Below, in pieces: positions 1 to 64,000 of a stretch of 64,000 nucleotides of DNA. Origin of the DNA: Laceyella sediminis (GTDB lineage Bacteria; Bacillota; Bacilli; Thermoactinomycetales; Thermoactinomycetaceae); the NCBI RefSeq assembly GCF_003003125.1, contig NZ_PVTZ01000002.1, forward strand, positions 124,001-188,000, given 5' to 3'. The first letter of the stretch is position 1, and each line of letters begins with the position of its first letter. The translations under genes and the position numbers were made by a program. Under the pieces are notes generated by a model. The model was given only the letters and a program-made list of their open reading frames with translations, searched no databases and was not told the DNA's origin.

Positions 1-922
1 TCCCCACCCAGCTTGGCAACAACACCGGGTCAACCCCAAAGGCACCGCAGATGCGGGTTTCGGTCATGCTGCGCAACGCCTCAAACTCCATCTCCTGAAA
101 CGACAAACCGATCTGCTCATACTTAAGGCCTTGACCTAAAACCGCCGGCTTAAAGCGGTTTTTCCCGCGTGAGCCGCGAAACCAATCCATCCAACGCTCA
201 CGGGTGCGTTCCACTTCTTCTTCGCGCATCTTTTGATCGGTGGACAAGATGCCGTAGGGAACTGCCGCGTTGTTGAAAAAGGTACGGGTGAAGTCCGTCG
301 CCTGGTTGTCGATGTTTAATTCCCTCAGCACCCGCGCGAGGGGAGACAAGCCCTCTACTTCATTCAGCGGGTCTGGAAACTTGAGATGGATGATTTGATG
401 CGGCAAAAATTTAAACTGCTTGCCATTCAAGGAGTATTGGTAATAGCGAATCTTGTTGTTTTCGTCGAAAGCCGGCACAACCATGTCCGGGCGTAACACA
501 TCCAGCTCCGTTACCGGGCCAAATTGGGCGTTTTTATCACGATGCAACAAAATATAAGCATTGCCTGAGGTGTTGAGGTAGGTGTGGACCAATTCCCACA
601 GCTCATAGGTGGACAGATAGGGATTGGGACGGTTGATCAGCTGTTTCAGCCAATGGTCCGGCACCTCGACATGCCCCATCTCTGATGGCTGGTACACTTT
701 CAGTTCCGCTTCTGGCGCAGATGTGGCGATCATGATGATACAGGCGGAAGCAATGCTGTTCTTGCGGTACCCTTCATCGGTCAATCGGCTCAAATCGTAG
801 TGTTGATTAGTGCGAACTTGCGTCCAAGTTGTCATATAGGACGGCACAGAAGCCGCTTTCCCTTCAAGCCGATCCGCTTGTTTCTCCATAAACTGCTTGA
901 TGCGGGTTTCCAAGTCGTACAT
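1..922 (-). CDS. Phage portal protein (3' end cut by window)
   Basis: Portal proteins form the dodecameric ring at the capsid vertex through which DNA is packaged. I translated this frame by hand: it opens with an ATG at 922 preceded by GGAGGTGAGT and stays open to the window edge (about 307 codons). The translation has the HK97/SPP1-like portal character, including a tract reading NRPNPYLSTYELW and later GNAYILLHRD. It follows the small and large terminase genes in the usual packaging order, 16 bp after the terminase stop. The C-terminal part is missing because of the window boundary, not because of a visible mutation. Confidence 0.85.
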   Translation of the reverse strand, partial: MYDLETRIKQFMEKQADRLEGKAASVPSYMTTWTQVRTNQHYDLSRLTDEGYRKNSIASACIIMIATSAPEAELKVYQPSEMGHVEVPDHWLKQLINRPNPYLSTYELWELVHTYLNTSGNAYILLHRDKNAQFGPVTELDVLRPDMVVPAFDENNKIRYYQYSLNGKQFKFLPHQIIHLKFPDPLNEVEGLSPLARVLRELNIDNQATDFTRTFFNNAAVPYGILSTDQKMREEEVERTRERWMDWFRGSRGKNRFKPAVLGQGLKYEQIGLSFQEMEFEALRSMTETRICGAFGVDPVLLPSWVG

Positions 923-938
923 ACGACTCACCTCCACA

Positions 939-2213
939 TTAGATAAAAAGCTGTATAGGCTGATGTTCTTTGAGCCCCCAGCAGGCCAGCGCCAACGACA
1001 TCACACAGTCGTCGTGACCCCCAGGGGGATGGGAATAGGAGAGCTGTCTTGTCGGGGTGAGGTGAAATTGGAATGTGGACAGCTCATGAAGCAACTCCGG
1101 CAGATCGGGGAAGGTGATCGCCCGTTCCGCGATTAAAAGCGTGAGGTGTTGAATCAGTTGCTTCTTGGATATCGAGGTAAAAACGAACCCTTCCACATCA
1201 ATCCCCCGGTCATAAACGCTCTCGCAAACGGCATCCCCCACCCCTGTGGAATCCATCCACACTTTGGCGTGGTTATACCTCCGAACCAATGCTTCCAAGC
1301 GATCAATCTGCGTCTTCCAATCCACTTGGTTGAACCGTTCGAACGCCACCACATGCCTCCGGTTTACATCGATCACCGTGATGACGGAGTAATCGACATG
1401 CTTGGCAACATCAAACCCGATCACATATTCCCCGTGCTCCCGCGGCGCCTCTAGTTCCCCCTCGACACAATGGCGGATGCCGCGGAACACGCCGGCGGAT
1501 TCCTCTAAGAATTCAGCGTCAAACTCTTGCCGCACCACATCGGCTGGCAAGCTCTTTTTCACTTCCTCCAGCTCGGATGCCGGCAGGTACGGATTGCTAG
1601 CGCTGGGGAATCGAAATGATTCATAATCAGGGAAATCGCGGTCTTGGCCGCGCATGTACAAATCAAAGAACCAATTCCGCCCTTTGGGGGTGGAGATAAA
1701 CACCGCCTTGCCCTTCCGGTCGGCCAGTGCCGGGCGCAAGGCCTCTTCCCACGCCTCCCGCTTGATCATGGCCGCCTCGTCGACCACCAAAAAAGAAACG
1801 CCCTCCCCCCGGAGAGCGTCAACATTCTCAGCTGACCGAAACTCCAAGATCGAGCCGTTTTCCAACTCAATCCGCATGTAGCTTTTCAAGTCGTTCACAA
1901 CAAAATCGCGTATGGCTTGGCTGATAATGCGATATGCGATCCAAGCCTGACGGTAGTAAGGGGCCACCCACCAACACAATGCGCGTTCGTTCTCCAAGGC
2001 GAACTTCATCATCTCCATCGAGCAGGCCAGCGTTTTTCCCCACCGCCTGCCGCAAGTGGCGATGCGAAAACGGGCGGGGCTTTGATGCAACACTTGTTGT
2101 TTGGGATGGGCATGGTACCCTGCAATTGTCTCTTCGCACTCTGGTTCATCTTGCACAAAGAGCTGGTATTCCTCATGCACATACCCATCCGGGGCGAACA
2201 AATCCCTATGCAT
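939..2213 (-). CDS. Phage terminase large subunit
   Basis: ATP-driven DNA packaging motor and headful/cohesive-end nuclease. The 424-residue protein has a Walker A-like segment (CGRRWGKT, about residues 54-61), a Walker B FLVVDEAAM (about 141-149), a C-terminal nuclease domain beginning near VIGFDVAK with an acidic metal ligand, and a late GGHDDCVMSLALA motif. These match the terminase-6/RNaseH-fold family and the length is normal. The ATG has a GGGGGAGTG ribosome site that overlaps the end of the small-subunit gene, so the two are translationally coupled. No frameshift is visible, so the gene could be functional. Confidence 0.93.
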   Translation of the reverse strand: MHRDLFAPDGYVHEEYQLFVQDEPECEETIAGYHAHPKQQVLHQSPARFRIATCGRRWGKTLACSMEMMKFALENERALCWWVAPYYRQAWIAYRIISQAIRDFVVNDLKSYMRIELENGSILEFRSAENVDALRGEGVSFLVVDEAAMIKREAWEEALRPALADRKGKAVFISTPKGRNWFFDLYMRGQDRDFPDYESFRFPSASNPYLPASELEEVKKSLPADVVRQEFDAEFLEESAGVFRGIRHCVEGELEAPREHGEYVIGFDVAKHVDYSVITVIDVNRRHVVAFERFNQVDWKTQIDRLEALVRRYNHAKVWMDSTGVGDAVCESVYDRGIDVEGFVFTSISKKQLIQHLTLLIAERAITFPDLPELLHELSTFQFHLTPTRQLSYSHPPGGHDDCVMSLALACWGLKEHQPIQLFI

Positions 2214-2216
2214 GCC

Positions 2217-2645
2217 TCACTCCCCCTCTGCCGCCGACGGGCTTAACTGCACCTTAATCTGTTTCTTTTTCGCTTGCACCTGCGTCTGCCGCTCCTGCAT
2301 GAGAAGATCCAAATAATCCTGCCGGCCCCAGCGTTTGGGGAAACGCCGCTCCAGACGCCAGGCGGCCGCTTGCCATTTCCCGTCACGGGCCGCTTGTTCG
2401 ATCAACGCCAAATCTCGCATTTCCGCTTCCGCCAGCGCCTGTTCCACAGCAAGGGCAAACTCCCGATATTGCCCGGACTTCTGTCGTGCCCCTCTGCGGA
2501 GCCAATTGTAAAGCGTCTGCTTAGAAATGCCCGCGTAGGCAGCAGCCGTCTCAATATAATTGCCCCCGCGAATCACCGTGACGATCTTCTCCTGCAACGC
2601 CGGGGTCAACTTCGTCGGCCGTCCGGCTTTTGATCGGTCAGTCAT
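2217..2645 (-). CDS. Phage terminase small subunit
   Basis: DNA-recognition subunit that directs the large terminase to the packaging site. It is a 142-residue protein with an N-terminal helix-turn-helix (about residues 10-55; TAAAYAGISKQTLYNWLRRG), a basic middle section and a charged C-terminal tail. It begins with an ATG after a GAAAGAAGG-type site and ends 3 bp before the large-subunit start. The order terS-terL-portal supports the call. Some homologues are annotated as helix-turn-helix proteins of unknown role, so function rests partly on position. Confidence 0.85.
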   Translation of the reverse strand: MTDRSKAGRPTKLTPALQEKIVTVIRGGNYIETAAAYAGISKQTLYNWLRRGARQKSGQYREFALAVEQALAEAEMRDLALIEQAARDGKWQAAAWRLERRFPKRWGRQDYLDLLMQERQTQVQAKKKQIKVQLSPSAAEGE

Positions 2646-2721
2646 TGTGTACCACCTTCTTTCTATCCCCGCCCTTTCTACCCATCATACTTGCAAACAG
2701 CTTGCGCCACCGCGCATGAAA

Positions 2722-2750
2722 AAAGCTCCGATCAACCAGATCGGAGCTTT
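2722..2750 (-). terminator. Rho-independent terminator upstream of terS
   Basis: Perfect 12-bp stem (AAAGCTCCGATC / GATCGGAGCTTT) with a 5-nt loop, followed on the minus strand by a T run. It lies between the late regulator and the small terminase, so terS either has its own promoter downstream of it or depends on antitermination. Confidence 0.8.
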
Positions 2751-2767
2751 CCATTTCATTTCTCTGT

Positions 2768-2829
2768 CGGTGGAGGCTGCTTAAGGGACACGATCCCTTG
2801 TATTAAAGATAACACAAGCCTCCCCACCG
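2768..2829. ncRNA. Candidate structured RNA between late regulator and terS
   Basis: The ends CGGTGGAGGCT (2768-2778) and AGCCTCCCCACCG (2817-2829) pair with one 2-nt bulge. Inside is a second perfect hairpin, AAGGGA-CACGA-TCCCTT (2783-2799). The unit sits between two strong minus-strand terminators in a stretch of about 295 bp without a gene. Strand and function are unknown. It may be a small RNA, a packaging/cos-related structure or an extended regulatory hairpin. Confidence 0.35.
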
Positions 2830-2916
2830 AAGGTGCCAACGATGGTTCAAACATGATTCACTTTTTCCGCATAGCGGCGTTCCTCACAAGCCCGCCCGTA
2901 CAACCCGCATGAAAAA

Positions 2917-2935
2917 AGGGAGGCTGGACCTCCCT
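2917..2935 (-). terminator. Terminator after ArpU-like gene
   Basis: Stem AGGGAGG/CCTCCCT with a 5-nt loop and a following minus-strand T run, starting 6 bp beyond the stop codon at 2941. Confidence 0.8.
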
Positions 2936-2940
2936 ATTCT

Positions 2941-3393
2941 TCACATGATGTTCAATGCGACGGCCAGCTTTTTCAACGCCGATTTTTTCAAGCGTTGATA
3001 AGTCGATTTGGAAAAACCAAGCTTATCATAAATGTAACTGTCAAAATGCCGCATCGGATTAAAGTATTTTTCCTCAATAATGGCCTTTTCCTCCATGTTC
3101 AAAACCTCCAGCGCCCGCTCCACCTGTCGAAGCTTCATTTGCTTCGCCGCCCGCAACAGCGCATACTTCTCGGTGGATGACTGGTATTCTGAATAACCTT
3201 TGCTTGTCCGATGTTCATAAGAAGAAGTTATGGAAGGTAATAGGTTGGACAACCCTTCCTGCTCCAATTCCCGCTCATTCTCCAACGAAATTTTGAGTAA
3301 GGGATACTCGTACAACATTTTTTCTAAGCATTTCAACACCTTTTTCCACTCCATCTGTTCGGTATGGGCAGACATATCAACCATTTTTCGCAT
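2941..3393 (-). CDS. ArpU-like phage late transcription regulator
   Basis: A 150-residue protein resembling the ArpU/RinA-type sigma-like regulators that control late packaging and structural genes in phages of Gram-positive bacteria. The C-terminal half carries a region-4-like helix-turn-helix (YIYDKLGFSKSTYQRLKKSALKKLA). The longer reading frame reaches 3447, but the ATG at 3393 follows an AGGTGAGGTG ribosome site at good distance and is preferred. Its position immediately before the terminase genes fits a late activator. A dyad at 3474-3490 next to a TATGAT -10-like box lies in its upstream region. Confidence 0.65.
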   Translation of the reverse strand: MRKMVDMSAHTEQMEWKKVLKCLEKMLYEYPLLKISLENERELEQEGLSNLLPSITSSYEHRTSKGYSEYQSSTEKYALLRAAKQMKLRQVERALEVLNMEEKAIIEEKYFNPMRHFDSYIYDKLGFSKSTYQRLKKSALKKLAVALNIM

Positions 3394-3458
3394 AGAAACG
3401 CACCTCACCTCATTATTGTGCTCGCAGGCTGACTCCACGGTGATCAACGAAACAGGAA

Positions 3459-3490
3459 ATCATAAAAACCAATTTCTCCCCAAAGGAGAA
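3459..3490 (-). promoter_or_regulatory. Promoter with dyad operator upstream of the late regulator
   Basis: TTCTCC-CCAAA-GGAGAA (3474-3490) is a perfect 6-bp inverted repeat. Nine bp downstream on the minus strand is TATGAT (3459-3464), a plausible -10 box. The dyad therefore occupies the -35 position. The same arrangement recurs at 4100-4130. Confidence 0.5.
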
Positions 3491-3519
3491 TAAATAAGCA
3501 AAAAAAGAGCGCTTGTCTG

Positions 3520-3810
3520 CTATGATCTCCCTTTTGGTTCCAATACCTCTTTTATACACGCGAACTCAGTGAAATGCGGATGATCGTTTACCTTCTTGAT
3601 CAACTTTTTCTTAAGCAGCACAGCCAGGTTCTTATTGACCGTTTCCCGGCTCACCCCCAGTTTAGCAGCCACTTCCCGTTGGTTAAAATGACGCATTCCC
3701 TCTTGCTCCTGCTCCAACGATTTGATCCAAATCAACAAGCAAAGTTGAAAGCAATTAATATCCCATTCTTTGCATTGTTGCATGATGTCCGGCGATATCG
3801 TCACGTTCAT
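3520..3810 (-). CDS. Small winged-helix DNA-binding protein (phage)
   Basis: A 96-residue protein whose centre reads FNQREVAAKLGVSRETVNKNLAVLLKKKLIKK, a classical Crp/MarR-like helix-turn-helix with wing. It starts with an ATG after AACAGGAGGG. Nothing identifies its target, but it lies in the phage regulatory block between the late regulator and a divergent repressor gene. It is a candidate for binding the TTCTCC/GGAGAA dyads on either side of it. It could also be a replication-initiator fragment, since the N-terminus is short. Confidence 0.6.
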   Translation of the reverse strand: MNVTISPDIMQQCKEWDINCFQLCLLIWIKSLEQEQEGMRHFNQREVAAKLGVSRETVNKNLAVLLKKKLIKKVNDHPHFTEFACIKEVLEPKGRS

Positions 3811-3886
3811 TTCTTTCCCTCCTGTTAAACGAGGTTAAACTCGGCGGCTACGGCCCATATTTCCTGCTCTTCGGTATCCATTACCG

Positions 3887-4057
3887 TTACCTCTCTTTCC
3901 ACACACACACCAGATAAACAAGCTGGTTTAGCTCTTCACTGAAAACCAAATCGACGGCCTGTCCACTTTCTTGGCCAATTCCGCATAAGGTACACCCTTC
4001 ACCGCGTTCACGGGCGAAACGCGTTAGACTGCGCCGATCCAAATAAGACTTCATCAT
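3887..4057 (-). CDS. 56-residue CxxC protein (phage, hypothetical)
   Basis: Short frame found by hand. ATGATG at 4057/4054 is preceded by AAGGA at 8-nt spacing, and the frame stays open for 56 codons to a TAA. The product contains GEGCTLCGIGQESG (about residues 19-32), a CxxC pair typical of small zinc-binding phage proteins, then a hydrophobic stretch ending in WKER. A promoter-like TATAAT lies at 4100-4105. I do not recognise the family. An 18-codon frame (3825-3881) lies between it and the winged-helix gene. Confidence 0.5.
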   Translation of the reverse strand: MMKSYLDRRSLTRFARERGEGCTLCGIGQESGQAVDLVFSEELNQLVYLVCVWKER

Positions 4058-4099
4058 TCAGCCATTCCTTAACTGCACCACTATTTTTCTATATGAATA

Positions 4100-4130
4100 A
4101 TTATACAATAATTTTCTCCTAAAAGGAGAT
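4100..4130 (-). promoter_or_regulatory. Leftward phage promoter with dyad operator
   Basis: A TATAAT box (minus strand, 4100-4105) has the dyad TTCTCC-TAAAA-GGAGAT (4114-4130) 8 bp upstream, covering the -35 region. The dyad matches the one at 3474-3490 in 14 of 17 positions. A single half-site TCTCCT (4177-4182) sits next to the -35 of the divergent repressor promoter. Confidence 0.55.
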
Positions 4131-4184
4131 ATAAAGCCCATCTAATTTTTCATTTCGTTTATTATCAATTATTTTATCTCCTAT

Positions 4185-4213
4185 TTGATTATACTAAATG
4201 AAGAATATATAAT
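4185..4213 (+). promoter_or_regulatory. Promoter of first Xre repressor
   Basis: TTGATT (4185-4190), 17-bp spacer, TATAAT (4208-4213): a near-consensus sigma-A promoter reading toward the repressor gene at 4302. Confidence 0.75.
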
Positions 4214-4301
4214 AGAATAAAAACAAATCGGAGAGAAGCGAAGCCACCGATGGTTCTCACGCCCATGTTCATTCAATCTACCCTAGATGGAGGAGATAGC
4301 C

Positions 4302-4661
4302 ATGACCTTAGGAGAGCGCTTGCGCCTGCTCAGGGAATCAAGGAAATTGAGCCAGATCGAACTGGCCCAGGCTTTGGGCATTCCCAATCAATCCATATCC
4401 AATTATGAACGAGATTATCGCAAACCCCCATTTGACCTCATCCAGAAATTCGCCGACTACTATGAGGTATCCATGGACTACCTGCTGGGAAGGGAAGAAT
4501 ACCTTTATGACTCGGGAAAAGTAAAAGATGTTAAAGCTTTTTTAGCTGATGGGATCTTTGTATACGATCACATCACCCTTGATGAAGAAGACATTGCCTT
4601 CCTGAAACAATCCTTTGAATTCATCATCAAAAAAAAGCTAAATCAGTCAGAGGGGAAATAA
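4302..4661 (+). CDS. Xre-family transcriptional repressor 1 (phage cI-like)
   Basis: A 119-residue protein with an N-terminal lambda-repressor-type helix-turn-helix (about residues 1-60; LSQIELAQALGIPNQSISNYERDYRKP) ending in YLLGREE, and a short C-terminal extension. The ATG at 4302 has GGAGGAGATAG upstream. An in-frame ATG at 4287 lies before that site and is less likely. It is transcribed divergently from the late/regulatory genes and lacks a peptidase domain, so it is not a RecA-cleavable LexA-like repressor. Confidence 0.8.
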   Translation: MTLGERLRLLRESRKLSQIELAQALGIPNQSISNYERDYRKPPFDLIQKFADYYEVSMDYLLGREEYLYDSGKVKDVKAFLADGIFVYDHITLDEEDIAFLKQSFEFIIKKKLNQSEGK

Positions 4662-4717
4662 AGCAAACCGAAACAACATATCCAGTGGGCCCGCCTATTG
4701 GTTGTGTTGTTTCCCCC

Positions 4718-4906
4718 TCATTCGGCCCTCTCCTCGGCCAACGCTTTGACGGTCGCGATAAATTCATCCGTTTTCCCTTTTGAACCCAACGCCTCAATCC
4801 GGCTGGACAACGTCTTCAAGTTCACGTACTCGCCCACCAGCTCCACATCATAACACACTGCCAAGTAAGACAATACGTCATATAATGTGCCTTGCGCCTT
4901 CCCCAT
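4718..4906 (-). CDS. 62-residue phage protein under Xre operator control
   Basis: Small soluble protein (MGKAQGTLYDVLSYLAVCY...) with no recognised domain. The ATG follows GGGAGGATGG. A near-consensus promoter lies about 90 bp upstream (TTTACA-N17-TATACT, 4998-5026), and the dyad TTGCATTTAGTGCAA falls inside its spacer. This makes it a good candidate for the first early gene silenced by the neighbouring repressor, by analogy with small Cro/antirepressor-type genes. The sequence does not look like a DNA-binding protein. The gene lies tail to tail with repressor 1. Confidence 0.6.
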   Translation of the reverse strand: MGKAQGTLYDVLSYLAVCYDVELVGEYVNLKTLSSRIEALGSKGKTDEFIATVKALAEERAE

Positions 4907-4968
4907 ACCGCCATCCTCCCTTTTTCCATAAGTGGCGTTCTACCTTCCTGTCCGCATCAGCAACACTA

Positions 4969-5070
4969 ATTTGCACTAAATGCAATTATTTAATTTAAGT
5001 ATATTTGCATTTAGTGCAAATGTAAATACAAAAACGAAAAAAATAACGGCATTTTTTGCACAATAAGCAA
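4969..5070. promoter_or_regulatory. Operator cluster between divergent phage genes
   Basis: A perfect 17-bp inverted repeat has arms at 4969-4985 and 5005-5021. Each arm is itself a dyad (TTGCA-CTAAA-TGCAA and TTGCA-TTTAG-TGCAA). A third, weaker site is TTGCACAATAAGCAA at 5056-5070, and TACAAT-AA-ATTGTA occurs at 5111-5124. One arm lies exactly in the spacer of the leftward promoter and the other just downstream of its start point. This is the usual layout for repression by an Xre/CI dimer. Confidence 0.7.
4998..5026 (-). promoter_or_regulatory. Leftward promoter of the 62-residue gene
   Basis: On the minus strand TTTACA (5021-5026), 17-bp spacer, TATACT (4998-5003). The spacer is almost entirely operator sequence (5005-5021). 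Confidence 0.75.
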
Positions 5071-5177
5071 AAAAACCGATTTACATATACCAATTACGGT
5101 TCAGGGATGATACAATAAATTGTAGATAATGCAAATATAAACTAGATTGTGCATGACATAATACCGGGGTGTTAAGC

Positions 5178-5549
5178 ATGAGTATGTTAGGAGAACGATT
5201 GAGGGAATTAAGAAAAAAACAGAAAAAAACACAAGGTGACATCGCTAATCACCTGGATGTAGACACCGCTACCATCTCCAGATGGGAACGGAACCAGTAC
5301 GAGCCGGACACCAGCCAGCTCAAACAGCTGGCTGCTCACTTCTCCGTCTCCGTGGATTACCTGTTGGGTCACACCGACAGTCCCTCCCCTGACTTCCGTT
5401 CTCAGTCGCACATCGACCTACGCGAGGTACGACAGGCCCTGACCGAAAAACCCCTCACTTGGGGAGGGAAGGCGATTCCCGAAGCAGATCAAACCCAGAT
5501 AAGGGAAATCCTCATCGCCATTTTGGATCGATTGATTGGAAACAAATAG
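5178..5549 (+). CDS. Xre-family transcriptional repressor 2
   Basis: A 123-residue protein with an N-terminal helix-turn-helix (about residues 4-62; KTQGDIANHLDVDTATISRWERNQYEPD) ending in VDYLLGHTDS, and a C-terminal part of unknown role. The ATG at 5178 follows GGGGTG at 7 nt; an in-frame GTG at 5169 overlaps that site and is less likely. The cluster of TTGCA/TGCAA dyads upstream suggests that it represses the leftward early promoter and perhaps itself. Two Xre repressors about 500 bp apart with unrelated operator types suggest two independent switches. Confidence 0.8.
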   Translation: MSMLGERLRELRKKQKKTQGDIANHLDVDTATISRWERNQYEPDTSQLKQLAAHFSVSVDYLLGHTDSPSPDFRSQSHIDLREVRQALTEKPLTWGGKAIPEADQTQIREILIAILDRLIGNK

Positions 5550-5577
5550 AAAAGCCGAAGCTTCTTACACATTCTGT

Positions 5578-5766
5578 TCAGGTCAACCCGCGCATTCTCT
5601 GCTGAATGCGGATCAATTCGTCGATTTCCTTTTGCGTTAAGAGTTTTGTCTCCAGCAATAACGCACACAGGCTCTCAACATCCACGCCCGGATCATCTTT
5701 TGGGACTCCGCTGTGGCAGTGGGTTGTTTTTGCATTGGCATTGCTGTCTTCAAGATGACCTACCAT
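5578..5766 (-). CDS. 62-residue hypothetical protein
   Basis: Short frame with ATG at 5766 behind GGGAGTGATC. The C-terminal half (VESLCALLLETKLLTQKEIDELIRIQQRMRG) is predicted amphipathic helix, and the N-terminal part is polar with a THCHSG stretch. No family is recognised. It lies tail to tail with repressor 2 and may be the last gene of the phage remnant. Reality rests on the ribosome site and helical C-terminus only. Confidence 0.5.
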   Translation of the reverse strand: MVGHLEDSNANAKTTHCHSGVPKDDPGVDVESLCALLLETKLLTQKEIDELIRIQQRMRGLT

Positions 5767-5909
5767 TTGTGATCACTCCCAAGATGAATAAGCTAGCACA
5801 TGCTGCTAAACCCTGACAACACATATGATTTCACCGCTGATTTATCGTGACAAGCTCATCTTTCCAACGTCATATCTATCCGCAATCATTGATTGGGATC
5901 ATCCGAGCC

Positions 5910-5936
5910 AGGGGCCTTATGCATACGTAGGCCCCT
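5910..5936. other. Hairpin in gene-free stretch 5767-6163
   Basis: AGGGGCCT (5910-5917) and AGGCCCCT (5929-5936) form a perfect 8-bp stem with an 11-nt loop. No T run follows on the minus strand. On the plus strand a pyrimidine-rich tract follows. Apart from this and the hairpin at 6061-6103, I see nothing in this stretch. Confidence 0.4.
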
Positions 5937-6060
5937 CTTCTTCTGCTCTCTCCTTTTGGACAGAAGAGTTGTTTATTATTCATTATATACGAACATATGT
6001 TCACATTCAAATGCTGTCTGCCCCCACTTGTCGGACCATCTTGTTCGCATCAAAGCAAAT

Positions 6061-6103
6061 CCCGCCTGCATTTCCAAGCCGACACTTGAACAATGCAGGC
6101 GGG
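6061..6103 (-). terminator. Strong hairpin downstream of small membrane gene
   Basis: Perfect 12-bp stem CCCGCCTGCATT / AATGCAGGCGGG with a 19-nt loop, about 60 bp beyond the stop of the membrane gene. It is followed on the minus strand by ATTTGCTTTG, a weak U tract, so it is a plausible terminator. Confidence 0.5.
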
Positions 6104-6163
6104 CTGGTCATCCCGTCCACTCATGCCGGCGCTGACCGACAATCCTCCACGATCCTGGTAAAC

Positions 6164-6370
6164 TCAACCGGCTCCGTCTTTCTCCTCCTCACGTTCGCGC
6201 CGCGCCAGCGCTGTTCCAAATCGGAGCGCGGCAAACATCACCACAATCACCACCAACCCGATGATAATCACATACCCGGGAAATGGCATTGGTTTCGGCA
6301 GCTGCATCCCCACCCCATAAGCGAGTGCAGCCATCACCAACCCTACCGCGGTCCAACCCATCCATTTCAT
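6164..6370 (-). CDS. Small two-helix membrane protein
   Basis: A 68-residue hydrophobic protein with two membrane segments (about residues 3-24 and 32-54, the latter YVIIIGLVVIVVMFAALRFG) and a short, highly charged C-terminal tail (RREREEEKD). The ATG at 6370 has AAAGGGG upstream; the frame extends further but without a ribosome site. No function can be assigned. It stands alone with a hairpin downstream. Confidence 0.6.
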   Translation of the reverse strand: MKWMGWTAVGLVMAALAYGVGMQLPKPMPFPGYVIIIGLVVIVVMFAALRFGTALARREREEEKDGAG

Positions 6371-6675
6371 GTTGACGGTTCCCCTTTCCACTGTTCTCCC
6401 ACATTCCTCCCCAAATTGCAAAAGACGCGGATTCTATCATACTTATGAGGGAACATGCTAAATAAACTAGTTATCTATCCTATTCGTAAAATGGTTCGTT
6501 TTTTTGACAAGGGAAACCCGAATCGAACAATGCCAAGGAACAGGAAACACTGGCCCATTAGTACCCTAGCATCTTATTCACAACACCTATGTCTACCTTC
6601 TATCTTTTTCAGTGTTCCATCCATAGCGACATTCTTTAGTGAATGCTAAAAATCATTTTCCTTTCCATATGGATA

Positions 6676-6707
6676 AAACCCCTCATCTCTCCTTTGATGA
6701 GGGGTTT
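6676..6707. terminator. Bidirectional terminator after pilO
   Basis: AAACCCCTCATC / GATGAGGGGTTT, a perfect 12-bp stem with an 8-nt loop, just past the end of the pilMNO unit. On the minus strand the T run is TTTTATCC. The rest of 6371-6675 shows no convincing gene. Confidence 0.85.
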
Positions 6708-6709
6708 CG

Positions 6710-7327
6710 CTATTTTAGATGCTGCTTTACTCTTTCATCCTGATACGAGTACAGTGCCAGATACACGACGCCTGGCTCGGCTTTGGTGTCATCCGTCCAT
6801 TGATAATTCCAACCGACGACGGTGGCGAGGCGTTCCCCTTGTTGCAGTTGGTGCAACAAGTTGGTGAATTGGTTCTGGGTGGCTTGAACCTCTAGCTTAA
6901 TCCAGATTGGCCGCAGAGCCTCGGACGAAACGATACCTAATTGTTCGTTCACCACATCAGTATCAGGCGGAATCGCCGCCGAGTCCTTCGCTTGGGCGGG
7001 AGACTTGAACAGCTCGCTGATATCATCGAGCAGCTCTATTTTTTTCCAAGATGCGCCCGCCGTATTGACGGCTTGTTCCAGCTGGACCACATAATCCGGC
7101 TGGTTTTGCATGACGGGGACCTTTTTTTCCAATCCGGCCAACTCCGCCTGTGAAGGTTCGATCGGCAACTGGTAAGTGGAAGCAGTGTATTTTTCATACC
7201 GCATTAAATTTCTCGTCAGACGTTCGCCTTCTTGCTTCAATTGCTGGTACTCCAGATAGTCCGGTTGCAATTGATGGTAAGCCAGCCCGAGTAAGCCGAC
7301 CAACCCCAGGCACCAGAGAAAGCTCAA
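6710..7327 (-). CDS. pilO: PilO-like type IV pilus inner-membrane alignment protein
   Basis: One N-terminal membrane segment (FLWCLGLVGLLGLAY), then a coiled-coil/ferredoxin-like periplasmic-type domain with EYQQLKQEGERLTRNL, as in PilO/GspM proteins that form the PilMNO alignment complex. The 205 codons start at a TTG (7327). In-frame coding continues upstream to a CTG at 7378 just after AAGGAGGTGA and would add a basic leader (RQPIPPKRWKSGK) typical of the cytoplasmic end. The true start is therefore uncertain and may be non-canonical. Last gene of the pilMNO unit, followed by a strong terminator. Confidence 0.7.
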   Translation of the reverse strand: MSFLWCLGLVGLLGLAYHQLQPDYLEYQQLKQEGERLTRNLMRYEKYTASTYQLPIEPSQAELAGLEKKVPVMQNQPDYVVQLEQAVNTAGASWKKIELLDDISELFKSPAQAKDSAAIPPDTDVVNEQLGIVSSEALRPIWIKLEVQATQNQFTNLLHQLQQGERLATVVGWNYQWTDDTKAEPGVVYLALYSYQDERVKQHLK

Positions 7328-7374
7328 TGTTTTCCCCGACTTCCAGCGTTTTGGGGGGATGGGTTGCCGGATGG

Positions 7375-7965
7375 TCAGTCACCTCCTTGCGATGGCGGAA
7401 CACTTTCTTTTTCCTTTTGCAGAGTGAAGTGAAACCGCACAATGACATGATTTTTATCCGCTTCTTTTTTCACTTTGGCCGCAGCGCATTGATCGCCGAC
7501 ACAATCGATCCAGCCTTCGCTGAAATGCTCGTTCTCTTCTTGCGCCAGCTTGCTCACAAAGTCGGACGCTTCTTGCATGGAGGGAAACAAAGCCCAGCCA
7601 TCCAGCCGATTGCCCAGCCCTTGCAACTGAAACAGCCGAGCACCCGCGGGCATGGTAGTGACAATGGCTTCCGCCACTTCTTTCCAAGCTTGGCGTTTCC
7701 CCTCAGCACGTTCAATGGTGTCGCGGTAGGTGAAAAACGCTTGGTACTTGTCGTAAAACTTCTGTTCTTTGCTTTCTTCTAGCATCGCTTCGCTGACAGC
7801 GCGCCGCTTTTCAATCACGGCGTCTTCTAAGCGGGCCACTTTCTTCTCCAGCACCCGATCGAAGTATAAAACACCGCCGATCCCAGCTCCCACGACCAAC
7901 AAAATCAAACCCAGCCACCAGAAAAAAAAGCGGCGGGACAGCGGTTGGGGCGGCAAAAAATTCAT
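7375..7965 (-). CDS. pilN: PilN-like type IV pilus assembly protein
   Basis: A 196-residue protein with a short cytoplasmic leader (MNFLPPQPLSRRFF), one membrane helix (WWLGLILLVVGAGIGGVLYF) and a long coiled coil before a small globular domain, the PilN/GspL-C layout. The frame extends back to 8181, but the ATG at 7965 overlaps the pilM stop (ATGA-type overlap) and has GGAGGGG upstream, so it is preferred. Partner of PilM through the N-terminal peptide and of PilO through the coiled coil. Confidence 0.75.
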   Translation of the reverse strand: MNFLPPQPLSRRFFFWWLGLILLVVGAGIGGVLYFDRVLEKKVARLEDAVIEKRRAVSEAMLEESKEQKFYDKYQAFFTYRDTIERAEGKRQAWKEVAEAIVTTMPAGARLFQLQGLGNRLDGWALFPSMQEASDFVSKLAQEENEHFSEGWIDCVGDQCAAAKVKKEADKNHVIVRFHFTLQKEKESVPPSQGGD

Positions 7966-8963
7966 CGTCCCATCCCCTCCTTCTCGCCTACCATCAAGCC
8001 GAGCGGGACAGCAAGCGAGCTTCCCACAAAGCGCAACGCTTTCTCTTTTAGCGCTTCGGACATGACAAGCTCCGCCGCTGGGGCTTGGGTGACTTTGGCC
8101 AATTGGTTCTGCTCTAGCCAATGTTCCAATAAAAACATATCCAATCCCTCGCCCGCCAGCACCCATTCCGCTTGCGGACACGCAAACATCCGTTGCTTCT
8201 TCTCATCCATCAGTCCGTACAGCTTGGCCAGCAATGCTTCCCCATACGCATTGATCTCTTCCTTACTCTCTAACAGAGGATGAAGCGGATTGGGGTGCGG
8301 TCGATCCTCTCCCTCCATATAATCCGCCACCGGCAGGGAAAACACTTGGGTGTCAATCAATTGATTGTCGCTGAAAAAGCTCGCTTCCACACCCAGTTTG
8401 GAAATTTGCAAAATCAGCGACTGCGGGGCGATGAGTCCACGATAAGCATTGGACCAGCGATAGAGGCAGAAAGGAGCGATATCGATCTGCACCGGATCTA
8501 AGCCGCAAAAGCGGAAGCATCGTACCAGTGCATCCCTGTACGAGCGGGACATCAGAGCCAACATGATCTCTTGGCGATCCCCATCCGCCCACACATGATC
8601 GATGAGCTGATAGTCAAACACCGGATCGGGAAACGGAAGCTCCAACAGAGGAATCAGTTGCTCTTTGATGTAAGTGCGGTATTGTCGTTTCGGCATTTCC
8701 GGCACCATCAACCTTTTGAAAATCACTTCCCGGCAATTGATGCCGATACGGACGCGCTCCGTGTGCAATCGCCGCCCCAGCAAGGCCTCCTGTATGGTTT
8801 GGATCAATTCTTCACGTTCCAGGAAGTACGGCTCTCTGGCCCAAATGCTAGGCAAAGGATGAACCACCATCTGTTGTAGTTCCATGGATTTTCGTCGTTT
8901 TTTCACTTCCACCAGTTTGAAAAAAGAGGCGGAGAGCTCTATTCCTATTTGATAAGACATCAC
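7962..8963 (-). CDS. pilM: PilM-like cytoplasmic actin-fold pilus protein
   Basis: 333 residues beginning YQIGIELSASFFKLVEVKKRRK, the first beta-hairpin of the actin/FtsA-fold PilM family. VRIGINCREVIFKRLMVPEMP follows, as in PilM. It would bind ATP and the PilN leader peptide. The start is GTG-ATG (8963/8960) behind GGAG. Genes for the pilus motor, platform or pilins are not adjacent; the unit is bounded by the arg operon on one side and a terminator on the other. Confidence 0.75.
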   Translation of the reverse strand: MMSYQIGIELSASFFKLVEVKKRRKSMELQQMVVHPLPSIWAREPYFLEREELIQTIQEALLGRRLHTERVRIGINCREVIFKRLMVPEMPKRQYRTYIKEQLIPLLELPFPDPVFDYQLIDHVWADGDRQEIMLALMSRSYRDALVRCFRFCGLDPVQIDIAPFCLYRWSNAYRGLIAPQSLILQISKLGVEASFFSDNQLIDTQVFSLPVADYMEGEDRPHPNPLHPLLESKEEINAYGEALLAKLYGLMDEKKQRMFACPQAEWVLAGEGLDMFLLEHWLEQNQLAKVTQAPAAELVMSEALKEKALRFVGSSLAVPLGLMVGEKEGMGR

Positions 8964-9162
8964 GCGTTAACTCCTTTGCTCTCAACCAGATGCTGGCTCA
9001 TCATCACGATCTGTTCGATATCTTCATTATATTAAACCAGATCATGAAAAGAGTGACGAAATAGAAAACTATGCTTCGTTTCACCCTTCATTTCTTTCGA
9101 TGACTTTTCCCCATTTTTGTCTTGATCAATCCTCTGGTTGCCAACTCGCCACAAAGAAAAAA

Positions 9163-9180
9163 GCCGGCCAATTGGCCAGC
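9163..9180 (-). terminator. Terminator of the arg operon
   Basis: Minus strand GCTGGCC-AATT-GGCCGGC followed by TTTTTTC, 57 bp after the argF stop. Confidence 0.8.
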
Positions 9181-9236
9181 GAAATTGTACGTATATCAGC
9201 CCCAAGCTCCGTTTTTTTGAAGCGTCCGGCCGGGGC

Positions 9237-10196
9237 TCACGATGATGATAACAACAAACCGAGCAACAAGGCCTGTTGTGCGTGCAGGCGGTTTTCCGCT
9301 TGCTGGAATACCACCGATTGCGGGCCGTCGATTACGTCGGCGCTTACTTCCAAGCCACGATAAGCGGGCAAGCAGTGCATGAAAATCGCATCTGGTTTCG
9401 CGCGGCTCATCAGCTCCTGGTTCACCTGGTACCCAGCAAATGCCTGCGCCCGTTGCTCCTTCTCCTCTTCTTGCCCCATGCTCGCCCATACGTCCGTGTA
9501 CACGGCATCGGCGTCTTTGACCGCTTGCGCCGGATCATAACTGAAGGAGAAGGTAGAACCAGTGACGCGGGCGATCGCCTCCGCTTCTTGCCAGATCGCC
9601 GGACTGGGTTCATAGCCTTTCGGCGTGGAAATGGACAGATGCATGCCGGTCAGCGCCGCGATGTGCATCAACGAATGCAACACATTGTTGCCGTCTCCCA
9701 CATAGCAACAAATACGGCCGGCCAACTCCCCTTTGCACTCAGCCAGGGTCATGATGTCCGCCAAAGCTTGGCAGGGATGCTCCCGCTCCGTTAACCCGTT
9801 GATCACTGGAATGTCGGCCGCTTCTGCCAATTGGGTGACCAAGTCGTGGCTATGGGTGCGGATCAAAATCGCATCCACATACCGCGACAGCACGCGGGCC
9901 GTATCCTCTATCGTCTCTCCCCGCCCCAATTGCAACTCTTGTCGATGGAGATTCAGCGCGTGACCACCCAATTGGGCCATGCCCACTTCAAACGAAATGC
10001 GCGTCCGGGTCGACGGCTTATCAAAGATCATACCCAAATTTTTTCCTTGCAACGGGGCTTTCTTCACCCACTCCGCTTTGTCGGCCTTCAATTGCAGGGC
10101 ATGCTGCAAAAACGCTTCCGCCTCCTCAGGCCCCCAATTGGCCAAACCGATGAAATCCTTGTCTGTCCATTCCGTCGCCAAAGGCGCTTCGATCAT
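9237..10196 (-). CDS. argF: Ornithine carbamoyltransferase
   Basis: Converts ornithine and carbamoyl phosphate to citrulline in arginine synthesis. The 319-residue protein has the carbamoyl-phosphate motif STRTR (about residues 61-65), the HPCQALAD motif and the HCLPAYRG ornithine-loop motif near the C-terminus. It starts with an ATG after CTGAGGAAAC and is the last gene of the argCJBDF operon. There is a 116-bp gap from argD with no obvious promoter. Length and all signature motifs are normal. Confidence 0.95.
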   Translation of the reverse strand: MIEAPLATEWTDKDFIGLANWGPEEAEAFLQHALQLKADKAEWVKKAPLQGKNLGMIFDKPSTRTRISFEVGMAQLGGHALNLHRQELQLGRGETIEDTARVLSRYVDAILIRTHSHDLVTQLAEAADIPVINGLTEREHPCQALADIMTLAECKGELAGRICCYVGDGNNVLHSLMHIAALTGMHLSISTPKGYEPSPAIWQEAEAIARVTGSTFSFSYDPAQAVKDADAVYTDVWASMGQEEEKEQRAQAFAGYQVNQELMSRAKPDAIFMHCLPAYRGLEVSADVIDGPQSVVFQQAENRLHAQQALLLGLLLSSS

Positions 10197-10312
10197 GTTT
10201 CCTCAGCCCTTTCGATTTCGTTCTTCGCCGGCCCATTTCCATGAACGCTCCCCTCACCCGGAAGCAGCCATGGAAAAACGGTTTCAGCCGCCATCGGTGA
10301 ATCCGGCATGCG

Positions 10313-11497
10313 CTAGTCGGCTGGAACCGGGGCCGTCCATTCCCATTCCTGCACTACTTCTTTAATCAATGAAACGGCACGCACAATCTGGCCGTGCGTT
10401 ACCACCAAGGGCGGCAACAAGCGCAAGACGTTCTCCCCGGCCACCAGCGTGACCAATCCTTGCTCCAACAGCGATTTAACCACCGGGCCGGCCGAAGTGT
10501 TCAGCTCTATTCCTAACATCAGCCCTTCGCCGCGGATTTCCTGTACGCTTATTAGTCCGCGCAGCTCTTTCTCCAACAGTTGTCTTAGCCATGTACCTTT
10601 ATCCCGTATTTCAGCCATCATGGATGGTTGCGACAACTCTTCCAACACCGCTCGAGCCACCGCCATCGCCAAACGACCACCACCAAATGTCGTCCCATGT
10701 GATCCAGGTCCCAATACTTCTTTCCAAGCTGCTTTGGCTAGCATCGCCCCTACAGGGAAACCGTTGCCCAATCCCTTGGCCAAAGTGACCACATCTGGCT
10801 CAATCCCGTACTTTTGATAGGCGAACCAATGCCCTGTCCGGCCCATGCCAGTTTGCACCTCATCAATCATCAACAAGATGTTTTTCTCCCGACACCAAGC
10901 CGCCAACGCTTGGACAAACGCTGGATCAGCCGGTCGAACGCCTCCTTCCCCTTGCACCAGCTCCAAAAGCACCGCCGCCGTCGTCGCTCCTGTGGCTTGC
11001 TTGACCGCCTGAATGTCCCCGTACGGCAAAATGCGAAATCCCGCCGGCAATGGGGAGAAACCATCTTTCACTTTGTCTTGCCCGGTCGCCGTCAATGTCG
11101 CCAATGTCCGTCCGTGGAAAGAGCGCTGAAAAGTGATGATTTCCGGCTCCTGAATGATTTTCACCATCTTGGCCCAACGGCGGGCGAACTTAATCGCCGC
11201 TTCATTGGCTTCCGCCCCACTGTTGGCGAAAAAGACGGCACCCAATCCACTCATCTTGCACAAGAGGTTCGCCACTTCCTGTTGCAAGGAACTGGCAAAC
11301 AAATTGGACGTGTGCCAGATTCCTTGCGCCTGAGTGATGAGGGCTTGCTCAATCCGCGGGTGTCGGTGACCTAAGTTCACCACGCCGATCCCAGAGGCAA
11401 AGTCGAGATATTCCTTGCCAGACTCATCCACCAACACGGCGCCAGTTCCATCAACGAAGTGAATCTCATGCTGGAGATACGTCGGAAACAATCCCAT
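10313..11497 (-). CDS. argD: Acetylornithine aminotransferase
   Basis: PLP enzyme of the fourth arginine step (N-acetylglutamate semialdehyde to N-acetylornithine). 394 residues with the class-III aminotransferase signature: SGAEANEAAIKFAR (phosphate loop), LMIDEVQTGMGRTG and the Schiff-base lysine in VVTLAKGLGNGFPVGAML. The ATG at 11497 has AAGAGGTGATC upstream and overlaps the end of argB by 32 bp, indicating translational coupling. Confidence 0.95.
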   Translation of the reverse strand: MGLFPTYLQHEIHFVDGTGAVLVDESGKEYLDFASGIGVVNLGHRHPRIEQALITQAQGIWHTSNLFASSLQQEVANLLCKMSGLGAVFFANSGAEANEAAIKFARRWAKMVKIIQEPEIITFQRSFHGRTLATLTATGQDKVKDGFSPLPAGFRILPYGDIQAVKQATGATTAAVLLELVQGEGGVRPADPAFVQALAAWCREKNILLMIDEVQTGMGRTGHWFAYQKYGIEPDVVTLAKGLGNGFPVGAMLAKAAWKEVLGPGSHGTTFGGGRLAMAVARAVLEELSQPSMMAEIRDKGTWLRQLLEKELRGLISVQEIRGEGLMLGIELNTSAGPVVKSLLEQGLVTLVAGENVLRLLPPLVVTHGQIVRAVSLIKEVVQEWEWTAPVPAD

Positions 11498-12263
11498 GGT
11501 CGATCACCTCTTGATTGACGATGCGGGTACCCGCACCCTGTTTAAACCCATTGGCATGAGCGCCGTTCACAATACGGACTTCGGGAATCCCTTGCGCCAG
11601 CGATTGCAAAGCCGACCTCGCTTTCGGAATCATGCCTCCCGTGATCGCCCCGTCCGCAATCCCCTGTTCTATGGTCGCGGGGTCTGCTTCCTGGAGCAAT
11701 TGGCCACCGATTTGGATGCCGTCAACGTCACTTAATAAAATCAGCTGGTCGGCACACATAGCAACAGCAATCGCCGCCGCAGCCTCATCCGCGTTGATGT
11801 TGTACACTTGACCATCTCCATCCACTCCCACAGAGGCGATGACTGGCATCCAGCCTTGCTTAAGCACATGATCGAGCGCCTCCACATTCACGTCGGTGAC
11901 ACGGCCGACATAACCCAACTCAGGGGCCGCGGGTTCCGCCTTCAACAGCTCTAAGTCCACCCCGCTTATGCCAATGGCCGCCACTTGTTGGTTGATCAGT
12001 TGCGTCACCAATTGCTTGTTCACATGTCCGGACAAAGCCATCTGCACCAGCGACAACGTCTCTTCATCGGTCACGCGCCGCCCTTCGATGAACAAGGGCT
12101 TTTTCCCTTGCTTTTCCATCAATCGCGATATCATCGGGCCGCCGCCATGAACGATGACCACTTGCGTTCCTGCGCGCCATGCGTCAAAACATTGGGCAAA
12201 AAACGCCGGATGAATCCGTTCCAGAACACTGCCTCCCACTTTTAGCACAATCAGCTGTTCCAT
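11466..12263 (-). CDS. argB: Acetylglutamate kinase
   Basis: Phosphorylates N-acetylglutamate. The protein starts MEQLIVLKVGGSVLE with the KxGG nucleotide motif, then VIVHGGGPMISRLM (substrate site) and LSDVDGI near the C-terminal half; 265 residues. The ATG at 12263 after GGAGAGGCTG is preferred over an upstream in-frame start at 12317 that lies inside argJ. No N-terminal arginine-sensing helix is evident, so feedback control cannot be inferred. Confidence 0.95.
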   Translation of the reverse strand: MEQLIVLKVGGSVLERIHPAFFAQCFDAWRAGTQVVIVHGGGPMISRLMEKQGKKPLFIEGRRVTDEETLSLVQMALSGHVNKQLVTQLINQQVAAIGISGVDLELLKAEPAAPELGYVGRVTDVNVEALDHVLKQGWMPVIASVGVDGDGQVYNINADEAAAAIAVAMCADQLILLSDVDGIQIGGQLLQEADPATIEQGIADGAITGGMIPKARSALQSLAQGIPEVRIVNGAHANGFKQGAGTRIVNQEVIDHGIVSDVSPA

Positions 12264-12279
12264 CAGCCTCTCCTTCCCG

Positions 12280-13515
12280 TTACGTGCGGTAGCTGGCATT
12301 GATGCGCACGTATTCATATGTCAAATCACATCCCCACGCCGTCGCCGTGGCCTGGCCCCGATGCAGATTGACGCGGATGATTACTTTCTCCTGGTTCAAC
12401 TCCGCGCGCGCCTGTTCTTCATCAAATAGCAACGGCATGCCTCCCCCAATCACTTGCACGTGTCCCAGGTAAACATCGATTGATTCCGGTCGCAAAGAAG
12501 GCTCGCCGTAACCAGCCGCGCACACAATTCGCCCCCAATTGGGGTCAGCGCCAAACACCGCCGTCTTCACCAGGCTGGAACCGACCACCGCTTTGGCGAT
12601 GTTTTGCGCTTCCTGTTCGTGGATCGCCCCTTCAACCACGACCTCGATCAAGCGCGTCGCCCCTTCTCCGTCACGGGCGATCATCTTGGCTAACTCTTGG
12701 CAGACATACTGAAACGCTTGTTGGAATTTGGACCAATCAGCATGGTGCATGTCGAGGGGAGCATGCCCGGCTTCCCCACTTGCCATCACCAAAACCATGT
12801 CGTTGGTGCTCGTATCCCCATCGACTGTGATCATGTTGAATGTCTGATCAGTGGTCTTCCACAGCAAAGATTGGAGAATCTCCGGTTCAATCACCGCATC
12901 GGTAGTGATAAACGCCAGCATGGTGGCCATATTGGGCTTAATCATGCCGGAGCCTTTGGCCACCCCTGCAATGGTCACCGGTTTGCCCTCAATCTCCACG
13001 CTCACTTCCACTTGCTTCGTGCATGTGTCAGTCGTCAAGATCGCTTCCGCAAACGAAGTGTCTGGCGCTTTTAACTTCGGTACCAGCGCTTCAATGCCCT
13101 GAATCACCTTGTTCATCGGCATCAATACACCAATAACACCCGTCGAAGCTACCGCCACCATGCTTTGCGGACAGGCAAGTTCTTCGGCCAGCTTCGCCCG
13201 CATCGCATAGGCATCCATCATCCCTTGCCGTCCAGTGCAGGCATTGGCGTTGCCGCTGTTGACGACCACACCTCGCAATTTCCCGGACACTCCCAAACTA
13301 TCTTGGGTTACTTGGATCGGCGCCGCCTGAAAGGCATTGACTGTATAAACAGCGGCAGCCGTCGCTTCCCGTTCGCATACGATCGCTCCCAAATCGGGCC
13401 GCTTGCGCTTGATGCCCACATGCATCCCTGCCGCTTTAAACCCTTTGGGCGAAGTGATGCACGCTTCCTTTTGCACTGTGAATGCAGGTGACAAAACCCC
13501 TGATTCTTTCCCCAT
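12280..13515 (-). CDS. argJ: Bifunctional glutamate N-acetyltransferase / ornithine acetyltransferase
   Basis: Recycles the acetyl group from acetylornithine to glutamate. 411 residues. The self-cleavage and nucleophile site is visible as KGSGMIKPNMATMLAF, where the Thr of MATM becomes the N-terminal nucleophile of the beta chain. Later GADPNWGRIV is also family-typical. The ATG at 13515 follows GGGGGAG. The operon has no argA or argE, consistent with the cyclic acetyl pathway. Confidence 0.95.
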   Translation of the reverse strand: MGKESGVLSPAFTVQKEACITSPKGFKAAGMHVGIKRKRPDLGAIVCEREATAAAVYTVNAFQAAPIQVTQDSLGVSGKLRGVVVNSGNANACTGRQGMMDAYAMRAKLAEELACPQSMVAVASTGVIGVLMPMNKVIQGIEALVPKLKAPDTSFAEAILTTDTCTKQVEVSVEIEGKPVTIAGVAKGSGMIKPNMATMLAFITTDAVIEPEILQSLLWKTTDQTFNMITVDGDTSTNDMVLVMASGEAGHAPLDMHHADWSKFQQAFQYVCQELAKMIARDGEGATRLIEVVVEGAIHEQEAQNIAKAVVGSSLVKTAVFGADPNWGRIVCAAGYGEPSLRPESIDVYLGHVQVIGGGMPLLFDEEQARAELNQEKVIIRVNLHRGQATATAWGCDLTYEYVRINASYRT

Positions 13516-13531
13516 CTTCGCTCCCCCTTTT

Positions 13532-14563
13532 TTATGGAAACAGCGGCGACTGCATCAATCCGGCTGTGGCAGCCCAACCCATCCGCAGATTAGCGTTTTG
13601 AACCGCTTGCCCCGCTGCGCCTTTCATCAGATTGTCGATCACAGACAAGACCGTGATCCACCCCGTCCGTTCATCCACATGGACACCGATATCGCAAAAG
13701 TTGCTACCTTGTACCGCTTTGGTCGACGGCCAGCCAGACTCCACGATGCGAACAAATGGCGCGTCCTCATACACTTCCTCATACATGTGAAGCACCTCTG
13801 TTGTCGTATATTTATGCAACATCGGTGCATAGAGACTAACCAAGATCCCCCGGTTCATCGGCACCAAATGCGGAACAAACCGCACCCGCACTTCTGCACC
13901 CGCAAGCCGTTTAGCCGCTTGCTCAATCTCAGGGATATGCTGGTGTCCATCCACTTTGTATGGGCGTAGATTCTCATTCACTTCACTAAAAAGCAATGAC
14001 TGATCCACCTTGCGCCCTGCGCCGGTCACACCCGACTTAGCATCGATCACCAAAGCCCGGTGGTCAATCATCCGATGCTGAAGCAGGGGAAGCAAGCCCA
14101 GCAGCGTCGCCGTCGGATAACAACCGGGATTGGCGATCAGATCAGCGGTACGAATCTCTTCTGCAAACCATTCCGGAAGTCCGTACACCGCTTCGGCAAG
14201 CCACTTGTCTGGCGCCGCTTTTCGGTTGTACCAATCCTCATAGCTCCGTCCGTCTTTCAGGCGGAAATCCCCCGACAGGTCAATAACCAACTTCCCTTGC
14301 GCCCGCAACTGAGGGGTTAATTCTCCGCTCACACCGGGCGGTGTCGCCAAAAACACCAGCTCAGCCTCCTGGCCGATCTGTGCGATATCAAGCTCCTGAA
14401 AAGTGTAGGCGAGATGTCGCAAATGTGGATAAGACTGGGACAATGCATCTCCCGCCTGTGAAGTGGAAATCAGCATCGCCAGTTCCAAATGCGGATGCCC
14501 TTCGATTAGCCGAATCAACTCCGCCCCGCCATACCCCGTCGAACCGATAACCGCTGTTTTCAT
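13532..14563 (-). CDS. argC: N-acetyl-gamma-glutamyl-phosphate reductase
   Basis: NADPH-dependent reduction of acetylglutamyl phosphate. 343 residues starting MKTAVIGSTGYGGAELIRL (Rossmann motif), with the catalytic cysteine in IANPGCYPTATLLGLLPL and the GHQHIPEIEQ motif. The frame extends to 14578, but the ATG at 14563 follows GGGGAGGCTAG and is preferred. First gene of the argCJBDF operon, with a promoter/ARG box 50-80 bp upstream. Confidence 0.95.
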   Translation of the reverse strand: MKTAVIGSTGYGGAELIRLIEGHPHLELAMLISTSQAGDALSQSYPHLRHLAYTFQELDIAQIGQEAELVFLATPPGVSGELTPQLRAQGKLVIDLSGDFRLKDGRSYEDWYNRKAAPDKWLAEAVYGLPEWFAEEIRTADLIANPGCYPTATLLGLLPLLQHRMIDHRALVIDAKSGVTGAGRKVDQSLLFSEVNENLRPYKVDGHQHIPEIEQAAKRLAGAEVRVRFVPHLVPMNRGILVSLYAPMLHKYTTTEVLHMYEEVYEDAPFVRIVESGWPSTKAVQGSNFCDIGVHVDERTGWITVLSVIDNLMKGAAGQAVQNANLRMGWAATAGLMQSPLFP

Positions 14564-14611
14564 CACTAGCCTCCCCATTACTTGTCACATGCCATTGGAT
14601 CGTTTTGCATC

Positions 14612-14640
14612 ATTATACATCTATATTTATTTTTATTCAA
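14612..14640 (-). promoter_or_regulatory. arg operon promoter with overlapping AhrC/ArgR-type box
   Basis: TTGAAT (14635-14640), 17-bp spacer, TATAAT (14612-14617). The -35 region reads TGAATAAAAATAAA, 12 of 14 positions matching the Bacillus AhrC box core TGAATAAAAATTCA. Arginine-dependent repression by an ArgR/AhrC protein is the obvious reading. Confidence 0.75.
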
Positions 14641-14658
14641 TGCATTGCATAAAAAAAA

Positions 14659-14699
14659 AAGAGCGATGAATCACACAGGTTTGTGCGTCCACCGCTCTT
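14659..14699 (-). terminator. Terminator of cytochrome c gene
   Basis: AAGAGCG / CGCTCTT outer stem with additional CACA/TGTG pairing inside, followed on the minus strand by a run of ten T residues. Confidence 0.7.
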
Positions 14700-14740
14700 C
14701 ACTTCCCATGTTCTTTTTGGTCATCCCGATGGATGAAGCG

Positions 14741-15085
14741 TCACTTTTTCTCTGCCAGCCAAGCCGCCAATTTCTCTTGATCCTGGCTGGAGATATGTCC
14801 TTGCGAAGGCATGCTGCCCTTGCCTTTTTGCATGATTTCCACAATCTGCTCTTTCTTCAGTTTGCTACCGATTTTCTCCAGGCTCGGTCCAAACCCGCCT
14901 TGGAGATTGCCTCCGTGGCAGGATGCACAGTTGTTTGCATAGATTTTGTCCGCTGTCAAGTTGGCTTGCGCCTCTTTGGACTGGGTCGGCTCTTGTTTGG
15001 CGCTATTACCGCCGCAACCGGATACCACGAGGGCGATTGCGCTCACTCCCGCGAGAAGAATCATCCGCTGTTTGCTCGGCATCAT
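14741..15085 (-). CDS. Lipoprotein c-type cytochrome (c-551/CccB-like)
   Basis: Small electron carrier anchored outside the membrane. 114 residues: signal peptide with lipobox VVSGC (Cys24), then a single heme c domain with CASCH (residues 53-57) and axial Met in GSMPSQG (about residue 92). Length and layout match Bacillus CccB-type cytochrome c-551. The start is ATG-ATG after GAGGTGATC. It lies just downstream of a membrane-anchored charged protein and may be co-transcribed with it. Confidence 0.85.
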   Translation of the reverse strand: MMPSKQRMILLAGVSAIALVVSGCGGNSAKQEPTQSKEAQANLTADKIYANNCASCHGGNLQGGFGPSLEKIGSKLKKEQIVEIMQKGKGSMPSQGHISSQDQEKLAAWLAEKK

Positions 15086-15101
15086 GCGTGATCACCTCTG
15101 C

Positions 15102-15863
15102 CTATTTTTTAAACCAGTTGCGCCCGCCTTTCGCTTGCGAGCGGGACAAGGTGGACTTTTGCTCCTCTTTCTGTTCATCTTCCCCGACATACATCTGCGT
15201 GTCGATCAAGCTGGCTTTTGGGATCTGCGAGGTTTCCCGGTTCTCGTCCGACGCTTTCAACAAACTGCGCTTGTACAAACGCCGGCTCTTGGCTGCGTCG
15301 GTATTTTCTTCGGCAGCCGGCTCATTTTCAACGACCGGCATCTCGCGCGATGTTTTCCGGGTCTTTTTGCGAACGGCAAGCGTTTTGTCCCCTTCGCCAT
15401 CCAGCGCCGTCTCCGCTTCCTGCGCCTGGGTTTTATCCAGATCGTCGGCTTGTTTCTTGCCGCGCGATTTGAAGAGGTTGGAACGCGTGCGGCTAGAACG
15501 CTTAGACTCAGAAACAGTCTCTTTTTCACCCTGCGAATCGTTAACGTCTTTGTTTAACTCTCCACCCTGTATATCATCACGATAAATAATTTCTTGATCC
15601 TCATATGGTAACGTCTTCTGCCCTTCTTTGGGTCTTTCTCGGTGAATTCGCTGTTTCTTACGGCGTTCCCGCTCCATGGTTGTCCGGCGTACTTTTTCCA
15701 CACTGATTTTTATGTTATCGCTCGACATGCTTCCATCCGGAAACATCTTTTCGAGCTCCTCCACTTCTTGCTTTCTTTTCTTCCCGACGATGACGCTCAC
15801 GATGATGATCACTGCCACCACCAAGACGACGGCGCCCCCGCCAATCATGATCATATCCATCAC
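15102..15863 (-). CDS. Membrane-anchored charged protein of unknown function
   Basis: 253 residues. There is one N-terminal membrane helix (GGGAVVLVVAVIIIVSVIVG), followed by more than 200 residues of Lys/Arg/Glu/Asp-rich, low-complexity, probably disordered sequence and a C-terminal GGRNWFKK. The ATG pair at 15863 follows GGAGGTTGAG. No domain is recognised. It could be a scaffold or stalk on the cytoplasmic face. It lies 17 bp upstream of the cytochrome gene, probably in one transcript. Confidence 0.65.
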   Translation of the reverse strand: MMDMIMIGGGAVVLVVAVIIIVSVIVGKKRKQEVEELEKMFPDGSMSSDNIKISVEKVRRTTMERERRKKQRIHRERPKEGQKTLPYEDQEIIYRDDIQGGELNKDVNDSQGEKETVSESKRSSRTRSNLFKSRGKKQADDLDKTQAQEAETALDGEGDKTLAVRKKTRKTSREMPVVENEPAAEENTDAAKSRRLYKRSLLKASDENRETSQIPKASLIDTQMYVGEDEQKEEQKSTLSRSQAKGGRNWFKK

Positions 15864-15892
15864 TCAACCTCCTTTGTCCCCATGAAGACTCC

Positions 15893-16105
15893 CATTAGGG
15901 CGTGCCTGATTCATTCTAACCTGCTACCTCGCCGATGTCGGCTTCAATTGCTAGGCCCGCCTCAGTCTAGGGCATGTCTGATGAATAGGCCAGCGGCTCC
16001 AAAACCATTTTCTCTTTCGCTTCACTTGAGCATCGGCGCTCCTCGAGAAAAGGTTTTTCCGCCGCTTCTTCCCCACCAACTTGATTTGCCAGACACGCCC
16101 TAATG
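15893..16105. repeat. MITE-like element with three copies of an inverted terminal repeat
   Basis: The outer ends are CATTAGGGCGTG(C/T)CTG, inverted at 15893-15908 and 16090-16105 (15 of 16 match). A third copy, TAGGGCATGTCTG (15968-15980), lies inside in the same orientation as the left end and pairs with the right end to define a 135-bp unit. There is no transposase gene. This looks like a non-autonomous element or the nested remains of an IS. Confidence 0.55.
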
Positions 16106-16121
16106 AATACAACGTAAAAGA

Positions 16122-16138
16122 CCGGCGATGTAAGCCGG
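16122..16138 (-). terminator. Terminator after enoyl-CoA hydratase
   Basis: CCGGC/GCCGG stem with a 7-nt loop and minus-strand TCTTTTAC, 13 bp beyond the stop. Confidence 0.5.
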
Positions 16139-16150
16139 CCGCGGCGAAGC

Positions 16151-16939
16151 TTATTTTCCTGTAAAACGGGGCTCCCGCTTGTTAAGGAACGCGTCCATCC
16201 CCTCTTTGCGGTCGTCTGTGTCAAACGTCAACCCAAAATAAGAAGCTTCTAATCTGAGTCCGGACGGAAGATCGATGTCGACCCCATGATGAATGGCTTT
16301 TTTGATGTATTTGAGAGCAATGGGCGCTTTCTTCGCCAATGTTTCAGCCAAACGCTTCGCTTCCTCTAGTAGCGCCTCTGGCGGCACCACTTTTTGCACC
16401 AGTCCGCAACGGGCCGCTTCATCTGCAGTCAGCATGATCCCTGTCATACAGAGGTATTTCGCCATCTGCCTGCCGACCAAACGGCTGAGCCGTTGCGTTC
16501 CCCCATAACCGGGAATGACGCCCAGATTGATCTCCGGCTGGCCGAATTTAGCCTTTTCGCTGGCCAAGAGAATGTCCCCGCACATCGCCAACTCCATGCC
16601 ACCGCCAAGGGCAAACCCGTTGATCGCCATGATGACTGGCTTATCCAGCTCTTCCAACCGGGCAAATACCCTTTGTCCGAGGAGCGCCGTCCGCTCCGCT
16701 TCCTCACTGCTTTCGATCTGGTTCAATTCGGTGATGTCGGCACCCGCCACAAACGCCTTGTCTCCCGCACCGGTGATGATCAACACGCGCACCGCGTCAT
16801 TGCGCTCCACCCAATCGATTGCGGCATCCAACTCCGTCAACACTTCTCGGCTCAACGCATTCAACACTTTAGGGCGGGACAGGGTCAGCTGAGCCCATCC
16901 TTCCCCTTGATCACACACAATATGCTTCCAGTTGGTCAC
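16151..16939 (-). CDS. Enoyl-CoA hydratase/isomerase family protein
   Basis: Crotonase-fold enzyme, probably hydrating short-chain enoyl-CoA in fatty or amino-acid degradation. 262 residues. GAGDKAFVAGADITEL and INGFALGGGMELAMCGDILLA form the oxyanion hole/CoA site, and the catalytic Glu pair is expected in GGGMELAM and FGQPEINLGVIPGYGG; both are present. The frame runs back to 17050, but a GTG at 16939 with GGAGGGGAACC gives the normal family length. Single gene; substrate cannot be told. Confidence 0.85.
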   Translation of the reverse strand: MTNWKHIVCDQGEGWAQLTLSRPKVLNALSREVLTELDAAIDWVERNDAVRVLIITGAGDKAFVAGADITELNQIESSEEAERTALLGQRVFARLEELDKPVIMAINGFALGGGMELAMCGDILLASEKAKFGQPEINLGVIPGYGGTQRLSRLVGRQMAKYLCMTGIMLTADEAARCGLVQKVVPPEALLEEAKRLAETLAKKAPIALKYIKKAIHHGVDIDLPSGLRLEASYFGLTFDTDDRKEGMDAFLNKREPRFTGK

Positions 16940-17081
16940 GTTGGTTCCCCTCCATCTCAAACGGTGATGTCCTAACCTTATACCGTTGGGAGCTGATTGA
17001 CACGGCCGCCCATGGCATGATACCGCGCCGTTTGTCTCACATCTTGACAACCCATTCTAGGCGTGCGCCGATTTTTCCTTC

Positions 17082-18195
17082 TTACCCCTTTTTGTTCATC
17101 ATCTGACGCAGGTATGCTTCGATGAACGCATTGATCTCTCCGTCCATCACTGCCTGCACATTGCCGACTTCCGTTTGCGTGCGGTGGTCTTTGACCAAGC
17201 TGTAAGGGTGGAAGACGTATGAGCGGATCTGGTTCCCCCAGCCAATCTCCGTCTGTTCTCCTTTCAGTGCTTGCATCTCTTTCTGTTGCTCTTCCAACTT
17301 GCGCTCATAGAGACGAGCCTTCAGGATTTTCATCGCTTTTTCCCGGTTCTTGATCTGGGAGCGCTCTGATTGGCACGTCACGACGACCCCGGTGGGAATG
17401 TGCGTGATGCGGACCGCCGAATCGGTGGTGTTCACGTGCTGTCCACCCGCGCCACTGGAGCGATAAGTGTCTATTTTCAACTCGTCGGGACGCACCTCAA
17501 TCTCCACATCATTATCAATTTCAGGCATCACATTGCAAGACACGAAGGAGGTGTGTCTGCGGCCCGAAGCGTCAAATGGCGAGATGCGCACAAGCCGGTG
17601 CACCCCTTTTTCCGCCTTGAGGTAACCATAGGCGTTAACCCCTTTGATCAGAAGCGTCACGCTTTTGACACCCGCTTCCTCCCCAGGCAGGTAGTCCAAC
17701 GTTTCCACTTTGTAACCGCTCCGCTCAGCCCAACGGGTGTACATGCGCAAAAGCATTTCCGCCCAGTCTTGCGATTCGGTCCCCCCTGCGCCGGGATGGA
17801 GTTCCAGAATGGCCGAGTTGCGGTCGTACGGCTCGCTCAGCATCAGCGCCAGCTCAAACGCATCAATCTCTTTGGACAAGGAGCGCACCGCTTTGGCCAA
17901 CTCCTCCTGCAAGCCGGCGTCTTCGCCTTCCTCGTTCATCAGTTCGAGCATCAGCTGGCACTCTTCCTGACTCTCTTCCAACCCCGTCATCACTTCAATC
18001 TGATCTTTGAGATGCTTCATCTCATTGATCACTTTTTGCGCCTCTTCTTGATTGTCCCAGAAAGTAGGCGAAGCCATTTGCTCCTCTAGTTCACTCAAGC
18101 GCGCCTTTTTTTGATCGAGGTCAAAGAGACCCCCTGATGTCCGCCAAACGCTTGGCTGTAGTCGCTAGCTGTTGTTTGATTTCACTCATTTCCAT
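17082..18195 (-). CDS. prfB: Peptide chain release factor 2 (programmed +1 frameshift)
   Basis: Recognises UGA/UAA stop codons. The main frame ends at 17082 and carries [11 protein letters not shown] (SPF stop-recognition tripeptide) and [13 protein letters not shown] (GGQ). Reading begins at the ATG at 18195 (after GAGGTGAC) with a 24-codon segment [20 protein letters not shown]... that stops at TGA 18123-18121. The classic shift site AGGGGG-TCT-CTT-TGA-C lies there. So the protein is encoded by 18195-18124 joined to 18122-17082, about 370 residues. The shift is autoregulatory: low RF2 favours frameshifting. No disruption is seen beyond this expected one. Confidence 0.95.
18121..18136 (-). 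promoter_or_regulatory. prfB recoding site
   Basis: Internal Shine-Dalgarno AGGGGG three bases before CTT-TGA-C, matching the conserved bacterial RF2 +1 frameshift signal. Confidence 0.93.
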
Positions 18196-18257
18196 TTTAC
18201 ACGTCACCTCGACTGACTGTTTATGCCTATTATATCGCCAAACCTCTCACTTTAAAA

Positions 18258-18280
18258 AGGCAGGGAGGGACTCCCTACCT
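18258..18280 (-). terminator. Terminator after secA
   Basis: AGG(t)AGGGAG / CTCCCT(g)CCT stem with a minus-strand T run, about 20 bp beyond the secA stop. It separates secA from prfB. Confidence 0.7.
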
Positions 18281-18302
18281 TTCGTTGCCCGACAGTCACG
18301 AC

Positions 18303-20828
18303 TTATCCATTTTTCAAGCAACAGTTTTTGTACTTTTTGCCGCTTCCGCAAGGGCATGGGTCATTGCGTCCCACTTTATCCGCCCGGCGAATCGGCTCCT
18401 TCTTCGGCGCATCCGCTTCCTGCTCGGAGCTACCGGAAACGGCGGTCGGATTGACAGCGACTTCTTCGCGCTCCAACTCTTCTTCTTCCGCGATGACCGA
18501 TTTCATCACATACTTGACAATCTCTTCTTGGATTTCCTGAATCATCGCCTCAAACATGGCGAAGCCTTCAAACTGGTAAGCGCGAAGCGGATTGTCTTGC
18601 CCGTACGCGCGCAAGTGGATCCCTTGGCGCAATTGTTCCATCGCGTCGATGTGATCCATCCACTTCCGGTCGACAGCGCGCAGAATCACCACTTTGGAAA
18701 ACTCCTGCAAGCGCTCGTTCCCCAGTTCCTCTTGGCGTTCTTGGTAGTATTTCTTCACTTCTTCAAAAATGTCGTCCACCATCTTCGACGGATCTTTGCC
18801 TTCCAAATCTTCTTCTGTCAGGCGACCTTCGGGCAGTAGGTTATTGTTGGCATACTCCACAATCGCCTCGAGATCCCATTCCTCTTCCAAGTCCTCGGAG
18901 GTGTGGACTTGCACGATGTTCTCAATCGCCGCTTTGACCATGTTGAGCACGACATCCTTGAGGTCGTCACTTTCCAACACTTCGCGGCGTTGCTTATAAA
19001 TTACTTCCCGCTGTTGATTCAAGACATCGTCATACTGCAACACCCAACGACGGGCGTCAAAGTTGTTGGCCTCCACCTTGCGTTGCGCATTGGCCACCGC
19101 ACGGGAGAACATTTTGCCTTCGATGGGCTGGTCTTCAGGCAACCCCAACCGCTCCAGCATGCTTTCGAGGTTTTCCCCACCGAAGCGGCGCATCAGATCA
19201 TCCGACAAGGAGAGGTAAAACTGGGAGGAACCTGGATCGCCTTGGCGTCCCGAACGTCCACGCAACTGGTTGTCGATCCGCCGGCTCTCATGCCGCTCGG
19301 TTCCGATGATGTGCAAACCACCCAGTTCGGCTACACCTTCTCCCAGCACGATGTCCGTTCCGCGGCCAGCCATGTTGGTGGCGATGGTCACCGCCCCACG
19401 CTGTCCGGCTTGCGCCACAATCTCCGCTTCTCGGGCGTGGTTTTTCGCATTTAACACCTCATGCGGGATGCCGCGTCTCTTCAGCAACCGGGACAGGCGC
19501 TCCGATTTTTCGATCGAGACAGTACCTACCAGCACAGGTTGCCCTTTGGCGTGGCGTTGAGCAATCTCTTCCACCACCGCGTTAAACTTGGCCTCTTCCG
19601 TTTTGTATAGCACATCCGACAAGTCTTCGCGCAATTGCGGGCGGTTGGTCGGTATCTGATAAACATCCATGTTGTAAATTTTGCGGAACTCTTCTTCTTC
19701 CGTCTTTGCCGTACCGGTCATCCCAGACAGCTTTTTGTACAGGCGGAAGTAATTTTGCAGGGTGACGGTGGCCAGCGTCATGCTTTCACGCTGCACTTGT
19801 AACCCTTCTTTGGCTTCAATCGCCTGGTGCAACCCATCGCTGTAGCGGCGGCCATACATCAAACGACCTGTAAATTCATCCACGATCACGACGCCGTCTT
19901 CATTCACTACATAATCTTCGTCGCGCTTCATTATGGCATGCGCTTTCAATGCCTGTTGAATGTGATGGTTCAACGTAACGTGCTTCATGTCGTACAAGTT
20001 GTCGACACCGAGGAAGTTCTCCACTTTTTTCACGCCGTCTTCCGTCAGCGATACCTGTTTGGTCTTGATGTCGATCGTGTAATCATCGCCTTCTTTCAAG
20101 CGACGCACGATGTTGTCGGCGGTGTAGTACAAGTCGGTCGCCTTGTTGGCTTGCCCACTGATAATGAGCGGCGTCCGCGCTTCGTCGATCAAGATGCTAT
20201 CCACCTCGTCGATGATCGCGAAGTTCAGCTCGCGCTGGGTCAATTGTTCCTTGTACAACACCATGTTGTCCCGCAGATAGTCGAAGCCAAACTCATTGTT
20301 CGTACCGAAGGTGATATCCGCTTGATAAGCGGCCCGCTTTTCCTCTGGCGACATCATCGGCAGATTTAGGCCCACAGTTAACCCCAGGAATTCAAACACC
20401 TGGCCCATCCACTCTTTGTCCCGCTTGGCAAGATAATCGTTGACGGTAACGATATGGACACCCTTGCCTTCCAACGCGTTCAAATACGCGGGCAAGGTGG
20501 ACACGAGGGTTTTCCCTTCCCCCGTTTTCATCTCAGCGATGTCCCCTTGGTGAAGCACCATCCCCCCCACGAGCTGCACGCGGAAATGGCGCATGTTCAA
20601 CACGCGTTTCGCCGCTTCACGCACCACGGCAAACGCCTCTGGCAGAAGGTCGTCCAGCGTCTCCCCTTTTTCCAGTCGGGCCCGGAACTCATCCGTTTTT
20701 CCTCTTAATTCCGCATCGCTCAATGCTTGAAACTCTGCTTCCAGCGAGTCGATGTGATCCGCGATGCTGAAAAATTTCTTCAATTGCCGTTCGTGTGGAT
20801 CGAATAATTTCTTAAGGGTACCTAACAC
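18303..20828 (-). CDS. secA: Preprotein translocase motor SecA
   Basis: ATPase driving protein export through SecYEG. 841 residues, normal length. Walker A is [10 protein letters not shown] (about residues 96-105), the DEAD-like box is [17 protein letters not shown], and the second-domain motif is NMAGRGTDI. The C-terminal zinc-binding tail is [15 protein letters not shown]. Translation starts at a GTG (20828) behind AGGAGATG. The hpf-secA-prfB order is that of Bacillus, here with two polysaccharide genes inserted between hpf and secA. Confidence 0.97.
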
Positions 20829-20961
20829 CTTATCATCTCCTACTTAGAGTTGGTTTTTTTATGATGTAACGCATTTTCGGCACCGACATTGTCAAAAGGC
20901 TACTCATTTCAGTTTATCAAATTTATGCACCTTTTTCACTTGCGCCGTGATAAAAAAGGAG

Positions 20962-20983
20962 GCGGACCGCTACCGGGGCCCGC
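20962..20983 (-). terminator. Terminator after glycosyltransferase
   Basis: Minus-strand GCGGGCC/GGTCCGC stem (one G-U pair) followed by CTCCTTTTTT, just beyond the stop at 20991. It isolates the secA transcript. Confidence 0.7.
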
Positions 20984-20990
20984 TTCACCC

Positions 20991-22223
20991 CTATTTGCGA
21001 TTTACCAACTCTCTCAGGATATTGTAGAAACGATGGGCCAATTTTTTGCGGTCCCCTTCGCGGTCAATGTACTCCCGTCCACGCCGCTTAATCTCTTCCC
21101 GCTCTTGGTCGCTGAATGAGCGCACGCGTTCAATCGCCTCAGCCAGCCCTTGTGGATTCTCTGCCCCAGCAAAAACCCCGACTTGGTTTTTCTCCACGAT
21201 CTCACGCACTTCCCCGTCAACAGTGGAGATGATCGGCAAGCCGATAAATGTGTAATCAAATAGTTTGTTGGGTCGGGCCCCACGGAACACCTCATTGTCA
21301 GCCAAGGAAATGATCCCGCAATCGGCCGCATAGGTGTAGTCGAAAATCTCCGACTTGGGCACCGGATCGAGCAGGTGGATGTTATCTAACCCTTCTTCTT
21401 GCTTAATCTGTTGCAATTTTTCCTTCTCAGGCCCGTCCCCGATCAAGACAATCGCTGTATCCGGCTTCAAGTGGCGCCCTGCTTTCACCACATACTCCAA
21501 TGCGTTGGCCGGGCCGTGCGCCCCGGTGTAAATAGCCACAAATTGATCCTCGGTCACGCCCATCTTACGCCGAAAAGCGGTCCGCTTCTCCGGATTTGGC
21601 TGCCAAGAGCTAACTACAATCCCGTTGGGGATCAAGTCGATTTTGTTCGGGTCGATTCCCTTGTCGGCGATAAACGTGCGTTGATGCTCCGTCAAGACGA
21701 TGATCTTGTCCGCGTTCCGATACAGGAACGACTCCATCCAAGTGAGCAACTTGACCACATGTTTGTTGTTCAATCCACCCATCTTGATCAGGGAGTCTGG
21801 CCACAAGTCGCGCACTTCCAGCACAAACGGGCAACCTTTTAGCTTAGCTAGCATCCAGCCCGCAAAAGCCGTGAACAAATGGGGCGAAGAAGCGATCAAC
21901 ACATCCGGTTTTTTCTTCAACAAACCAGCTAAAAAGAAGACAACCGCAAAGCTTCCCATGTTGATGATGCGGCGAAAATCGTTCTGCTTGTGGGGAAAAG
22001 ACCAAAGCCAATTCAACTTCAGCCCTTTCACCTTCTCGATTCCCTCTTTTTCAGCCTCTGTGATAAATGTGCGGCGCGGATGAACAAATTTGGACAAAAA
22101 CAGGGTTACTTCTGCCTCTTCCTCCTGCGCCCATTCGCGCGCCAGTTCATAATGACGCGTAATTCCCGCAATATTCGGGGGAACGGCATAATGATTGGCT
22201 AACCAGATACGCAACTTCTTCAC
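20991..22223 (-). CDS. Glycosyltransferase family 4 (WbuB-like)
   Basis: GT-B fold sugar transferase, probably acting on a lipid-linked cell-surface polysaccharide. 410 residues. The N-terminal domain begins IWLANHYAVPPNIAGITRHYELA, as in WbuB-type enzymes that add an amino sugar. The donor site includes IPNGIVVSSWQP and the late EVFRGARPNKLFDYTFIGLPII, containing the E-x7-E-like region. It lies next to a UDP-GlcNAc 2-epimerase and shares an upstream element with the main polysaccharide operon at 56 kb, so it likely belongs to the same polymer pathway. Confidence 0.85.
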   Translation of the reverse strand: MKKLRIWLANHYAVPPNIAGITRHYELAREWAQEEEAEVTLFLSKFVHPRRTFITEAEKEGIEKVKGLKLNWLWSFPHKQNDFRRIINMGSFAVVFFLAGLLKKKPDVLIASSPHLFTAFAGWMLAKLKGCPFVLEVRDLWPDSLIKMGGLNNKHVVKLLTWMESFLYRNADKIIVLTEHQRTFIADKGIDPNKIDLIPNGIVVSSWQPNPEKRTAFRRKMGVTEDQFVAIYTGAHGPANALEYVVKAGRHLKPDTAIVLIGDGPEKEKLQQIKQEEGLDNIHLLDPVPKSEIFDYTYAADCGIISLADNEVFRGARPNKLFDYTFIGLPIISTVDGEVREIVEKNQVGVFAGAENPQGLAEAIERVRSFSDQEREEIKRRGREYIDREGDRKKLAHRFYNILRELVNRK

Positions 22224-22422
22224 GTCTCCTTATATCCATTCCGATTTATGATCACTGTCATGTTTTCGTACAACCGATTTTCTCCATTATAGCTGAATCT
22301 ATCTCAGGCCTCTCATCGAGGCGGTTGCTACAGCCAAAACGTTTCCCGGCCTTTCTATCTGGGACCTGCACGCTTGGCTCGAAAACATAAAAACTGTGTA
22401 TATTGTAATATTATTGTCACTT

Positions 22423-22486
22423 TGTTACAGCATCGTAATAGAAACTAGTGACACTGTAACATAAATGGTCTCGGTTTGGGTATCCC
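22423..22486 (-). promoter_or_regulatory. Polysaccharide-locus composite element, copy A
   Basis: TGTTACAG (22423-22430), 23 bp, CTGTAACAT (22454-22462), 15 bp, GGGTATCCC (22478-22486). It lies 200 bp upstream of the leftward glycosyltransferase. The same arrangement with near-identical spacing occurs at 56273-56335. The rest of 22224-22669 shows no gene. Confidence 0.6.
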
Positions 22487-22626
22487 TTTTGAAAAATAGT
22501 CAAGTTTGACATTGGCGTGACAGGTGCGCGGAGCGAGATTTCGCCGCGCCACTCATAAGCGTCTTCCCCACTTCATGACATGATTTCCCGCTTGGGATCG
22601 CTCATACCTCAAGCGATCCAACAAAA

Positions 22627-22661
22627 AACCGGCCCCTTCCCTCTTGCGGAAAGAGCCGGTT
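22627..22661 (-). terminator. Terminator after UDP-GlcNAc 2-epimerase
   Basis: AACCGGC/GCCGGTT outer stem with further GGAAGGG-TCTTTCC pairing and a minus-strand T run, 9 bp beyond the stop. Confidence 0.85.
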
Positions 22662-22669
22662 CACCTCGC

Positions 22670-23740
22670 TTATTTGCCCAAGTCTTTTTGCAGTTGATCC
22701 ATGATCTTCTCAGCCGCGCGCCCATCGCCAAACACTTCGTGCACTTGGGAGAAATCGACTTCAAATCCGTTGACTGCTTCCAAGATGCGGGTTTGATCTG
22801 CACCCACCAAGACATTGGTGCCCAGTTCGACCGTCTCGGTCCATTCTGTTTCGTCGCGCATAGTGATGCAAGGCACTTTGGCGAAGAACGCTTCTTTTTG
22901 CACCCCGCCGGAATCGGTCAAGATTTTCTTGGCGTTCACTTCCAATTGCAGCATATCCAGATAGCCGATTGGCTCAATCAGCTTCACGTTTGGATTGGTG
23001 ATTTCCAAGCCGAGCGGCGCCAGCTTGCCTTTGGTACGAGGATGGAGCGGCAATACCGCCGGCACCGGCAATTCGTTGATGGCACCGATGATTTGGCTGA
23101 GTCGGGCCGGATCATCAGTGTTTTCTGCACGATGCAAGGTGATCAGCACATAGCTACCGGCTTCCAGACCTAAGTCGGACAGGATCGTCGATTTTTCATC
23201 GGCCAGGCGGCTGTTGTAACGGACCGCATCCAGCATCACATCGCCAGTCAAGTGAACGCCTTTGGTGATGCCTTCCGTGCGCAGGTGGTTCACCGCCGTC
23301 TGCGTGGGGCAGAACAGCCATTCAGACACATGGTCCGTCAACACGCGGTTAATCTCTTCCGGCATCCGCCGATTGAAACTGCGCAAGCCAGCTTCCACAT
23401 GGGCGACGGGAATATGCAGTTTGCTGGCTGCAAGCGCGCCTGCCAAGGTGGAGTTGGTGTCGCCATATACCAACACGCAATCCGGCTTCTCTTTTACGAT
23501 GACTTCTTCCACTTTGGCCAGCATCTCCCCCGTTTGGGCCCCATGTGATTTGGAGCCGACGTGGAGATGGTATTCCGGCACAGGAATGTGCAACTCTTCA
23601 AAGAAAACGTCTGACATCGATTTATCATAATGTTGCCCGGTATGTACCAGCACCTCTTGCGCGCGTTCGCGAATGACGCGCGATACGGGAGCCGCCTTGA
23701 TGAATTGCGGTCTCGCCCCCACAACAGTCAACACTTTCAT
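22670..23740 (-). CDS. UDP-N-acetylglucosamine 2-epimerase family (WecB/WbpI-like)
   Basis: Inverts C2 of a UDP-2-acetamido sugar. 356 residues starting MKVLTVVGARPQFIKAAPV, with VYGDTNSTLAGALAA, HVEAGLRSFNRRMPEEINR and LTDSGGVQKEAFF, all hallmarks of the family. It could be ordinary WecB (UDP-GlcNAc to UDP-ManNAc) or the WbpI type that epimerises the 2,3-diacetamido glucuronate. The presence of WbpA/B/E/D-like genes at 52-56 kb and the absence of another 2-epimerase in the window favour a WbpI role, or both. The ATG at 23740 follows GGAGG. Confidence 0.88.
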   Translation of the reverse strand: MKVLTVVGARPQFIKAAPVSRVIRERAQEVLVHTGQHYDKSMSDVFFEELHIPVPEYHLHVGSKSHGAQTGEMLAKVEEVIVKEKPDCVLVYGDTNSTLAGALAASKLHIPVAHVEAGLRSFNRRMPEEINRVLTDHVSEWLFCPTQTAVNHLRTEGITKGVHLTGDVMLDAVRYNSRLADEKSTILSDLGLEAGSYVLITLHRAENTDDPARLSQIIGAINELPVPAVLPLHPRTKGKLAPLGLEITNPNVKLIEPIGYLDMLQLEVNAKKILTDSGGVQKEAFFAKVPCITMRDETEWTETVELGTNVLVGADQTRILEAVNGFEVDFSQVHEVFGDGRAAEKIMDQLQKDLGK

Positions 23741-23973
23741 GTAATTGAAACCTCCTGCATCTCACCAGTCGGAATAGAGAGAATCTTTGTCTGTCCTTTG
23801 CTATCATAACACAGGTCGGGTACTTTTCCACAATCGCCACGACATCTTATCAAACAAAAAAACAGTGAGGAGCCATCCAAAACGATCGGGTCGTTGCCTT
23901 CAAGCTGGGGAAGACGGGGGCGCTGCCAGCATTTGCAGTTGATGCCACTTCCTAGGTTCAAGCGCGCAAAGTA

Positions 23974-24002
23974 AAAGCCCCCGCCTTCATAGCGGGGGCT
24001 TT
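23974..24002. terminator. Terminator after hpf
   Basis: AAAGCCCCCGC / GCGGGGGCTTT, perfect 11-bp stem with a 7-nt loop, directly after the hpf stop. Confidence 0.85.
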
Positions 24003-24006
24003 CTTA

Positions 24007-24564
24007 TCACTCAGGTTCGATCAACCCGTATTTCCCATCTTTCCTTTTGTAAATCACATTCACTTGGTTGGATGCGGCGTTGGTGAACACGAAGAAGTTG
24101 TGTCCAAGCATGTCCATTTGAAGCATTGCTTCTTCCGCATCCATCGGCTTGAACTCGAAACGCTTTGTTCGCACGAGATCAAGCTCTTCCTCATCTTGCA
24201 CCGCCACGGGAGCCGCTTCCATCTCCCGCGCATGCTCTTTGTAACCACTGCGGAAGCTAACATCCTGGCGTGCTTTGCGGTTAATCCGCGTTTTATACTT
24301 ACGGATCTGCCGCTCAAGCTTTTCAACCACTAAGTCGACGGATGCGTACATGTCCTCGCTGGATTCTTCAGCACGGACAATCACCCCAGGGAAGGGAATC
24401 GTCACTTCCACCCGATGCTGATCTTTGATCACAGCCAAAACGGCGTGGGCTTCAGTCTCGCCGACATCCTCAAAATACCTTTCGAGGCGGCTCAGCTTCC
24501 GCTCCACAAATTCATGCAACGCATCTGTTACTTCAAGGTTATGACCACGGATGACATATCTCAT
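24007..24564 (-). CDS. hpf: Long-form ribosome hibernation promoting factor
   Basis: Binds the decoding site and dimerises ribosomes into 100S particles in stationary phase. 185 residues. The N-terminal S30AE domain (YVIRGHNLEVTDALHEFVERKLSRLERYF) is joined by a charged linker to a C-terminal dimerisation domain (LVRTKRFEFKPMDAEEAMLQMDMLGHNFFVF), which marks the long form. The ATG at 24564 follows GGAAGGAGG; the frame extends to 24645 without a ribosome site. Neighbour order with secA is as in Bacillus. Confidence 0.95.
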   Translation of the reverse strand: MRYVIRGHNLEVTDALHEFVERKLSRLERYFEDVGETEAHAVLAVIKDQHRVEVTIPFPGVIVRAEESSEDMYASVDLVVEKLERQIRKYKTRINRKARQDVSFRSGYKEHAREMEAAPVAVQDEEELDLVRTKRFEFKPMDAEEAMLQMDMLGHNFFVFTNAASNQVNVIYKRKDGKYGLIEPE

Positions 24565-24749
24565 AGAGAAATCCTCCTTCCGCTTTGTACTACTTCTATT
24601 CCCCGATTTTGATGAAATCCCTCCTCTTTTTTTACAAAAATACAAAAGAAAATTAAGGAAATATTAAATAAACACACACAGAATTGTAATATTATTCAAA
24701 AAGGGTAACTTGCGTTAGGCCTGACTTTCTTTTTTTTGGAAATTAAAAA

Positions 24750-24775
24750 GCCCCCCAGAGCAAGCTCTAGGGAGC
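24750..24775 (-). terminator. Terminator after cold-shock gene
   Basis: Minus-strand GCTCCCTAGAGC-TTG pairing with GCTCTGGGGGGC (one G-U pair), then TTTTTAATTT. Confidence 0.8.
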
Positions 24776-24801
24776 GGGACATTCGTTGTTTCCAAAGCGA
24801 A

Positions 24802-24999
24802 TTACTTTTTCACAACGTTTGCAGCCTGTGGTCCACGGGAACCCTCTACGATTTCAAATTCAACTTCTTGACCTTCTTCCAGCGACTTGAAGCCTTCCAT
24901 TTGAATAGCGGTGTAGTGTACGAATACGTCTTCGCCACCCTCACGCTCGATGAAGCCATAGCCTTTTTCCGCGTTAAACCACTTGACTTTGCCTTGCAT
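24802..24999 (-). CDS. Cold-shock protein (CspA family)
   Basis: RNA chaperone of 65 residues: [32 protein letters not shown], with both RNP motifs (KGYGFI and VFVHY). The ATG at 24999 follows AGAAGGGATT. Stand-alone gene with its own terminator. The reading frame extends three codons upstream, but the family N-terminus begins at MQGKVKWF. Confidence 0.95.
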
Positions 25000-25203
25000 A
25001 AAACACAATCCCTTCTCAAATCGTAGTCATCGCATAAAGAACGCACTCTTATGCCACTTAACTATACCATTTGTCTAAAAATACTGTCAAGGTAGTACTT
25101 TAAGCCTACAAACGGGCTCCCTCTTTGCTCAAACGAGCGCCGATAGTCAGATAAAGCGAATGGAAAATGGCATGGGAACGTAGGCCCTTAGTCAGCGTAG
25201 TCA

Positions 25204-25926
25204 TCACAACACTTTACTCAAAAACGCCTTCAAGCGTTCGTGTTTAGGCCGGGAGAAGATCTCAGACGGCGAACCTTCCTCAACAATCCGACCATCATCC
25301 ATAAAGATGACCCGGTCGCTCACTTCACGGGCGAATCCCATCTCATGGGTGACGACGACCATGGTCATCCCTTCCTCGGCCAATTGTTTCATCACGTCCA
25401 ACACTTCTTTAACCATCTCCGGGTCCAGAGCGGAGGTGGGCTCGTCAAACAGCATCAACTTGGGCTCCATTGCCAAAGCCCTGGCGATGGCAACCCGCTG
25501 CTTCTGCCCGCCCGATAACTCGCCGGGAAAAGCTTCGGCCTTGGACCGCAATCCCACTTTATCCAACAGCGCCAACGCTTTGGCCTCAGCCTGCTCTTTT
25601 GGCCATTTTCGCACATGAATCGGCGCCAACGTGATGTTGTCCAACACGTTTTTATGCGGAAACAATTCAAACTGCTGAAACACCATTCCCACTTCCGTGC
25701 GAACGCGGTTAATGTCCGTCTTGGGGTCCGTCAGGTCAAACCCGCCGACCACGACGCGGCCCGAACTCACTCGCTCCAACAGATTAAGGCAACGCAGAAA
25801 AGTGCTTTTGCCGGAACCGCTGGGCCCAATCACACAAACCACTTCTGATTCTCCGATTCGTACATGGATGTCTTTGAGCACATGATGATCGCCAAACCGC
25901 TTATTGAGATTTTCCACCTGGATCAT
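25204..25926 (-). CDS. Polar amino-acid ABC transporter, ATP-binding protein
   Basis: 240 residues. Walker A is GPSGSGKST (about residues 35-43), with Q-loop [10 protein letters not shown], signature [15 protein letters not shown], Walker [14 protein letters not shown] and H-loop [13 protein letters not shown]. The GlnQ/ArtP group is indicated. The ATG at 25926 follows AAGGGTGAG, 6 bp after the permease stop. The frame extends to 26043 inside the permease and is not used. Substrate inferred as arginine or a related basic amino acid from ARG-box-like sites upstream of the operon. Confidence 0.92.
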
Positions 25927-25931
25927 TTGTC

Positions 25932-26618
25932 TCACCCTTTCCGTCCGTTTGGATCTAACCGTCTTTCCATATAGCCCACCAGACGGGATAACACCAGGGT
26001 CAGTACCAAGTACACCAAAGCCGCGGTAATGTAAGGGGGCCATCTTACAAACGTGTTCTTGGCCGTGGCGAACGCCGCATATGTGATGTCGTTGACGGCG
26101 ATGACCGTGACCAGGGAGCTATCTTTGAGCAAGGCGATAAACTCATTGCCTAACGGCGGCAACATGCGCTTAAAAGCTTGGGGGAGAACAACCAGCTTCA
26201 TCGCTTGCCGATAAGTCATCCCAAGCGAGCGCGCCGCTTCCATCTGTCCTTTGTCAATCGATTGAATACCACCCCGGAAGATTTCGGCGATGTACGCCCC
26301 AGCATTTAGCGACAGTGCGATAAAACTGGAAGTCGCGGCATCAGGCGCAGGGAGGCCGAGCACATCTTGGAACAACGCCGGCAATACGGCAAAATGAACA
26401 GCCAAAATTTGGAGCAAAAGCGGTGTCCCCCTGAAGAGATCCACATAGGCGACCGCCGGCAGACGCAACCACGCTTTGTCCGATAATCTCATCAATCCCA
26501 ATATAAGTCCGATGAACAAACCCGCTACGACCGCCACCACGGTTAGTTGAATGGTCATCCAGAGACCACGGATGAACAACTCCTGGTATTCTACGATGAC
26601 AGACCAATTCCACTCCAT
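25932..26618 (-). CDS. Polar amino-acid ABC transporter, permease
   Basis: 228-residue HisM/GlnP-type permease with about five membrane helices, including the EAA loop region [46 protein letters not shown]. The ATG at 26618 is preferred; a TTG at 26630 lies too close to the GGGGG ribosome site. The gene starts directly next to the first of four DnaA boxes that fill the 240-bp gap to the substrate-binding protein gene. Confidence 0.92.
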
Positions 26619-26620
26619 AG

Positions 26621-26737
26621 TTATCCACAACCCCCTTCACTTGAACTCTCCTTTTTTCAGTTATTAACAGACTTATCCACATTATCCACAACGTCCATAG
26701 GCGGCTTTCCACACAATTTATAAACAAGTTATCCACA
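26621..26737 (+). promoter_or_regulatory. DnaA-box cluster
   Basis: Four perfect TTATCCACA boxes in the same orientation: 26621-26629, 26673-26681, 26682-26690 (abutting the previous one) and 26729-26737. Near matches are TTATTAACA (26661-26669) and TTTCCACAC (26706-26714). The cluster lies between the binding-protein and permease genes of an ABC operon. No AT-rich unwinding element or dnaA/dnaN gene is nearby, so it is more likely a DnaA-titrating or regulatory cluster than an origin. Confidence 0.85.
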
Positions 26738-26861
26738 GAAGCAAGGGTTGCGCATAGGAGCGACTGAAGTGACCGTCGCACGGGTGCGCGAACGAGGATT
26801 TGTCCCCGTTCTCACTCCGCTCAATGCTTGTCCCCCGTGTGTAAATGTGGTTTTACGCCGT

Positions 26862-27635
26862 TTACTTGTGATCACCAAAATATTTTTGATAGATTTTGTC
26901 ATACTCGCCGTTCTCTTTTACTTTTTTCAAGCCTTCATTCAGCTTGTTCAGCATATCCTTGTTGCCCTTCTTCACGGCCATCCCGTATTGTTCAACCGGC
27001 AAGGAATTGTCCTCCACAATGTTGAATTTGCCTTCGCCCAATTTTTTGTTGAACTCCACCACCACAGCACTATCGACTACCACAGCGTCCAAGCGACCGA
27101 TCTGCAAATCATTGATGGCCGAAGGCGTTTCGTCGTAAGCCTTAATCCCTTCATACGTCTTGCCAAACACTCCTTGGACAACTGCTTCTCCCGTAGTGGC
27201 TGCCTGCACCCCGATCTTCTTCCCTTTCAATTCTTTCAGCGTCTTGATATTTGAATTTTTCGGCACCAGGATATATTGCTTGGCGTCAAAATAAGGCGCT
27301 GTAAAATCAACGGTTTGTTTGCGGTCATCAGTAATCGTAATCGCCGCCACGCCGACATCCACTTTGTCCCGGCTGAGTCCTTCAAAAATAGCGTCAAATC
27401 CCATATGAGTGATTTGCACTTCCATCCCCACGGCTTTGCCAATGGCGCGAATCAATTCGGCATCAAACCCGCTGATTTCCCCATTTCCCTCTTGAAATTC
27501 AAACGGAGGAAACTCGGCATTGGTACCAACCTGAATCACATTGTCTGCTTTCGTCTGCGACTGCCCCCCGCAACCGGTTAGCAAACCGGACAGAATCACT
27601 GCCAACGCCGCGAACAGAATCCCTTTTTTTCTCAT
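26862..27635 (-). CDS. Amino-acid ABC transporter substrate-binding lipoprotein
   Basis: 257 residues: lipoprotein signal with lipobox LLTGC, then a type-II periplasmic-binding fold (VIQVGTNAEFPPFEFQEGNGEISGFDAELI...). It is of the ArtP/GlnH class that binds polar amino acids. ATG at 27635 (spacing 8 from GGAGAG) is favoured over ATG 27641. First gene of the operon; a consensus promoter with ARG-like boxes lies upstream. The gap to the permease contains the DnaA cluster and a compact GC hairpin near 26775-26815. Confidence 0.92.
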   Translation of the reverse strand: MRKKGILFAALAVILSGLLTGCGGQSQTKADNVIQVGTNAEFPPFEFQEGNGEISGFDAELIRAIGKAVGMEVQITHMGFDAIFEGLSRDKVDVGVAAITITDDRKQTVDFTAPYFDAKQYILVPKNSNIKTLKELKGKKIGVQAATTGEAVVQGVFGKTYEGIKAYDETPSAINDLQIGRLDAVVVDSAVVVEFNKKLGEGKFNIVEDNSLPVEQYGMAVKKGNKDMLNKLNEGLKKVKENGEYDKIYQKYFGDHK

Positions 27636-27658
27636 CGCCATCTCTCCTTTTTTAATAA

Positions 27659-27672
27659 TGAATATCTAATCA
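27659..27672. promoter_or_regulatory. ARG-box-like site near transporter start
   Basis: TGAAT-ATCT-AATCA resembles the ArgR/AhrC core TGAAT-N4-ATTCA with two differences. It lies about 25 bp upstream of the binding-protein start codon. Confidence 0.4.
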
Positions 27673-27713
27673 TTGCAAAATATCGTGCTCCAATAAGTCG
27701 TTTGAATGGATTT

Positions 27714-27742
27714 ATTATACATTTGAATGATTATTTATGCAA
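27714..27742 (-). promoter_or_regulatory. Promoter of the amino-acid ABC operon with ARG-like box
   Basis: TTGCAT (27737-27742), 17-bp spacer, TATAAT (27714-27719) on the minus strand. The spacer contains TGAAT-GATT-ATTTA (27724-27737, plus strand), one mismatch from the ARG core. Confidence 0.65.
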
Positions 27743-27902
27743 TAACAAGACTTTTCCATTCATGTTCATCACTTCACAATAAACCTTTTCGTATGCCCAT
27801 TTTCCTCTTTCTGTATATCTCCGATTCAATTCACCCTATCTTATAAGTATGCAAAACACCCATTTACCTCAATCGCTTTGGCGCCTTCTCCCTACAAACA
27901 AC

Positions 27903-27940
27903 AAACACCCCGGCCAAGTGTACCCTTGGCCAGGGTGTTT
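27903..27940 (-). terminator. Terminator after hup
   Basis: AAACACCC(c)GGCCAAG / CTTGGCC(a)GGGTGTTT, 15 bp with one mismatch and a 6-nt loop, followed by a T-rich tract on the minus strand. Confidence 0.8.
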
Positions 27941-27947
27941 GCTTCAA

Positions 27948-28223
27948 TTACTGGTTTACCAGTTCTTTCAATTGTTTGCCTGGTTTAAAGGCTGGGACTT
28001 TGCTAGCTTCAATCGTAATTTCTTCTCCCGTTTGGGGATTGCGGCCTGTCCGCGCTGCCCGTTCACGCACTTCAAAATTGCCGAAGCCGATCAGGGTCAC
28101 CTTCTCTCCTCCGCTCAGCGCTTCAGAGATCGTTTGAAAAACGCTGTCAATGATCAGGCCCGCTTCCTTCTTTGTTTTTCCCGTGCTTTCCGCTACACGT
28201 TCAATCAATTCCGTTTTGTTCAT
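27948..28223 (-). CDS. hup: HU-type DNA-binding protein
   Basis: Nucleoid protein that bends DNA as a dimer. 91 residues: [29 protein letters not shown], with the arm motif [25 protein letters not shown] at 28223 behind GGAGAG; an in-frame TTG at 28229 precedes it but gives the less usual length. Monocistronic with its own terminator. Confidence 0.96.
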
Positions 28224-28307
28224 GTTCAACTCTCCTTCAATTTAGGTACTGTCTATGAAAATGCCTATCATAAGGTGTTGACGAGTTTGATCGTTTCTAT
28301 ACCTCTT

Positions 28308-29036
28308 TTATCTAGCAAACGTCACGGAACAGACTTTTTTCACGCCAGCCTGCCGCAACGGTTTCGCACACTCTCGTACGGTCGCCCCCGTCGTGTACAC
28401 ATCATCGACAATGAGAACAACCTGATTGGCCACATGCCTCTTCCACGCTCCGTCCGCGAGGATCACACTTCCTCCCAGCGCTGACAGCCGTTCTTCGCGC
28501 GTCCGCTTGCTCTGGTAAGCTGTATCCTTGTTTCGCACAAGCAAAGGGCACACGGGCAACCTCAATCTACGTCCCACTTCATCCGCCAGCTTCTCCGCTT
28601 GATTAAATCCCCGCTGGATCAATCGCTCTTCATGAAGAGGCACAAACGTGACGAGTGAAATATTTTCCCTGGCGTAATGCACCCGCGCCACTTCGGCCAT
28701 CCACCGTCCCATCGGCGTCGCCAAGCCCTCTTTGCCGCGATATTTGAAGAGCCGCACCCACGCCGCCACTTGTTCGGTGTAGGTAACGGGGCTTCGATTC
28801 ATCACCCTTTCCTCTTCAGCGATCCGAACGCAATCGAAACAAACGCCCGCCGATGGCACTTTATCAAACCCGCGGCCGCACACTTGGCAGATTGGCTCCT
28901 TGATTGGCTGCAACGATTCCAGGCAAACTGGACAAAGGCGCTTTTCCGGAGGCGCGAATAAACGAGCCTGCATCGGAGTGCCGCAAAACCAACAAGCGGA
29001 TGAAGGCGGAAACAGAAACGACCACCACTCCTTCAA
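28308..29036 (-). CDS. comFC: ComFC-like phosphoribosyltransferase-fold competence protein
   Basis: Needed for DNA uptake and transformation in relatives. 242 residues: N-terminal zinc ribbon with CWFCG, CPVC, CQVCG and CFDC pairs (about residues 14-60), and a C-terminal PRTase domain with VVLIVDDVYTTGAT (PRPP-binding loop). The likely start is a TTG at 29036 that overlaps the comFA stop (CAT-TGA / TTG-AAG), giving translational coupling. The longer frame to 29150 lies inside comFA. Confidence 0.88.
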   Translation of the reverse strand: MKEWWSFLFPPSSACWFCGTPMQARLFAPPEKRLCPVCLESLQPIKEPICQVCGRGFDKVPSAGVCFDCVRIAEEERVMNRSPVTYTEQVAAWVRLFKYRGKEGLATPMGRWMAEVARVHYARENISLVTFVPLHEERLIQRGFNQAEKLADEVGRRLRLPVCPLLVRNKDTAYQSKRTREERLSALGGSVILADGAWKRHVANQVVLIVDDVYTTGATVRECAKPLRQAGVKKVCSVTFAR

Positions 29037-30730
29037 TGTGAATACGCCTCTTTTTGGAGAAATCCTTCTTTTGCCGCACAATGATTTAGCCGCTTGATCT
29101 CTTTTAGCGCCTTGATCTGAGCCTCGGTTCGTTCCTCCGCCACAAACCACACCTCGCCCTCTTGATAGTCAGCCCGCCTCCCCACCCGGCCCGCAATTTG
29201 CACCAAACCAGCTCGGTCAAACACAGGGTGGTCGGCACCTAACACAAGCACATGCACGCGCGGCACAGTAACCCCGCGTTCCAAAATGGTCGTGGTGACC
29301 AGCCATTTGCGGCTGCCATCCCTAAACCGTGCCACCTCTTCTTCCCGGTCGGGCTGCGCGGCGTAAACGCCGGCGATCTCTTCCTGCGGCCAGCCCTGGC
29401 CGATCAACCACGTCACTACGACCTTTACATCCTGCACGCGTGGCACGAACAACATCGCTTGCCCAGATCGCGCCTCCACCTGCTTCAAAAATTGTTCCAC
29501 AACAGGGATTGGCCGGTTCCGCCTCAGCTTGCGCCACAATCCCCACACCACCGCCAACCGGGGTTCGGGGTGGGGAAAGCCATGGTGGCGCGCCGGCAAA
29601 ACGACACTTGGCAACCGCCCTTGTTTCGCTAAACTTTGCCAACCGGCTGGCGGCGTCGCCGTCAACAGCACTTGTTTGCCCGATGGGGCCAAGGCTCGGT
29701 GAAGCCCCTGTTCTAGCGCACGGTGGCCGTACAACGGAAACGCATCGACTTCATCGACGACCATCCATTCAAACGCCTGTGCAAACCGCCACATCTGATG
29801 CGCCGTGGCGACAACCACTTCCCCGGTGAGCCAAGTATCAGCCGAACCGCCATGCAACGCCAAGACGCGAACCGAATTGAACGCTTGCCTGATACGCGGC
29901 GCCAGCTCAAGCACTACGTCTTTTCTCGGGGTCACCCATGCCACTTTCTTCCCTGCCCGCAAAGCTTCTTCCAACAACGGGAACATCATCTCCGTCTTGC
30001 CTGCTCCCGTCACCGCCCAGACAAGAACCTGCCGCGCCGAACCGCACAAGTGCCCCCTCAGCTCTGTCACCGCCCGCCGTTGAGCTATAGTCAGTGAATG
30101 TCGGCTCGCACCGACCTGCACTTCAGTAAATGACGAAACGGCGCCCAAAGCCCGTCCCTGCACCTTCGTAAACAGGAAAAAAGGCGCGCAGGTTCGAGAG
30201 CGGCCCATGATCAGGCACGTTTCGCAGACGACGCAATGTTCTTGGCAACTAGCGCAAGTTCGCACCACCAGTGTGCTCCCACCTGCTCCACACCGTTCGC
30301 ATCGCCAATGCCAAGCTGGCCGGGCGCTGTCGACTCCCGGCCGCATATCGCATTCCCCCTTCAATATCAGCCATTGCAACACGCGCCGCAATCTTTCCGA
30401 TGCGTCTGTTTGCCCATGTTTGAGCAACAACGCTTCGATCTCTTCCAACAGTAGCGCCCTGCCTGTCAAAAACGGTATCCACTTCTGTCCGGTCTGTTTC
30501 ACTTCATCCCAATCCCCGTCAGTAAGCGCTGGTAGTGGTGCCAGCCCCGTTTCCATATGGCGCGGCAGGCTTCGTTTGCGGATGAAGGCGGCGGCCAGCC
30601 CAATCGAACGGGTTGCACCTAGCCAAGTGATCTGCCGGCCCTGCTCCCGCCAATGCCGCTCATCTACTTCAGGCGCTAGGCTCATTCGCCACTCCTCGTC
30701 GCCTGCCACCTGATAGAGGGCAATCTTCAT
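29033..30730 (-). CDS. comFA: ComFA-like DNA-uptake helicase
   Basis: Cytoplasmic ATPase thought to pull single-stranded DNA through ComEC. 565 residues: zinc-finger region (CERCG, CASC, CVVC, CETC), Walker A AVTGAGKTEM, DEAD-type box VVDEVDAFPL, TATPP motif and a C-terminal helicase domain with GRVGRRADY. ATG at 30730 after AAAGGAGG; the upstream extension to 30784 lacks a ribosome site. Adjacent comFC shares the transcript. comFB is absent between them. Confidence 0.92.
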   Translation of the reverse strand: MKIALYQVAGDEEWRMSLAPEVDERHWREQGRQITWLGATRSIGLAAAFIRKRSLPRHMETGLAPLPALTDGDWDEVKQTGQKWIPFLTGRALLLEEIEALLLKHGQTDASERLRRVLQWLILKGECDMRPGVDSARPAWHWRCERCGAGGSTLVVRTCASCQEHCVVCETCLIMGRSRTCAPFFLFTKVQGRALGAVSSFTEVQVGASRHSLTIAQRRAVTELRGHLCGSARQVLVWAVTGAGKTEMMFPLLEEALRAGKKVAWVTPRKDVVLELAPRIRQAFNSVRVLALHGGSADTWLTGEVVVATAHQMWRFAQAFEWMVVDEVDAFPLYGHRALEQGLHRALAPSGKQVLLTATPPAGWQSLAKQGRLPSVVLPARHHGFPHPEPRLAVVWGLWRKLRRNRPIPVVEQFLKQVEARSGQAMLFVPRVQDVKVVVTWLIGQGWPQEEIAGVYAAQPDREEEVARFRDGSRKWLVTTTILERGVTVPRVHVLVLGADHPVFDRAGLVQIAGRVGRRADYQEGEVWFVAEERTEAQIKALKEIKRLNHCAAKEGFLQKEAYSH

Positions 30731-30807
30731 CAGAACCTCCTTTGATCGGCATGATTTACCATTATTTTGCAAAAAACGGGCCATTTCCTTTTTTGCGCAT
30801 TAAAAAA

Positions 30808-30826
30808 ACAGGCCGTATCGGCCTGT
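30808..30826 (-). terminator. Terminator after GT2-like gene
   Basis: ACAGGCC-GATAC-GGCCTGT with a run of seven T residues on the minus strand. Confidence 0.85.
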
Positions 30827-30920
30827 GCGCAGGTCATCCATATGACCCGAAAAATGAATCAACTCTCCCGTCTCTTGCCCTTTATACCGACCATCGCTCT
30901 GGCAAAGCTGCCGTCATGCT

Positions 30921-31355
30921 TCACGCCAAATGCCGTTCCGATTCATTGTCACCATTGGCTTCCATTTTGCGCAAATCGAGCACCACCAGCTTTTCCTTGC
31001 CCTGTTCCTGTGCCTGCAACCACTTTGAAATGGCCTCATCTGTCTGGTGCTCCTCGTCTATGTGCAAAACTTCCAGATGGGGAAAGCGATGTATCAACCG
31101 TTCGAGGATCGCCTTGGTGTCATCTGTGGAGCCCGTGTCGATGCAAGTGATCTTGCCCGGTTTGCCTTTGGCATCCTTCCAACCATGATATGACCGGATC
31201 ATCCATTCAACCGCTTGCTGGCTGTTTTCCGTGATGAGCACAAGATGGACAGCCTTGTTATGATAAGTGTTTCCATAAAAGTTGGGAATCGTTTTGACCA
31301 AAAAAATGACAGCGAAACAAAGGGCTGCACTCCATAGAACCCAATGTTCCATCAC
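30921..31355 (-). CDS. Small membrane-anchored GT2-like protein
   Basis: 144 residues with an N-terminal membrane helix (VLWSAALCFAVIFLVKTIPNF), followed by the first half of a GT-A nucleotide-binding fold: VHLVLITENSQQAVEWMIRSY and ITCIDTGSTDDTKAILERL. The latter resembles the family-2 D-x-G-S-x-D-x-T motif. The acceptor half and the later catalytic residues of true glycosyltransferases are missing. It may be a regulatory or sugar-nucleotide-sensing protein rather than an enzyme. Start: ATG pair near GAGGGGCG. Alone between comFA and the response regulator. Confidence 0.65.
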   Translation of the reverse strand: MMEHWVLWSAALCFAVIFLVKTIPNFYGNTYHNKAVHLVLITENSQQAVEWMIRSYHGWKDAKGKPGKITCIDTGSTDDTKAILERLIHRFPHLEVLHIDEEHQTDEAISKWLQAQEQGKEKLVVLDLRKMEANGDNESERHLA

Positions 31356-31422
31356 ATCGCCCCTCCTCTTCTGATCATTCTATGCGAGAAAGGCAGGGTT
31401 TGTGTGCATACCTACGACTAGG

Positions 31423-32175
31423 CTAAATCAGTTGTACCCATCCATACTTCAACGCAAGCAACACAGCTTGTGTGCGATCCTGGACGTTTAATTTGTAAAG
31501 GATGTTGCTGACATGGTTTTTTACTGTTTTTTCACTGATATACAAATGTTCACTGATCGCTCGATTATTTTTTCCCTGTGACATCAACCTCAAAACTTCC
31601 ATTTCCCTATATGTCAACACTTCTTGCCATGAGAGTGGAGGAAGCGAAGCGTAGTGATAATACATCGCTCCCTCCATCCGGCTAAGACGACGTAGCTCAT
31701 TCACTAACCGTCCCATCATGATCGGATGGATGTAAACGCCTCCATGAGCGATAACGCGAATCGCTTCAATCAAGGAAGCCATCTTTAGATCCTTCAATAG
31801 ATATCCTGACGCCCCAGAGCGAATCGTTTCTAGCGCATACGGGTCAGCGCGTTCAGACAAAATAAGGACTTTTGTGTGAGGAGCCATTTGACTCAGACGG
31901 TACGTCGTTTCCACCCCGTCAACGCGGGGCAAATGCAAATCCAACACCACGAGATGGGGTGCCGTGGTTCCGCAGATCAAGGGGACATCGTAGCCATCCA
32001 TGCATTCCCCAACCAACACCATGTCTTTCTCATTTTCCACCGCTTGCTTCAATGCTTGGCGGTACTCCGCATCCGCGTCGGCAATGAATACGCGGATCGG
32101 CAATGACAGTTCTGTCTCGGGGCGATTCCCGTTGCCATGTCCAGTCTGTGGCTTCCTCTCTTGCAAAGGGCTCAC
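31423..32175 (-). CDS. DegU-like NarL/LuxR-family response regulator
   Basis: 250 residues. The receiver domain (about 27-145) has acidic pocket ADADAEY, phospho-acceptor Asp in VVLDLHLPRVDG and GYLLKD lysine. The C-terminal LuxR helix-turn-helix is LTYREMEVLRLMSQGKNNRAISEHLYISEKTVKNHVSNILYKLNV, very close to DegU. The start is GTG 32175 or, better spaced from AAGGGAG, TTG 32166. No DegS-like kinase lies next to it. Position beside comFA matches degU in Bacillus, so it is likely a DegU orthologue that lost its neighbouring kinase gene. Confidence 0.85.
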   Translation of the reverse strand: MSPLQERKPQTGHGNGNRPETELSLPIRVFIADADAEYRQALKQAVENEKDMVLVGECMDGYDVPLICGTTAPHLVVLDLHLPRVDGVETTYRLSQMAPHTKVLILSERADPYALETIRSGASGYLLKDLKMASLIEAIRVIAHGGVYIHPIMMGRLVNELRRLSRMEGAMYYHYASLPPLSWQEVLTYREMEVLRLMSQGKNNRAISEHLYISEKTVKNHVSNILYKLNVQDRTQAVLLALKYGWVQLI

Positions 32176-32421
32176 TCCCTTCTCATAATATTCGCTCTTA
32201 TTTAAATTTTATCACGAAAAGATGAAACTAGAAACTGCAAAGAAACCCTGATCAACCACAAACAAAGGAAATTGCAGATATAACAGCTTCCCCTTGCTTT
32301 CAAAATTCGACCTTTCTGCCAGCCCCCTGTTGTTTTTACAAAAAAACAGCTGGACGCTGGCAACTGTGGCCTGCATTCGGCGTCAAAGCTACCACGGGTG
32401 TCATCACGGGCTTTTCACCGA

Positions 32422-32450
32422 TTGCATTTTTCAGCGCCATGTCATACTTT
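32422..32450 (+). promoter_or_regulatory. Possible promoter of phosphoesterase gene
   Basis: TTGCAT, 17-bp spacer, TACTTT, about 175 bp upstream of the start. The -10 match is weak. The remainder of 32176-32625 has no visible gene. Confidence 0.35.
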
Positions 32451-32625
32451 TAGCCTAGATGTAATTATTCTGAAAAGGTGAGCAATCGTCAACCCTTATT
32501 GACAAAATCACCCGTCAAGACCTTTCCCTCATTTATTTATCTTCATGCACCCTCCGCCAAAAAAGCAAAATTTTCCAACCGAACTCAAAGCTTGAAATCA
32601 CTTATGCAGACAGGAGTGAATCCCC

Positions 32626-33507
32626 ATGACCTCTCATCATGTACATACTGTTTCTGCTGAACCGCGCATTCACCGACGGAGATTCCTCAAGTTGTCCCTT
32701 GCCCTTGGCGCTCTCTGCCTCGGCGCGCCGCTTTATGCTGGCATCATTGAAGTGAGCTGGCTGGAAACAACCCACCTTACTCTTCGCTCGCCGCGCCTGC
32801 CCACCTCATTTGACGGTATGCAGATTGCGCACATCAGCGACCTGCATTTTGGTCACCACTTCGACCTCTCCCAGTTGGACGCCATCATCGGGCGTGTAGA
32901 GGCACTTAAGCCAGATCTGCTCTGTTTCACAGGCGATCTGATCGACGATCGGCTGTCAAACACAGAAGCCAAGAGCATCGCCCGCCGACTTCAACAATGC
33001 AACCCGCCGCTCGGCAAGTTTGCCGTACTGGGAAACCATGATTACTTTGGGGACGTGGCGTTGGTCAAACAAGCCCTTACCGATGGTGGCTTTCATGTGT
33101 TGATCAATCAAGTCTACCCACTGGTCAAAGGCTCGGACACCCTCTACCTTTCCGGATTGGATGACCATATGGAAGGACAACCCGACTTGGAAGCAGTGCT
33201 GGCCCAGTTGCCGGATGACCCCCATGCCTTCCACCTCCTCCTGGCCCATGAGCCTGACTCAGCAGCAACCCATCGCACAGCTCCCATCGATTTGCAATTG
33301 TCCGGGCACAGCCATGGCGGACAAATCCGTTTGCCTTTTTTGGGCGCGCCGATCACTCCCCATGGGGGCCGACGTTATCCGGCAGGTCTCTACCGGCTTA
33401 ATGAGCGATTTGCCTTGTACACCAACCGCGGAATCGGTACCACCATCCTCCCCTTGCGGTTCTTGTGCCGGCCGGAGATCACCCTGCTTGAATTAAAAAG
33501 GGGATAA
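32626..33507 (+). CDS. Tat-exported metallophosphoesterase (YkuE-like)
   Basis: Calcineurin-type phosphohydrolase outside the membrane. 293 residues: twin-arginine signal RRRFLKLSLALGALCLGAPL (about residues 16-36), then the five metallophosphoesterase motifs: HISDLHFG, FTGDLIDD, GNHD, LLAHEPD and SGHSHGGQ. B. subtilis YkuE has the same layout and is Tat-dependent. ATG 32626 follows AGGAGTGAATC. Substrate unknown; a lipid or wall-polymer phosphate is possible given the surroundings. Confidence 0.9.
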   Translation: MTSHHVHTVSAEPRIHRRRFLKLSLALGALCLGAPLYAGIIEVSWLETTHLTLRSPRLPTSFDGMQIAHISDLHFGHHFDLSQLDAIIGRVEALKPDLLCFTGDLIDDRLSNTEAKSIARRLQQCNPPLGKFAVLGNHDYFGDVALVKQALTDGGFHVLINQVYPLVKGSDTLYLSGLDDHMEGQPDLEAVLAQLPDDPHAFHLLLAHEPDSAATHRTAPIDLQLSGHSHGGQIRLPFLGAPITPHGGRRYPAGLYRLNERFALYTNRGIGTTILPLRFLCRPEITLLELKRG

Positions 33508-33519
33508 CAAAGCAAACGA

Positions 33520-33552
33520 AAAAGCCCAATGTCATTTTGACATTGGGCTTTT
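33520..33552. terminator. Bidirectional terminator between phosphoesterase gene and metK
   Basis: AAAAGCCCAATGTCA / TGACATTGGGCTTTT, perfect 15-bp stem, 3-nt loop, serving both converging genes. Confidence 0.92.
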
Positions 33553-33561
33553 CGATTCGCC

Positions 33562-34767
33562 TTACAGCACAGCTGCGGCGTCTGCTTTCAACGCTTCCGC
33601 TTTATCCGTTTTCTCCCATGGCAGTTCCACATCGGTGCGGCCAAAATGACCATAAGCAGCCGTTTGGCGATAAATCGGACGGCGCAAATCCAGTTGGCGA
33701 ATAATTCCGGCTGGACGCAGATCAAAGTGCTTTTTCACCAGTTCCACCAATACCTCTTCACTCAGTTTGCCTGTGCCAAAGGTTTCAACGCGGATGGAAA
33801 CAGGGCGGGCAACGCCGATCGCGTAAGCCAATTGTACTTCGCACTTATCAGCCAAACCGGCAGCCACGATGTTTTTGGCGACGTAACGCGCTGCATACGC
33901 GCCGGAACGGTCCACTTTGGTCGGGTCTTTTCCAGAGAAAGCCCCACCGCCGTGGCGAGCGTATCCACCATATGTGTCAACGATGATCTTGCGGCCTGTC
34001 AAGCCAGCATCCCCTTGCGGCCCACCGATAACAAACCGACCGGTGGGGTTGATGAAGAATTTGGTGGCTTCATCCATCATTTCCGCTGGCACGATTGGAT
34101 TGATCACATGGGTTTGGATATCTTGTTTGATTTGATCCAAGCTGATTTCTTCCGCATGTTGTGTTGATACCACAACCGTGTCAATGCGCACTGGCTTGTC
34201 GTCTTCATACTCCACCGACACTTGGGTTTTTCCGTCCGGGCGCAGGTACGGCAGGGTACCGTTCACACGGACTTCATGCAGGCGGCGAGCCAATTTATGT
34301 GCCAAAGAGATCGGCAACGGCATCAGTTCGTCCGTTTCATTGCAGGCGAAACCAAACATAAGACCTTGGTCGCCGGCGCCAATCGCTTCGATCTCGTCTT
34401 CAGTCATGGACCCTTCGCGTTTTTCCAGCGCTTGGTCCACCCCTTGCGCAATGTCAGGGGATTGCTCGTCAATCGAAGTCAGCACCGCGCAAGTATCAGC
34501 GTCAAATCCGAATTTGGCACGGGTGTAACCGATATCGCGGATCGTTTGACGAACCAGCTTTGGAATGTCCACATAGCAAGATGTGGAGATTTCACCCGCT
34601 ACCAGCACCAATCCGGTGGTCACGGATGTTTCGCATGCCACGCGGGCATTTGGGTCTTTTTCTAGAATCGCATCCAGAATGGAGTCGGAGATTTGGTCAC
34701 AGATTTTATCCGGATGACCTACGGTTACCGACTCGGAAGTGAATATGCTGCGTTTTTTTTCTGCCAT
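33562..34767 (-). CDS. metK: S-adenosylmethionine synthetase
   Basis: Makes SAM from methionine and ATP. 401 residues: [53 protein letters not shown] and [16 protein letters not shown] are all family signatures. ATG at 34767 is preferred over a TTG at 34788 inside the GGGGGAAAACC leader. The leader (34789-35079) does not contain a recognisable S-box although it has a terminator and an alternative pairing; see the separate entry. Confidence 0.96.
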
Positions 34768-34807
34768 TGGTTTTCCCCCTTCGCGCAATCAGTCGCAAAT
34801 AAAAAAC

Positions 34808-34908
34808 CCTTTCCATCGAGGAAAGGTGCTATGTTCTCCTTTTAATAACATCCTCGAGACTTTGTGGAGCAAGTCTTCTGCCTTCATCTTCATCTGGTTA
34901 TAAGGAGA
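34808..34908 (-). promoter_or_regulatory. Structured metK leader with terminator/antiterminator
   Basis: On the minus strand, an outer stem pairs TCTCCTTATAAC (34897-34908) with GTTATTAAAAGGAGA (34835-34849; 12 bp, 3-nt bulge). Inside is a hairpin AGACTT-N8-AAGTCT (34857-34876). A terminator follows, CCTTTCC-TCGAT-GGAAAGG then GTTTTTT (34808-34826). TCGAGGA (34851-34857) can instead pair with TCCTCGA (34816-34822) and break the terminator. The SAM-I consensus seen upstream of metN is absent. Ligand unknown. Confidence 0.5.
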
Positions 34909-35079
34909 CGAGTTCTACATCATCAATAGAATAACCTAAAGGCCCCGCAATTACAACTAAGATCTATGGGAAAACAACACATTTATGTGCATCTCGTCGC
35001 CCCGTCCAGCGCAAGGTGCACACAGACCCTGGCCATGGCTCCGGGCAAGCGGCATCACGTCCTGCGGTTAAGCGACCTA

Positions 35080-36816
35080 TCAACCTTTTTTATTTTGTGG
35101 CGTGTACCGCATCACCACATGGTAGGGACGATCCGGTACATTGCCGTCGTAATCGCTAATGCAGATCCGATATCTTCCCGGACGCACCCTAACCCGAATT
35201 TCTTCATGCTCCCCTTCGTCCCCCTGGTCTTCTTGCACATCCATACGCCCCGCAAAAGGATGTTGCAATACGGGGTCAAACCGCGGAGTCAACGGCCGCA
35301 CTTCGAGCGTGAGTCGACCTGGCTCGGCGATCCGCAATTCCAACCAATCCCGGTCGTTATGCCGATCCATGGTACCCTCAATGATCTGAATTCCCGGCCT
35401 GACAGAAATTACCGCTGCTTGGTCGGCATCATCGTTGGGCTCCATCGCATCGGGACCAAGGCGAGCTTGGCTGATCAAGCGATAATGCGCCTCCCTTTCA
35501 TCCAGTCCTTCCACTCCGATCTGTACATGGCCCGCCCCCACCGGGAACCGCACGTCTCCTTGCCGGGAGATTCGCCTGCGGCTGAGCGTGCGCCCCCGCT
35601 CATCGTACGCTTCTAGCAACAACTCGGAAGCCGGCCCTAGCACAGACACTTGCAGTTCCAACCATCCTTTTTCATGGATTGGTTGCTCAAATATATCCGG
35701 ATCGCCGCGCCGGCTCACTCCGTACACTTCTAAGCCACTAGCGATGGGCTTAGCTTCCTCCTTGCGGTCATTCGGCTCATAGGGATCCGGATGCAATGTC
35801 CCGCGAATCGCTTGAGCGGCATCTACCTGCCCGTAGCCCATCTGCTCATCCCAACGCCAAGCGGAAGAAGGAGTACGGCGGGCGGTCTGCATCAAGTGTC
35901 GCCTCACATCTGCCGGTGTGTATTCGGGATGCAATTGCCATACCAAGGCTGCGACGGCAGCCACTTGCGGAGCGGCAAACGAAGTTCCATTCTGCATGAG
36001 CGGATTTTCTTCGGGTGTCAAGCGAATATTTTCCCCCGGCGCGACCAAGTCAATTCCCGGCCCCCAATTGGACGTGGGATCGTGCCGGCCGTCCTGGGTG
36101 GCAGCCCCTACCGCCAACACGGTGGGATAAGCCGCCGGAAAGTACAACGGGTGATCAAATGCCAGGCGCCCCTGTTCATCATACTTGGCGTTGCCCACCG
36201 CCGCTACGATCAACACACCTTGCTGCTCCGCCTCAGCGACAGCCTCAGCCAACGCTGGGTGGTGACGCCAACTCCCTTGAGCCAACACGATAATCCGGGC
36301 CTTACGTGAGATCGCCTCTCGGATGCCGGCAATGGTGCGGCTCATTTGGCCATCACTGCCATCTTCCATCACTTTGACCGGCATGATCCGGCCTTTTCCC
36401 ATGGGCGTTCGCCATTGTCCCGCCCCCCACACGGAAGCGATTACTCCTGCCACTTTCGTTCCATGACCCATCCGGTCGTGAGGTGGTTCATCCGGGAAAC
36501 GAAGATTGACTCCAGGTACCAAATAGGATCGCAACAGGGGATGCTGCAAGTCGACTCCTGTGTCCACGACCGCTACTACCAACGGGTCCGTCCCCAACGA
36601 ACCACTTCGCCGCATGAACGCTTGCCATGCCTCCGGCGCTTTGATCTGATCCAGAAACGAAAGCCGAAACGCATCGGGTTCTTGCGCCGGCAACGGCTCT
36701 CGCTGACCTGCCTGCTCCCGCGCCCGTTCTGATCCGCCAGATGAAACAGAGCCCATGACAAATACAATCGCAAAGATCGATCCCGCAAGCATTCGGACAA
36801 ATATCATCGCTCTCAC
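35080..36816 (-). CDS. Secreted subtilisin-family serine protease
   Basis: About 578 residues. Signal or anchor helix (MIFVRMLAGSIFAIVFVMGSV), then an S8 catalytic domain with Asp in AVVDTGVDLQHP, His in GHGTKVAGVIASV and Ser in NGTSFAAPQVAAVAALVWQ. Two C-terminal repeats follow, each introduced by EPND (PYEPNDRKEEAKPI, AMEPNDDADQAAVI), resembling pre-peptidase C-terminal beta domains. No long propeptide is obvious. The start is GTG 36816 after AGGA, or ATG 36807 after GGTGAG. Likely extracellular protein degradation or surface processing. Confidence 0.88.
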   Translation of the reverse strand: MRAMIFVRMLAGSIFAIVFVMGSVSSGGSERAREQAGQREPLPAQEPDAFRLSFLDQIKAPEAWQAFMRRSGSLGTDPLVVAVVDTGVDLQHPLLRSYLVPGVNLRFPDEPPHDRMGHGTKVAGVIASVWGAGQWRTPMGKGRIMPVKVMEDGSDGQMSRTIAGIREAISRKARIIVLAQGSWRHHPALAEAVAEAEQQGVLIVAAVGNAKYDEQGRLAFDHPLYFPAAYPTVLAVGAATQDGRHDPTSNWGPGIDLVAPGENIRLTPEENPLMQNGTSFAAPQVAAVAALVWQLHPEYTPADVRRHLMQTARRTPSSAWRWDEQMGYGQVDAAQAIRGTLHPDPYEPNDRKEEAKPIASGLEVYGVSRRGDPDIFEQPIHEKGWLELQVSVLGPASELLLEAYDERGRTLSRRRISRQGDVRFPVGAGHVQIGVEGLDEREAHYRLISQARLGPDAMEPNDDADQAAVISVRPGIQIIEGTMDRHNDRDWLELRIAEPGRLTLEVRPLTPRFDPVLQHPFAGRMDVQEDQGDEGEHEEIRVRVRPGRYRICISDYDGNVPDRPYHVVMRYTPQNKKG

Positions 36817-37036
36817 CAAAAAGTCCTATTATTTTCAAAAACAGCACCACAAATTGGGTGGAATATGTCGAATAAATCCGATAGAATAATTAATTGTAAA
36901 CAGCTTTCATTATTGTTTTTCAGTTTGAATTTAATTGTTTGTAGTCTAGTAACATTCTAAATAGAAAGAAAAATATCCTTTTATTAAGAAAGACAGGAGA
37001 GGTCACTAAAACCAAACGGCAAGTGGGGATTCAAAG

Positions 37037-38095
37037 ATGCAAAGAGTAAACGACAGCCGCATTGACCGTGTCAAACAAAAACGGCGCAAAAAATGGACAT
37101 TCCGTATCATTTCCATCGTCACTGTCCTCGTGTTGGGATTCGGGCTGTACTTTGGTTCGCAAATTTGGGGCGTTTTCGCCAACAGTGGCAAAGAACTCAA
37201 AAAGTCCGACCTGCGCGATAAAGAAGTCGAAATCAAAAATGAACCGTTCACTGTGCTTTTGCTCGGAACCGACCAGCGGACAACGCGCCCCAATGATTGG
37301 CGGGCTGATGTCATGATCTTGGCCGCCATCAATCCCAAAACTAAAACGGCCAAAGTGGTAAGCGTTCCGCGCGACACCTATATCACCATCCCCAACTCCG
37401 GTGGTGTAAAAACGAAAATCAACGCGGCTGCTTACTATGGTCGCCAATCTGGTGTGGGCGATGTGGAAAACGTCCGCAAAACCCTAGAAGAATTGCTTCA
37501 TGTGCCGATCGACTACTACGCACGCATCAATTTCCAAGGGTTTGAAGACATTGTGGATGCATTGGGCGGCATCCAAGTGACTCCCAAGTTCAAATTCACC
37601 CAAGCGATGATCGGTGGAGGCTACGCCAAGTTCTACCCAGGAAACACTTACACCCTCAATGGAAAAAAAGCACTGGCTTACGTGCGGGAACGGCATGAGG
37701 ATCCCCGGGGCGATCTGGGGCGCAATGAACGGCAACGGGAAGTCGTCTCCCAACTGATCGACAAACTGGCCAGTTTCGACGGGGTAACAAAGTTTAGCGA
37801 AGTGTCGAAAGCGGTTGGCAAAAACTTCGAATACAGCTTCGATATCACCGATTTCCCAGCTCTGGTGAAGATTTACCAAGGGATTCCGAAACAGAACATC
37901 GAAACCATACAAATAAAAGTATTTGACGATAAAGTCCCTGGTTCCGGCGCAGTGTTGCGCATTCCTGAAGAAGAGAAACAACGGATCAGACAACTATTGC
38001 AAAAGCAATTGGAGTACAAGCCCAAAGAAGGGCAATTGAATAATGGGAACAGTGACGTTGACGGCACGGCAGACAGCGGGAGCGATGGCAACTAG
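37037..38095 (+). CDS. LytR-CpsA-Psr (LCP) wall-polymer ligase 1
   Basis: LCP enzymes transfer lipid-linked anionic polymers to peptidoglycan. 352 residues: short basic cytoplasmic tail, one membrane helix (about residues 20-42), then the LCP domain with LLLGTDQRTTRPNDWRADVMILAAINPKT (catalytic Asp/Arg), VVSVPRDTYI and the ALAYVRERHEDPRGDLGRNERQREV signature. The C-terminal tail is rich in Asn/Gly/Asp. ATG follows GGGGATTC. First of three tandem plus-strand paralogues, followed by its own terminator, so each may be expressed separately. Confidence 0.92.
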   Translation: MQRVNDSRIDRVKQKRRKKWTFRIISIVTVLVLGFGLYFGSQIWGVFANSGKELKKSDLRDKEVEIKNEPFTVLLLGTDQRTTRPNDWRADVMILAAINPKTKTAKVVSVPRDTYITIPNSGGVKTKINAAAYYGRQSGVGDVENVRKTLEELLHVPIDYYARINFQGFEDIVDALGGIQVTPKFKFTQAMIGGGYAKFYPGNTYTLNGKKALAYVRERHEDPRGDLGRNERQREVVSQLIDKLASFDGVTKFSEVSKAVGKNFEYSFDITDFPALVKIYQGIPKQNIETIQIKVFDDKVPGSGAVLRIPEEEKQRIRQLLQKQLEYKPKEGQLNNGNSDVDGTADSGSDGN

Positions 38096-38118
38096 GGAGG
38101 CCATCACTCCCTTTTCTT
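38095..38118 (+). terminator. Terminator after LCP 1
   Basis: GGGAG-N7-CTCCC followed by TTTTCTTTTT, immediately after the stop. Confidence 0.7.
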
Positions 38119-38300
38119 TTTCCATCCATATGCGGACAGCAACACAAATAGACGAAGCACGTTTACAAACCGCAAAACAAAGGGAATGATAACGATACGA
38201 AGGGATTTTAGTCCCGGCAGATTAGGCACAATATTCCGCCTTCTTTTATCTTATCCGAGACCCCCAGCTTCAGCAAATACCGCAAAGAGAGGTATGCGCC

Positions 38301-39329
38301 ATGAACAAAGTGGATCAGCGCCGCGCCCAGCGCAAACGGCGCAAAAAATGGTTCAAATATTTGGCCGTAGCAGTCACCCTGTTGGTGTTTGGCTTCGGCA
38401 TTTACTACGGATCACTGCTGTGGGGCGCCTTGGCCGACAGCAGCAACCGCTTGGATACCTCAGCCTTGCGGGACCAAGAAGTAAAAATCAAAGAAGACCC
38501 GTTCACCGTCTTATTGATCGGTACCGACCAACGCACCAACCGGCCCAATGATTTTAGGACCGATGTGCTGATGCTGGCCGCGATTAATCCGAAGACACAA
38601 TCCGTCCTGTTGGTCAGCATTCCCCGGGACGTCTATATGACCATCCCCAACTCCGGTGGTGTGAAAACACGCATCAACGCCGCCCCCTTCTACGGTCGGC
38701 AATCGGGGGTGGGCGTGGTGGAAAACACGCGGGAAGCCGTGCAAAATCTGCTTCACATTCCCGTCGATTATTATGCGATGATCAACTTTCAAGGGTTTGA
38801 AGACATTGTCGACTCCTTAGGCGGAATCGATGTCAACGTGAAGCAATCCTTCTCGCAAGCGATGATCGGCGGAGGCAAAGCGGTCTTCCAGCCGGGGATG
38901 ATGCACCTCAACGGCAAACAGGCCCTCGCCTACGTACGCAATCGCAAAGACGTCGCCGGTGGGGACTTCGCCCGCAATGAACGCCAGCAAGAAGTCATCG
39001 GCCTGTTGCTGGACAAATTGGTCAGCTTCGACGGCATCAGCCAATTTTCAGAGATCACATCCACTCTTGGAAAAAATTTTCAACATGGGTTCCGGATGGA
39101 CGATATCCCTGCCTTGATCAAAGTGTATCGTGAGATACCCAAACAAAACATCCATAGCATCCACATCAAAGTGGTCGACATCAAAGTCGGCAGCGCAGAT
39201 ATGCTTGACATCCCACAGCCTGAAAAAGAGCGGATTCGCAAAATGCTACAGCAACAATTGGAATATCAACCGAAAGCGGAATGGCTCGACCAAACCGATG
39301 ACAATCCCTCACCTGATGCAACAAATTAA
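38301..39329 (+). CDS. LytR-CpsA-Psr wall-polymer ligase 2
   Basis: 342 residues, same layout as its neighbour: basic start (NKVDQRRAQRKRRKKW), one membrane helix, LLIGTDQRTNRPNDFRTDVLMLAAINPKT, LVSIPRDVYM and ALAYVRNRKDVAGGDFARNERQQEV. Identity to LCP 1 is high over the whole length by eye, pointing to recent tandem duplication. ATG after AGAGAGGTATG. The 200-bp gap before it holds only a terminator and probably a promoter. Confidence 0.92.
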   Translation: MNKVDQRRAQRKRRKKWFKYLAVAVTLLVFGFGIYYGSLLWGALADSSNRLDTSALRDQEVKIKEDPFTVLLIGTDQRTNRPNDFRTDVLMLAAINPKTQSVLLVSIPRDVYMTIPNSGGVKTRINAAPFYGRQSGVGVVENTREAVQNLLHIPVDYYAMINFQGFEDIVDSLGGIDVNVKQSFSQAMIGGGKAVFQPGMMHLNGKQALAYVRNRKDVAGGDFARNERQQEVIGLLLDKLVSFDGISQFSEITSTLGKNFQHGFRMDDIPALIKVYREIPKQNIHSIHIKVVDIKVGSADMLDIPQPEKERIRKMLQQQLEYQPKAEWLDQTDDNPSPDATN

Positions 39330-39499
39330 TCACAAGAATGTCAAATTTCTTCAACGCTCTGTCCATTGCGCCTGTAAAGAATTTCACTATAATCAAGTTA
39401 TAATCTTTCCCCGTATCTAAATTCTCTGTATGCATTTTTATATATAAAATCTAAATACTAAAGTTACCTAGACCAATTCATTCATGTAAGGAGCAGACA

Positions 39500-40534
39500 A
39501 TGTCATTTGATAAACAAACAACACCCCCCCACAACAACCGCAAGCGCCTAATTCAGCGCATCGCCATCCTTCTTCTGCTTATCGTGGTTGGTGTCGGAAT
39601 ATATTTTGGCACCCAACTTTGGGGCGTCTTCGCCAAAACCGGAAAACCATTGAAAAAATCCACTTGGCGGACGGAAAAAGTGGTCCTCGAGGAAAAAGAC
39701 CCCTTCACTGTGTTGTTAATCGGTACGGACCAGCGTAGCACCGACCCTAACAATTGGCGTTCCGATGTCTTGATCTTGGCTGCTGTCAACCCCAAAACCA
39801 AGTCAATCAAATTGATTAGTATTCCCCGGGATTTCTATGTCAAGATCGCCAATACGGAAGTGAGAACCAAAATTAACGCCGCCGCAGCCTACGGTCGGAT
39901 TAAAGGGATCGGCGAAGTAGAAAATATCAGACAAACGGTAGAAAATATTTTCCATGTTCCCATTGATTATTATGCCAAAGTAAACTTCCAAGGCTTTGAA
40001 GATCTTGTCGATGCTTTAGGCGGCGTCGATGTCAATGTGAAACAGCGATTCAAGCAGCGTGCAATCGGCGGGAAAATGATTGTTTTCGAACCAGGTCCGC
40101 GCCATTTGAACGGCTCTGAGGCCTTAGCATATGTGCGCAACCGCAAATCATTTGCCGAAGGAGATTTTGCCCGCAATGAACGCCAACGGGAGGTCATCTC
40201 GCAATTGATTGACAAAATGACCAGCATCGACGGCGTTACCAAGTTCAACGAAGTCACCAAGGCAGTGGGCAATAACTTTGACCATAGCTTCCATTTCAAA
40301 GAAATCCCTTCTCTAATTAAAACATATCGGGAAATTCCCAAAGAAAGAATTGAAACCGTCACCTTTGAAGCCTATCCTAAAATGTATGCCCGCTCCGGTT
40401 CGGTCGTCATCATTCCCAAAACGGAAATCCAACGGCTTAGCCAAATTCTGCATCAACAATTGGAGTACAAGCCTGATGACGACATGATCAACAAGACCGA
40501 AGGGGAAGAGATGGAACCTCCTGCTAATCGGTGA
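39500..40534 (+). CDS. LytR-CpsA-Psr wall-polymer ligase 3
   Basis: 344 residues with a polar N-terminal tail (MSFDKQTTPPHNNRKRL), one membrane helix and the LCP core: LLIGTDQRSTDPNNWRSDVLILAAVNPKT, LISIPRDFYV and ALAYVRNRKSFAEGDFARNERQREV. It differs from the other two by a basic insertion around KQRFKQRAIGGKMIV. ATG follows AAGGAGCAG. A perfect 17-bp hairpin follows the stop, ending the LCP cluster. Confidence 0.92.
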   Translation: MSFDKQTTPPHNNRKRLIQRIAILLLLIVVGVGIYFGTQLWGVFAKTGKPLKKSTWRTEKVVLEEKDPFTVLLIGTDQRSTDPNNWRSDVLILAAVNPKTKSIKLISIPRDFYVKIANTEVRTKINAAAAYGRIKGIGEVENIRQTVENIFHVPIDYYAKVNFQGFEDLVDALGGVDVNVKQRFKQRAIGGKMIVFEPGPRHLNGSEALAYVRNRKSFAEGDFARNERQREVISQLIDKMTSIDGVTKFNEVTKAVGNNFDHSFHFKEIPSLIKTYREIPKERIETVTFEAYPKMYARSGSVVIIPKTEIQRLSQILHQQLEYKPDDDMINKTEGEEMEPPANR

Positions 40535-40583
40535 CAAAGAGAAAGCGATGGCCAGCCATCCCGGAACCATCGCTTTCTCTTTG
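40535..40583 (+). terminator. Terminator after LCP 3
   Basis: CAAAGAGAAAGCGATGG / CCATCGCTTTCTCTTTG, perfect 17-bp stem with a 15-nt loop. Confidence 0.85.
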
Positions 40584-40634
40584 GCCTGTTCGCCCAATTC
40601 CCCTATAATAAGGTGGAAGGGTGTGAAACGAACG

Positions 40635-41264
40635 ATGAAACCAGACAGCTATCTGACCATTGCCCCTTATGGGGAAACAGAAATCATCATTCAAAAATCT
40701 CGCTTCATTTGTCGTGCTAAACATGTGGCAACCGAAGCGGAAGCCGTCCAATTCGTACAGGACGTTTCCAAGAAGCATTGGGATGCGACCCATAATTGCT
40801 ACGCTTATCACATCACAGAAACCACGCAGAAATCCTCCGATGACGGTGAGCCTGCCGGAACGGCGGGAAGACCCATCCTTGAAGTGATCCACGCCAAGCA
40901 GTGTTTGTATACCGCCGTCGTCGTCACCCGCTATTTTGGCGGAATCAAGCTTGGCGCAGGAGGATTGGTGCGCGCTTACAGCCAAGGAGCCGCGGCGGCA
41001 ATTGAAGCGGCAGGGCTCGTCAAACGGATGATGCATCAACAAGTGGTAATCACATTTGATTATTCTTTCATGGGCAAAATGGAACATGAATTGCATCGAA
41101 CCGGTTATTTGTTGGAAACGCCGTCCTTTGCCGACAAAGTGAGTTGGGCCGTTTGGACGCCACTAGGCGAAGAACAAAAACTGATTGAGCAAGTAACCAA
41201 CTGGACCCACGGTCAGGCGGTACTATCGCTCGGTGAAGCCGAATATAAAGATGTACCTCTTTAA
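40635..41264 (+). CDS. YigZ/IMPACT family protein
   Basis: 209 residues: the N-terminal UPF0029 domain has the family motif DDGEPAGTAGRPILEVI and VVVTRYFGGIKLGAGGLVRAYS (about residues 75-125), followed by a small ferredoxin-like C-terminal domain. Role in translation/stress is inferred from homologues (YvyE in Bacillus, encoded next to degS/degU). ATG 40635, or GTG 40623 which has AAGGTGG at better distance. Convergent with metQ, with a shared terminator. Confidence 0.9.
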   Translation: MKPDSYLTIAPYGETEIIIQKSRFICRAKHVATEAEAVQFVQDVSKKHWDATHNCYAYHITETTQKSSDDGEPAGTAGRPILEVIHAKQCLYTAVVVTRYFGGIKLGAGGLVRAYSQGAAAAIEAAGLVKRMMHQQVVITFDYSFMGKMEHELHRTGYLLETPSFADKVSWAVWTPLGEEQKLIEQVTNWTHGQAVLSLGEAEYKDVPL

Positions 41265-41315
41265 AGACCGTCTAAGTGGGGACATTATCGCGGATTCCGC
41301 TACCGGTTAAACAGT

Positions 41316-41351
41316 GAAGAGCCACACCCTGTAAATGGGGTGTGGCTCTTC
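41316..41351. terminator. Bidirectional terminator between YigZ gene and metQ
   Basis: GAAGAGCCACACCC / GGGTGTGGCTCTTC, perfect 14-bp stem with an 8-nt loop. Confidence 0.88.
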
Positions 41352-41356
41352 CAGCT

Positions 41357-42157
41357 TTAAAACGCCGGCACGACAGACCCGTTGTACTTTTTGAGGATAA
41401 AGTCTTTTACCTTTTGCGAAGTGAGCACCTTCACCAATTTTTGAACGCGTGGATCATTTTCATTGCCTTTTTTCACTGCCAATACGTTGACGTACGGAGA
41501 ATCTTTCCCTTCAATAAACAGGGCATCTTTCAACGGATTCAGTTTTGCTTGCAAGGCATAATTGGTGTTAATCACTGCGAAATCGACTTGATCCAGCATA
41601 CGTGGCAACGTCGCGGCTTCCAGCAGCTTAAATTGCAGGTTTTTCGGATTTTCTTTGATGTTTTTCAGCGTTTTGTCACCTTCACGGTTGTCCAGCTTGA
41701 TCAAATTGTTTTGATCCAACAGAAGCAAGACGCGTGTGATTTCACTGGTTGCGTTAGGCAGAGCGACCGTGGCTCCGTTTTTCAGTTCACTGATGTTTTT
41801 GATTTTGTTGGAATACGCGCCCATTGGCTCAATGTGAACCCCAGCCACTTTCACCAAGTGATACCCTTTTTCTTTGTTGGTGGCTTCCATCCAAGGGATG
41901 TGTTGAAAGAAATTGGCGTCGATCTGCCCTTCTTCCACACTTTTATTCGGCAACACATAATCTTGGAACGCTTGGATCTTCAACTCCACTCCCTGCTTTT
42001 CCAATTCCGGTTGAACAAACTTCAGAATTTCCTCATGCGGAATTGGCGACGCCCCCACCGTCAACACTGCCGATTCATCTTTCTTACCGCAACCCACGCC
42101 AAACGCGGCGACCAATGCGACCAAGCCCGTCGCAATCCATCTTTTCATTTTCATCAT
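41357..42157 (-). CDS. metQ: Methionine ABC transporter substrate-binding lipoprotein
   Basis: 266 residues: lipoprotein signal ending FGVGC, then the NlpA/MetQ fold (LTVGASPIPHEEILKFVQPELEKQGVELKIQAFQDYVLPN, DANFFQHIPWM and VNVLAVKKGNENDPRVQKLVKVL). ATG at 42157 behind GGGAGG; three earlier in-frame ATGs overlap or precede the ribosome site. Last gene of a metN-metI-metQ operon controlled by a SAM riboswitch. Confidence 0.93.
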   Translation of the reverse strand: MMKMKRWIATGLVALVAAFGVGCGKKDESAVLTVGASPIPHEEILKFVQPELEKQGVELKIQAFQDYVLPNKSVEEGQIDANFFQHIPWMEATNKEKGYHLVKVAGVHIEPMGAYSNKIKNISELKNGATVALPNATSEITRVLLLLDQNNLIKLDNREGDKTLKNIKENPKNLQFKLLEAATLPRMLDQVDFAVINTNYALQAKLNPLKDALFIEGKDSPYVNVLAVKKGNENDPRVQKLVKVLTSQKVKDFILKKYNGSVVPAF

Positions 42158-42275
42158 TGCCATCCTCCCATGCATCATTTTATTTAATAAAATCGATCCG
42201 ATTAGGCGGATTATGTTGCGTCTACTTGCCCTGCTACGGGGAATCCCCGCTTCGAGTCCGGCTCTTACCCTTCAT

Positions 42276-42932
42276 TCACCGTTTGTCCAAGCGACGAACC
42301 AACCAATCCCCTACCATTTGAATGAGCTGCACCATCACAACCAACAGCAAACCACAAATATACAGCATACCATCATTGAACGATTGAAAGCCGTACCTAA
42401 ACGCCGCATCTCCCAAACCGCCTCCGCCAACAATCCCTGCCATCGCCGAGAAGCTGATCAAGGATACGCAAGTGACGGTCAATCCGGAGACAATGGCCGG
42501 CATCGCTTCTGGTAACAGCACTTTCCAGATAATGTTCAAACGGGAAGCCCCCATCGCTTGCGCCGCTTCAATCACCCCGCGGTCAATTTCCCTGAGAGCG
42601 GTCTCCACCATTCTGGCGTAAAAAGGTGCCGCACCAGCGATCAATGGCACAGTTGCTGCTGTGGGCCCGAGCGTGGTTCCCACCAAAAACTCCGCGACAG
42701 GAAATAAGAAAAGTACTAGGACAATAAACGGTACCGCGCGGAAGATATTCACAATCGTGCCCAACGTTCGTTGCACCCACATATTCTCCCAAAAATAACC
42801 GCGATCCGAGACGGTAAGCATCACACCCAAAGGAATTCCCAGAAGCGCGGTGAACAAAGTGGATATGCTCACCATATACAAGGTTTCCCCCAGTGCAACG
42901 GACACTTGGTTCCAATCGATACCGGTCAACAT
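42276..42932 (-). CDS. metI: Methionine ABC transporter permease
   Basis: 218-residue MetI permease with about five membrane helices. The EAA loop is visible in REIDRGVIEAAQAMGASRLNIIWKVLLPEAMPAIVSG. The ATG overlaps the end of metN by 7 bp. Works with MetN and MetQ to import methionine. Confidence 0.93.
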   Translation of the reverse strand: MLTGIDWNQVSVALGETLYMVSISTLFTALLGIPLGVMLTVSDRGYFWENMWVQRTLGTIVNIFRAVPFIVLVLFLFPVAEFLVGTTLGPTAATVPLIAGAAPFYARMVETALREIDRGVIEAAQAMGASRLNIIWKVLLPEAMPAIVSGLTVTCVSLISFSAMAGIVGGGGLGDAAFRYGFQSFNDGMLYICGLLLVVMVQLIQMVGDWLVRRLDKR

Positions 42933-43891
42933 GCCCGCTCACCTCCACACAACACTTGGCGCACGGCCTGCATCTGCGCCTCTGTCCCATCAACTCTTAC
43001 GCGCAAGCAGTCATCCTGTTCTCCTGCAATGGCCCCGCTGACAACACTGAACCGAATCCCATGCTCCTTAGCCAATGCTACCAACTTATCCGCATCACCG
43101 AGCGGCAATTCAACCACTTCCCCTGACGTGTCATCGCCTTGGGTACTAGGCTGCAGCTCTTTGACAAACTGTTTAGTCAACGCCTGTTGTGGTTGGCTAA
43201 AGATGGAGGAGACCATCCCCGTTTCCACGACCCGGCCGTTTTCCATCACCGCCATCTTGTTGCAAATCTGCCGCACCACACTCATTTCGTGCGTGATCAA
43301 CACCAAGGTGATCCCCATTTCCCGATGAATCTCCTTGAGCAGTTGCAAAATGGATGCTGTGGTTTCTGGATCTAGCGCGGATGTCGCTTCATCGCACAAG
43401 AGAATATCCGGCTCGTTGGCCAAAGCCCGTGCAATGCCAACCCGCTGTTTTTGTCCTCCGCTCAACTGGGAAGGGTAAGCGTCAGCACGTTCAGCTAGTC
43501 CTACCCGCTCCAAAAGCTGATCGACTCGCTTGCGAATCTGCTCTTTCGGCAACCCTGCCACTTCTAGCGGAAAAGCCACATTTTCGCGAACCGTCCGCGA
43601 CCAAAGCAAGTGAAAGTGTTGAAAGATCATGCCGATCTTCTGCCGTGCCTGGCGCAATTCTCTCTCTTTTAGACGGGAAATCTCTTTCCCATCTACGATG
43701 ACTTCACCCTTTGTCGGCATCTCCAGCCCGTTGATCAGTCGCAACAGCGTCGATTTGCCCGCGCCGCTATAACCTACGATGCCGAAGATGTCACCTCGGT
43801 TGATCGTCAACGTCACCCCGTCCAGCGCAGTCACGACCGAACCCCCATCGCGCGCCGGATAGGTCTTGACGACTTCTTTAATCTGAATCAT
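42926..43891 (-). CDS. metN: Methionine ABC transporter ATP-binding protein
   Basis: 321 residues: ABC domain with Walker A GYSGAGKSTLL, signature [15 protein letters not shown], Walker B ILLCDEATSALDP and H-loop LITHEMSVV. A C-terminal NIL regulatory domain (about 245-321) binds methionine and inhibits transport in homologues. ATG 43891 after AAAGGTGG; the frame extends into the riboswitch region and is not used. First gene after a SAM-I riboswitch. Confidence 0.94.
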   Translation of the reverse strand: MIQIKEVVKTYPARDGGSVVTALDGVTLTINRGDIFGIVGYSGAGKSTLLRLINGLEMPTKGEVIVDGKEISRLKERELRQARQKIGMIFQHFHLLWSRTVRENVAFPLEVAGLPKEQIRKRVDQLLERVGLAERADAYPSQLSGGQKQRVGIARALANEPDILLCDEATSALDPETTASILQLLKEIHREMGITLVLITHEMSVVRQICNKMAVMENGRVVETGMVSSIFSQPQQALTKQFVKELQPSTQGDDTSGEVVELPLGDADKLVALAKEHGIRFSVVSGAIAGEQDDCLRVRVDGTEAQMQAVRQVLCGGERAC

Positions 43892-43925
43892 TGAGGCTTC
43901 ACCACCTTTATTAAGCAATAAAAAA

Positions 43926-44087
43926 ATCCCTCTGCTCTGAAGATGGCAAGAAGGGATACGTCTATTGACACACCTTTCTCTCATCTGTCAGAACGAATCT
44001 GCAGGAATTGGCACCTTTCTGATGGATCTCAGATGGTTGCCGAGGGTTCAACGGGCCTGGTCCCTACCCCTCTCTTGATAAGAGAAT
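43926..44087 (-). promoter_or_regulatory. SAM-I (S-box) riboswitch with terminator upstream of metNIQ
   Basis: On the minus strand the conserved S-box elements appear in order: CTTATCAAGAGAGG, GGGACCAGGCCC, GAACCCTCGGCAACC, AGGTGCCAATTCC and a closing GATGAGAG that pairs with CTCTTATC (P1 ends at 44087 and 43976). A terminator follows (ATCCC...GGGAT with seven T residues, 43926-43957). SAM binding should terminate transcription before metN. Confidence 0.93.
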
Positions 44088-44369
44088 GTTGCTGTATTCA
44101 ATTATTAACATATTAACTATTGAGTTATAAATTATCATAATAAAAGACATTATGTCAATCGTTATTTATGGCTGGAAAATCTTAACCATCCACACACGGG
44201 AGCGATGTCACCTTTCATTGTTACAGGAAATGTTTTTTGTTCACGGATTTATCACATTTTTACCACGAGATTACATTTAGATAACAATACGGCTACTCCC
44301 CACTAAATCAGCGGCCGCTGGCGTATAATAAAGACAGATCCTCAAATTGAACTGCTGGAGGTGCCCAAC

Positions 44370-44480
44370 ATGGAATACACGGTTGTCGGAAAATCGTTTT
44401 GGATTGGTGTGTTGAACGCGACATGTTTAAGTATCCCATTGTGGCTTCTCTTGTACTTCGGCCTAAAGCTGATTTTTTAA
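44370..44480 (+). CDS. 36-residue single-span membrane peptide
   Basis: Found by hand: ATG at 44370 after TGGAGGTGCCC, 36 codons, TAA at 44480. The product is almost all one membrane helix with GVLNATCLSIPLWLLLYFG. A 43-residue protein at 57720 shares the G-[VI]-[LF]-N-x3-[LI]-S-[IL]-P-[LV]-W-x2-LYF pattern, so this is one of a pair. TATAATAAAGACA lies about 45 bp upstream as a -10-like element. Function unknown. The rest of 44090-44369 shows no other gene. Confidence 0.6.
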   Translation: MEYTVVGKSFWIGVLNATCLSIPLWLLLYFGLKLIF

Positions 44481-44551
44481 ATGAGGCAACATCGTTGGCG
44501 CACCATTAACAAACTGACTATATCCTGGGAAACCAGGCTGATGAGTATATA

Positions 44552-44596
44552 AAAACGGGTGGCTTTTGCTTCGATTTAGCAAAAGCCACCCGTTTT
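44552..44596. terminator. Bidirectional terminator
   Basis: AAAACGGGTGGCTTTTGCT / AGCAAAAGCCACCCGTTTT, 19-bp perfect stem, between the 36-residue gene and the phosphoglycosyl transferase. Confidence 0.92.
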
Positions 44597-44600
44597 CTCA

Positions 44601-45245
44601 TTAGCGCGCCCCATTTCCGGAGATCACGATCCAAACGGTTTTAAGCAAAATTTGAAAATCCATCTTAAACGATTGATTTCTGATGTACTCCAAGTCCAGC
44701 TCCAACTTTTCAGCAGGGGTCGCCTCATATCCACCGTTCACCTGAGCCCAACCCGTCAATCCCGGCTTCACCATCAACCGTTTCTTAAATCCTGGAATCT
44801 CTTTGTCAAATTGCTCCGTGAACATCGGTCGCTCCGGACGCGGGCCGATCAAACTCATATCCCCGCGCAGGATGTTGATCAACTGCGGCAGTTCGTCAAT
44901 CCGGGTTTTGCGGATGAACTGGCCTACACGAGTGACGCGCGGATCATTCTTGGCAGCCCATTGCGGACCGTTTTTCTCTGCGTCCGTACGCATCGAGCGC
45001 AATTTGAAGATGTTAAACGTTTTGCCGTTTAAACCGACCCGCTCCTGTTTGTAGAAGATGGGACCTGGTGATTCCAATTTGATCGCGATTGCCGTCAAAA
45101 TCAACACTGGTAGAGTGAAGAGCAATAACCCAATGGAAAACACGATTTCAAACCCGCGCTTGAATGCCAAATAGAAAGAGGCGGGCGTTTTCATTTCTCC
45201 GGAGAATGCGCGCGAATTGCTCTCGTAGGCTACTTTTGAACTCAT
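44601..45245 (-). CDS. Polyprenyl-phosphate sugar-1-phosphate transferase (WcaJ/PglC type)
   Basis: Starts polymer synthesis by moving a sugar-1-phosphate from UDP-sugar to undecaprenyl phosphate. 214 residues: one N-terminal membrane helix (SIGLLLFTLPVLILTAIAIKLES), then the small PGT core with PIFYKQERVGLNGKTFNIFKLRSM, TRIDELPQLINILRGDMSLIGPRPERP and KPGLTGWAQVNG. ATG at 45245 after AGGAGTGG (a TTG start two codons earlier is less likely). Alone on its transcript, with repeats of a TTACAG/CTGTAA motif upstream. Confidence 0.93.
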   Translation of the reverse strand: MSSKVAYESNSRAFSGEMKTPASFYLAFKRGFEIVFSIGLLLFTLPVLILTAIAIKLESPGPIFYKQERVGLNGKTFNIFKLRSMRTDAEKNGPQWAAKNDPRVTRVGQFIRKTRIDELPQLINILRGDMSLIGPRPERPMFTEQFDKEIPGFKKRLMVKPGLTGWAQVNGGYEATPAEKLELDLEYIRNQSFKMDFQILLKTVWIVISGNGAR

Positions 45246-45319
45246 CCGCAAACCACTCCTGCTGTGTATAGTATCAAATCACAATTATTTTCGGCTATCG
45301 ACTAACTTTACAAAAATGA

Positions 45320-45375
45320 CAGTAACATTACAGCAATGTTTCAAACCGATTACTGTTACCAAGTATACTGTAATC
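45320..45375 (-). promoter_or_regulatory. TTACAG/CTGTAA repeat region, copy C
   Basis: CAGTAACATTACAG (45320-45333), ACTGTTACC (45352-45360) and TACTGTAATC (45366-45375) lie 75-130 bp upstream of the phosphoglycosyl transferase gene. The half-sites match those of the composite elements at 22.4 and 56.3 kb, but the spacing differs and the GGGTATCCC block is missing. Confidence 0.45.
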
Positions 45376-45465
45376 TTTCCACGTTGACAATAGCCGAATT
45401 GTGAAAAATGAAATCTTCATGGCCCGTTCTTTCAAGCATGGGGTGTGCGGGTTCTTTATTAGTGT

Positions 45466-46404
45466 TTACTGTTCCTTGTCCATTTTACGATATTCCGCTT
45501 GGTAATATGCGTAAGTTTTGGCCAATCCTTCCCTGAGGCTCACTCGAGGCTCCCAATCGAGCACCCGACGCACTTTTTCATTGTTGAAATAGCTGTGCTT
45601 GATGTCTCCCGCCCGATCCGGACCATAGTTCACCTCATGCTTCACACCGGCGATTTCATCAAAGAGGCGAACCACTTCATTCAAAGAAGTGCTAACCCCA
45701 GTTCCCACATTTAACACTTCGCCGTCCCCGCGCTCAATCGCACTGAGGTTGGCTCGAGCAATATCCTCCACATAAATGTAATCACGGGTCTGTTCACCAT
45801 CACCAAAGATGGTAAGCGGTTCACGGCCCAGCACCTTGTCGATGAAGATGGAGATCACACCACCCTCGCCACGCGGATCTTGGCGCAAACCGTAAACATT
45901 GGCATAGCGCAACACGGTGTAATTCAAGCCGTACAGATGATGGTACACCGACAGGTAATGCTCCACCGTGTATTTAGAAACGCCGTATCCGGACAAGGGG
46001 CCGATTGGATGGCGCTCATCCACGGGGAGGTAAGCAGGCGTGCCGTACACTGCCGCCGAAGAAGCGTAGACCACTTTCTTTACACCAGCCTTACGGCAAC
46101 CCTCCAACAAATTGATGGAGCCCAAGATATTGATGTTGGCATCCAGAGACGGATTGTCCACAGAGGTATTCACATGGATTTGCGCCGCTTGGTGAATAAC
46201 CACCTCAGGCCGCTCCTGCTCCATTACTGCATGCAAATCAGGACTGGTAATATCTACGTTGTAAAAGACGGCATCCGGGTTGACTTGACTCTCTTTTCCG
46301 GAAGAAAGATTGTCCACAATCACGACCTGATCTCCGCGCGCAATCAACTGATCGACAATATGGGAGCCAATAAACCCGGCCCCGCCGGTCACTAACACTT
46401 TCAT
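45466..46404 (-). CDS. NAD-dependent UDP-sugar epimerase (GalE/WbpP-like)
   Basis: 312 residues, extended SDR fold: MKVLVTGGAGFIGSHIVDQL (NAD site), catalytic S/Y/K visible in VYASSAAVYGTPAYLPVDE and GYGVSKYTVEHYL, and DYIYVEDIARANLSAIE. Probably a UDP-glucose or UDP-GlcNAc 4-epimerase supplying galactose or GalNAc for the polymer. ATG 46404 after GAGAGGGG. Divergent from LCP 4. Confidence 0.9.
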   Translation of the reverse strand: MKVLVTGGAGFIGSHIVDQLIARGDQVVIVDNLSSGKESQVNPDAVFYNVDITSPDLHAVMEQERPEVVIHQAAQIHVNTSVDNPSLDANINILGSINLLEGCRKAGVKKVVYASSAAVYGTPAYLPVDERHPIGPLSGYGVSKYTVEHYLSVYHHLYGLNYTVLRYANVYGLRQDPRGEGGVISIFIDKVLGREPLTIFGDGEQTRDYIYVEDIARANLSAIERGDGEVLNVGTGVSTSLNEVVRLFDEIAGVKHEVNYGPDRAGDIKHSYFNNEKVRRVLDWEPRVSLREGLAKTYAYYQAEYRKMDKEQ

Positions 46405-46643
46405 TGGATGAACCCCTCTCTCATAGACGCGATGACTTGTTTTCTTTTTGAACCCACTGCGAATCCATTTTGCAAAGCCAAAAGAGGCGCCTGTCACTCT
46501 CCCTCACTGCGAGGCAGTGGCGGATAGTGGCTTTTTGGCCGTCAAGCGCTTGCAAAAAGCTAAATCAAGCCAAGCGGATTCCTCTGATCTCCGCCATGAA
46601 GATGCCCCTTATGCCTATCTTATCAAGTTAAGCCGCAACATAT

Positions 46644-46672
46644 TTGAACAAATGTATGAAACATCATATAAT
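46644..46672 (+). promoter_or_regulatory. Promoter of LCP 4
   Basis: TTGAAC, 17-bp spacer, TATAAT (46667-46672), 40 bp before the GTG start. Confidence 0.75.
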
Positions 46673-46711
46673 GATACCTATCCAAATGTTGGAAACGGAA
46701 GGGGCGTCCTT

Positions 46712-47620
46712 GTGATACGATGGTTGTTGCGCTTGCTTTGCACTTTACTGCTAGCAATCATGGGGGCCGTCGCGTACTTTGGTTACCATATCTGGTCAGT
46801 AGCGGAACAAGTGTATGAACCAACTTCCCAGTCCAAATCGGCGTTGCGCTCCCATGCGGTGGACATTGCCAAAGACCCTGTTGCCCTGTTGCTTGTGGGG
46901 GTGGATGAACGCCGGGGGGATCAGGGGCGTGCCGATTCAATCATTGTGGCTACGATCAACCCTCATCGAAAAAACATGATGCTAACCCACATCCCCCGCG
47001 ACACGCTGGTCGACATCCCCGGACGGATCAAACGGGACAAAATCAACCACAGCTACGCCTACGGTGGCATTGACTTGACAAGGAAAACGGTGGAGCGGTT
47101 TCTCCATATTCCAATAGATGGCTACGTCAAAGTAAACATGCAAGGGCTGAAAGACATCGTGAATGAATTGGGAGGCGTTGAAGTGGAAGTCCCCATGTCG
47201 TTTCGCTTCAACGGACACCAGTTCAAGCGGGGAATCATGCGATTGGACGGGGATCAGTCCCTCGCCTTCGCCCGCATGCGCAAAAGTGACCCCCGTGGAG
47301 ACTTTGGCAGGATGAAACGGCAACAGGAGCTAATTCGCGGAATCATCCATCAAAGCACTTCCCTCCGTTCCCTTACTCAGTTGACGGATGTCTTGGAACA
47401 CCTCGGCACCAATGTCAAAACAGACATTACCCCGGTTCACATCCTGAAGTTGCAACGACTTTACGCCAACCTACCCTCAGAGCAAATCCGCTCCAGCGGA
47501 ATCAATGGGGAAAACACCAAAATTAACGGTGTGTACTATTTTCAAGTGAGCGAACGTGAACAACAGCGCATCCACCGCCAACTAGCCCACCACATCAACT
47601 GGCAACCGGTTGGGCAATAA
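46712..47620 (+). CDS. LytR-CpsA-Psr wall-polymer ligase 4
   Basis: 302 residues from a GTG at 46712 with GGAAGGGG upstream and a consensus promoter in front; the frame is open back to 46448 but contains the promoter. One membrane helix (about 5-27), then LLLVGVDERRGDQGRADSIIVATINP, LTHIPRDTLVDIP and SLAFARMRKSDPRGDFGRMKRQQEL. It is more diverged from the tandem trio than they are from each other, so it probably serves a different polymer or condition. Confidence 0.92.
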   Translation: MIRWLLRLLCTLLLAIMGAVAYFGYHIWSVAEQVYEPTSQSKSALRSHAVDIAKDPVALLLVGVDERRGDQGRADSIIVATINPHRKNMMLTHIPRDTLVDIPGRIKRDKINHSYAYGGIDLTRKTVERFLHIPIDGYVKVNMQGLKDIVNELGGVEVEVPMSFRFNGHQFKRGIMRLDGDQSLAFARMRKSDPRGDFGRMKRQQELIRGIIHQSTSLRSLTQLTDVLEHLGTNVKTDITPVHILKLQRLYANLPSEQIRSSGINGENTKINGVYYFQVSEREQQRIHRQLAHHINWQPVGQ

Positions 47621-47621
47621 A

Positions 47622-47660
47622 AAAGGAACCCCCGTCTAACGCATAGACGGGGGTTCCTTT
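47622..47660. terminator. Bidirectional terminator
   Basis: AAAGGAACCCCCGTCTA / TAGACGGGGGTTCCTTT, perfect 17-bp stem between LCP 4 and the converging glycosyltransferase. Confidence 0.93.
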
Positions 47661-47667
47661 GCTTCGT

Positions 47668-48795
47668 TCAACTTGATGTGGCTGTTTGCGTACCCAGCAA
47701 TCCGGCATACAGGGCCAATAGTTTCCGTTCTTCCACATGCCAGTTATACACTTCTTCATGCGCCTTGCGGCCATCTTCACTCATCTGCTTGCGCAATTGC
47801 TCGTCCTTCAAAATGGTTGTCACTTTCTCCGCCATCTCTTTCGGATTGAGTGCGTCAACGGTGAATCCGCAACCGCTTTTCTCTACAATCTCACGCCACA
47901 TGGGAAAATCGGTCGCGATCAGCGGCAAGCCGGCAGCCATGTATTCAAACATTTTAATCGGCAGGGATTCCCGATAGTTCTCGATAGGATGCAGGCACAC
48001 CAATCCCACTTTGCCCTTGCCCAACCACTGCTTCACATCCTCAAAGGGCACACGTCCGTGCAAGGTAACCCGCTTTTCTTTGAGCATTGCTTCGTCCTGA
48101 TCTTCCGGCCGAATATGTTGCAGGGGACCAATAATGTGCAATTCCGCTTGCAATTCTGGTGGGATGTAATCCATCATCTCAATCATTTCACGATAACCGC
48201 GCAGATAAGAAACCCCGCCCACATACAAAATCTTGTTGCCCTCGTCCTCCGTCTTCTCCACGGCGGGCATCGGCAACGGATAATTTTTAATCACTTCCGT
48301 CCGTTTGGCACTTGCAAACTGGCGCGCAATGGACTCCGTCGCCGTCACCACCGCCGACAACTTGCGGGCCAACCCCTTTTCCACCTTGTGAACGAGCTTG
48401 GACAAAGGTCCGCGCACACCTGCGGGAATCCATGGCTTGGTATGGATTTGTTTTGGCAAGTCCTCATGTGAGTCATAAATGACGGGACACCCTGTCCGCC
48501 AGGCGATCAATACGCCCCATGGCAACAGCTCCGGATCATGGAAGTGAAAGATATCGGCCCCGCTCTTCAGCGCCCGCCGATAAAGCACCCAACCGTTCAT
48601 AAGCCGCTTCCACTTCTTATTCACCCGCTTGACGCCGACAATCCGCACACCATGCTCCAGCCGCTCCTCAAAATCGGCCACGGCATGCAACTCCACATGA
48701 TATCCCTCCTCCGCGAGGGACTTGGCTTGTTTATGATAAATACGCGAATCGTCGTATGGATGAACCGAACTGAATATCATTACTTTTGCCGCCAC
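47668..48795 (-). CDS. Glycosyltransferase family 4
   Basis: 375 residues, GT-B fold: VMIFSSVHPYDDSRIYHKQAKSLAEEGY (N-domain), FHFHDPELLPWG, and a C-domain with ILYVGGVSYLRGYREMIEMM and SLPIKMFEYMAAGLPLIATDFPMW (donor site E-x7-E region). Probably adds one sugar of the repeat unit on the cytoplasmic face. Its own transcript, with terminators on both sides. Confidence 0.88.
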   Translation of the reverse strand: MAAKVMIFSSVHPYDDSRIYHKQAKSLAEEGYHVELHAVADFEERLEHGVRIVGVKRVNKKWKRLMNGWVLYRRALKSGADIFHFHDPELLPWGVLIAWRTGCPVIYDSHEDLPKQIHTKPWIPAGVRGPLSKLVHKVEKGLARKLSAVVTATESIARQFASAKRTEVIKNYPLPMPAVEKTEDEGNKILYVGGVSYLRGYREMIEMMDYIPPELQAELHIIGPLQHIRPEDQDEAMLKEKRVTLHGRVPFEDVKQWLGKGKVGLVCLHPIENYRESLPIKMFEYMAAGLPLIATDFPMWREIVEKSGCGFTVDALNPKEMAEKVTTILKDEQLRKQMSEDGRKAHEEVYNWHVEERKLLALYAGLLGTQTATSS

Positions 48796-48981
48796 TAAAA
48801 GGTACTCCTTTCATTTACGCCAATATCCACGAATCAACCATCTCTTTTCTCTAAATTACATAGTACAAAAAAACGTTGCAAATGGATATGTTCTCAATGA
48901 TCTTTTCCTCAGTTCGTCACTTTCAGCCAAACGGGATGTCAATAAAATGTAGTATTTATCGAGTCTTTCCCAATCATGCAA

Positions 48982-49015
48982 AAAAGGTGCCTCTCTGTGA
49001 AGAAAGGCACCTTTT
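48982..49015 (-). terminator. Terminator of the polysaccharide operon
   Basis: AAAAGGTGCCT / AGGCACCTTTT stem with a minus-strand T run, after the Wzy-like gene; ends the leftward operon that begins at 56194. Confidence 0.9.
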
Positions 49016-49032
49016 ACCAATTCCTGCCTGAT

Positions 49033-50427
49033 CTAAACGGATTCTTTTCTTTCTGCTTTCTTCGCTTCCCCGAGCGCGATCACAGCCAGTCCCAACCCAT
49101 AGGTGATCCACATCGGAGTAAAATGAATGGCAGAACTCGGCGCCATCCCACCGAAGAAATATCCGGTCAATGCGGCCATCGTGGAATACGCGGCCCAGCG
49201 CAACATCGGGCTTAACGATGGCGAATGCTTGCGGTTGGCAAGCTTCCACAAGCGCCACAACATCCAAAAATAGAGGGACATATAGAGCACAAAGATCAAC
49301 ACGCCAAAGTTAACCAACACCTCGCCCCACCAGTTGTGCAGGTTGACTTTGTTCACCTTGACGCCGTATTTAGCCATCCACGGCTCCACATTGCCCGCTC
49401 CGATGCCCATGTAATGGCTTTGTTGCAAGAATTTAAAGCCGTTGATCAACAGCCATTTACGAACCCCCGCGCTTTCACCCGTCTCCATTTTTTCAATGCC
49501 CGTATCTCCATCTTCCACGTGCCAAGCGCTGTTCTTAATATCCTGCAAAAATCCAAGTGTGCTGGACAGCTTCGTTTTTGCCGCATTTCGTGCTTCTTCT
49601 GACAAGAAAATCGCGCTCAAGCCATTGGCCAAGATGACCGCCGCCACAATAGCGGCCACAGCTTTGGCGATATTTTTCTTAGTCAGCTTCTCCCTTTCAA
49701 CTGCAAACGGCAGTCCAATAATCAACATCAAAGAAGCGAGCGGCAAAGCAAACGCGGTGTTACTGCGCGAACCCGTAGCGATCAATATATAGATCGTCAA
49801 CACACCGGTAATATAGATAAACCATTTATGCTTTTTCTGCAGATCAAGCATAAACAAAGCTGTTGTCAAAAACGGCAAGCCCAGTGTGATGCAGGTAGCC
49901 AAGTCATTTTGATTGGTAAACACCGACGTAACCGATGCAGACGTTGTTTTAAAGAAAGCTGAGGGAGGCAAATGAATCAACGTAATCGACTCAAACACGG
50001 CGTAAAAAATAATCGCCGCAAACACCCAAAACAACACCCGCTTCGCTTTCCACAGCTTTTCTTCCGATTGCAGGAAAAAAGGAAACGACAGCGTGAGCGG
50101 CAACATAAACGCCATGTAGAACAAATACTTTAGCGCTGCCCCCATGCTCATCACCCAAGACAGGGAGAGGAGCCCGTACATAAACCAGAAGGCGAAAAAC
50201 GCCGCATAATAGCGGACGGGATACATATAAGATGTTTCCAGATTCTTCTGCGTCACCAGCCGCAAGATAATCCCACCGGCGAGCAGTACATATGCGATGC
50301 GGAAGAATGTTAAATTAAATCCTTCAGTCAAAGGAATCCCCAGCGTTGGTCCCAAGAGCGCAAAAGCAATCATCAAATAAAACAGGGTGTCTAATCGCTT
50401 TTGCCTCGGAATCAACATTTCACTCAC
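49033..50427 (-). CDS. O-antigen ligase/polymerase-like membrane protein (Wzy-like)
   Basis: 464 residues with about 11 membrane helices and a large external loop (about 290-380) containing GIGAGNVEPWMAKYGVKVNKVNLHNWWGEVLVNFG. This is the H-x2-W-type motif of the O-antigen ligase/polymerase domain. It would polymerise lipid-linked repeat units at the outer face of the membrane. Starts 6 bp after the Wzx stop. Last gene of the operon. Confidence 0.85.
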   Translation of the reverse strand: MSEMLIPRQKRLDTLFYLMIAFALLGPTLGIPLTEGFNLTFFRIAYVLLAGGIILRLVTQKNLETSYMYPVRYYAAFFAFWFMYGLLSLSWVMSMGAALKYLFYMAFMLPLTLSFPFFLQSEEKLWKAKRVLFWVFAAIIFYAVFESITLIHLPPSAFFKTTSASVTSVFTNQNDLATCITLGLPFLTTALFMLDLQKKHKWFIYITGVLTIYILIATGSRSNTAFALPLASLMLIIGLPFAVEREKLTKKNIAKAVAAIVAAVILANGLSAIFLSEEARNAAKTKLSSTLGFLQDIKNSAWHVEDGDTGIEKMETGESAGVRKWLLINGFKFLQQSHYMGIGAGNVEPWMAKYGVKVNKVNLHNWWGEVLVNFGVLIFVLYMSLYFWMLWRLWKLANRKHSPSLSPMLRWAAYSTMAALTGYFFGGMAPSSAIHFTPMWITYGLGLAVIALGEAKKAERKESV

Positions 50428-50433
50428 TTTTTT

Positions 50434-51900
50434 TCACCCTTTCCCACCCAATTTCGGCAATAAACGGCCGATCTGTCGGAATGAACGAACCGAAAATAAT
50501 CCCGTCGCAAAGACCGCGGCCACCGTGACGCCAAGCGCGATCAAATAATACGCCCACGCGTTCGGCAACTCATTGCTCTGCACCCAAGTCACACCAATCA
50601 TGGCGGCCAAGAAAATCGTCAAATATATTAACATCGCGCGGAAACGGAAATCAACCGGATATTCTTTCTGGTTTTGTGTGTAGACATAGATGATCACAAT
50701 CAGATATGCTACGACGGTCATGCTGACCGCTCCCCAAATCCGGAACAGGGGGATCAAAAGCAAACAGCCGACCACATAGACCACCGCCGCGATCATGAAT
50801 CCCCGCGAGATGATTTTGGTCTTTTTCTTAATCAACAGCCCCACACCAAAAACAGTATGCAACACATTGAATAGTGTACCCAACGACAGCGCCCAAACAT
50901 AGAGGTAACCACTGCCAAGTCCCGGCTTTCCGGTGGTGAACAATTGATAAATCGGTTCCATGACAAAAGCGAGCAACATGACGGCCAATGTTCCCACTAC
51001 CAAGAGCCCTCTGCCGACCAAACCATACAGCTGAGGCGCATCTTCTCTGTCTTTGATCGACATCGAAAAAGGACGCCAAGCCAATTGAAATGGCGATGTC
51101 ACCAGCACAATGATGCTTGCGAGCCGCATCATGGCTTCATAGATCGCTGCATCATTTATCGAAGACATATGGTACAACATGGGTCTGGAAATGGAACTCA
51201 TCGCCCAGAATGCCATCAATGTGGGCAAAAGTGGGGCACCGTATTTGATCAGATCGGATAAGTGCTTTCGGGAGAATTTTAATACTAGCTCTTTGCGGAA
51301 TATAATGAGAAGCAACACGGCCACAGCCGTCTGCCCGACGAGCTGTCCGTAAAAAATCCCCATAACACCGTCCTTTTGGACGATCACAAAATAAAGACTC
51401 AGCAAATTGGAACCAATCACATAGGCCATGCTAAAAATATTGAACAACCATACGCGACCGGCATAGCGAGCGTAACCAAGCAAATGTTGAATGATGATTG
51501 CGCCAACCGTCGCCAAAAACGCCACGGCCAATAAATAGGTATAATCGCCACTATGATCATATACCACTTCAGCTAACGGTGCACCAAAAAAATAGGCGAA
51601 AGCCGTAAAAATCAAACACATGGTCACACTGAAAGCAATGGCGTTGAACAAATACGTTCTGCGCTCTTGCACCGACTTGGCGTCAAAATAGTAAAAGGCC
51701 ATCGCCGTATCCGTCCCTAGCACACACAAATAGGTTAGGATCAGCGTAAATGTATTGGTTTGGCCCCAATCAGCAAACTGTCCGTTCGTCAAATATTTGA
51801 TATAAAAGGGGACAAGCATGGCCGAAACCAGCTTGTTCCCCATCGTTGCAACAGCAAACGCGGCAGAGTCTGAGAAGAGTCGTTTAATGAGCTGTTTCAT
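50434..51900 (-). CDS. Polysaccharide flippase (Wzx-like, MATE/MVF fold)
   Basis: 488 residues with 12-14 predicted membrane helices, beginning MKQLIKRLFSDSAAFAVATMGNKLVSAMLVPFYIKYL, the usual amphipathic start of the polysaccharide-transport family. It would flip undecaprenyl-linked repeat units. ATG at 51900 (AAGGTGT at good distance) is preferred to the ATG at 51906. Directly precedes the Wzy-like gene, completing a Wzx/Wzy pair. No Wzz or tyrosine-kinase chain-length regulator is nearby. Confidence 0.9.
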   Translation of the reverse strand: MKQLIKRLFSDSAAFAVATMGNKLVSAMLVPFYIKYLTNGQFADWGQTNTFTLILTYLCVLGTDTAMAFYYFDAKSVQERRTYLFNAIAFSVTMCLIFTAFAYFFGAPLAEVVYDHSGDYTYLLAVAFLATVGAIIIQHLLGYARYAGRVWLFNIFSMAYVIGSNLLSLYFVIVQKDGVMGIFYGQLVGQTAVAVLLLIIFRKELVLKFSRKHLSDLIKYGAPLLPTLMAFWAMSSISRPMLYHMSSINDAAIYEAMMRLASIIVLVTSPFQLAWRPFSMSIKDREDAPQLYGLVGRGLLVVGTLAVMLLAFVMEPIYQLFTTGKPGLGSGYLYVWALSLGTLFNVLHTVFGVGLLIKKKTKIISRGFMIAAVVYVVGCLLLIPLFRIWGAVSMTVVAYLIVIIYVYTQNQKEYPVDFRFRAMLIYLTIFLAAMIGVTWVQSNELPNAWAYYLIALGVTVAAVFATGLFSVRSFRQIGRLLPKLGGKG

Positions 51901-51923
51901 CGTCATACACCTTCTAACCGGTG

Positions 51924-52670
51924 TTACTCTTGATTTTCCAACAGTTCACGATCCGGAACATCACGCAGCACGCGGGCAGGTACGCCAACGTACAGCTTTT
52001 TCGGTTCCGTGTCTTTGTTAACCAGCGCTCCGGCCGCAATGAAACTTTCTTCAGCGACGGTAACCCCCGGCAACAAGATCGAACCGCCGCCCACGCGCGC
52101 CCCGCGCTTGACCAACGGACCCCGGACAAACTTGAAGCGCTCTTTGGTGCGCCCCATGAAGTTGTCATTGGTGGTGGTCACAGTCGGCGCGATGAACACC
52201 CGCTCTTCCAGCGTGGTGTATGCCGTGATATATGCGTTGGTTTGAATTTTGGTGAACGAACCGATCTCAACTTGATTCTCCACCGCCACGCCCCGGCCGA
52301 TTACCACGCAGTCACCGATGGTGCATTTCTCACGCACCGATGCTTGGTCGCCAATCATCACTTCCCGACCAAACGTGCTACCGCGGTACAGCACCGTGTT
52401 AGCCCCGATCGTCGTCCCGTCCCCGATGGTCAGCGGCGCCAAGGAGGCATCCACTTTCACTGTGGAAGATTTGGCTGGTCTCGGCCAACGTCCCAATACA
52501 CAGTTATCTGAAATAAATACGTCCGATCCGATAACAGTTCCTGCATGAATGGTCACATTATTGCCAATCGTCACGTTATCGCCTAAAACTACGCCTTCTT
52601 CAATAACAGAAAAGTAGCCGATGGAGACGTTTGTCCCCATCCGCACAGATTCATGCACCACATTTTTCAT
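51924..52670 (-). CDS. Left-handed beta-helix N-acetyltransferase (WbpD/WlbB-like)
   Basis: 248 residues of hexapeptide repeats ([LIV]GxxxxI, e.g. VVLGDNVTIGNNVTIHAGTVIGSDVFISDNC), then VFIAPTVTTTNDNFMGR, with the TND motif found in acetyltransferases of the 3-amino-sugar pathway, and a C-terminal GVPARVLRDV cap. With the adjacent dehydrogenase, oxidoreductase and aminotransferase, it fits acetylation of the 3-amino group of UDP-GlcNAc(3N)A. ATG 52670; the ribosome site is weak (AAAGGCGGG). The first third is longer than in WbpD, suggesting an extra N-terminal hexapeptide module. Confidence 0.82.
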   Translation of the reverse strand: MKNVVHESVRMGTNVSIGYFSVIEEGVVLGDNVTIGNNVTIHAGTVIGSDVFISDNCVLGRWPRPAKSSTVKVDASLAPLTIGDGTTIGANTVLYRGSTFGREVMIGDQASVREKCTIGDCVVIGRGVAVENQVEIGSFTKIQTNAYITAYTTLEERVFIAPTVTTTNDNFMGRTKERFKFVRGPLVKRGARVGGGSILLPGVTVAEESFIAAGALVNKDTEPKKLYVGVPARVLRDVPDRELLENQE

Positions 52671-52683
52671 GAAAAACCCGCCT

Positions 52684-53997
52684 TTATAGTTTTTCGTAAT
52701 CCGCTTCGATTTTTTGTACACCTTTCATCGCATTACGGGTGTCGAAGATCACTTTGGCTTTGCTTGCGATCGCTTCGTAGTCAAATGCTGTGTGGTCGGT
52801 GGTGATCAGCACAATGTCTGCGGAAGTGAGCAGTTCATCGGTCAATGGCACCGTTTCGTACTCTTTGCCGTCCACACGGAAGTTTTTGATATGCGGGTCG
52901 ACCGTGACGAAATCAGCATTGTATTTTTCCAGCAGTTTTACAATTTCCATCACTGGCGATTCGCGGTAATCATCGATGTCTTTCTTGTAAGCGACGCCCA
53001 ACACCGCTACTTTGGCTCCGTTCAATGCTTTGCCATAACGGTTGAGGATTTTCATGATGCGGTCGACAACAAAGTCGGGCATCTCGTTGTTGATCTCCCC
53101 AGCCACTTCGATCAAGCGGGTGTGATAGTTGTATTCACGCGCTTTCCAGGTGAGATAGAATGGGTCGATCGGGATGCAGTGCCCACCCAAACCAGGGCCC
53201 GGGTAAAACGCCATAAAGCCGTAAGGTTTGGTTTTGGCAGCGTCGATCACTTCCCAGATGTCGATGCCCATTTTGTTGCACAAGATAGCCATTTCGTTCG
53301 CCAATCCAATGTTGATGTTGCGGAACGTGTTTTCCAGGATTTTTTCCATTTCCGCCACTTTGGGGCTCGACACGACATGTACTTCGCCTTCCAGCACCGA
53401 GCGGTACAGTGCGGCCGCCACTTTGGTACACTCCGGCGTAACCCCGCCCACCACTTTGGGGGTGTTTTTGGTGTTGAACACTTTGTTGCCCGGGTCAACG
53501 CGTTCTGGAGAGTACGCGAGGAAGAAATCCTGACCCACCTTCAGGCCTGTCTCTTCCAAGATCGGTTGCACGATCTCTTCCGTCGTGCCCGGATAGGTTG
53601 TGCTCTCCAGCACGACCAGCATGTTTGGATGCAGGTATTTGGCGATGCTCTTCGCGGAAGATTCCACATAAGAGACGTTGGGTTGTTGGTATTTATCCAG
53701 CGGAGTCGGCACGCAGATGGCTACCGCGTCCACTTCCGCAATCAAGGAGTAATCGGTGGTCGCTTTGAGCTGACCGTTGTTCACAATTTCTTTCAGCTCT
53801 TCGTCAACGACGTCGCCAATGTAGTTGATCCCTTGGTTCACTTGTTCTACGCGGTTCGGCAATATGTCAAAGCCGATCACTTTGTAACCCGCTTTCGCTT
53901 TTTCAACGGCCAGCGGCAAGCCGACATAACCCAGGCCCACTACACCGATGACTGCCGTTTTATCTTGGATTTTGGTAAGTAATGTTTTTCCGCTCAC
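52684..53997 (-). CDS. UDP-N-acetyl-hexosamine 6-dehydrogenase (WbpA/WecC-like)
   Basis: 437 residues: IGVVGLGYVGLPLAVEKAKAGYKVIGFDI (NAD site), the conserved ESTTYPGTTEE and SPERVDPGN, catalytic-Cys region GFMAFYPGPGLGGHCIPIDPFYLTWKA and a UDP-binding C-domain. It oxidises UDP-GlcNAc (WbpA) or UDP-ManNAc (WecC) to the uronic acid. The GTG at 53997, 8 nt after AAAGGATGG, is the best start; ATG 54009 overlaps that site. Second-last enzyme of the sugar-nucleotide block. Confidence 0.9.
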   Translation of the reverse strand: MSGKTLLTKIQDKTAVIGVVGLGYVGLPLAVEKAKAGYKVIGFDILPNRVEQVNQGINYIGDVVDEELKEIVNNGQLKATTDYSLIAEVDAVAICVPTPLDKYQQPNVSYVESSAKSIAKYLHPNMLVVLESTTYPGTTEEIVQPILEETGLKVGQDFFLAYSPERVDPGNKVFNTKNTPKVVGGVTPECTKVAAALYRSVLEGEVHVVSSPKVAEMEKILENTFRNINIGLANEMAILCNKMGIDIWEVIDAAKTKPYGFMAFYPGPGLGGHCIPIDPFYLTWKAREYNYHTRLIEVAGEINNEMPDFVVDRIMKILNRYGKALNGAKVAVLGVAYKKDIDDYRESPVMEIVKLLEKYNADFVTVDPHIKNFRVDGKEYETVPLTDELLTSADIVLITTDHTAFDYEAIASKAKVIFDTRNAMKGVQKIEADYEKL

Positions 53998-54019
53998 GAT
54001 CCATTCCATCCTTTGCCCA

Positions 54020-55129
54020 TTAGTTGTTTGCATAGTATTCCTTAATGGTATCAACGATCATATGAATGGTTTCCGTCTCCAACTCCGCGTACAACGGCAA
54101 AGCGAACGTGCGGTTGGACATGTATTCGGACACTGGCAGGCTGCCTTTCTCATATCCCAATGGCTTATACACATCTTGTTGATGAAGCGGTACCGGATAG
54201 TAAACGCCGGTGGAGATGCCTTTTTCTTTCAGATAAGCCATCAACTGATCACGGTCATCCGCTTGCACGATGTACAGGTGGTAGATGTGCTTACGATCTT
54301 CAGCCGCAAATGGGGTGATGAGCGGAGTGTCTTTCAGCAGCTCATTGTACAGGGCCGCGCGCTCACGCCGTCCGTTGTTCCAATCATCGAGGTGGCGCAG
54401 TTTGATGCGCAACATGGCTGCTTGCATCTCATCCAAACGGCTGTTGTAGCCGATCATGCTGTGATAGTATTTGGGGTTGCTACCATGTACGCGCAAGATG
54501 CGAATTTTTTGGGCCAGTTCATCGTCATTGGTCACAACCATGCCACCATCTCCGTAGCCGCCCAGGTTTTTGGTTGGGAAGAAGGAATAAGTAGCTGCAT
54601 GGCCCAGCGTTCCGATTTTGCGTCCTTTGTATTCCGAACCCAAGGCTTGCGCCGAGTCTTCCAGCACGAACAGGTTGTGCGCTTCAGCCAGTGCCATGAT
54701 CTCATCCATGTTGGCCGGCTGACCGAAGATGTGCACCGGAATGATCGCCTTCGTCTTGTCAGTGATTTTCGCTTCGATTTGTTTGACATCGATGTTGTAT
54801 GTTTTCTCATCGATATCCACGAATACCGGGGTCGCACCCAGCTGGGAAACAACTTCCGCAGTGGCAAAGAAGGTGAATGGCGTCGTGATGACTTCATCAC
54901 CAGCACCCACACCCGCCGCATCCAGCGCCAACAACAGGGCATCCGTTCCGTTAGCCACGCCGATCGCATGTTTCACTCCTACATAACGGGCCACTTCTTC
55001 TTCAAACGCCTTCACTTCCGGCCCCATGATGTACTGCCCGTTATCCAACACCTTGGCCACCGCTTGCAAGAGCTCTTCGCGAATCGGTGCCATTTGCGCT
55101 TTAAGGTCCAACAGAGGAATCTTTTTCAT
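54020..55129 (-). CDS. DegT/DnrJ-family sugar aminotransferase (WbpE/WlbC-like)
   Basis: PLP enzyme installing an amino group on a keto sugar nucleotide. 369 residues: IPLLDLKAQMAPIREELLQAVAKVLDNGQYIMGPEV, GVANGTDALLLALDAAGVGAGDEVITTPFTFFATAE, and the PLP lysine in ATYSFFPTKNLGGYGDGGM. It resembles WbpE/WlbC, which aminates C3 of UDP-3-keto-GlcNAcA, the product of the next-door oxidoreductase. ATG 55129 has AAGGAG at 9 nt. Confidence 0.9.
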   Translation of the reverse strand: MKKIPLLDLKAQMAPIREELLQAVAKVLDNGQYIMGPEVKAFEEEVARYVGVKHAIGVANGTDALLLALDAAGVGAGDEVITTPFTFFATAEVVSQLGATPVFVDIDEKTYNIDVKQIEAKITDKTKAIIPVHIFGQPANMDEIMALAEAHNLFVLEDSAQALGSEYKGRKIGTLGHAATYSFFPTKNLGGYGDGGMVVTNDDELAQKIRILRVHGSNPKYYHSMIGYNSRLDEMQAAMLRIKLRHLDDWNNGRRERAALYNELLKDTPLITPFAAEDRKHIYHLYIVQADDRDQLMAYLKEKGISTGVYYPVPLHQQDVYKPLGYEKGSLPVSEYMSNRTFALPLYAELETETIHMIVDTIKEYYANN

Positions 55130-55165
55130 GATCATCATGCTCCTTGTTTCGTAAGTGTTGTGAGT

Positions 55166-56194
55166 TTAACCGCGTTTCTTCAGGTCGTCCATTTTAACCG
55201 GCTTGCCAGACTCGGCGGCCTCTTGGCACGCGATAACGAGGCTGAGCGCTTGCCGCCCGGCTTCCCCGTCCACAATCGGCGCGCGGTCTTCACGGATGGC
55301 ATCACACATGTCCTGAATGATGCATTGATGACCTGGGATGCCAAATGGATCTTGTTCCACACGTTGTTTGACTTGTTCCGCTTCTTCTTCATTCAGGTCC
55401 GCGAACGACCAATGCTTAATCCAGTTTGCCGTTGGCCCCCCGATGATGGCCGTTCCGCGTTCGCCGAAGATCGATAACGACTCTTCCAAGTTTTTAGGGT
55501 AAATGGTAACGGCCGCTTCCAACACGCCCAACGCCCCGTTTTTAAAGCGGATCACGGACACGGATGTGTCTTCAGCCTCAATATCGCGAATCCGCGTTGC
55601 GGCGTAAGAGGAAACCTCATCCACTTCACCCATCATCCACAACAAGAGGTCCATATTGTGAATCGCTTGGTTCATCAGGACGCCGCCATCCATCGCTTTG
55701 GTACCGCGCCATGGCGCTTGGTCATAGTATGCCTGGTTTCGGTTCCAACGCACCGTTGCGTTAGCGTGTCCGATTTTGCCAAAGGCTCCGCTGTCCAATT
55801 GCCGGCGGAGTTCCACCACAGCGGGGCGAAAACGGTTCGGATGCACCACAGCCATCTTGACTCCGTTTTTCTCGCAGGCCTCGATCATGGCGTCCGCGTC
55901 TTCCAAAGTCAAAGCCATCGGCTTCTCGACGATGACATGCTTTTTGGCCTCCGCCACTTGCAAGGTCAGTTTGGCGTGAAGGCCGCTCGGCGTGCAAATC
56001 GCCACCACGTCGACATCCGATTTCAGCATGTCGGCGAGGTCGGTATAAGCGGTCACCCCTTCCCGGGCAAACTCCTTCAAGCGCTCTTCATTGGTGTCGC
56101 AAATCGCTACCAATTGAGCGTCTTCCACCGCGTCAATCGCGGCAACGTGCTTCTTGGCGATATGGCCGCAGCCCACAATTCCAAAGCGTATCAC
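55166..56194 (-). CDS. Gfo/Idh/MocA oxidoreductase (WbpB/WlbA-like)
   Basis: 342 residues: FGIVGCGHIAKKHVAAIDAVEDAQLVAICDTNEERL (NAD site), EKPMALTLEDADAMIEAC (the EKP motif) and a C-terminal alpha/beta domain including GGVLMNQAIHNMDLLLWMMGEV. Fits oxidation of C3 in UDP-GlcNAcA ahead of transamination. GTG start at 56194 after GAGGGAG. First gene of the leftward operon that continues through the aminotransferase, dehydrogenase, acetyltransferase, Wzx and Wzy genes; composite element B lies 80 bp upstream. Confidence 0.9.
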   Translation of the reverse strand: MIRFGIVGCGHIAKKHVAAIDAVEDAQLVAICDTNEERLKEFAREGVTAYTDLADMLKSDVDVVAICTPSGLHAKLTLQVAEAKKHVIVEKPMALTLEDADAMIEACEKNGVKMAVVHPNRFRPAVVELRRQLDSGAFGKIGHANATVRWNRNQAYYDQAPWRGTKAMDGGVLMNQAIHNMDLLLWMMGEVDEVSSYAATRIRDIEAEDTSVSVIRFKNGALGVLEAAVTIYPKNLEESLSIFGERGTAIIGGPTANWIKHWSFADLNEEEAEQVKQRVEQDPFGIPGHQCIIQDMCDAIREDRAPIVDGEAGRQALSLVIACQEAAESGKPVKMDDLKKRG

Positions 56195-56272
56195 AAATCT
56201 CCCTCATTTCTATTCAAGTTCATCTATCAAACATCTTGTTACAATTAATGTTTTATTTAATTCACATAGGTA

Positions 56273-56335
56273 TGTTACAGGAACATTACAAACCTATCAC
56301 CAACTGTAACATAGTTGAAATTTTTTGGGTATCCC
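56273..56335 (-). promoter_or_regulatory. Polysaccharide-locus composite element, copy B
   Basis: TGTTACAG (56273-56280), 23 bp, CTGTAACAT (56304-56312), 14 bp, GGGTATCCC (56327-56335), between the GT4 gene at 56404 and the first gene of the leftward operon. Same modules and spacing as copy A. Confidence 0.6.
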
Positions 56336-56403
56336 CGCATCTAAAAAGTCATAAAGTTTTACGTTCTCCCGCTTGGCAACGCAGTCTCAGGGATTGACAC
56401 ACC

Positions 56404-57606
56404 CTAGCTCTGTTTCTCTTCCAACACACGCGCATACACCGCTTTGGTGTTCTCTGCGTTCTGTTCCCAAGTTAATTTCCGTGACGCCTCTAATGCTTGT
56501 TTGCCCATGGTGTCTATGAACGATTCATCTTCAATGAGAATTTTGCGCAGTGCGCGAGTGATGCTGTCCACATCTTGAGACTGGGCCAACAACCCTGTGC
56601 GCCCGTCTTGCAGGATTTCCCGGATGCCGCCGACATCGGTGGCGACCATCGCCCGCCCGCATCCCATCGTTTCTAACAGAATCGAAGGCAAGCCTTCACT
56701 CAAGCTGGTCAACGCCACCACATCCGCACTGTTGATCCAAACCGGAATCTCCTCGTACGGCTTTCGGCCTAAAAAGGTGACGCGTCCCTGCAATCCCAAC
56801 TGCTCCACTTGTCGTTCCAATTCTGCGCGAAGTGGCCCTTCACCGATCAGATTCAAGCTCACTTCTTCACATTCAGCGGCAATCGTTCTAAACGCCTCCA
56901 ACAGATAAGGAATCCCTTTCACCTGATACAGGTTGCCGACAAACAACACCTGCTTTCCAGACAACGGCAAATCCAATGTTTTTCGCGCAGCGCTTTTCTC
57001 CATCGGCTGGAATCGGCTGGGGTCAAATCCGTTGTAGATAGTGGCCACCTTCGCATCCGGAACCATCTGGATCACTTCTTGCCGCGCCCGTTCACTCACC
57101 GTAATGACAAAATCATTGCCACGTAGCGCCTGCTCGGTCCGCTCATAGACGCGCCGGCTCCGTTTGGGATAAAGCATCACGTCCGATCCGTGAACAGTGC
57201 TTACCACCGGCACGCCAAACGCTTGTTTCAGCAGACTTCCCGCATAACCATCGGGATAAATGGTGTGGCAATGGATCAACTCAAACGGAAACTCTTCATA
57301 AATGGATGGCAAAACCTTCCGCAACGCATTTACATATAGGTTACCGTATTGGGAAAAGAAAAACCCACCCGGAAACATCCGTGTCGGGACATAGTAGACG
57401 GGAATGCCGTCCAACTCCGTGCGCGCGGGCAATTGGCGATAACCTCGCCATTTGCGGTAAAGCGGAAAGTGCGGGATCGGCACAACAACACGCACATCCA
57501 TTCCCGCCTGTTTCAACGCCTTTGTTTGATTGTGCACAAAAATGCCAGCCATTGGATTAACTTGATTTGGATACATGTGGGAAACCACCAGTACGCGGGT
57601 GCCCAT
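56404..57606 (-). CDS. Glycosyltransferase family 4
   Basis: 400 residues: RVLVVSHMYPNQVNPMAGIFVHNQTKALKQAG (N-domain), VVSTVHGSDVMLYPKRS, VATIYNGFDPSRFQP, then NSADVVALTSLSEGLPSILLETMGCGRAMVATDVGG with the donor-binding E-x7-E motif. ATG at 57606 after AAAGGATG; the frame continues to 57696 without a ribosome site. Runs the same way as the polysaccharide operon and ends about 200 bp upstream of it. Confidence 0.88.
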   Translation of the reverse strand: MGTRVLVVSHMYPNQVNPMAGIFVHNQTKALKQAGMDVRVVVPIPHFPLYRKWRGYRQLPARTELDGIPVYYVPTRMFPGGFFFSQYGNLYVNALRKVLPSIYEEFPFELIHCHTIYPDGYAGSLLKQAFGVPVVSTVHGSDVMLYPKRSRRVYERTEQALRGNDFVITVSERARQEVIQMVPDAKVATIYNGFDPSRFQPMEKSAARKTLDLPLSGKQVLFVGNLYQVKGIPYLLEAFRTIAAECEEVSLNLIGEGPLRAELERQVEQLGLQGRVTFLGRKPYEEIPVWINSADVVALTSLSEGLPSILLETMGCGRAMVATDVGGIREILQDGRTGLLAQSQDVDSITRALRKILIEDESFIDTMGKQALEASRKLTWEQNAENTKAVYARVLEEKQS

Positions 57607-57719
57607 CGTGATCACATCCTTTGCAGCGTGGGTAGGATTTTTTTCCTGCCAAACAACGCAGATAGATTGCACGAAAACGGTCGATAATAAAGACATCCAC
57701 CATTCAGGAGAGATCTTTT

Positions 57720-57851
57720 ATGAGAAGACAAAAAATGGCCAGTGACGCTTATAATTCCATGTTGGGCATTTTTAACGGGTTGTTGATCAGCTTGCCCGTA
57801 TGGGGAGTGCTTTATTTTCTGTGGCGCATGCTGCACCTATGGAGTTGGTAG
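57720..57851 (+). CDS. 43-residue single-span membrane peptide
   Basis: Found by hand: ATG at 57720 after AGGAGAGATC, 43 codons, TAG. A polar N-terminus (MRRQKMASDAYNS) precedes one membrane helix with LGIFNGLLISLPVWGVLYFLWR. It shares G-[VI]-[LF]-N-x3-[LI]-S-[IL]-P-[LV]-W-x2-LYF with the 36-residue protein at 44370. Both genes lie on the plus strand and both have ATAATAAAGACA shortly upstream. Function unknown. Confidence 0.6.
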   Translation: MRRQKMASDAYNSMLGIFNGLLISLPVWGVLYFLWRMLHLWSW

Positions 57852-57860
57852 GTAACACGA

Positions 57861-57893
57861 GGCGGAAGGTCCCGCTCATGGGGACCTTCCGCC
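57861..57893. terminator. Hairpin between small membrane gene and fabZ
   Basis: GGCGGAAGGTCCC / GGGACCTTCCGCC, perfect 13-bp stem with a 7-nt loop; no T run on either side, so a weak or Rho-assisted terminator. Confidence 0.6.
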
Positions 57894-57906
57894 GCTATGT
57901 ATTCGC

Positions 57907-58332
57907 TTATGAGATGGCGAACATCAATTCCCCTTCCGCCACTACTTTGTCTCCCACGCGCGCAATGCCTTTGCCTTTGCCCATGCTACCTCTTAAGCGG
58001 ATCATTTCCACTTCAAGAGTGAGCGTGTCGCCCGGCTTCACTTGCTCGCGGAAACGGACTTTGTCAATGCCCGCAAAAAAGGCCAATTTCCCTTTGTTTT
58101 CCTCTAAGCCCAGCACGATGACCGCACCTACCTGCGCCAGGGCTTCGATGATCAACACACCCGGCATGACTGGGTAATCCGGGAAATGTCCTTGGAAAAA
58201 AGGTTCGTTCACAGTCACGTTTTTGATTCCCACCGCGTGCTTGCCCGGCTCCCACTCCACGATGCGATCCACCAACAAGAATGGGTAACGGTGAGGAATA
58301 ATTTCTTGAATCTGTTTCACATCACATTTCAT
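57907..58332 (-). CDS. fabZ: (3R)-hydroxyacyl-ACP dehydratase
   Basis: Hot-dog fold enzyme of fatty-acid elongation. 141 residues: [17 protein letters not shown], active-site His in [16 protein letters not shown] and Glu in [11 protein letters not shown]. Normal length. ATG after GAAGGGAG. Near spoIIID as in Bacillus chromosomes. Confidence 0.96.
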
Positions 58333-58502
58333 GGTTTGCTTCTCCCTTCATTTCAAAACGATTCCGGTGACCATTTGTCCTCATTATAGCGAAACGTATG
58401 GTAAAAAACTATGTTGACATGAGAACGAAATCAGGACGGATTCATGACAATCCCTAGCCACTGCCAGATTGCTGGCGGTGTTTCCCGCTCATATATGTAA
58501 AA

Positions 58503-58545
58503 CAGCCGCAACAGGGCTTGTCCCCCGCAACGGCTGCACATTCAC
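58503..58545 (-). terminator. Terminator after malic enzyme
   Basis: CAGCCG...CGGCTG outer stem with an inner GGG/CCC pairing and minus-strand TTTTAC. Confidence 0.5.
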
Positions 58546-58577
58546 AATGATTCCATGCACGATTGCCCAAGAAAGAT

Positions 58578-59912
58578 TTACAGGACAGGTTCCATCTCCA
58601 TCTCCCGCTCGGCCACTCGCTCCACGGCACGGGCCACTTCCACATGCACCTTGGGATCAAGCGGATGGGGAACCAATTCTCCAGATGCGGTGCAATCAGC
58701 GATCGCCTGCGCAGCGGCCACCAACATGGAGTGGGTAATTTCTTTTGCTCCGGCATTTAGCACTCCGCGGAAAATACCCGGGAAGCCCAACACGTTGTTG
58801 ACGGAACGCCCATCTGCTGCAAACGCGGCTCCAGCTTTGACCGCTTCTGCTGGTGTGATTTCCGGTTTCGGGTTGGACAGGGCCAGAATCACTTGCCCCT
58901 TGCGAACCATCTCCGGCTTGATCAAGCCCGGCACCCCTGTCGTGGCAATAATGATGTCACAATGCTCCATCAGCTCCTCGATGGATTGAAGCGCTGTGCC
59001 ACCGTAACGACGCAACCGCTCTAGCGCCGCCTCTTGCCGGTCAACACCGCACATCTCTTTGACACCGTAGGCCATGAACATCCGGCAAATCGCCAGCCCA
59101 GCTGCACCCAAGCCGATCTGTCCCACGACGGCATCTTTCAAGTCAACGCCCGTTGAGCGGCAAGCAGAGATCACCGCAGCCAATGTCACCACCGCCGTAC
59201 CATGTTGGTCATCATGCATGACAGGAATCGGCAACTCCTCTTTGAGCCGCTCTTCAATTTCAAAGCAATGCGGCGAGCCGATGTCTTCCAGCAGAATCCC
59301 GCCGAATCCTTGATAGATTTTTTTAATGGTGTTTACCACTTCATCCGGATCGCTGGTATTTAACAGGATCGGAATCCCGCTGATGCCCGCAAATCGGTCA
59401 AACAAAGCCGCTTTTCCTTCCATGACCGGCATGCCAGCCAATGAACCAATATTCCCCAAGCCCAAGATCGCGGTTCCATCGGTGACGATGGCCACCGTGT
59501 TGCCGATGCTTGTATAATAACGGGCCTTATCCGGATCATCCTGAATCACACGGCACACATCCGCCACTCCCGGCGTATACACGCGACGCAAATCAGCGAG
59601 CGAACGAATATCCATCCGGCTTTTCATCTGGATTTTTCCGCCTTCATGGGCACGGAGTACGTCATCAGACACGGCATGGACGTAGATTCCGTTTTCCAAT
59701 GATTGAATCGATTGAATCACTGCATCTAATTGCTCTTTGCTCTCACAATGAACGGTAATGTCCCGGACAGTGGACAAGGGGCCGACTTTAATGGTGGTAA
59801 TGTCCCCGATATCCCCGTCAGCCATTCCGATAGCAGTTGCCACTTTCCCAAGATTCCCCGGTTTGGACGGGGTTTCCACAATAATGGTTCGAATGATGTT
59901 GCGTACTGTCAT
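58578..59912 (-). CDS. NAD(P)-dependent malic enzyme with N-terminal ACT domain
   Basis: Oxidative decarboxylation of malate to pyruvate. 444 residues. The N-terminal ACT domain (about 1-80; TIIVETPSKPGNLGKVATAIG) is typical of YtsJ-like regulation. The malic core has VYTPGVADVCRVI, GNIGSLAGMPVMEGKAALFDRFAGI, ILLEDIGSPHCFEIEERL, HDDQHGTAVVTLA and an NAD site GQIGLGAAGLAI. ATG after GGGGGTG. Monocistronic. Cofactor preference cannot be read from the sequence by eye. Confidence 0.93.
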   Translation of the reverse strand: MTVRNIIRTIIVETPSKPGNLGKVATAIGMADGDIGDITTIKVGPLSTVRDITVHCESKEQLDAVIQSIQSLENGIYVHAVSDDVLRAHEGGKIQMKSRMDIRSLADLRRVYTPGVADVCRVIQDDPDKARYYTSIGNTVAIVTDGTAILGLGNIGSLAGMPVMEGKAALFDRFAGISGIPILLNTSDPDEVVNTIKKIYQGFGGILLEDIGSPHCFEIEERLKEELPIPVMHDDQHGTAVVTLAAVISACRSTGVDLKDAVVGQIGLGAAGLAICRMFMAYGVKEMCGVDRQEAALERLRRYGGTALQSIEELMEHCDIIIATTGVPGLIKPEMVRKGQVILALSNPKPEITPAEAVKAGAAFAADGRSVNNVLGFPGIFRGVLNAGAKEITHSMLVAAAQAIADCTASGELVPHPLDPKVHVEVARAVERVAEREMEMEPVL

Positions 59913-59959
59913 CTGCGCACCCCCTAAATGTTAATCATACAAAATCTCAATTAATAAAA

Positions 59960-59989
59960 AAAGAATCGGTCTATTTTTACCGATTCTTT
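59960..59989 (-). terminator. Terminator after phosphatidyltransferase gene
   Basis: AAAGAATCGGT / ACCGATTCTTT, 11-bp stem with an 8-nt loop and a T tract on the minus strand, 6 bp past the stop at 59996. Confidence 0.85.
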
Positions 59990-59995
59990 CCGCAC

Positions 59996-60511
59996 TCATT
60001 CGCGAGGTACCACCCGCAATTGGAACAGATAGATTAATGACGTGATATAGGACAAGATAATAACAGACCAGAGGAAGACATGCGCTTGGGTATAATCCAG
60101 CATGAGCATAAATAAAGCAAGATAAAACAGCACCGTCGTCAGTTTGCCGAAAAAATTCGCTGGCAATGTCTTTTTTCCTTGAAGGTGAAAGATCGCCGAG
60201 TAGACGATCATCGCCACATCCCGCAAGAATATGGCTGCGGCCTCACCCAGGCTGATTTTGCCTGAGATGAGCAAGGACAAAAAGACCGCCAGCATCATCA
60301 GCTTATCCGCAAGAGGGTCCAACATGATCCCCAGCTGGGTGATTTGTTGCGTCTTGCGAGCCAAGTAACCGTCCACCACATCCGTCAAACCTGCGAGAAG
60401 GATGATCCCAAGTGCCCAATACATGCGCCCAGCCATATCGGAGAAGTACACGGCCAAATACAGCGGTATCAAAAAAAACCGCGCCAAGGTTAATAAATTG
60501 GGCAAATTCAA
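59996..60511 (-). CDS. CDP-alcohol phosphatidyltransferase (PgsA-like)
   Basis: Membrane enzyme of phospholipid synthesis, most likely CDP-diacylglycerol--glycerol-3-phosphate phosphatidyltransferase. About 171 residues from a TTG at 60511, which sits 8-9 nt after AGGAGGG; the frame continues to 60547. It has the family signature D-x2-DG-x2-AR-x8-G-x3-D-x3-D as DVVDGYLARKTQQITQLGIMLDPLAD and about five membrane helices. A second PgsA elsewhere in the genome is possible, since this copy is not in the usual cinA/recA context. Confidence 0.8.
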   Translation of the reverse strand: MNLPNLLTLARFFLIPLYLAVYFSDMAGRMYWALGIILLAGLTDVVDGYLARKTQQITQLGIMLDPLADKLMMLAVFLSLLISGKISLGEAAAIFLRDVAMIVYSAIFHLQGKKTLPANFFGKLTTVLFYLALFMLMLDYTQAHVFLWSVIILSYITSLIYLFQLRVVPRE

Positions 60512-60574
60512 TTCGGGGTCCCTCCTCACGCCATCAGATAAATGCAAAATCCCCGCCCTACACTTGCAAACGGG

Positions 60575-61393
60575 TTACGTTTTAAAGATCAAGTCGTAGA
60601 TATGCTGCCACATACCCATATCAAAAACGTCGCCAGCCGGTTGTTTGCCGATCACTGCGTGACCCACAATCAACCCGATAATCAAGGCCGCCAGCAACGA
60701 AACAGGCAACCAAGCGATTTTTACAACTTTCTTCCAAGCCGGACGCGCATCGGCCTCATCCTGTCCCTTAACCTCTTCTGTATATTTCCCACGTTTCTCC
60801 TCTTTTGAAACATGCTCCGTCGATTTGGAAGCTGCCTCTTGGCCGGATTCATCGGCCTTGGCAATGTCTTCGGAGAAATCAACGGTATAGGCGGGTTGTT
60901 TATACTGAATCTCTGGCTCTTTATCGGCTTCGTCAACCGGAGTCAAGGAGTATTCTTTAAAATCGATGGGAGTCAGTGTGTCTTCTAGAGAAAGGTTGCG
61001 TTCAGCTTGATTGGGGGCCGGGGATTGGTCGGCCTGAACCGGTTCGTCCAATGCAGATTGGCCTTCTTGCCCAGCGGCAACAGATTTTTGAGCAAGCGGA
61101 AGAACCGATGATTGTTTATTGTCCGGACTCTGAAGGTCTTGTTCTCTGTCGACGGCACCGCTCTTATCCAAATTAAGATGGGTGTCTTGCACCAATTCAT
61201 CTTCTTTGCTCCACTTCAGCATCCCCACTGGCAAGGTGTCTTTTTTGGCGCTTTTGGTGAGTTTTGGGCTTTCTTGCTCTTTGGGTTCTGGCTGCTGAGT
61301 TGCTTCGGTCAACGAGCTTTTTGCCTCTTCCTGCTGTGCGGGATGAACTTGATCCCGCTTGTTGTTGTCTTGGTTTTTATCTGGGTAACTCAT
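60575..61393 (-). CDS. EpuA-domain protein with long disordered region
   Basis: 272 residues: about 200 residues of Gln/Glu/Lys/Ser-rich sequence, then a membrane helix (VKIAWLPVSLLAALIIGLIVGHAVIG) and the short conserved tail GDVFDMGMWQHIYDLIFKT. The tail matches the EpuA (DNA-directed RNA polymerase subunit beta-associated) domain of Firmicutes, which has the form GxGxxxDVFxxxTWQHIxDL. ATG 61393 after GGAGAGG; ATG 61399 is too close to that site. The acidic/polar region is much longer than in most homologues. Confidence 0.75.
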   Translation of the reverse strand: MSYPDKNQDNNKRDQVHPAQQEEAKSSLTEATQQPEPKEQESPKLTKSAKKDTLPVGMLKWSKEDELVQDTHLNLDKSGAVDREQDLQSPDNKQSSVLPLAQKSVAAGQEGQSALDEPVQADQSPAPNQAERNLSLEDTLTPIDFKEYSLTPVDEADKEPEIQYKQPAYTVDFSEDIAKADESGQEAASKSTEHVSKEEKRGKYTEEVKGQDEADARPAWKKVVKIAWLPVSLLAALIIGLIVGHAVIGKQPAGDVFDMGMWQHIYDLIFKT

Positions 61394-61515
61394 CTGCATT
61401 CCTCTCCAAAGGCTTACTTCTCCAATTTGTTTGAAAAAAAAGCTCGTCCAATATAAAAGGCTTTAGTTATGTCTGTCACTATTCATAATTGAATATATCG
61501 TAACTATGAACATAA

Positions 61516-61538
61516 GTCTATACTTACACCGTATAGAC
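61516..61538. promoter_or_regulatory. Perfect dyad upstream of EpuA-domain gene
   Basis: GTCTATAC-TTACACC-GTATAGAC, 8-bp arms, in the gap 61394-61652. Suggests an operator for a dimeric regulator; none is identified. Confidence 0.4.
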
Positions 61539-61565
61539 GCGGGTCTGTTTCGTTTACAAAAAATA

Positions 61566-61635
61566 GCACCGGAAGAAGGGTGTAAACGGGGTGTGTATCA
61601 CTTATACAAAGGATATTATGTCATGCTACCGGTGC
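61566..61635 (-). terminator. Hairpin after spoIIID
   Basis: GCACCGG / CCGGTGC stem enclosing about 56 nt, followed by TATTTTTTG on the minus strand. A long loop, but the T run fits termination of spoIIID transcription. Confidence 0.5.
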
Positions 61636-61652
61636 CACAACCCGAATAAAAT

Positions 61653-61937
61653 TTAAACTTTCATTGAAACTTCTTGGCATTCTGGTTGCGATCGCCGCTT
61701 GTACTTAATTTTTGTCGCTTCCCCTCCTCTTATGTGTCTGATCGACTTATGGTATTCCAGTATCTCTTTCACCTGGTTGGCCAATTCAGGATTGATCTCA
61801 GGCAAGCGCTCCGTTAAATCTTTATGGACTGTGCTTTTTGACACGCCGAACTCTTTGGCGATCGTCCTTACTGTGTTTCGCGTTTCCACAAAATAATTAC
61901 CGATTTTAATGGTACGCTCCTTTATATAATCATGCAC
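61653..61937 (-). CDS. spoIIID: Stage III sporulation transcriptional regulator SpoIIID
   Basis: Mother-cell DNA-binding protein that adjusts the sigma-E regulon. 94 residues: HDYIKERTIKIGNYFVETRNTVRTIAKEFGVSKSTVHKDLTERLPEINPELANQVKEILEYHKSIRHIRGGEATKIKYK, nearly identical to Bacillus SpoIIID. GTG at 61937 with AAAGGGGG upstream reproduces the family N-terminus; the frame extends eight codons further without a ribosome site. AATATAAT (61972-61979) lies about 35 bp upstream, compatible with a sigma-E -10. Confidence 0.96.
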   Translation of the reverse strand: MHDYIKERTIKIGNYFVETRNTVRTIAKEFGVSKSTVHKDLTERLPEINPELANQVKEILEYHKSIRHIRGGEATKIKYKRRSQPECQEVSMKV

Positions 61938-62118
61938 CCGCCCCGCGCCCCCTTTCGTCATGATTTGCTACATTATATTGGAAGGCACGTTCGGTTATTC
62001 TTTGCAAACAAGCCTGGACAAGAATAAACAAGCTTTTTTTTTGGATAAACTATGACAAGATCGCGAAGCCGCGCATAATCCTGTCATGGACAAATGGAAT
62101 TGCCCACAACGCGTAAAA

Positions 62119-62145
62119 AGGCACTCTCCATCAAGAAGAGTGCCT
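62119..62145 (-). terminator. Terminator after spoIIQ
   Basis: AGGCACTCT / AGAGTGCCT, 9-bp stem with a 9-nt loop and a minus-strand T run, 9 bp beyond the stop. Confidence 0.88.
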
Positions 62146-62153
62146 GTCTTGGA

Positions 62154-62843
62154 TTATTGTTTCGTTTGCGGCAAATATTGGGCCGGATTGACTGCCTGTT
62201 GGTCGCGTCCGCGAACCTCAAAGTGCAAGTGAACGCCAGCTTCTTTTTCAAACAAGTTGCGTCCGGCCTTGCCGATCACTTGGCCCTTTTTCACCATTTG
62301 CCCTTGTTTGACCCGAATGTCGTCCAAACTTTGATAAACAGTGGAAATGCCGCTTTCATGTTTAATTTCTATTTGATGGCCCAACACGGGATGTTCTTCG
62401 ACGCGGATGACTTTTCCTTCCAGCGCCGCTACTACTTCAAAGCTTTTTCCATCTTTGCGAGCAAAGTCGATTCCAGCATGGGGCCAGAAAGCATTGGCGT
62501 AATCTACCAAAGCCGCTTCCCGGTCTTTTTTGGATTTGGCTTCATCATAAAAATCCATGGTTTTGACAGCGCCTGAATTTTTGGCCGTGGGCAACACCAT
62601 ATCATCATCGGTCGGGTTGGCCGGCATTTTTTCTTTAGGCAAGGAGGCGGGGATCGGCTTGTTCGTCTCCGTCACGCGGCTCCCATGTTCTTGGTACAAC
62701 CAAGCAATGGTTAGAATCAGTGCTGCCGTCACTAGATAAATCGCTGGGAAAAACCACTTCTTCGCAAAAAGTTTTTTCCACTTCAACCGTTTTTGGACTT
62801 GTTCAAGAGATGTCACTGTTTTATTTGGTTCCTCAGGTCTCAT
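62154..62843 (-). CDS. spoIIQ: SpoIIQ-like forespore M23 endopeptidase-fold protein
   Basis: 229 residues: cytoplasmic N-terminus, one membrane helix (about 31-50), linker and a C-terminal LytM/M23 domain. The metal ligands are all present: His122 and Asp126 in FWPHAGIDF, His205 and His207 in GVHLHFEVR. In B. subtilis SpoIIQ the first His is a Ser, so this copy looks like the clostridial, potentially active type. It lies next to spoIIID and has a good sigma-F promoter, both supporting SpoIIQ rather than a general M23 hydrolase. ATG after GAGGTGAT. Confidence 0.88.
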   Translation of the reverse strand: MRPEEPNKTVTSLEQVQKRLKWKKLFAKKWFFPAIYLVTAALILTIAWLYQEHGSRVTETNKPIPASLPKEKMPANPTDDDMVLPTAKNSGAVKTMDFYDEAKSKKDREAALVDYANAFWPHAGIDFARKDGKSFEVVAALEGKVIRVEEHPVLGHQIEIKHESGISTVYQSLDDIRVKQGQMVKKGQVIGKAGRNLFEKEAGVHLHFEVRGRDQQAVNPAQYLPQTKQ

Positions 62844-62863
62844 GCTTGTATCACCTCAGGTAC

Positions 62864-62893
62864 CATTCTCGACGGTTTATTTCCTTTTTATAC
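62864..62893 (-). promoter_or_regulatory. Sigma-F promoter of spoIIQ
   Basis: GTATA (62889-62893), 15-bp spacer, GTCGAGAATG (62864-62873), matching sigma-F consensus GywTA-N15-GgnnAnAnTw at nearly every position. Confidence 0.8.
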
Positions 62894-62997
62894 CCAAGTT
62901 GGTAAATGTTTCGTCAATTCATGGACGTCGGACGCGCATGCGATTCATCTTCGCGCACCGGACCCGCTTTTAGACGAAAGAAGAAAGGAATGGTATC

Positions 62998-64000
62998 ATG
63001 AAACCTTTCATGCCAGATCTCGTATACTTTGAACCCGACGCGCTCAAATACCCGTTGGGACAGGAATTGCATGAGAAGTTCAGCGCACTCGGCACCCCTG
63101 TCAAAATCACCCCGTCCCACAATCGCATCACCGACCTTCCCGGATCAACCGAGTTGGAAAAATACCGCATCGCCAAACGCACCTTGGTTGTTGGTATCCG
63201 CAAAACGCTGAAGTTTGAACCCTCCAAGCCGTCTGCGGAGTACGCAATCCCCCTGGCTACCGGATGCATGGGCCATTGCCATTATTGTTATCTGCAAACC
63301 ACCCTTGGCAATCGCCCATATATCCGGGTCTACGTCAATTTGGACGAGATTTTCGCCCAGGCGCAAAAATACATCGACGAACGGGCACCGGAGATCACCC
63401 GCTTTGAAGCGGCCTGCACCTCTGATCCGGTGGGGATTGAGCATTTGACCGGATCACTGAAAAAAGCCATTGAATTTATGGCTACCCAACCTTTGGGCCG
63501 ACTGCGCTTCGTTACCAAATTCGCTCACGTCGACTCCCTGTTAGATGCGGATCACCGCGGCCATACCCGGTTTCGCTTCAGCGTAAATGCCGATTATGTG
63601 ATCAACCAAATGGAACCGGCCACCTCGCCGCTTTCCGACCGCATCGAAGCGGCTAAGAAAGTAGCTGCAGCCGGTTATCCACTCGGTTTTATTATCGCAC
63701 CGATCATGATCTTCGACGGTTGGGAGGAACAATATGCCTCCCTGATCCGCCGGTTGGCAGAAGCCCTGCCTCCTGACCTGCCGGACTTAACTTTTGAATT
63801 GATTACCCACCGCTACACCGCGACCGCCAAACGCATCATCGAAGAGCGATATCCCAAAACAAAGCTGGCGATGAACGAGGAAGAACGCAAAAAGAAATGG
63901 GGACGATACGGACGAGTGAAATATGTGTATCCCGATGAACCCATGCGCGAAATAAAAGAAAAAATCCCTGCCTGGTTGAAAGCTTCTTTTCCAAACGCCG
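62998..64000 (+). CDS. splB: Spore photoproduct lyase (3' end cut by window)
   Basis: Radical-SAM enzyme that reverses the spore-specific thymine dimer during germination. 334 codons visible: Cys90, Cys94 and Cys97 in TGCMGHCHYCYL bind the 4Fe-4S cluster (CxxxCxxC spacing, identical numbering to Bacillus SplB). Cys140 in EAACTSDPVGIEH is the expected hydrogen-donor cysteine. ATG after AAAGGAATGG. The frame is open at 64000 and lacks only a few residues of the usual length. No splA gene precedes it. Confidence 0.95.
   Translation, partial: MKPFMPDLVYFEPDALKYPLGQELHEKFSALGTPVKITPSHNRITDLPGSTELEKYRIAKRTLVVGIRKTLKFEPSKPSAEYAIPLATGCMGHCHYCYLQTTLGNRPYIRVYVNLDEIFAQAQKYIDERAPEITRFEAACTSDPVGIEHLTGSLKKAIEFMATQPLGRLRFVTKFAHVDSLLDADHRGHTRFRFSVNADYVINQMEPATSPLSDRIEAAKKVAAAGYPLGFIIAPIMIFDGWEEQYASLIRRLAEALPPDLPDLTFELITHRYTATAKRIIEERYPKTKLAMNEEERKKKWGRYGRVKYVYPDEPMREIKEKIPAWLKASFPNA

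Follow-up and report, generated by a model that had tools for sequence, protein, structure and literature searches.

The role of DnaA-box clusters outside oriC in Gram-positive bacteria is unsettled, and two reviews, in the parts accessible (PMC5295017, PMC13220808), rest on the Bacillus subtilis set. Six such clusters occur in B. subtilis (Okumura et al. 2012, as summarized in these parts of the reviews), and deletion of all six leads to early initiation. One of the reviews, in its accessible text, gives the clusters no significant role in initiation, with a strong phenotype confined to removal of the complete set of six. Whether B. subtilis has regulators of the interconversion of the ADP and ATP forms of DnaA is stated to be unknown in the accessible sections of the 2026 review (PMC13220808). 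According to the available parts of PMC4447404, the region 3′ of gcp (tsaD) is one of eight high-affinity DnaA regions of B. subtilis, with an apparent Kd of 0.15 µM for the ATP form and 0.33 µM for the ADP form. In E. coli, datA needs an IHF site with a set spacing to its boxes, and the head-to-head arrangement of boxes I and II of the DARS loci is essential (PMC10380432, accessible part).

The window analysed here is a stretch of 64,000 nucleotides (contig C2, 124001-188000) of the 3.39-Mb genome of Laceyella sediminis. An exact-match scan was carried out for the perfect DnaA box TTATCCACA, and four copies were found between positions 26621 and 26737, all on the + strand. The outer box on the binding-protein side is at 26729..26737, two boxes abut each other at 26682..26690 and 26673..26681, and the fourth (26621..26629) immediately precedes the permease ATG and follows a Shine-Dalgarno-like AAGGGGG. 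The cluster occupies the gap that separates the genes for the substrate-binding protein (SBP) and the permease in an ABC operon; the operon is encoded on the minus strand, where the box reads TGTGGATAA. The four identical boxes in one orientation, the abutting pair at 26673 and 26682, and the position between the binding-protein and permease genes are thus as the first-pass annotation had described them. It had also listed two extra near matches; both are present, TTATTAACA at 26661..26669 on the + strand and CTTTCCACA at 26705-26713, and are weaker than was implied, with 2 mismatches to the box each. A one-mismatch scan gave no further site within the cluster, and no perfect boxes were found spaced 6 nt apart. 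The abutting pair, a 3-nt spacer and the degenerate third box at 26661 make up a 30-bp core (26661..26690, minus strand; TGTGGATAA TGTGGATAA GTC TGTTAATAA) that is conserved in relatives.

The clustering was compared with chance. The genome carries 56 perfect boxes; when 56 sites were placed at random 200,000 times, four never fell within 117 bp and three did so in 18 placements. In first-order resamples of the gap, two or more boxes were seen in 0 of 20,000. Both results bear out the earlier view that a chance origin is very unlikely. Apart from the dnaA region (C2:312039-316099), the cluster was the sole 120-bp stretch with four boxes in a genome-wide scan; contig C27 has three perfect boxes in 83 bp. 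The gap DNA showed no dispersed repeat when compared with its own genome, the matches being ~28 bp or less and several of them the box sequence. A stretch at 26748-26835, lying between the outer box and the SBP gene, has 60 per cent GC compared to 51 per cent for the window; it is common to Laceyella sacchari (G001), by eye absent from the other gaps compared, and had no more than short matches in its own genome.

In layout, the cluster resembles the B. subtilis clusters in having several consensus boxes away from oriC in excess of chance, and differs from them in lying at another locus, HU-csp-hpf-secA. The hpf, secA and csp regions are absent from the best 20 of 269 B. subtilis DnaA regions in the accessible part of PMC4447404. 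Likeness to the B. subtilis gcp-ydiF site is seen in other Bacilli, where a three-box core lies on the same 3′ side of tsaD (gcp). As with E. coli datA, this is an oriC-proximal non-coding DnaA-box locus with a conserved place, but its boxes abut head-to-tail. A three-box core is shared with DARS1/DARS2; however, in place of head-to-head boxes I and II, the window has all its boxes head-to-tail, with the four perfect ones on one strand. The abutting head-to-tail pair is also a feature of the basal unwinding system of oriC, whereas the window locus is without DnaA-trios, and the trio-plus-box pattern (up to 2 mismatches) was absent at the cluster.

The genes of the locus, all on the minus strand, were assigned by model matches, with synteny in addition for the conserved neighbours. 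The transporter of the polar amino-acid ABC type consists of the SBP gene (26862..27641), the permease gene (25932..26618) and an ATPase gene (25204..25926) whose best model, GlnQ, is below cut-off. The conserved neighbours are genes for an HU-family nucleoid protein (27948..28229; best model HU-beta, below cut-off), a cold-shock protein (csp, 24802..25008) and a ribosome hibernation factor (hpf, 24007..24567), and secA (18303..20828), recognized by its Pfam SecA domains, is the anchor gene. Arginine specificity, proposed for the transporter in the first-pass annotation, could not be established, as every arginine model scored below its cut-off; the substrate is not assignable from model scores. 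The ARG-like boxes said to accompany the operon were not recovered either: an ARG-box pattern, with up to 2 mismatches allowed, gave 6 matches in the window (2.2 expected), and the region just before the SBP gene had none. A promoter and terminator scan of 25000-28300 found 3 and 2 respectively, no excess over shuffles (3.3 and 3.8). Elsewhere in the window, genes with Pfam semialdehyde dehydrogenase, ArgJ, amino-acid kinase, class-III aminotransferase and OTCase matches lie at 9237-14578; this run fits arginine biosynthesis, is ~11 kb from the transporter, and has a perfect DnaA box at 14424 inside it. The genes named comFA, comFC and MotB are presumably such, their Pfam matches being weak or general.

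Conservation of the cluster in related genomes had been proposed as a check. The consensus core in relatives is, on the operon strand, TGTGGATAA-TGTGGATAA-NNN-TGTGNATAA. Searched with up to 2 mismatches, it was present in 25 of 42 genomes of the order, and a reversed control gave 0. There were 34 matches order-wide, 23 at the HU-csp-hpf-secA locus and 11 elsewhere (3 beside tsaD, 2 at a thrC/HD-domain gene, 1 just before dnaA, 5 in G004, G015 and G016). secA was found in 41 of the 42 genomes. The usable loci numbered 39, with G006 (no secA match), G034 (a fragment) and G007 (hpf as the sole anchor) dropped; for G023, which has no HU match, the stretch was set to 746 bp upstream of csp. Of these loci, 24 have the core within 3 mismatches, 7 others have at least two forward boxes and 8 have one box or none, so that 31 of 39 retain the core or at least two forward boxes. 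In Laceyella sacchari DSM 43356 (G001, L183) the core is at contig position 432295-432324. Boxes numbered 3.03 per kb in the non-coding stretch from HU to csp, compared with 0.29 per kb across the remaining, mostly coding sequence of these loci.

Twenty of 24 core rows share TTATNCACA as the third box; G000, G001, G009 and G018 deviate. Information content was 1.7 bits per position in the core, a value inflated because the rows were chosen by the core pattern, and ~0.2 in the flanks. Constraint was also present outside the search pattern, with 2.0 bits at a T two bases past the third box and 1.0 bit at the middle of the spacer, in 24 rows that are related and therefore not independent observations.

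To what extent the cluster follows the transporter was judged from the same 39 loci. The 25 loci with a transporter comprise 17 with the core, 4 with two or more boxes and 4 with none or one; the corresponding numbers for the 14 loci without it are 7, 3 and 4. Conservation whatever the neighbouring genes, the criterion adopted in this analysis, is thus seen in 31 of 39 loci overall and in 10 of the 14 without a transporter. Cluster and transporter presence were not associated (Fisher P 0.42; core alone, P 0.32), the samples being small and related. Genomes of the same genus give a direct contrast: G032 lacks the transporter and G036 has it, with boxes in both; G037 and G024 differ in the transporter and keep the boxes; G038 and G039 differ likewise with boxes in both, those of G038 being without the full core. 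On a tree of four proteins, with gaps for missing genes and midpoint rooting, the transporter changed state 9 times and the cluster 5 times. In the transporter-less core loci the order is HU-core-csp, followed by hpf and secA in most. The core tracks the gene order HU-csp-hpf-secA and not the transporter.

The search was extended beyond the order. With up to 1 mismatch, the core was found in 75 of 398 genomes of the class (reversed control 0). Among 24 of these 75, chosen by the author for follow-up, it lies 1-9 kb upstream of secA on secA's strand in 19; in the remaining five it is on another contig (G071, G146) or more than 1 Mb from secA (G205, G240, G390). Thirty context loci, all outside the order, were also read from the 75 core-bearing genomes. 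Sixteen belong to family f27, with the core just before the SBP gene of the same kind of operon, and three more have it before an SBP gene (L145-L147). Six are beside tsaD (L120-L125), three are beside hpf with no transporter seen within the 3-kb stretch, and two have dnaA neighbours, dnaA itself being seen in L149 with the core upstream. Among the best 80 of 528 named hpf loci, the core was present within 3 mismatches in 11, from Laceyella, Lihuaxuella, Marininema, Melghirimyces, Brevibacillus (3/3), Paenibacillus (3/7) and a Bacillales MAG. At the same threshold it was absent from the other 69 of these 80, including all those of Oceanobacillus, Virgibacillus, Halobacillus and Liquorilactobacillus and 4/7 of Paenibacillus.

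Distances to the origin were estimated from dnaA, which in this genome starts near C2:312422, ~162 kb from the cluster. The core-dnaA distance is 152-276 kb in the 16 order genomes in which the two share a contig, the values for G009, G030, G039 and G040 assuming that the contig closes on itself. In f27 the core is on the side upstream of dnaA at 547 kb (G222), 566 kb (G333) and 590 kb (G213), and on the other side at 359 kb (G270) and 694 kb (G317). Conserved gene order alone may suffice as the explanation of the distance. The 3′ flank of tsaD in this genome (C18, L263) has four boxes with at most one mismatch, on the side of the B. subtilis gcp-ydiF site. The identity of tsaD was confirmed in 9 of 9 tsaD-adjacent core loci; in G023 the gene across the core from tsaD is a 535-aa frame and not ydiF. 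G023 and G028 have the core at two stations, one on each side of oriC: near secA and beside tsaD.

These comparisons suggest, with a probability of roughly two in three, that the cluster is an oriC-proximal candidate DnaA-binding site outside oriC, of the kind that restrains initiation. Probably it serves replication control and not the switching of the transporter, a reading favoured because the boxes are kept at HU-csp-hpf-secA, or near secA, with or without the transporter. The first-pass annotation had left two readings side by side; the replication-control locus gains from this conservation, and the link to arginine transport is disfavoured by the boxes of transporter-less loci (10/14) and by the transporter loci with none or one box (4/25). 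DnaA would bind the abutting pair and the third box cooperatively. Early replication of the locus after each initiation would give twice as many strong sites, which would draw DnaA from oriC and damp re-initiation. Placement between the SBP and permease genes would be incidental. Against such titration stand the 8 of 39 order loci with none or one box, 4 of which have the transporter, the lack of the core in 69 of the 80 named hpf loci, the missing hpf, secA and csp regions among the best 20 of B. subtilis, and the review that sees no significant role for the B. subtilis clusters. A geometry that stays fixed while adjacent genes come and go suggests that DnaA binding itself is under selection, and it is this fixed three-box design outliving the turnover of its neighbours that makes the locus of interest.

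No report of the locus or the core was found in searches of open-licence literature by title and abstract opening. The cluster is most likely of a known kind, at a place for which that literature yielded no report, and its novelty is limited because the kind is already known.

DnaA could instead act here as a transcription factor that represses or roadblocks transcription from SBP into permease, tying the make-up of the transporter to the replication state. The core separates SBP from permease in 17 of 17 transporter-bearing core loci, and lies just before SBP in all 16 f27 loci as well as in L145-L147; DnaA activates sda in B. subtilis (PMC4447404, accessible part). Of the 25 loci with a transporter, 8 also have a box where the permease appears to start; all 8 come from the window's own family (G000, G001, G002, G004, G009, G010, G015 and G016), and a local effect of that box on the permease is possible there. 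However, the position of the core relative to the operon varies by lineage, and retention of the cluster without the transporter, its loss beside some transporters and the independence of the two argue against this explanation, which we regard as unlikely. For the preferred reading, a replication-control site, the 30-bp core would offer a small target on which titration and transcription could be told apart in Laceyella's relatives, e.g. Brevibacillus.

Also unlikely is the proposal that the core is a dedicated DnaA device of Bacilli. Its abutting boxes and fixed-spacing third box would nucleate an oligomer of ATP-DnaA, perhaps helped by the HU protein of the neighbouring gene; shortly after initiation, this oligomer would alter how much DnaA is available or its nucleotide state. 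Its function would then be datA-like with a different box geometry, and G023 and G028 would have two stations of it.

Control by DnaA of the downstream csp-hpf unit, linking replication state to translation, appears distinctly improbable. In the 7 loci that have the core but no transporter, 126-382 bp separate it from csp downstream, and in Paenibacillus L198, L201 and L212 csp likewise follows after a few hundred bp; csp and hpf are downstream of the core partly by construction, because the loci were anchored on them. When the transporter is present, the permease and ATPase genes separate the core from csp, and in the window a promoter-like site (25090-25061; TTGACA-18-TATAGT with a TG before the second hexamer, 11/12 matched) lies immediately ahead of csp, at 1.6 kb beyond the core. 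Moreover, csp was not found in the box-bearing loci G012, G013, G019 and G022.

The 9-mer may in principle be the site of another regulator, or part of an RNA element that resembles DnaA boxes. The spacer and the +2 base have constraints of their own, and binding of DnaA to these boxes is a prediction. But the 9-mer is identical to the perfect boxes around the genome's own dnaA, the same design recurs upstream of dnaA (L149) and beside tsaD (L120-L125), and an Rfam scan of 26500-28000 gave no match up to E = 1, which together make this very improbable. A second replication origin or its relic was rejected as barely conceivable: the abutting pair does resemble the one that adjoins the trinucleotide run in the genome's own dnaA-dnaN gap, but the trio search of this genome gave C2:314026, C2:381963 and C27:3089, with no trio run beside the cluster.

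Besides the dnaA-dnaN site, two of these trio matches again combine a trinucleotide run with a neighbouring pair of DnaA boxes, at C2:381963-382086 (L069), ~70 kb from dnaA near a contig end, and at C27:3089-3197 (L071), on a 6-kb contig. None of the other 22 family genomes had more than one match to the trio-plus-box pattern. In the genome of the window, a second three-box core occurs at C19:26283-26312 (L070), between thrC and an HD-domain gene; in G001 the thrC/HD-domain core, at C2:670703, lies on the opposite side of dnaA at a distance of ~76 kb. Similar cores that end in TGTGGATAT are located ~17 kb from dnaA in G004 and ~21 kb from it in G016; that of G015 is on a contig that lacks the dnaA match.
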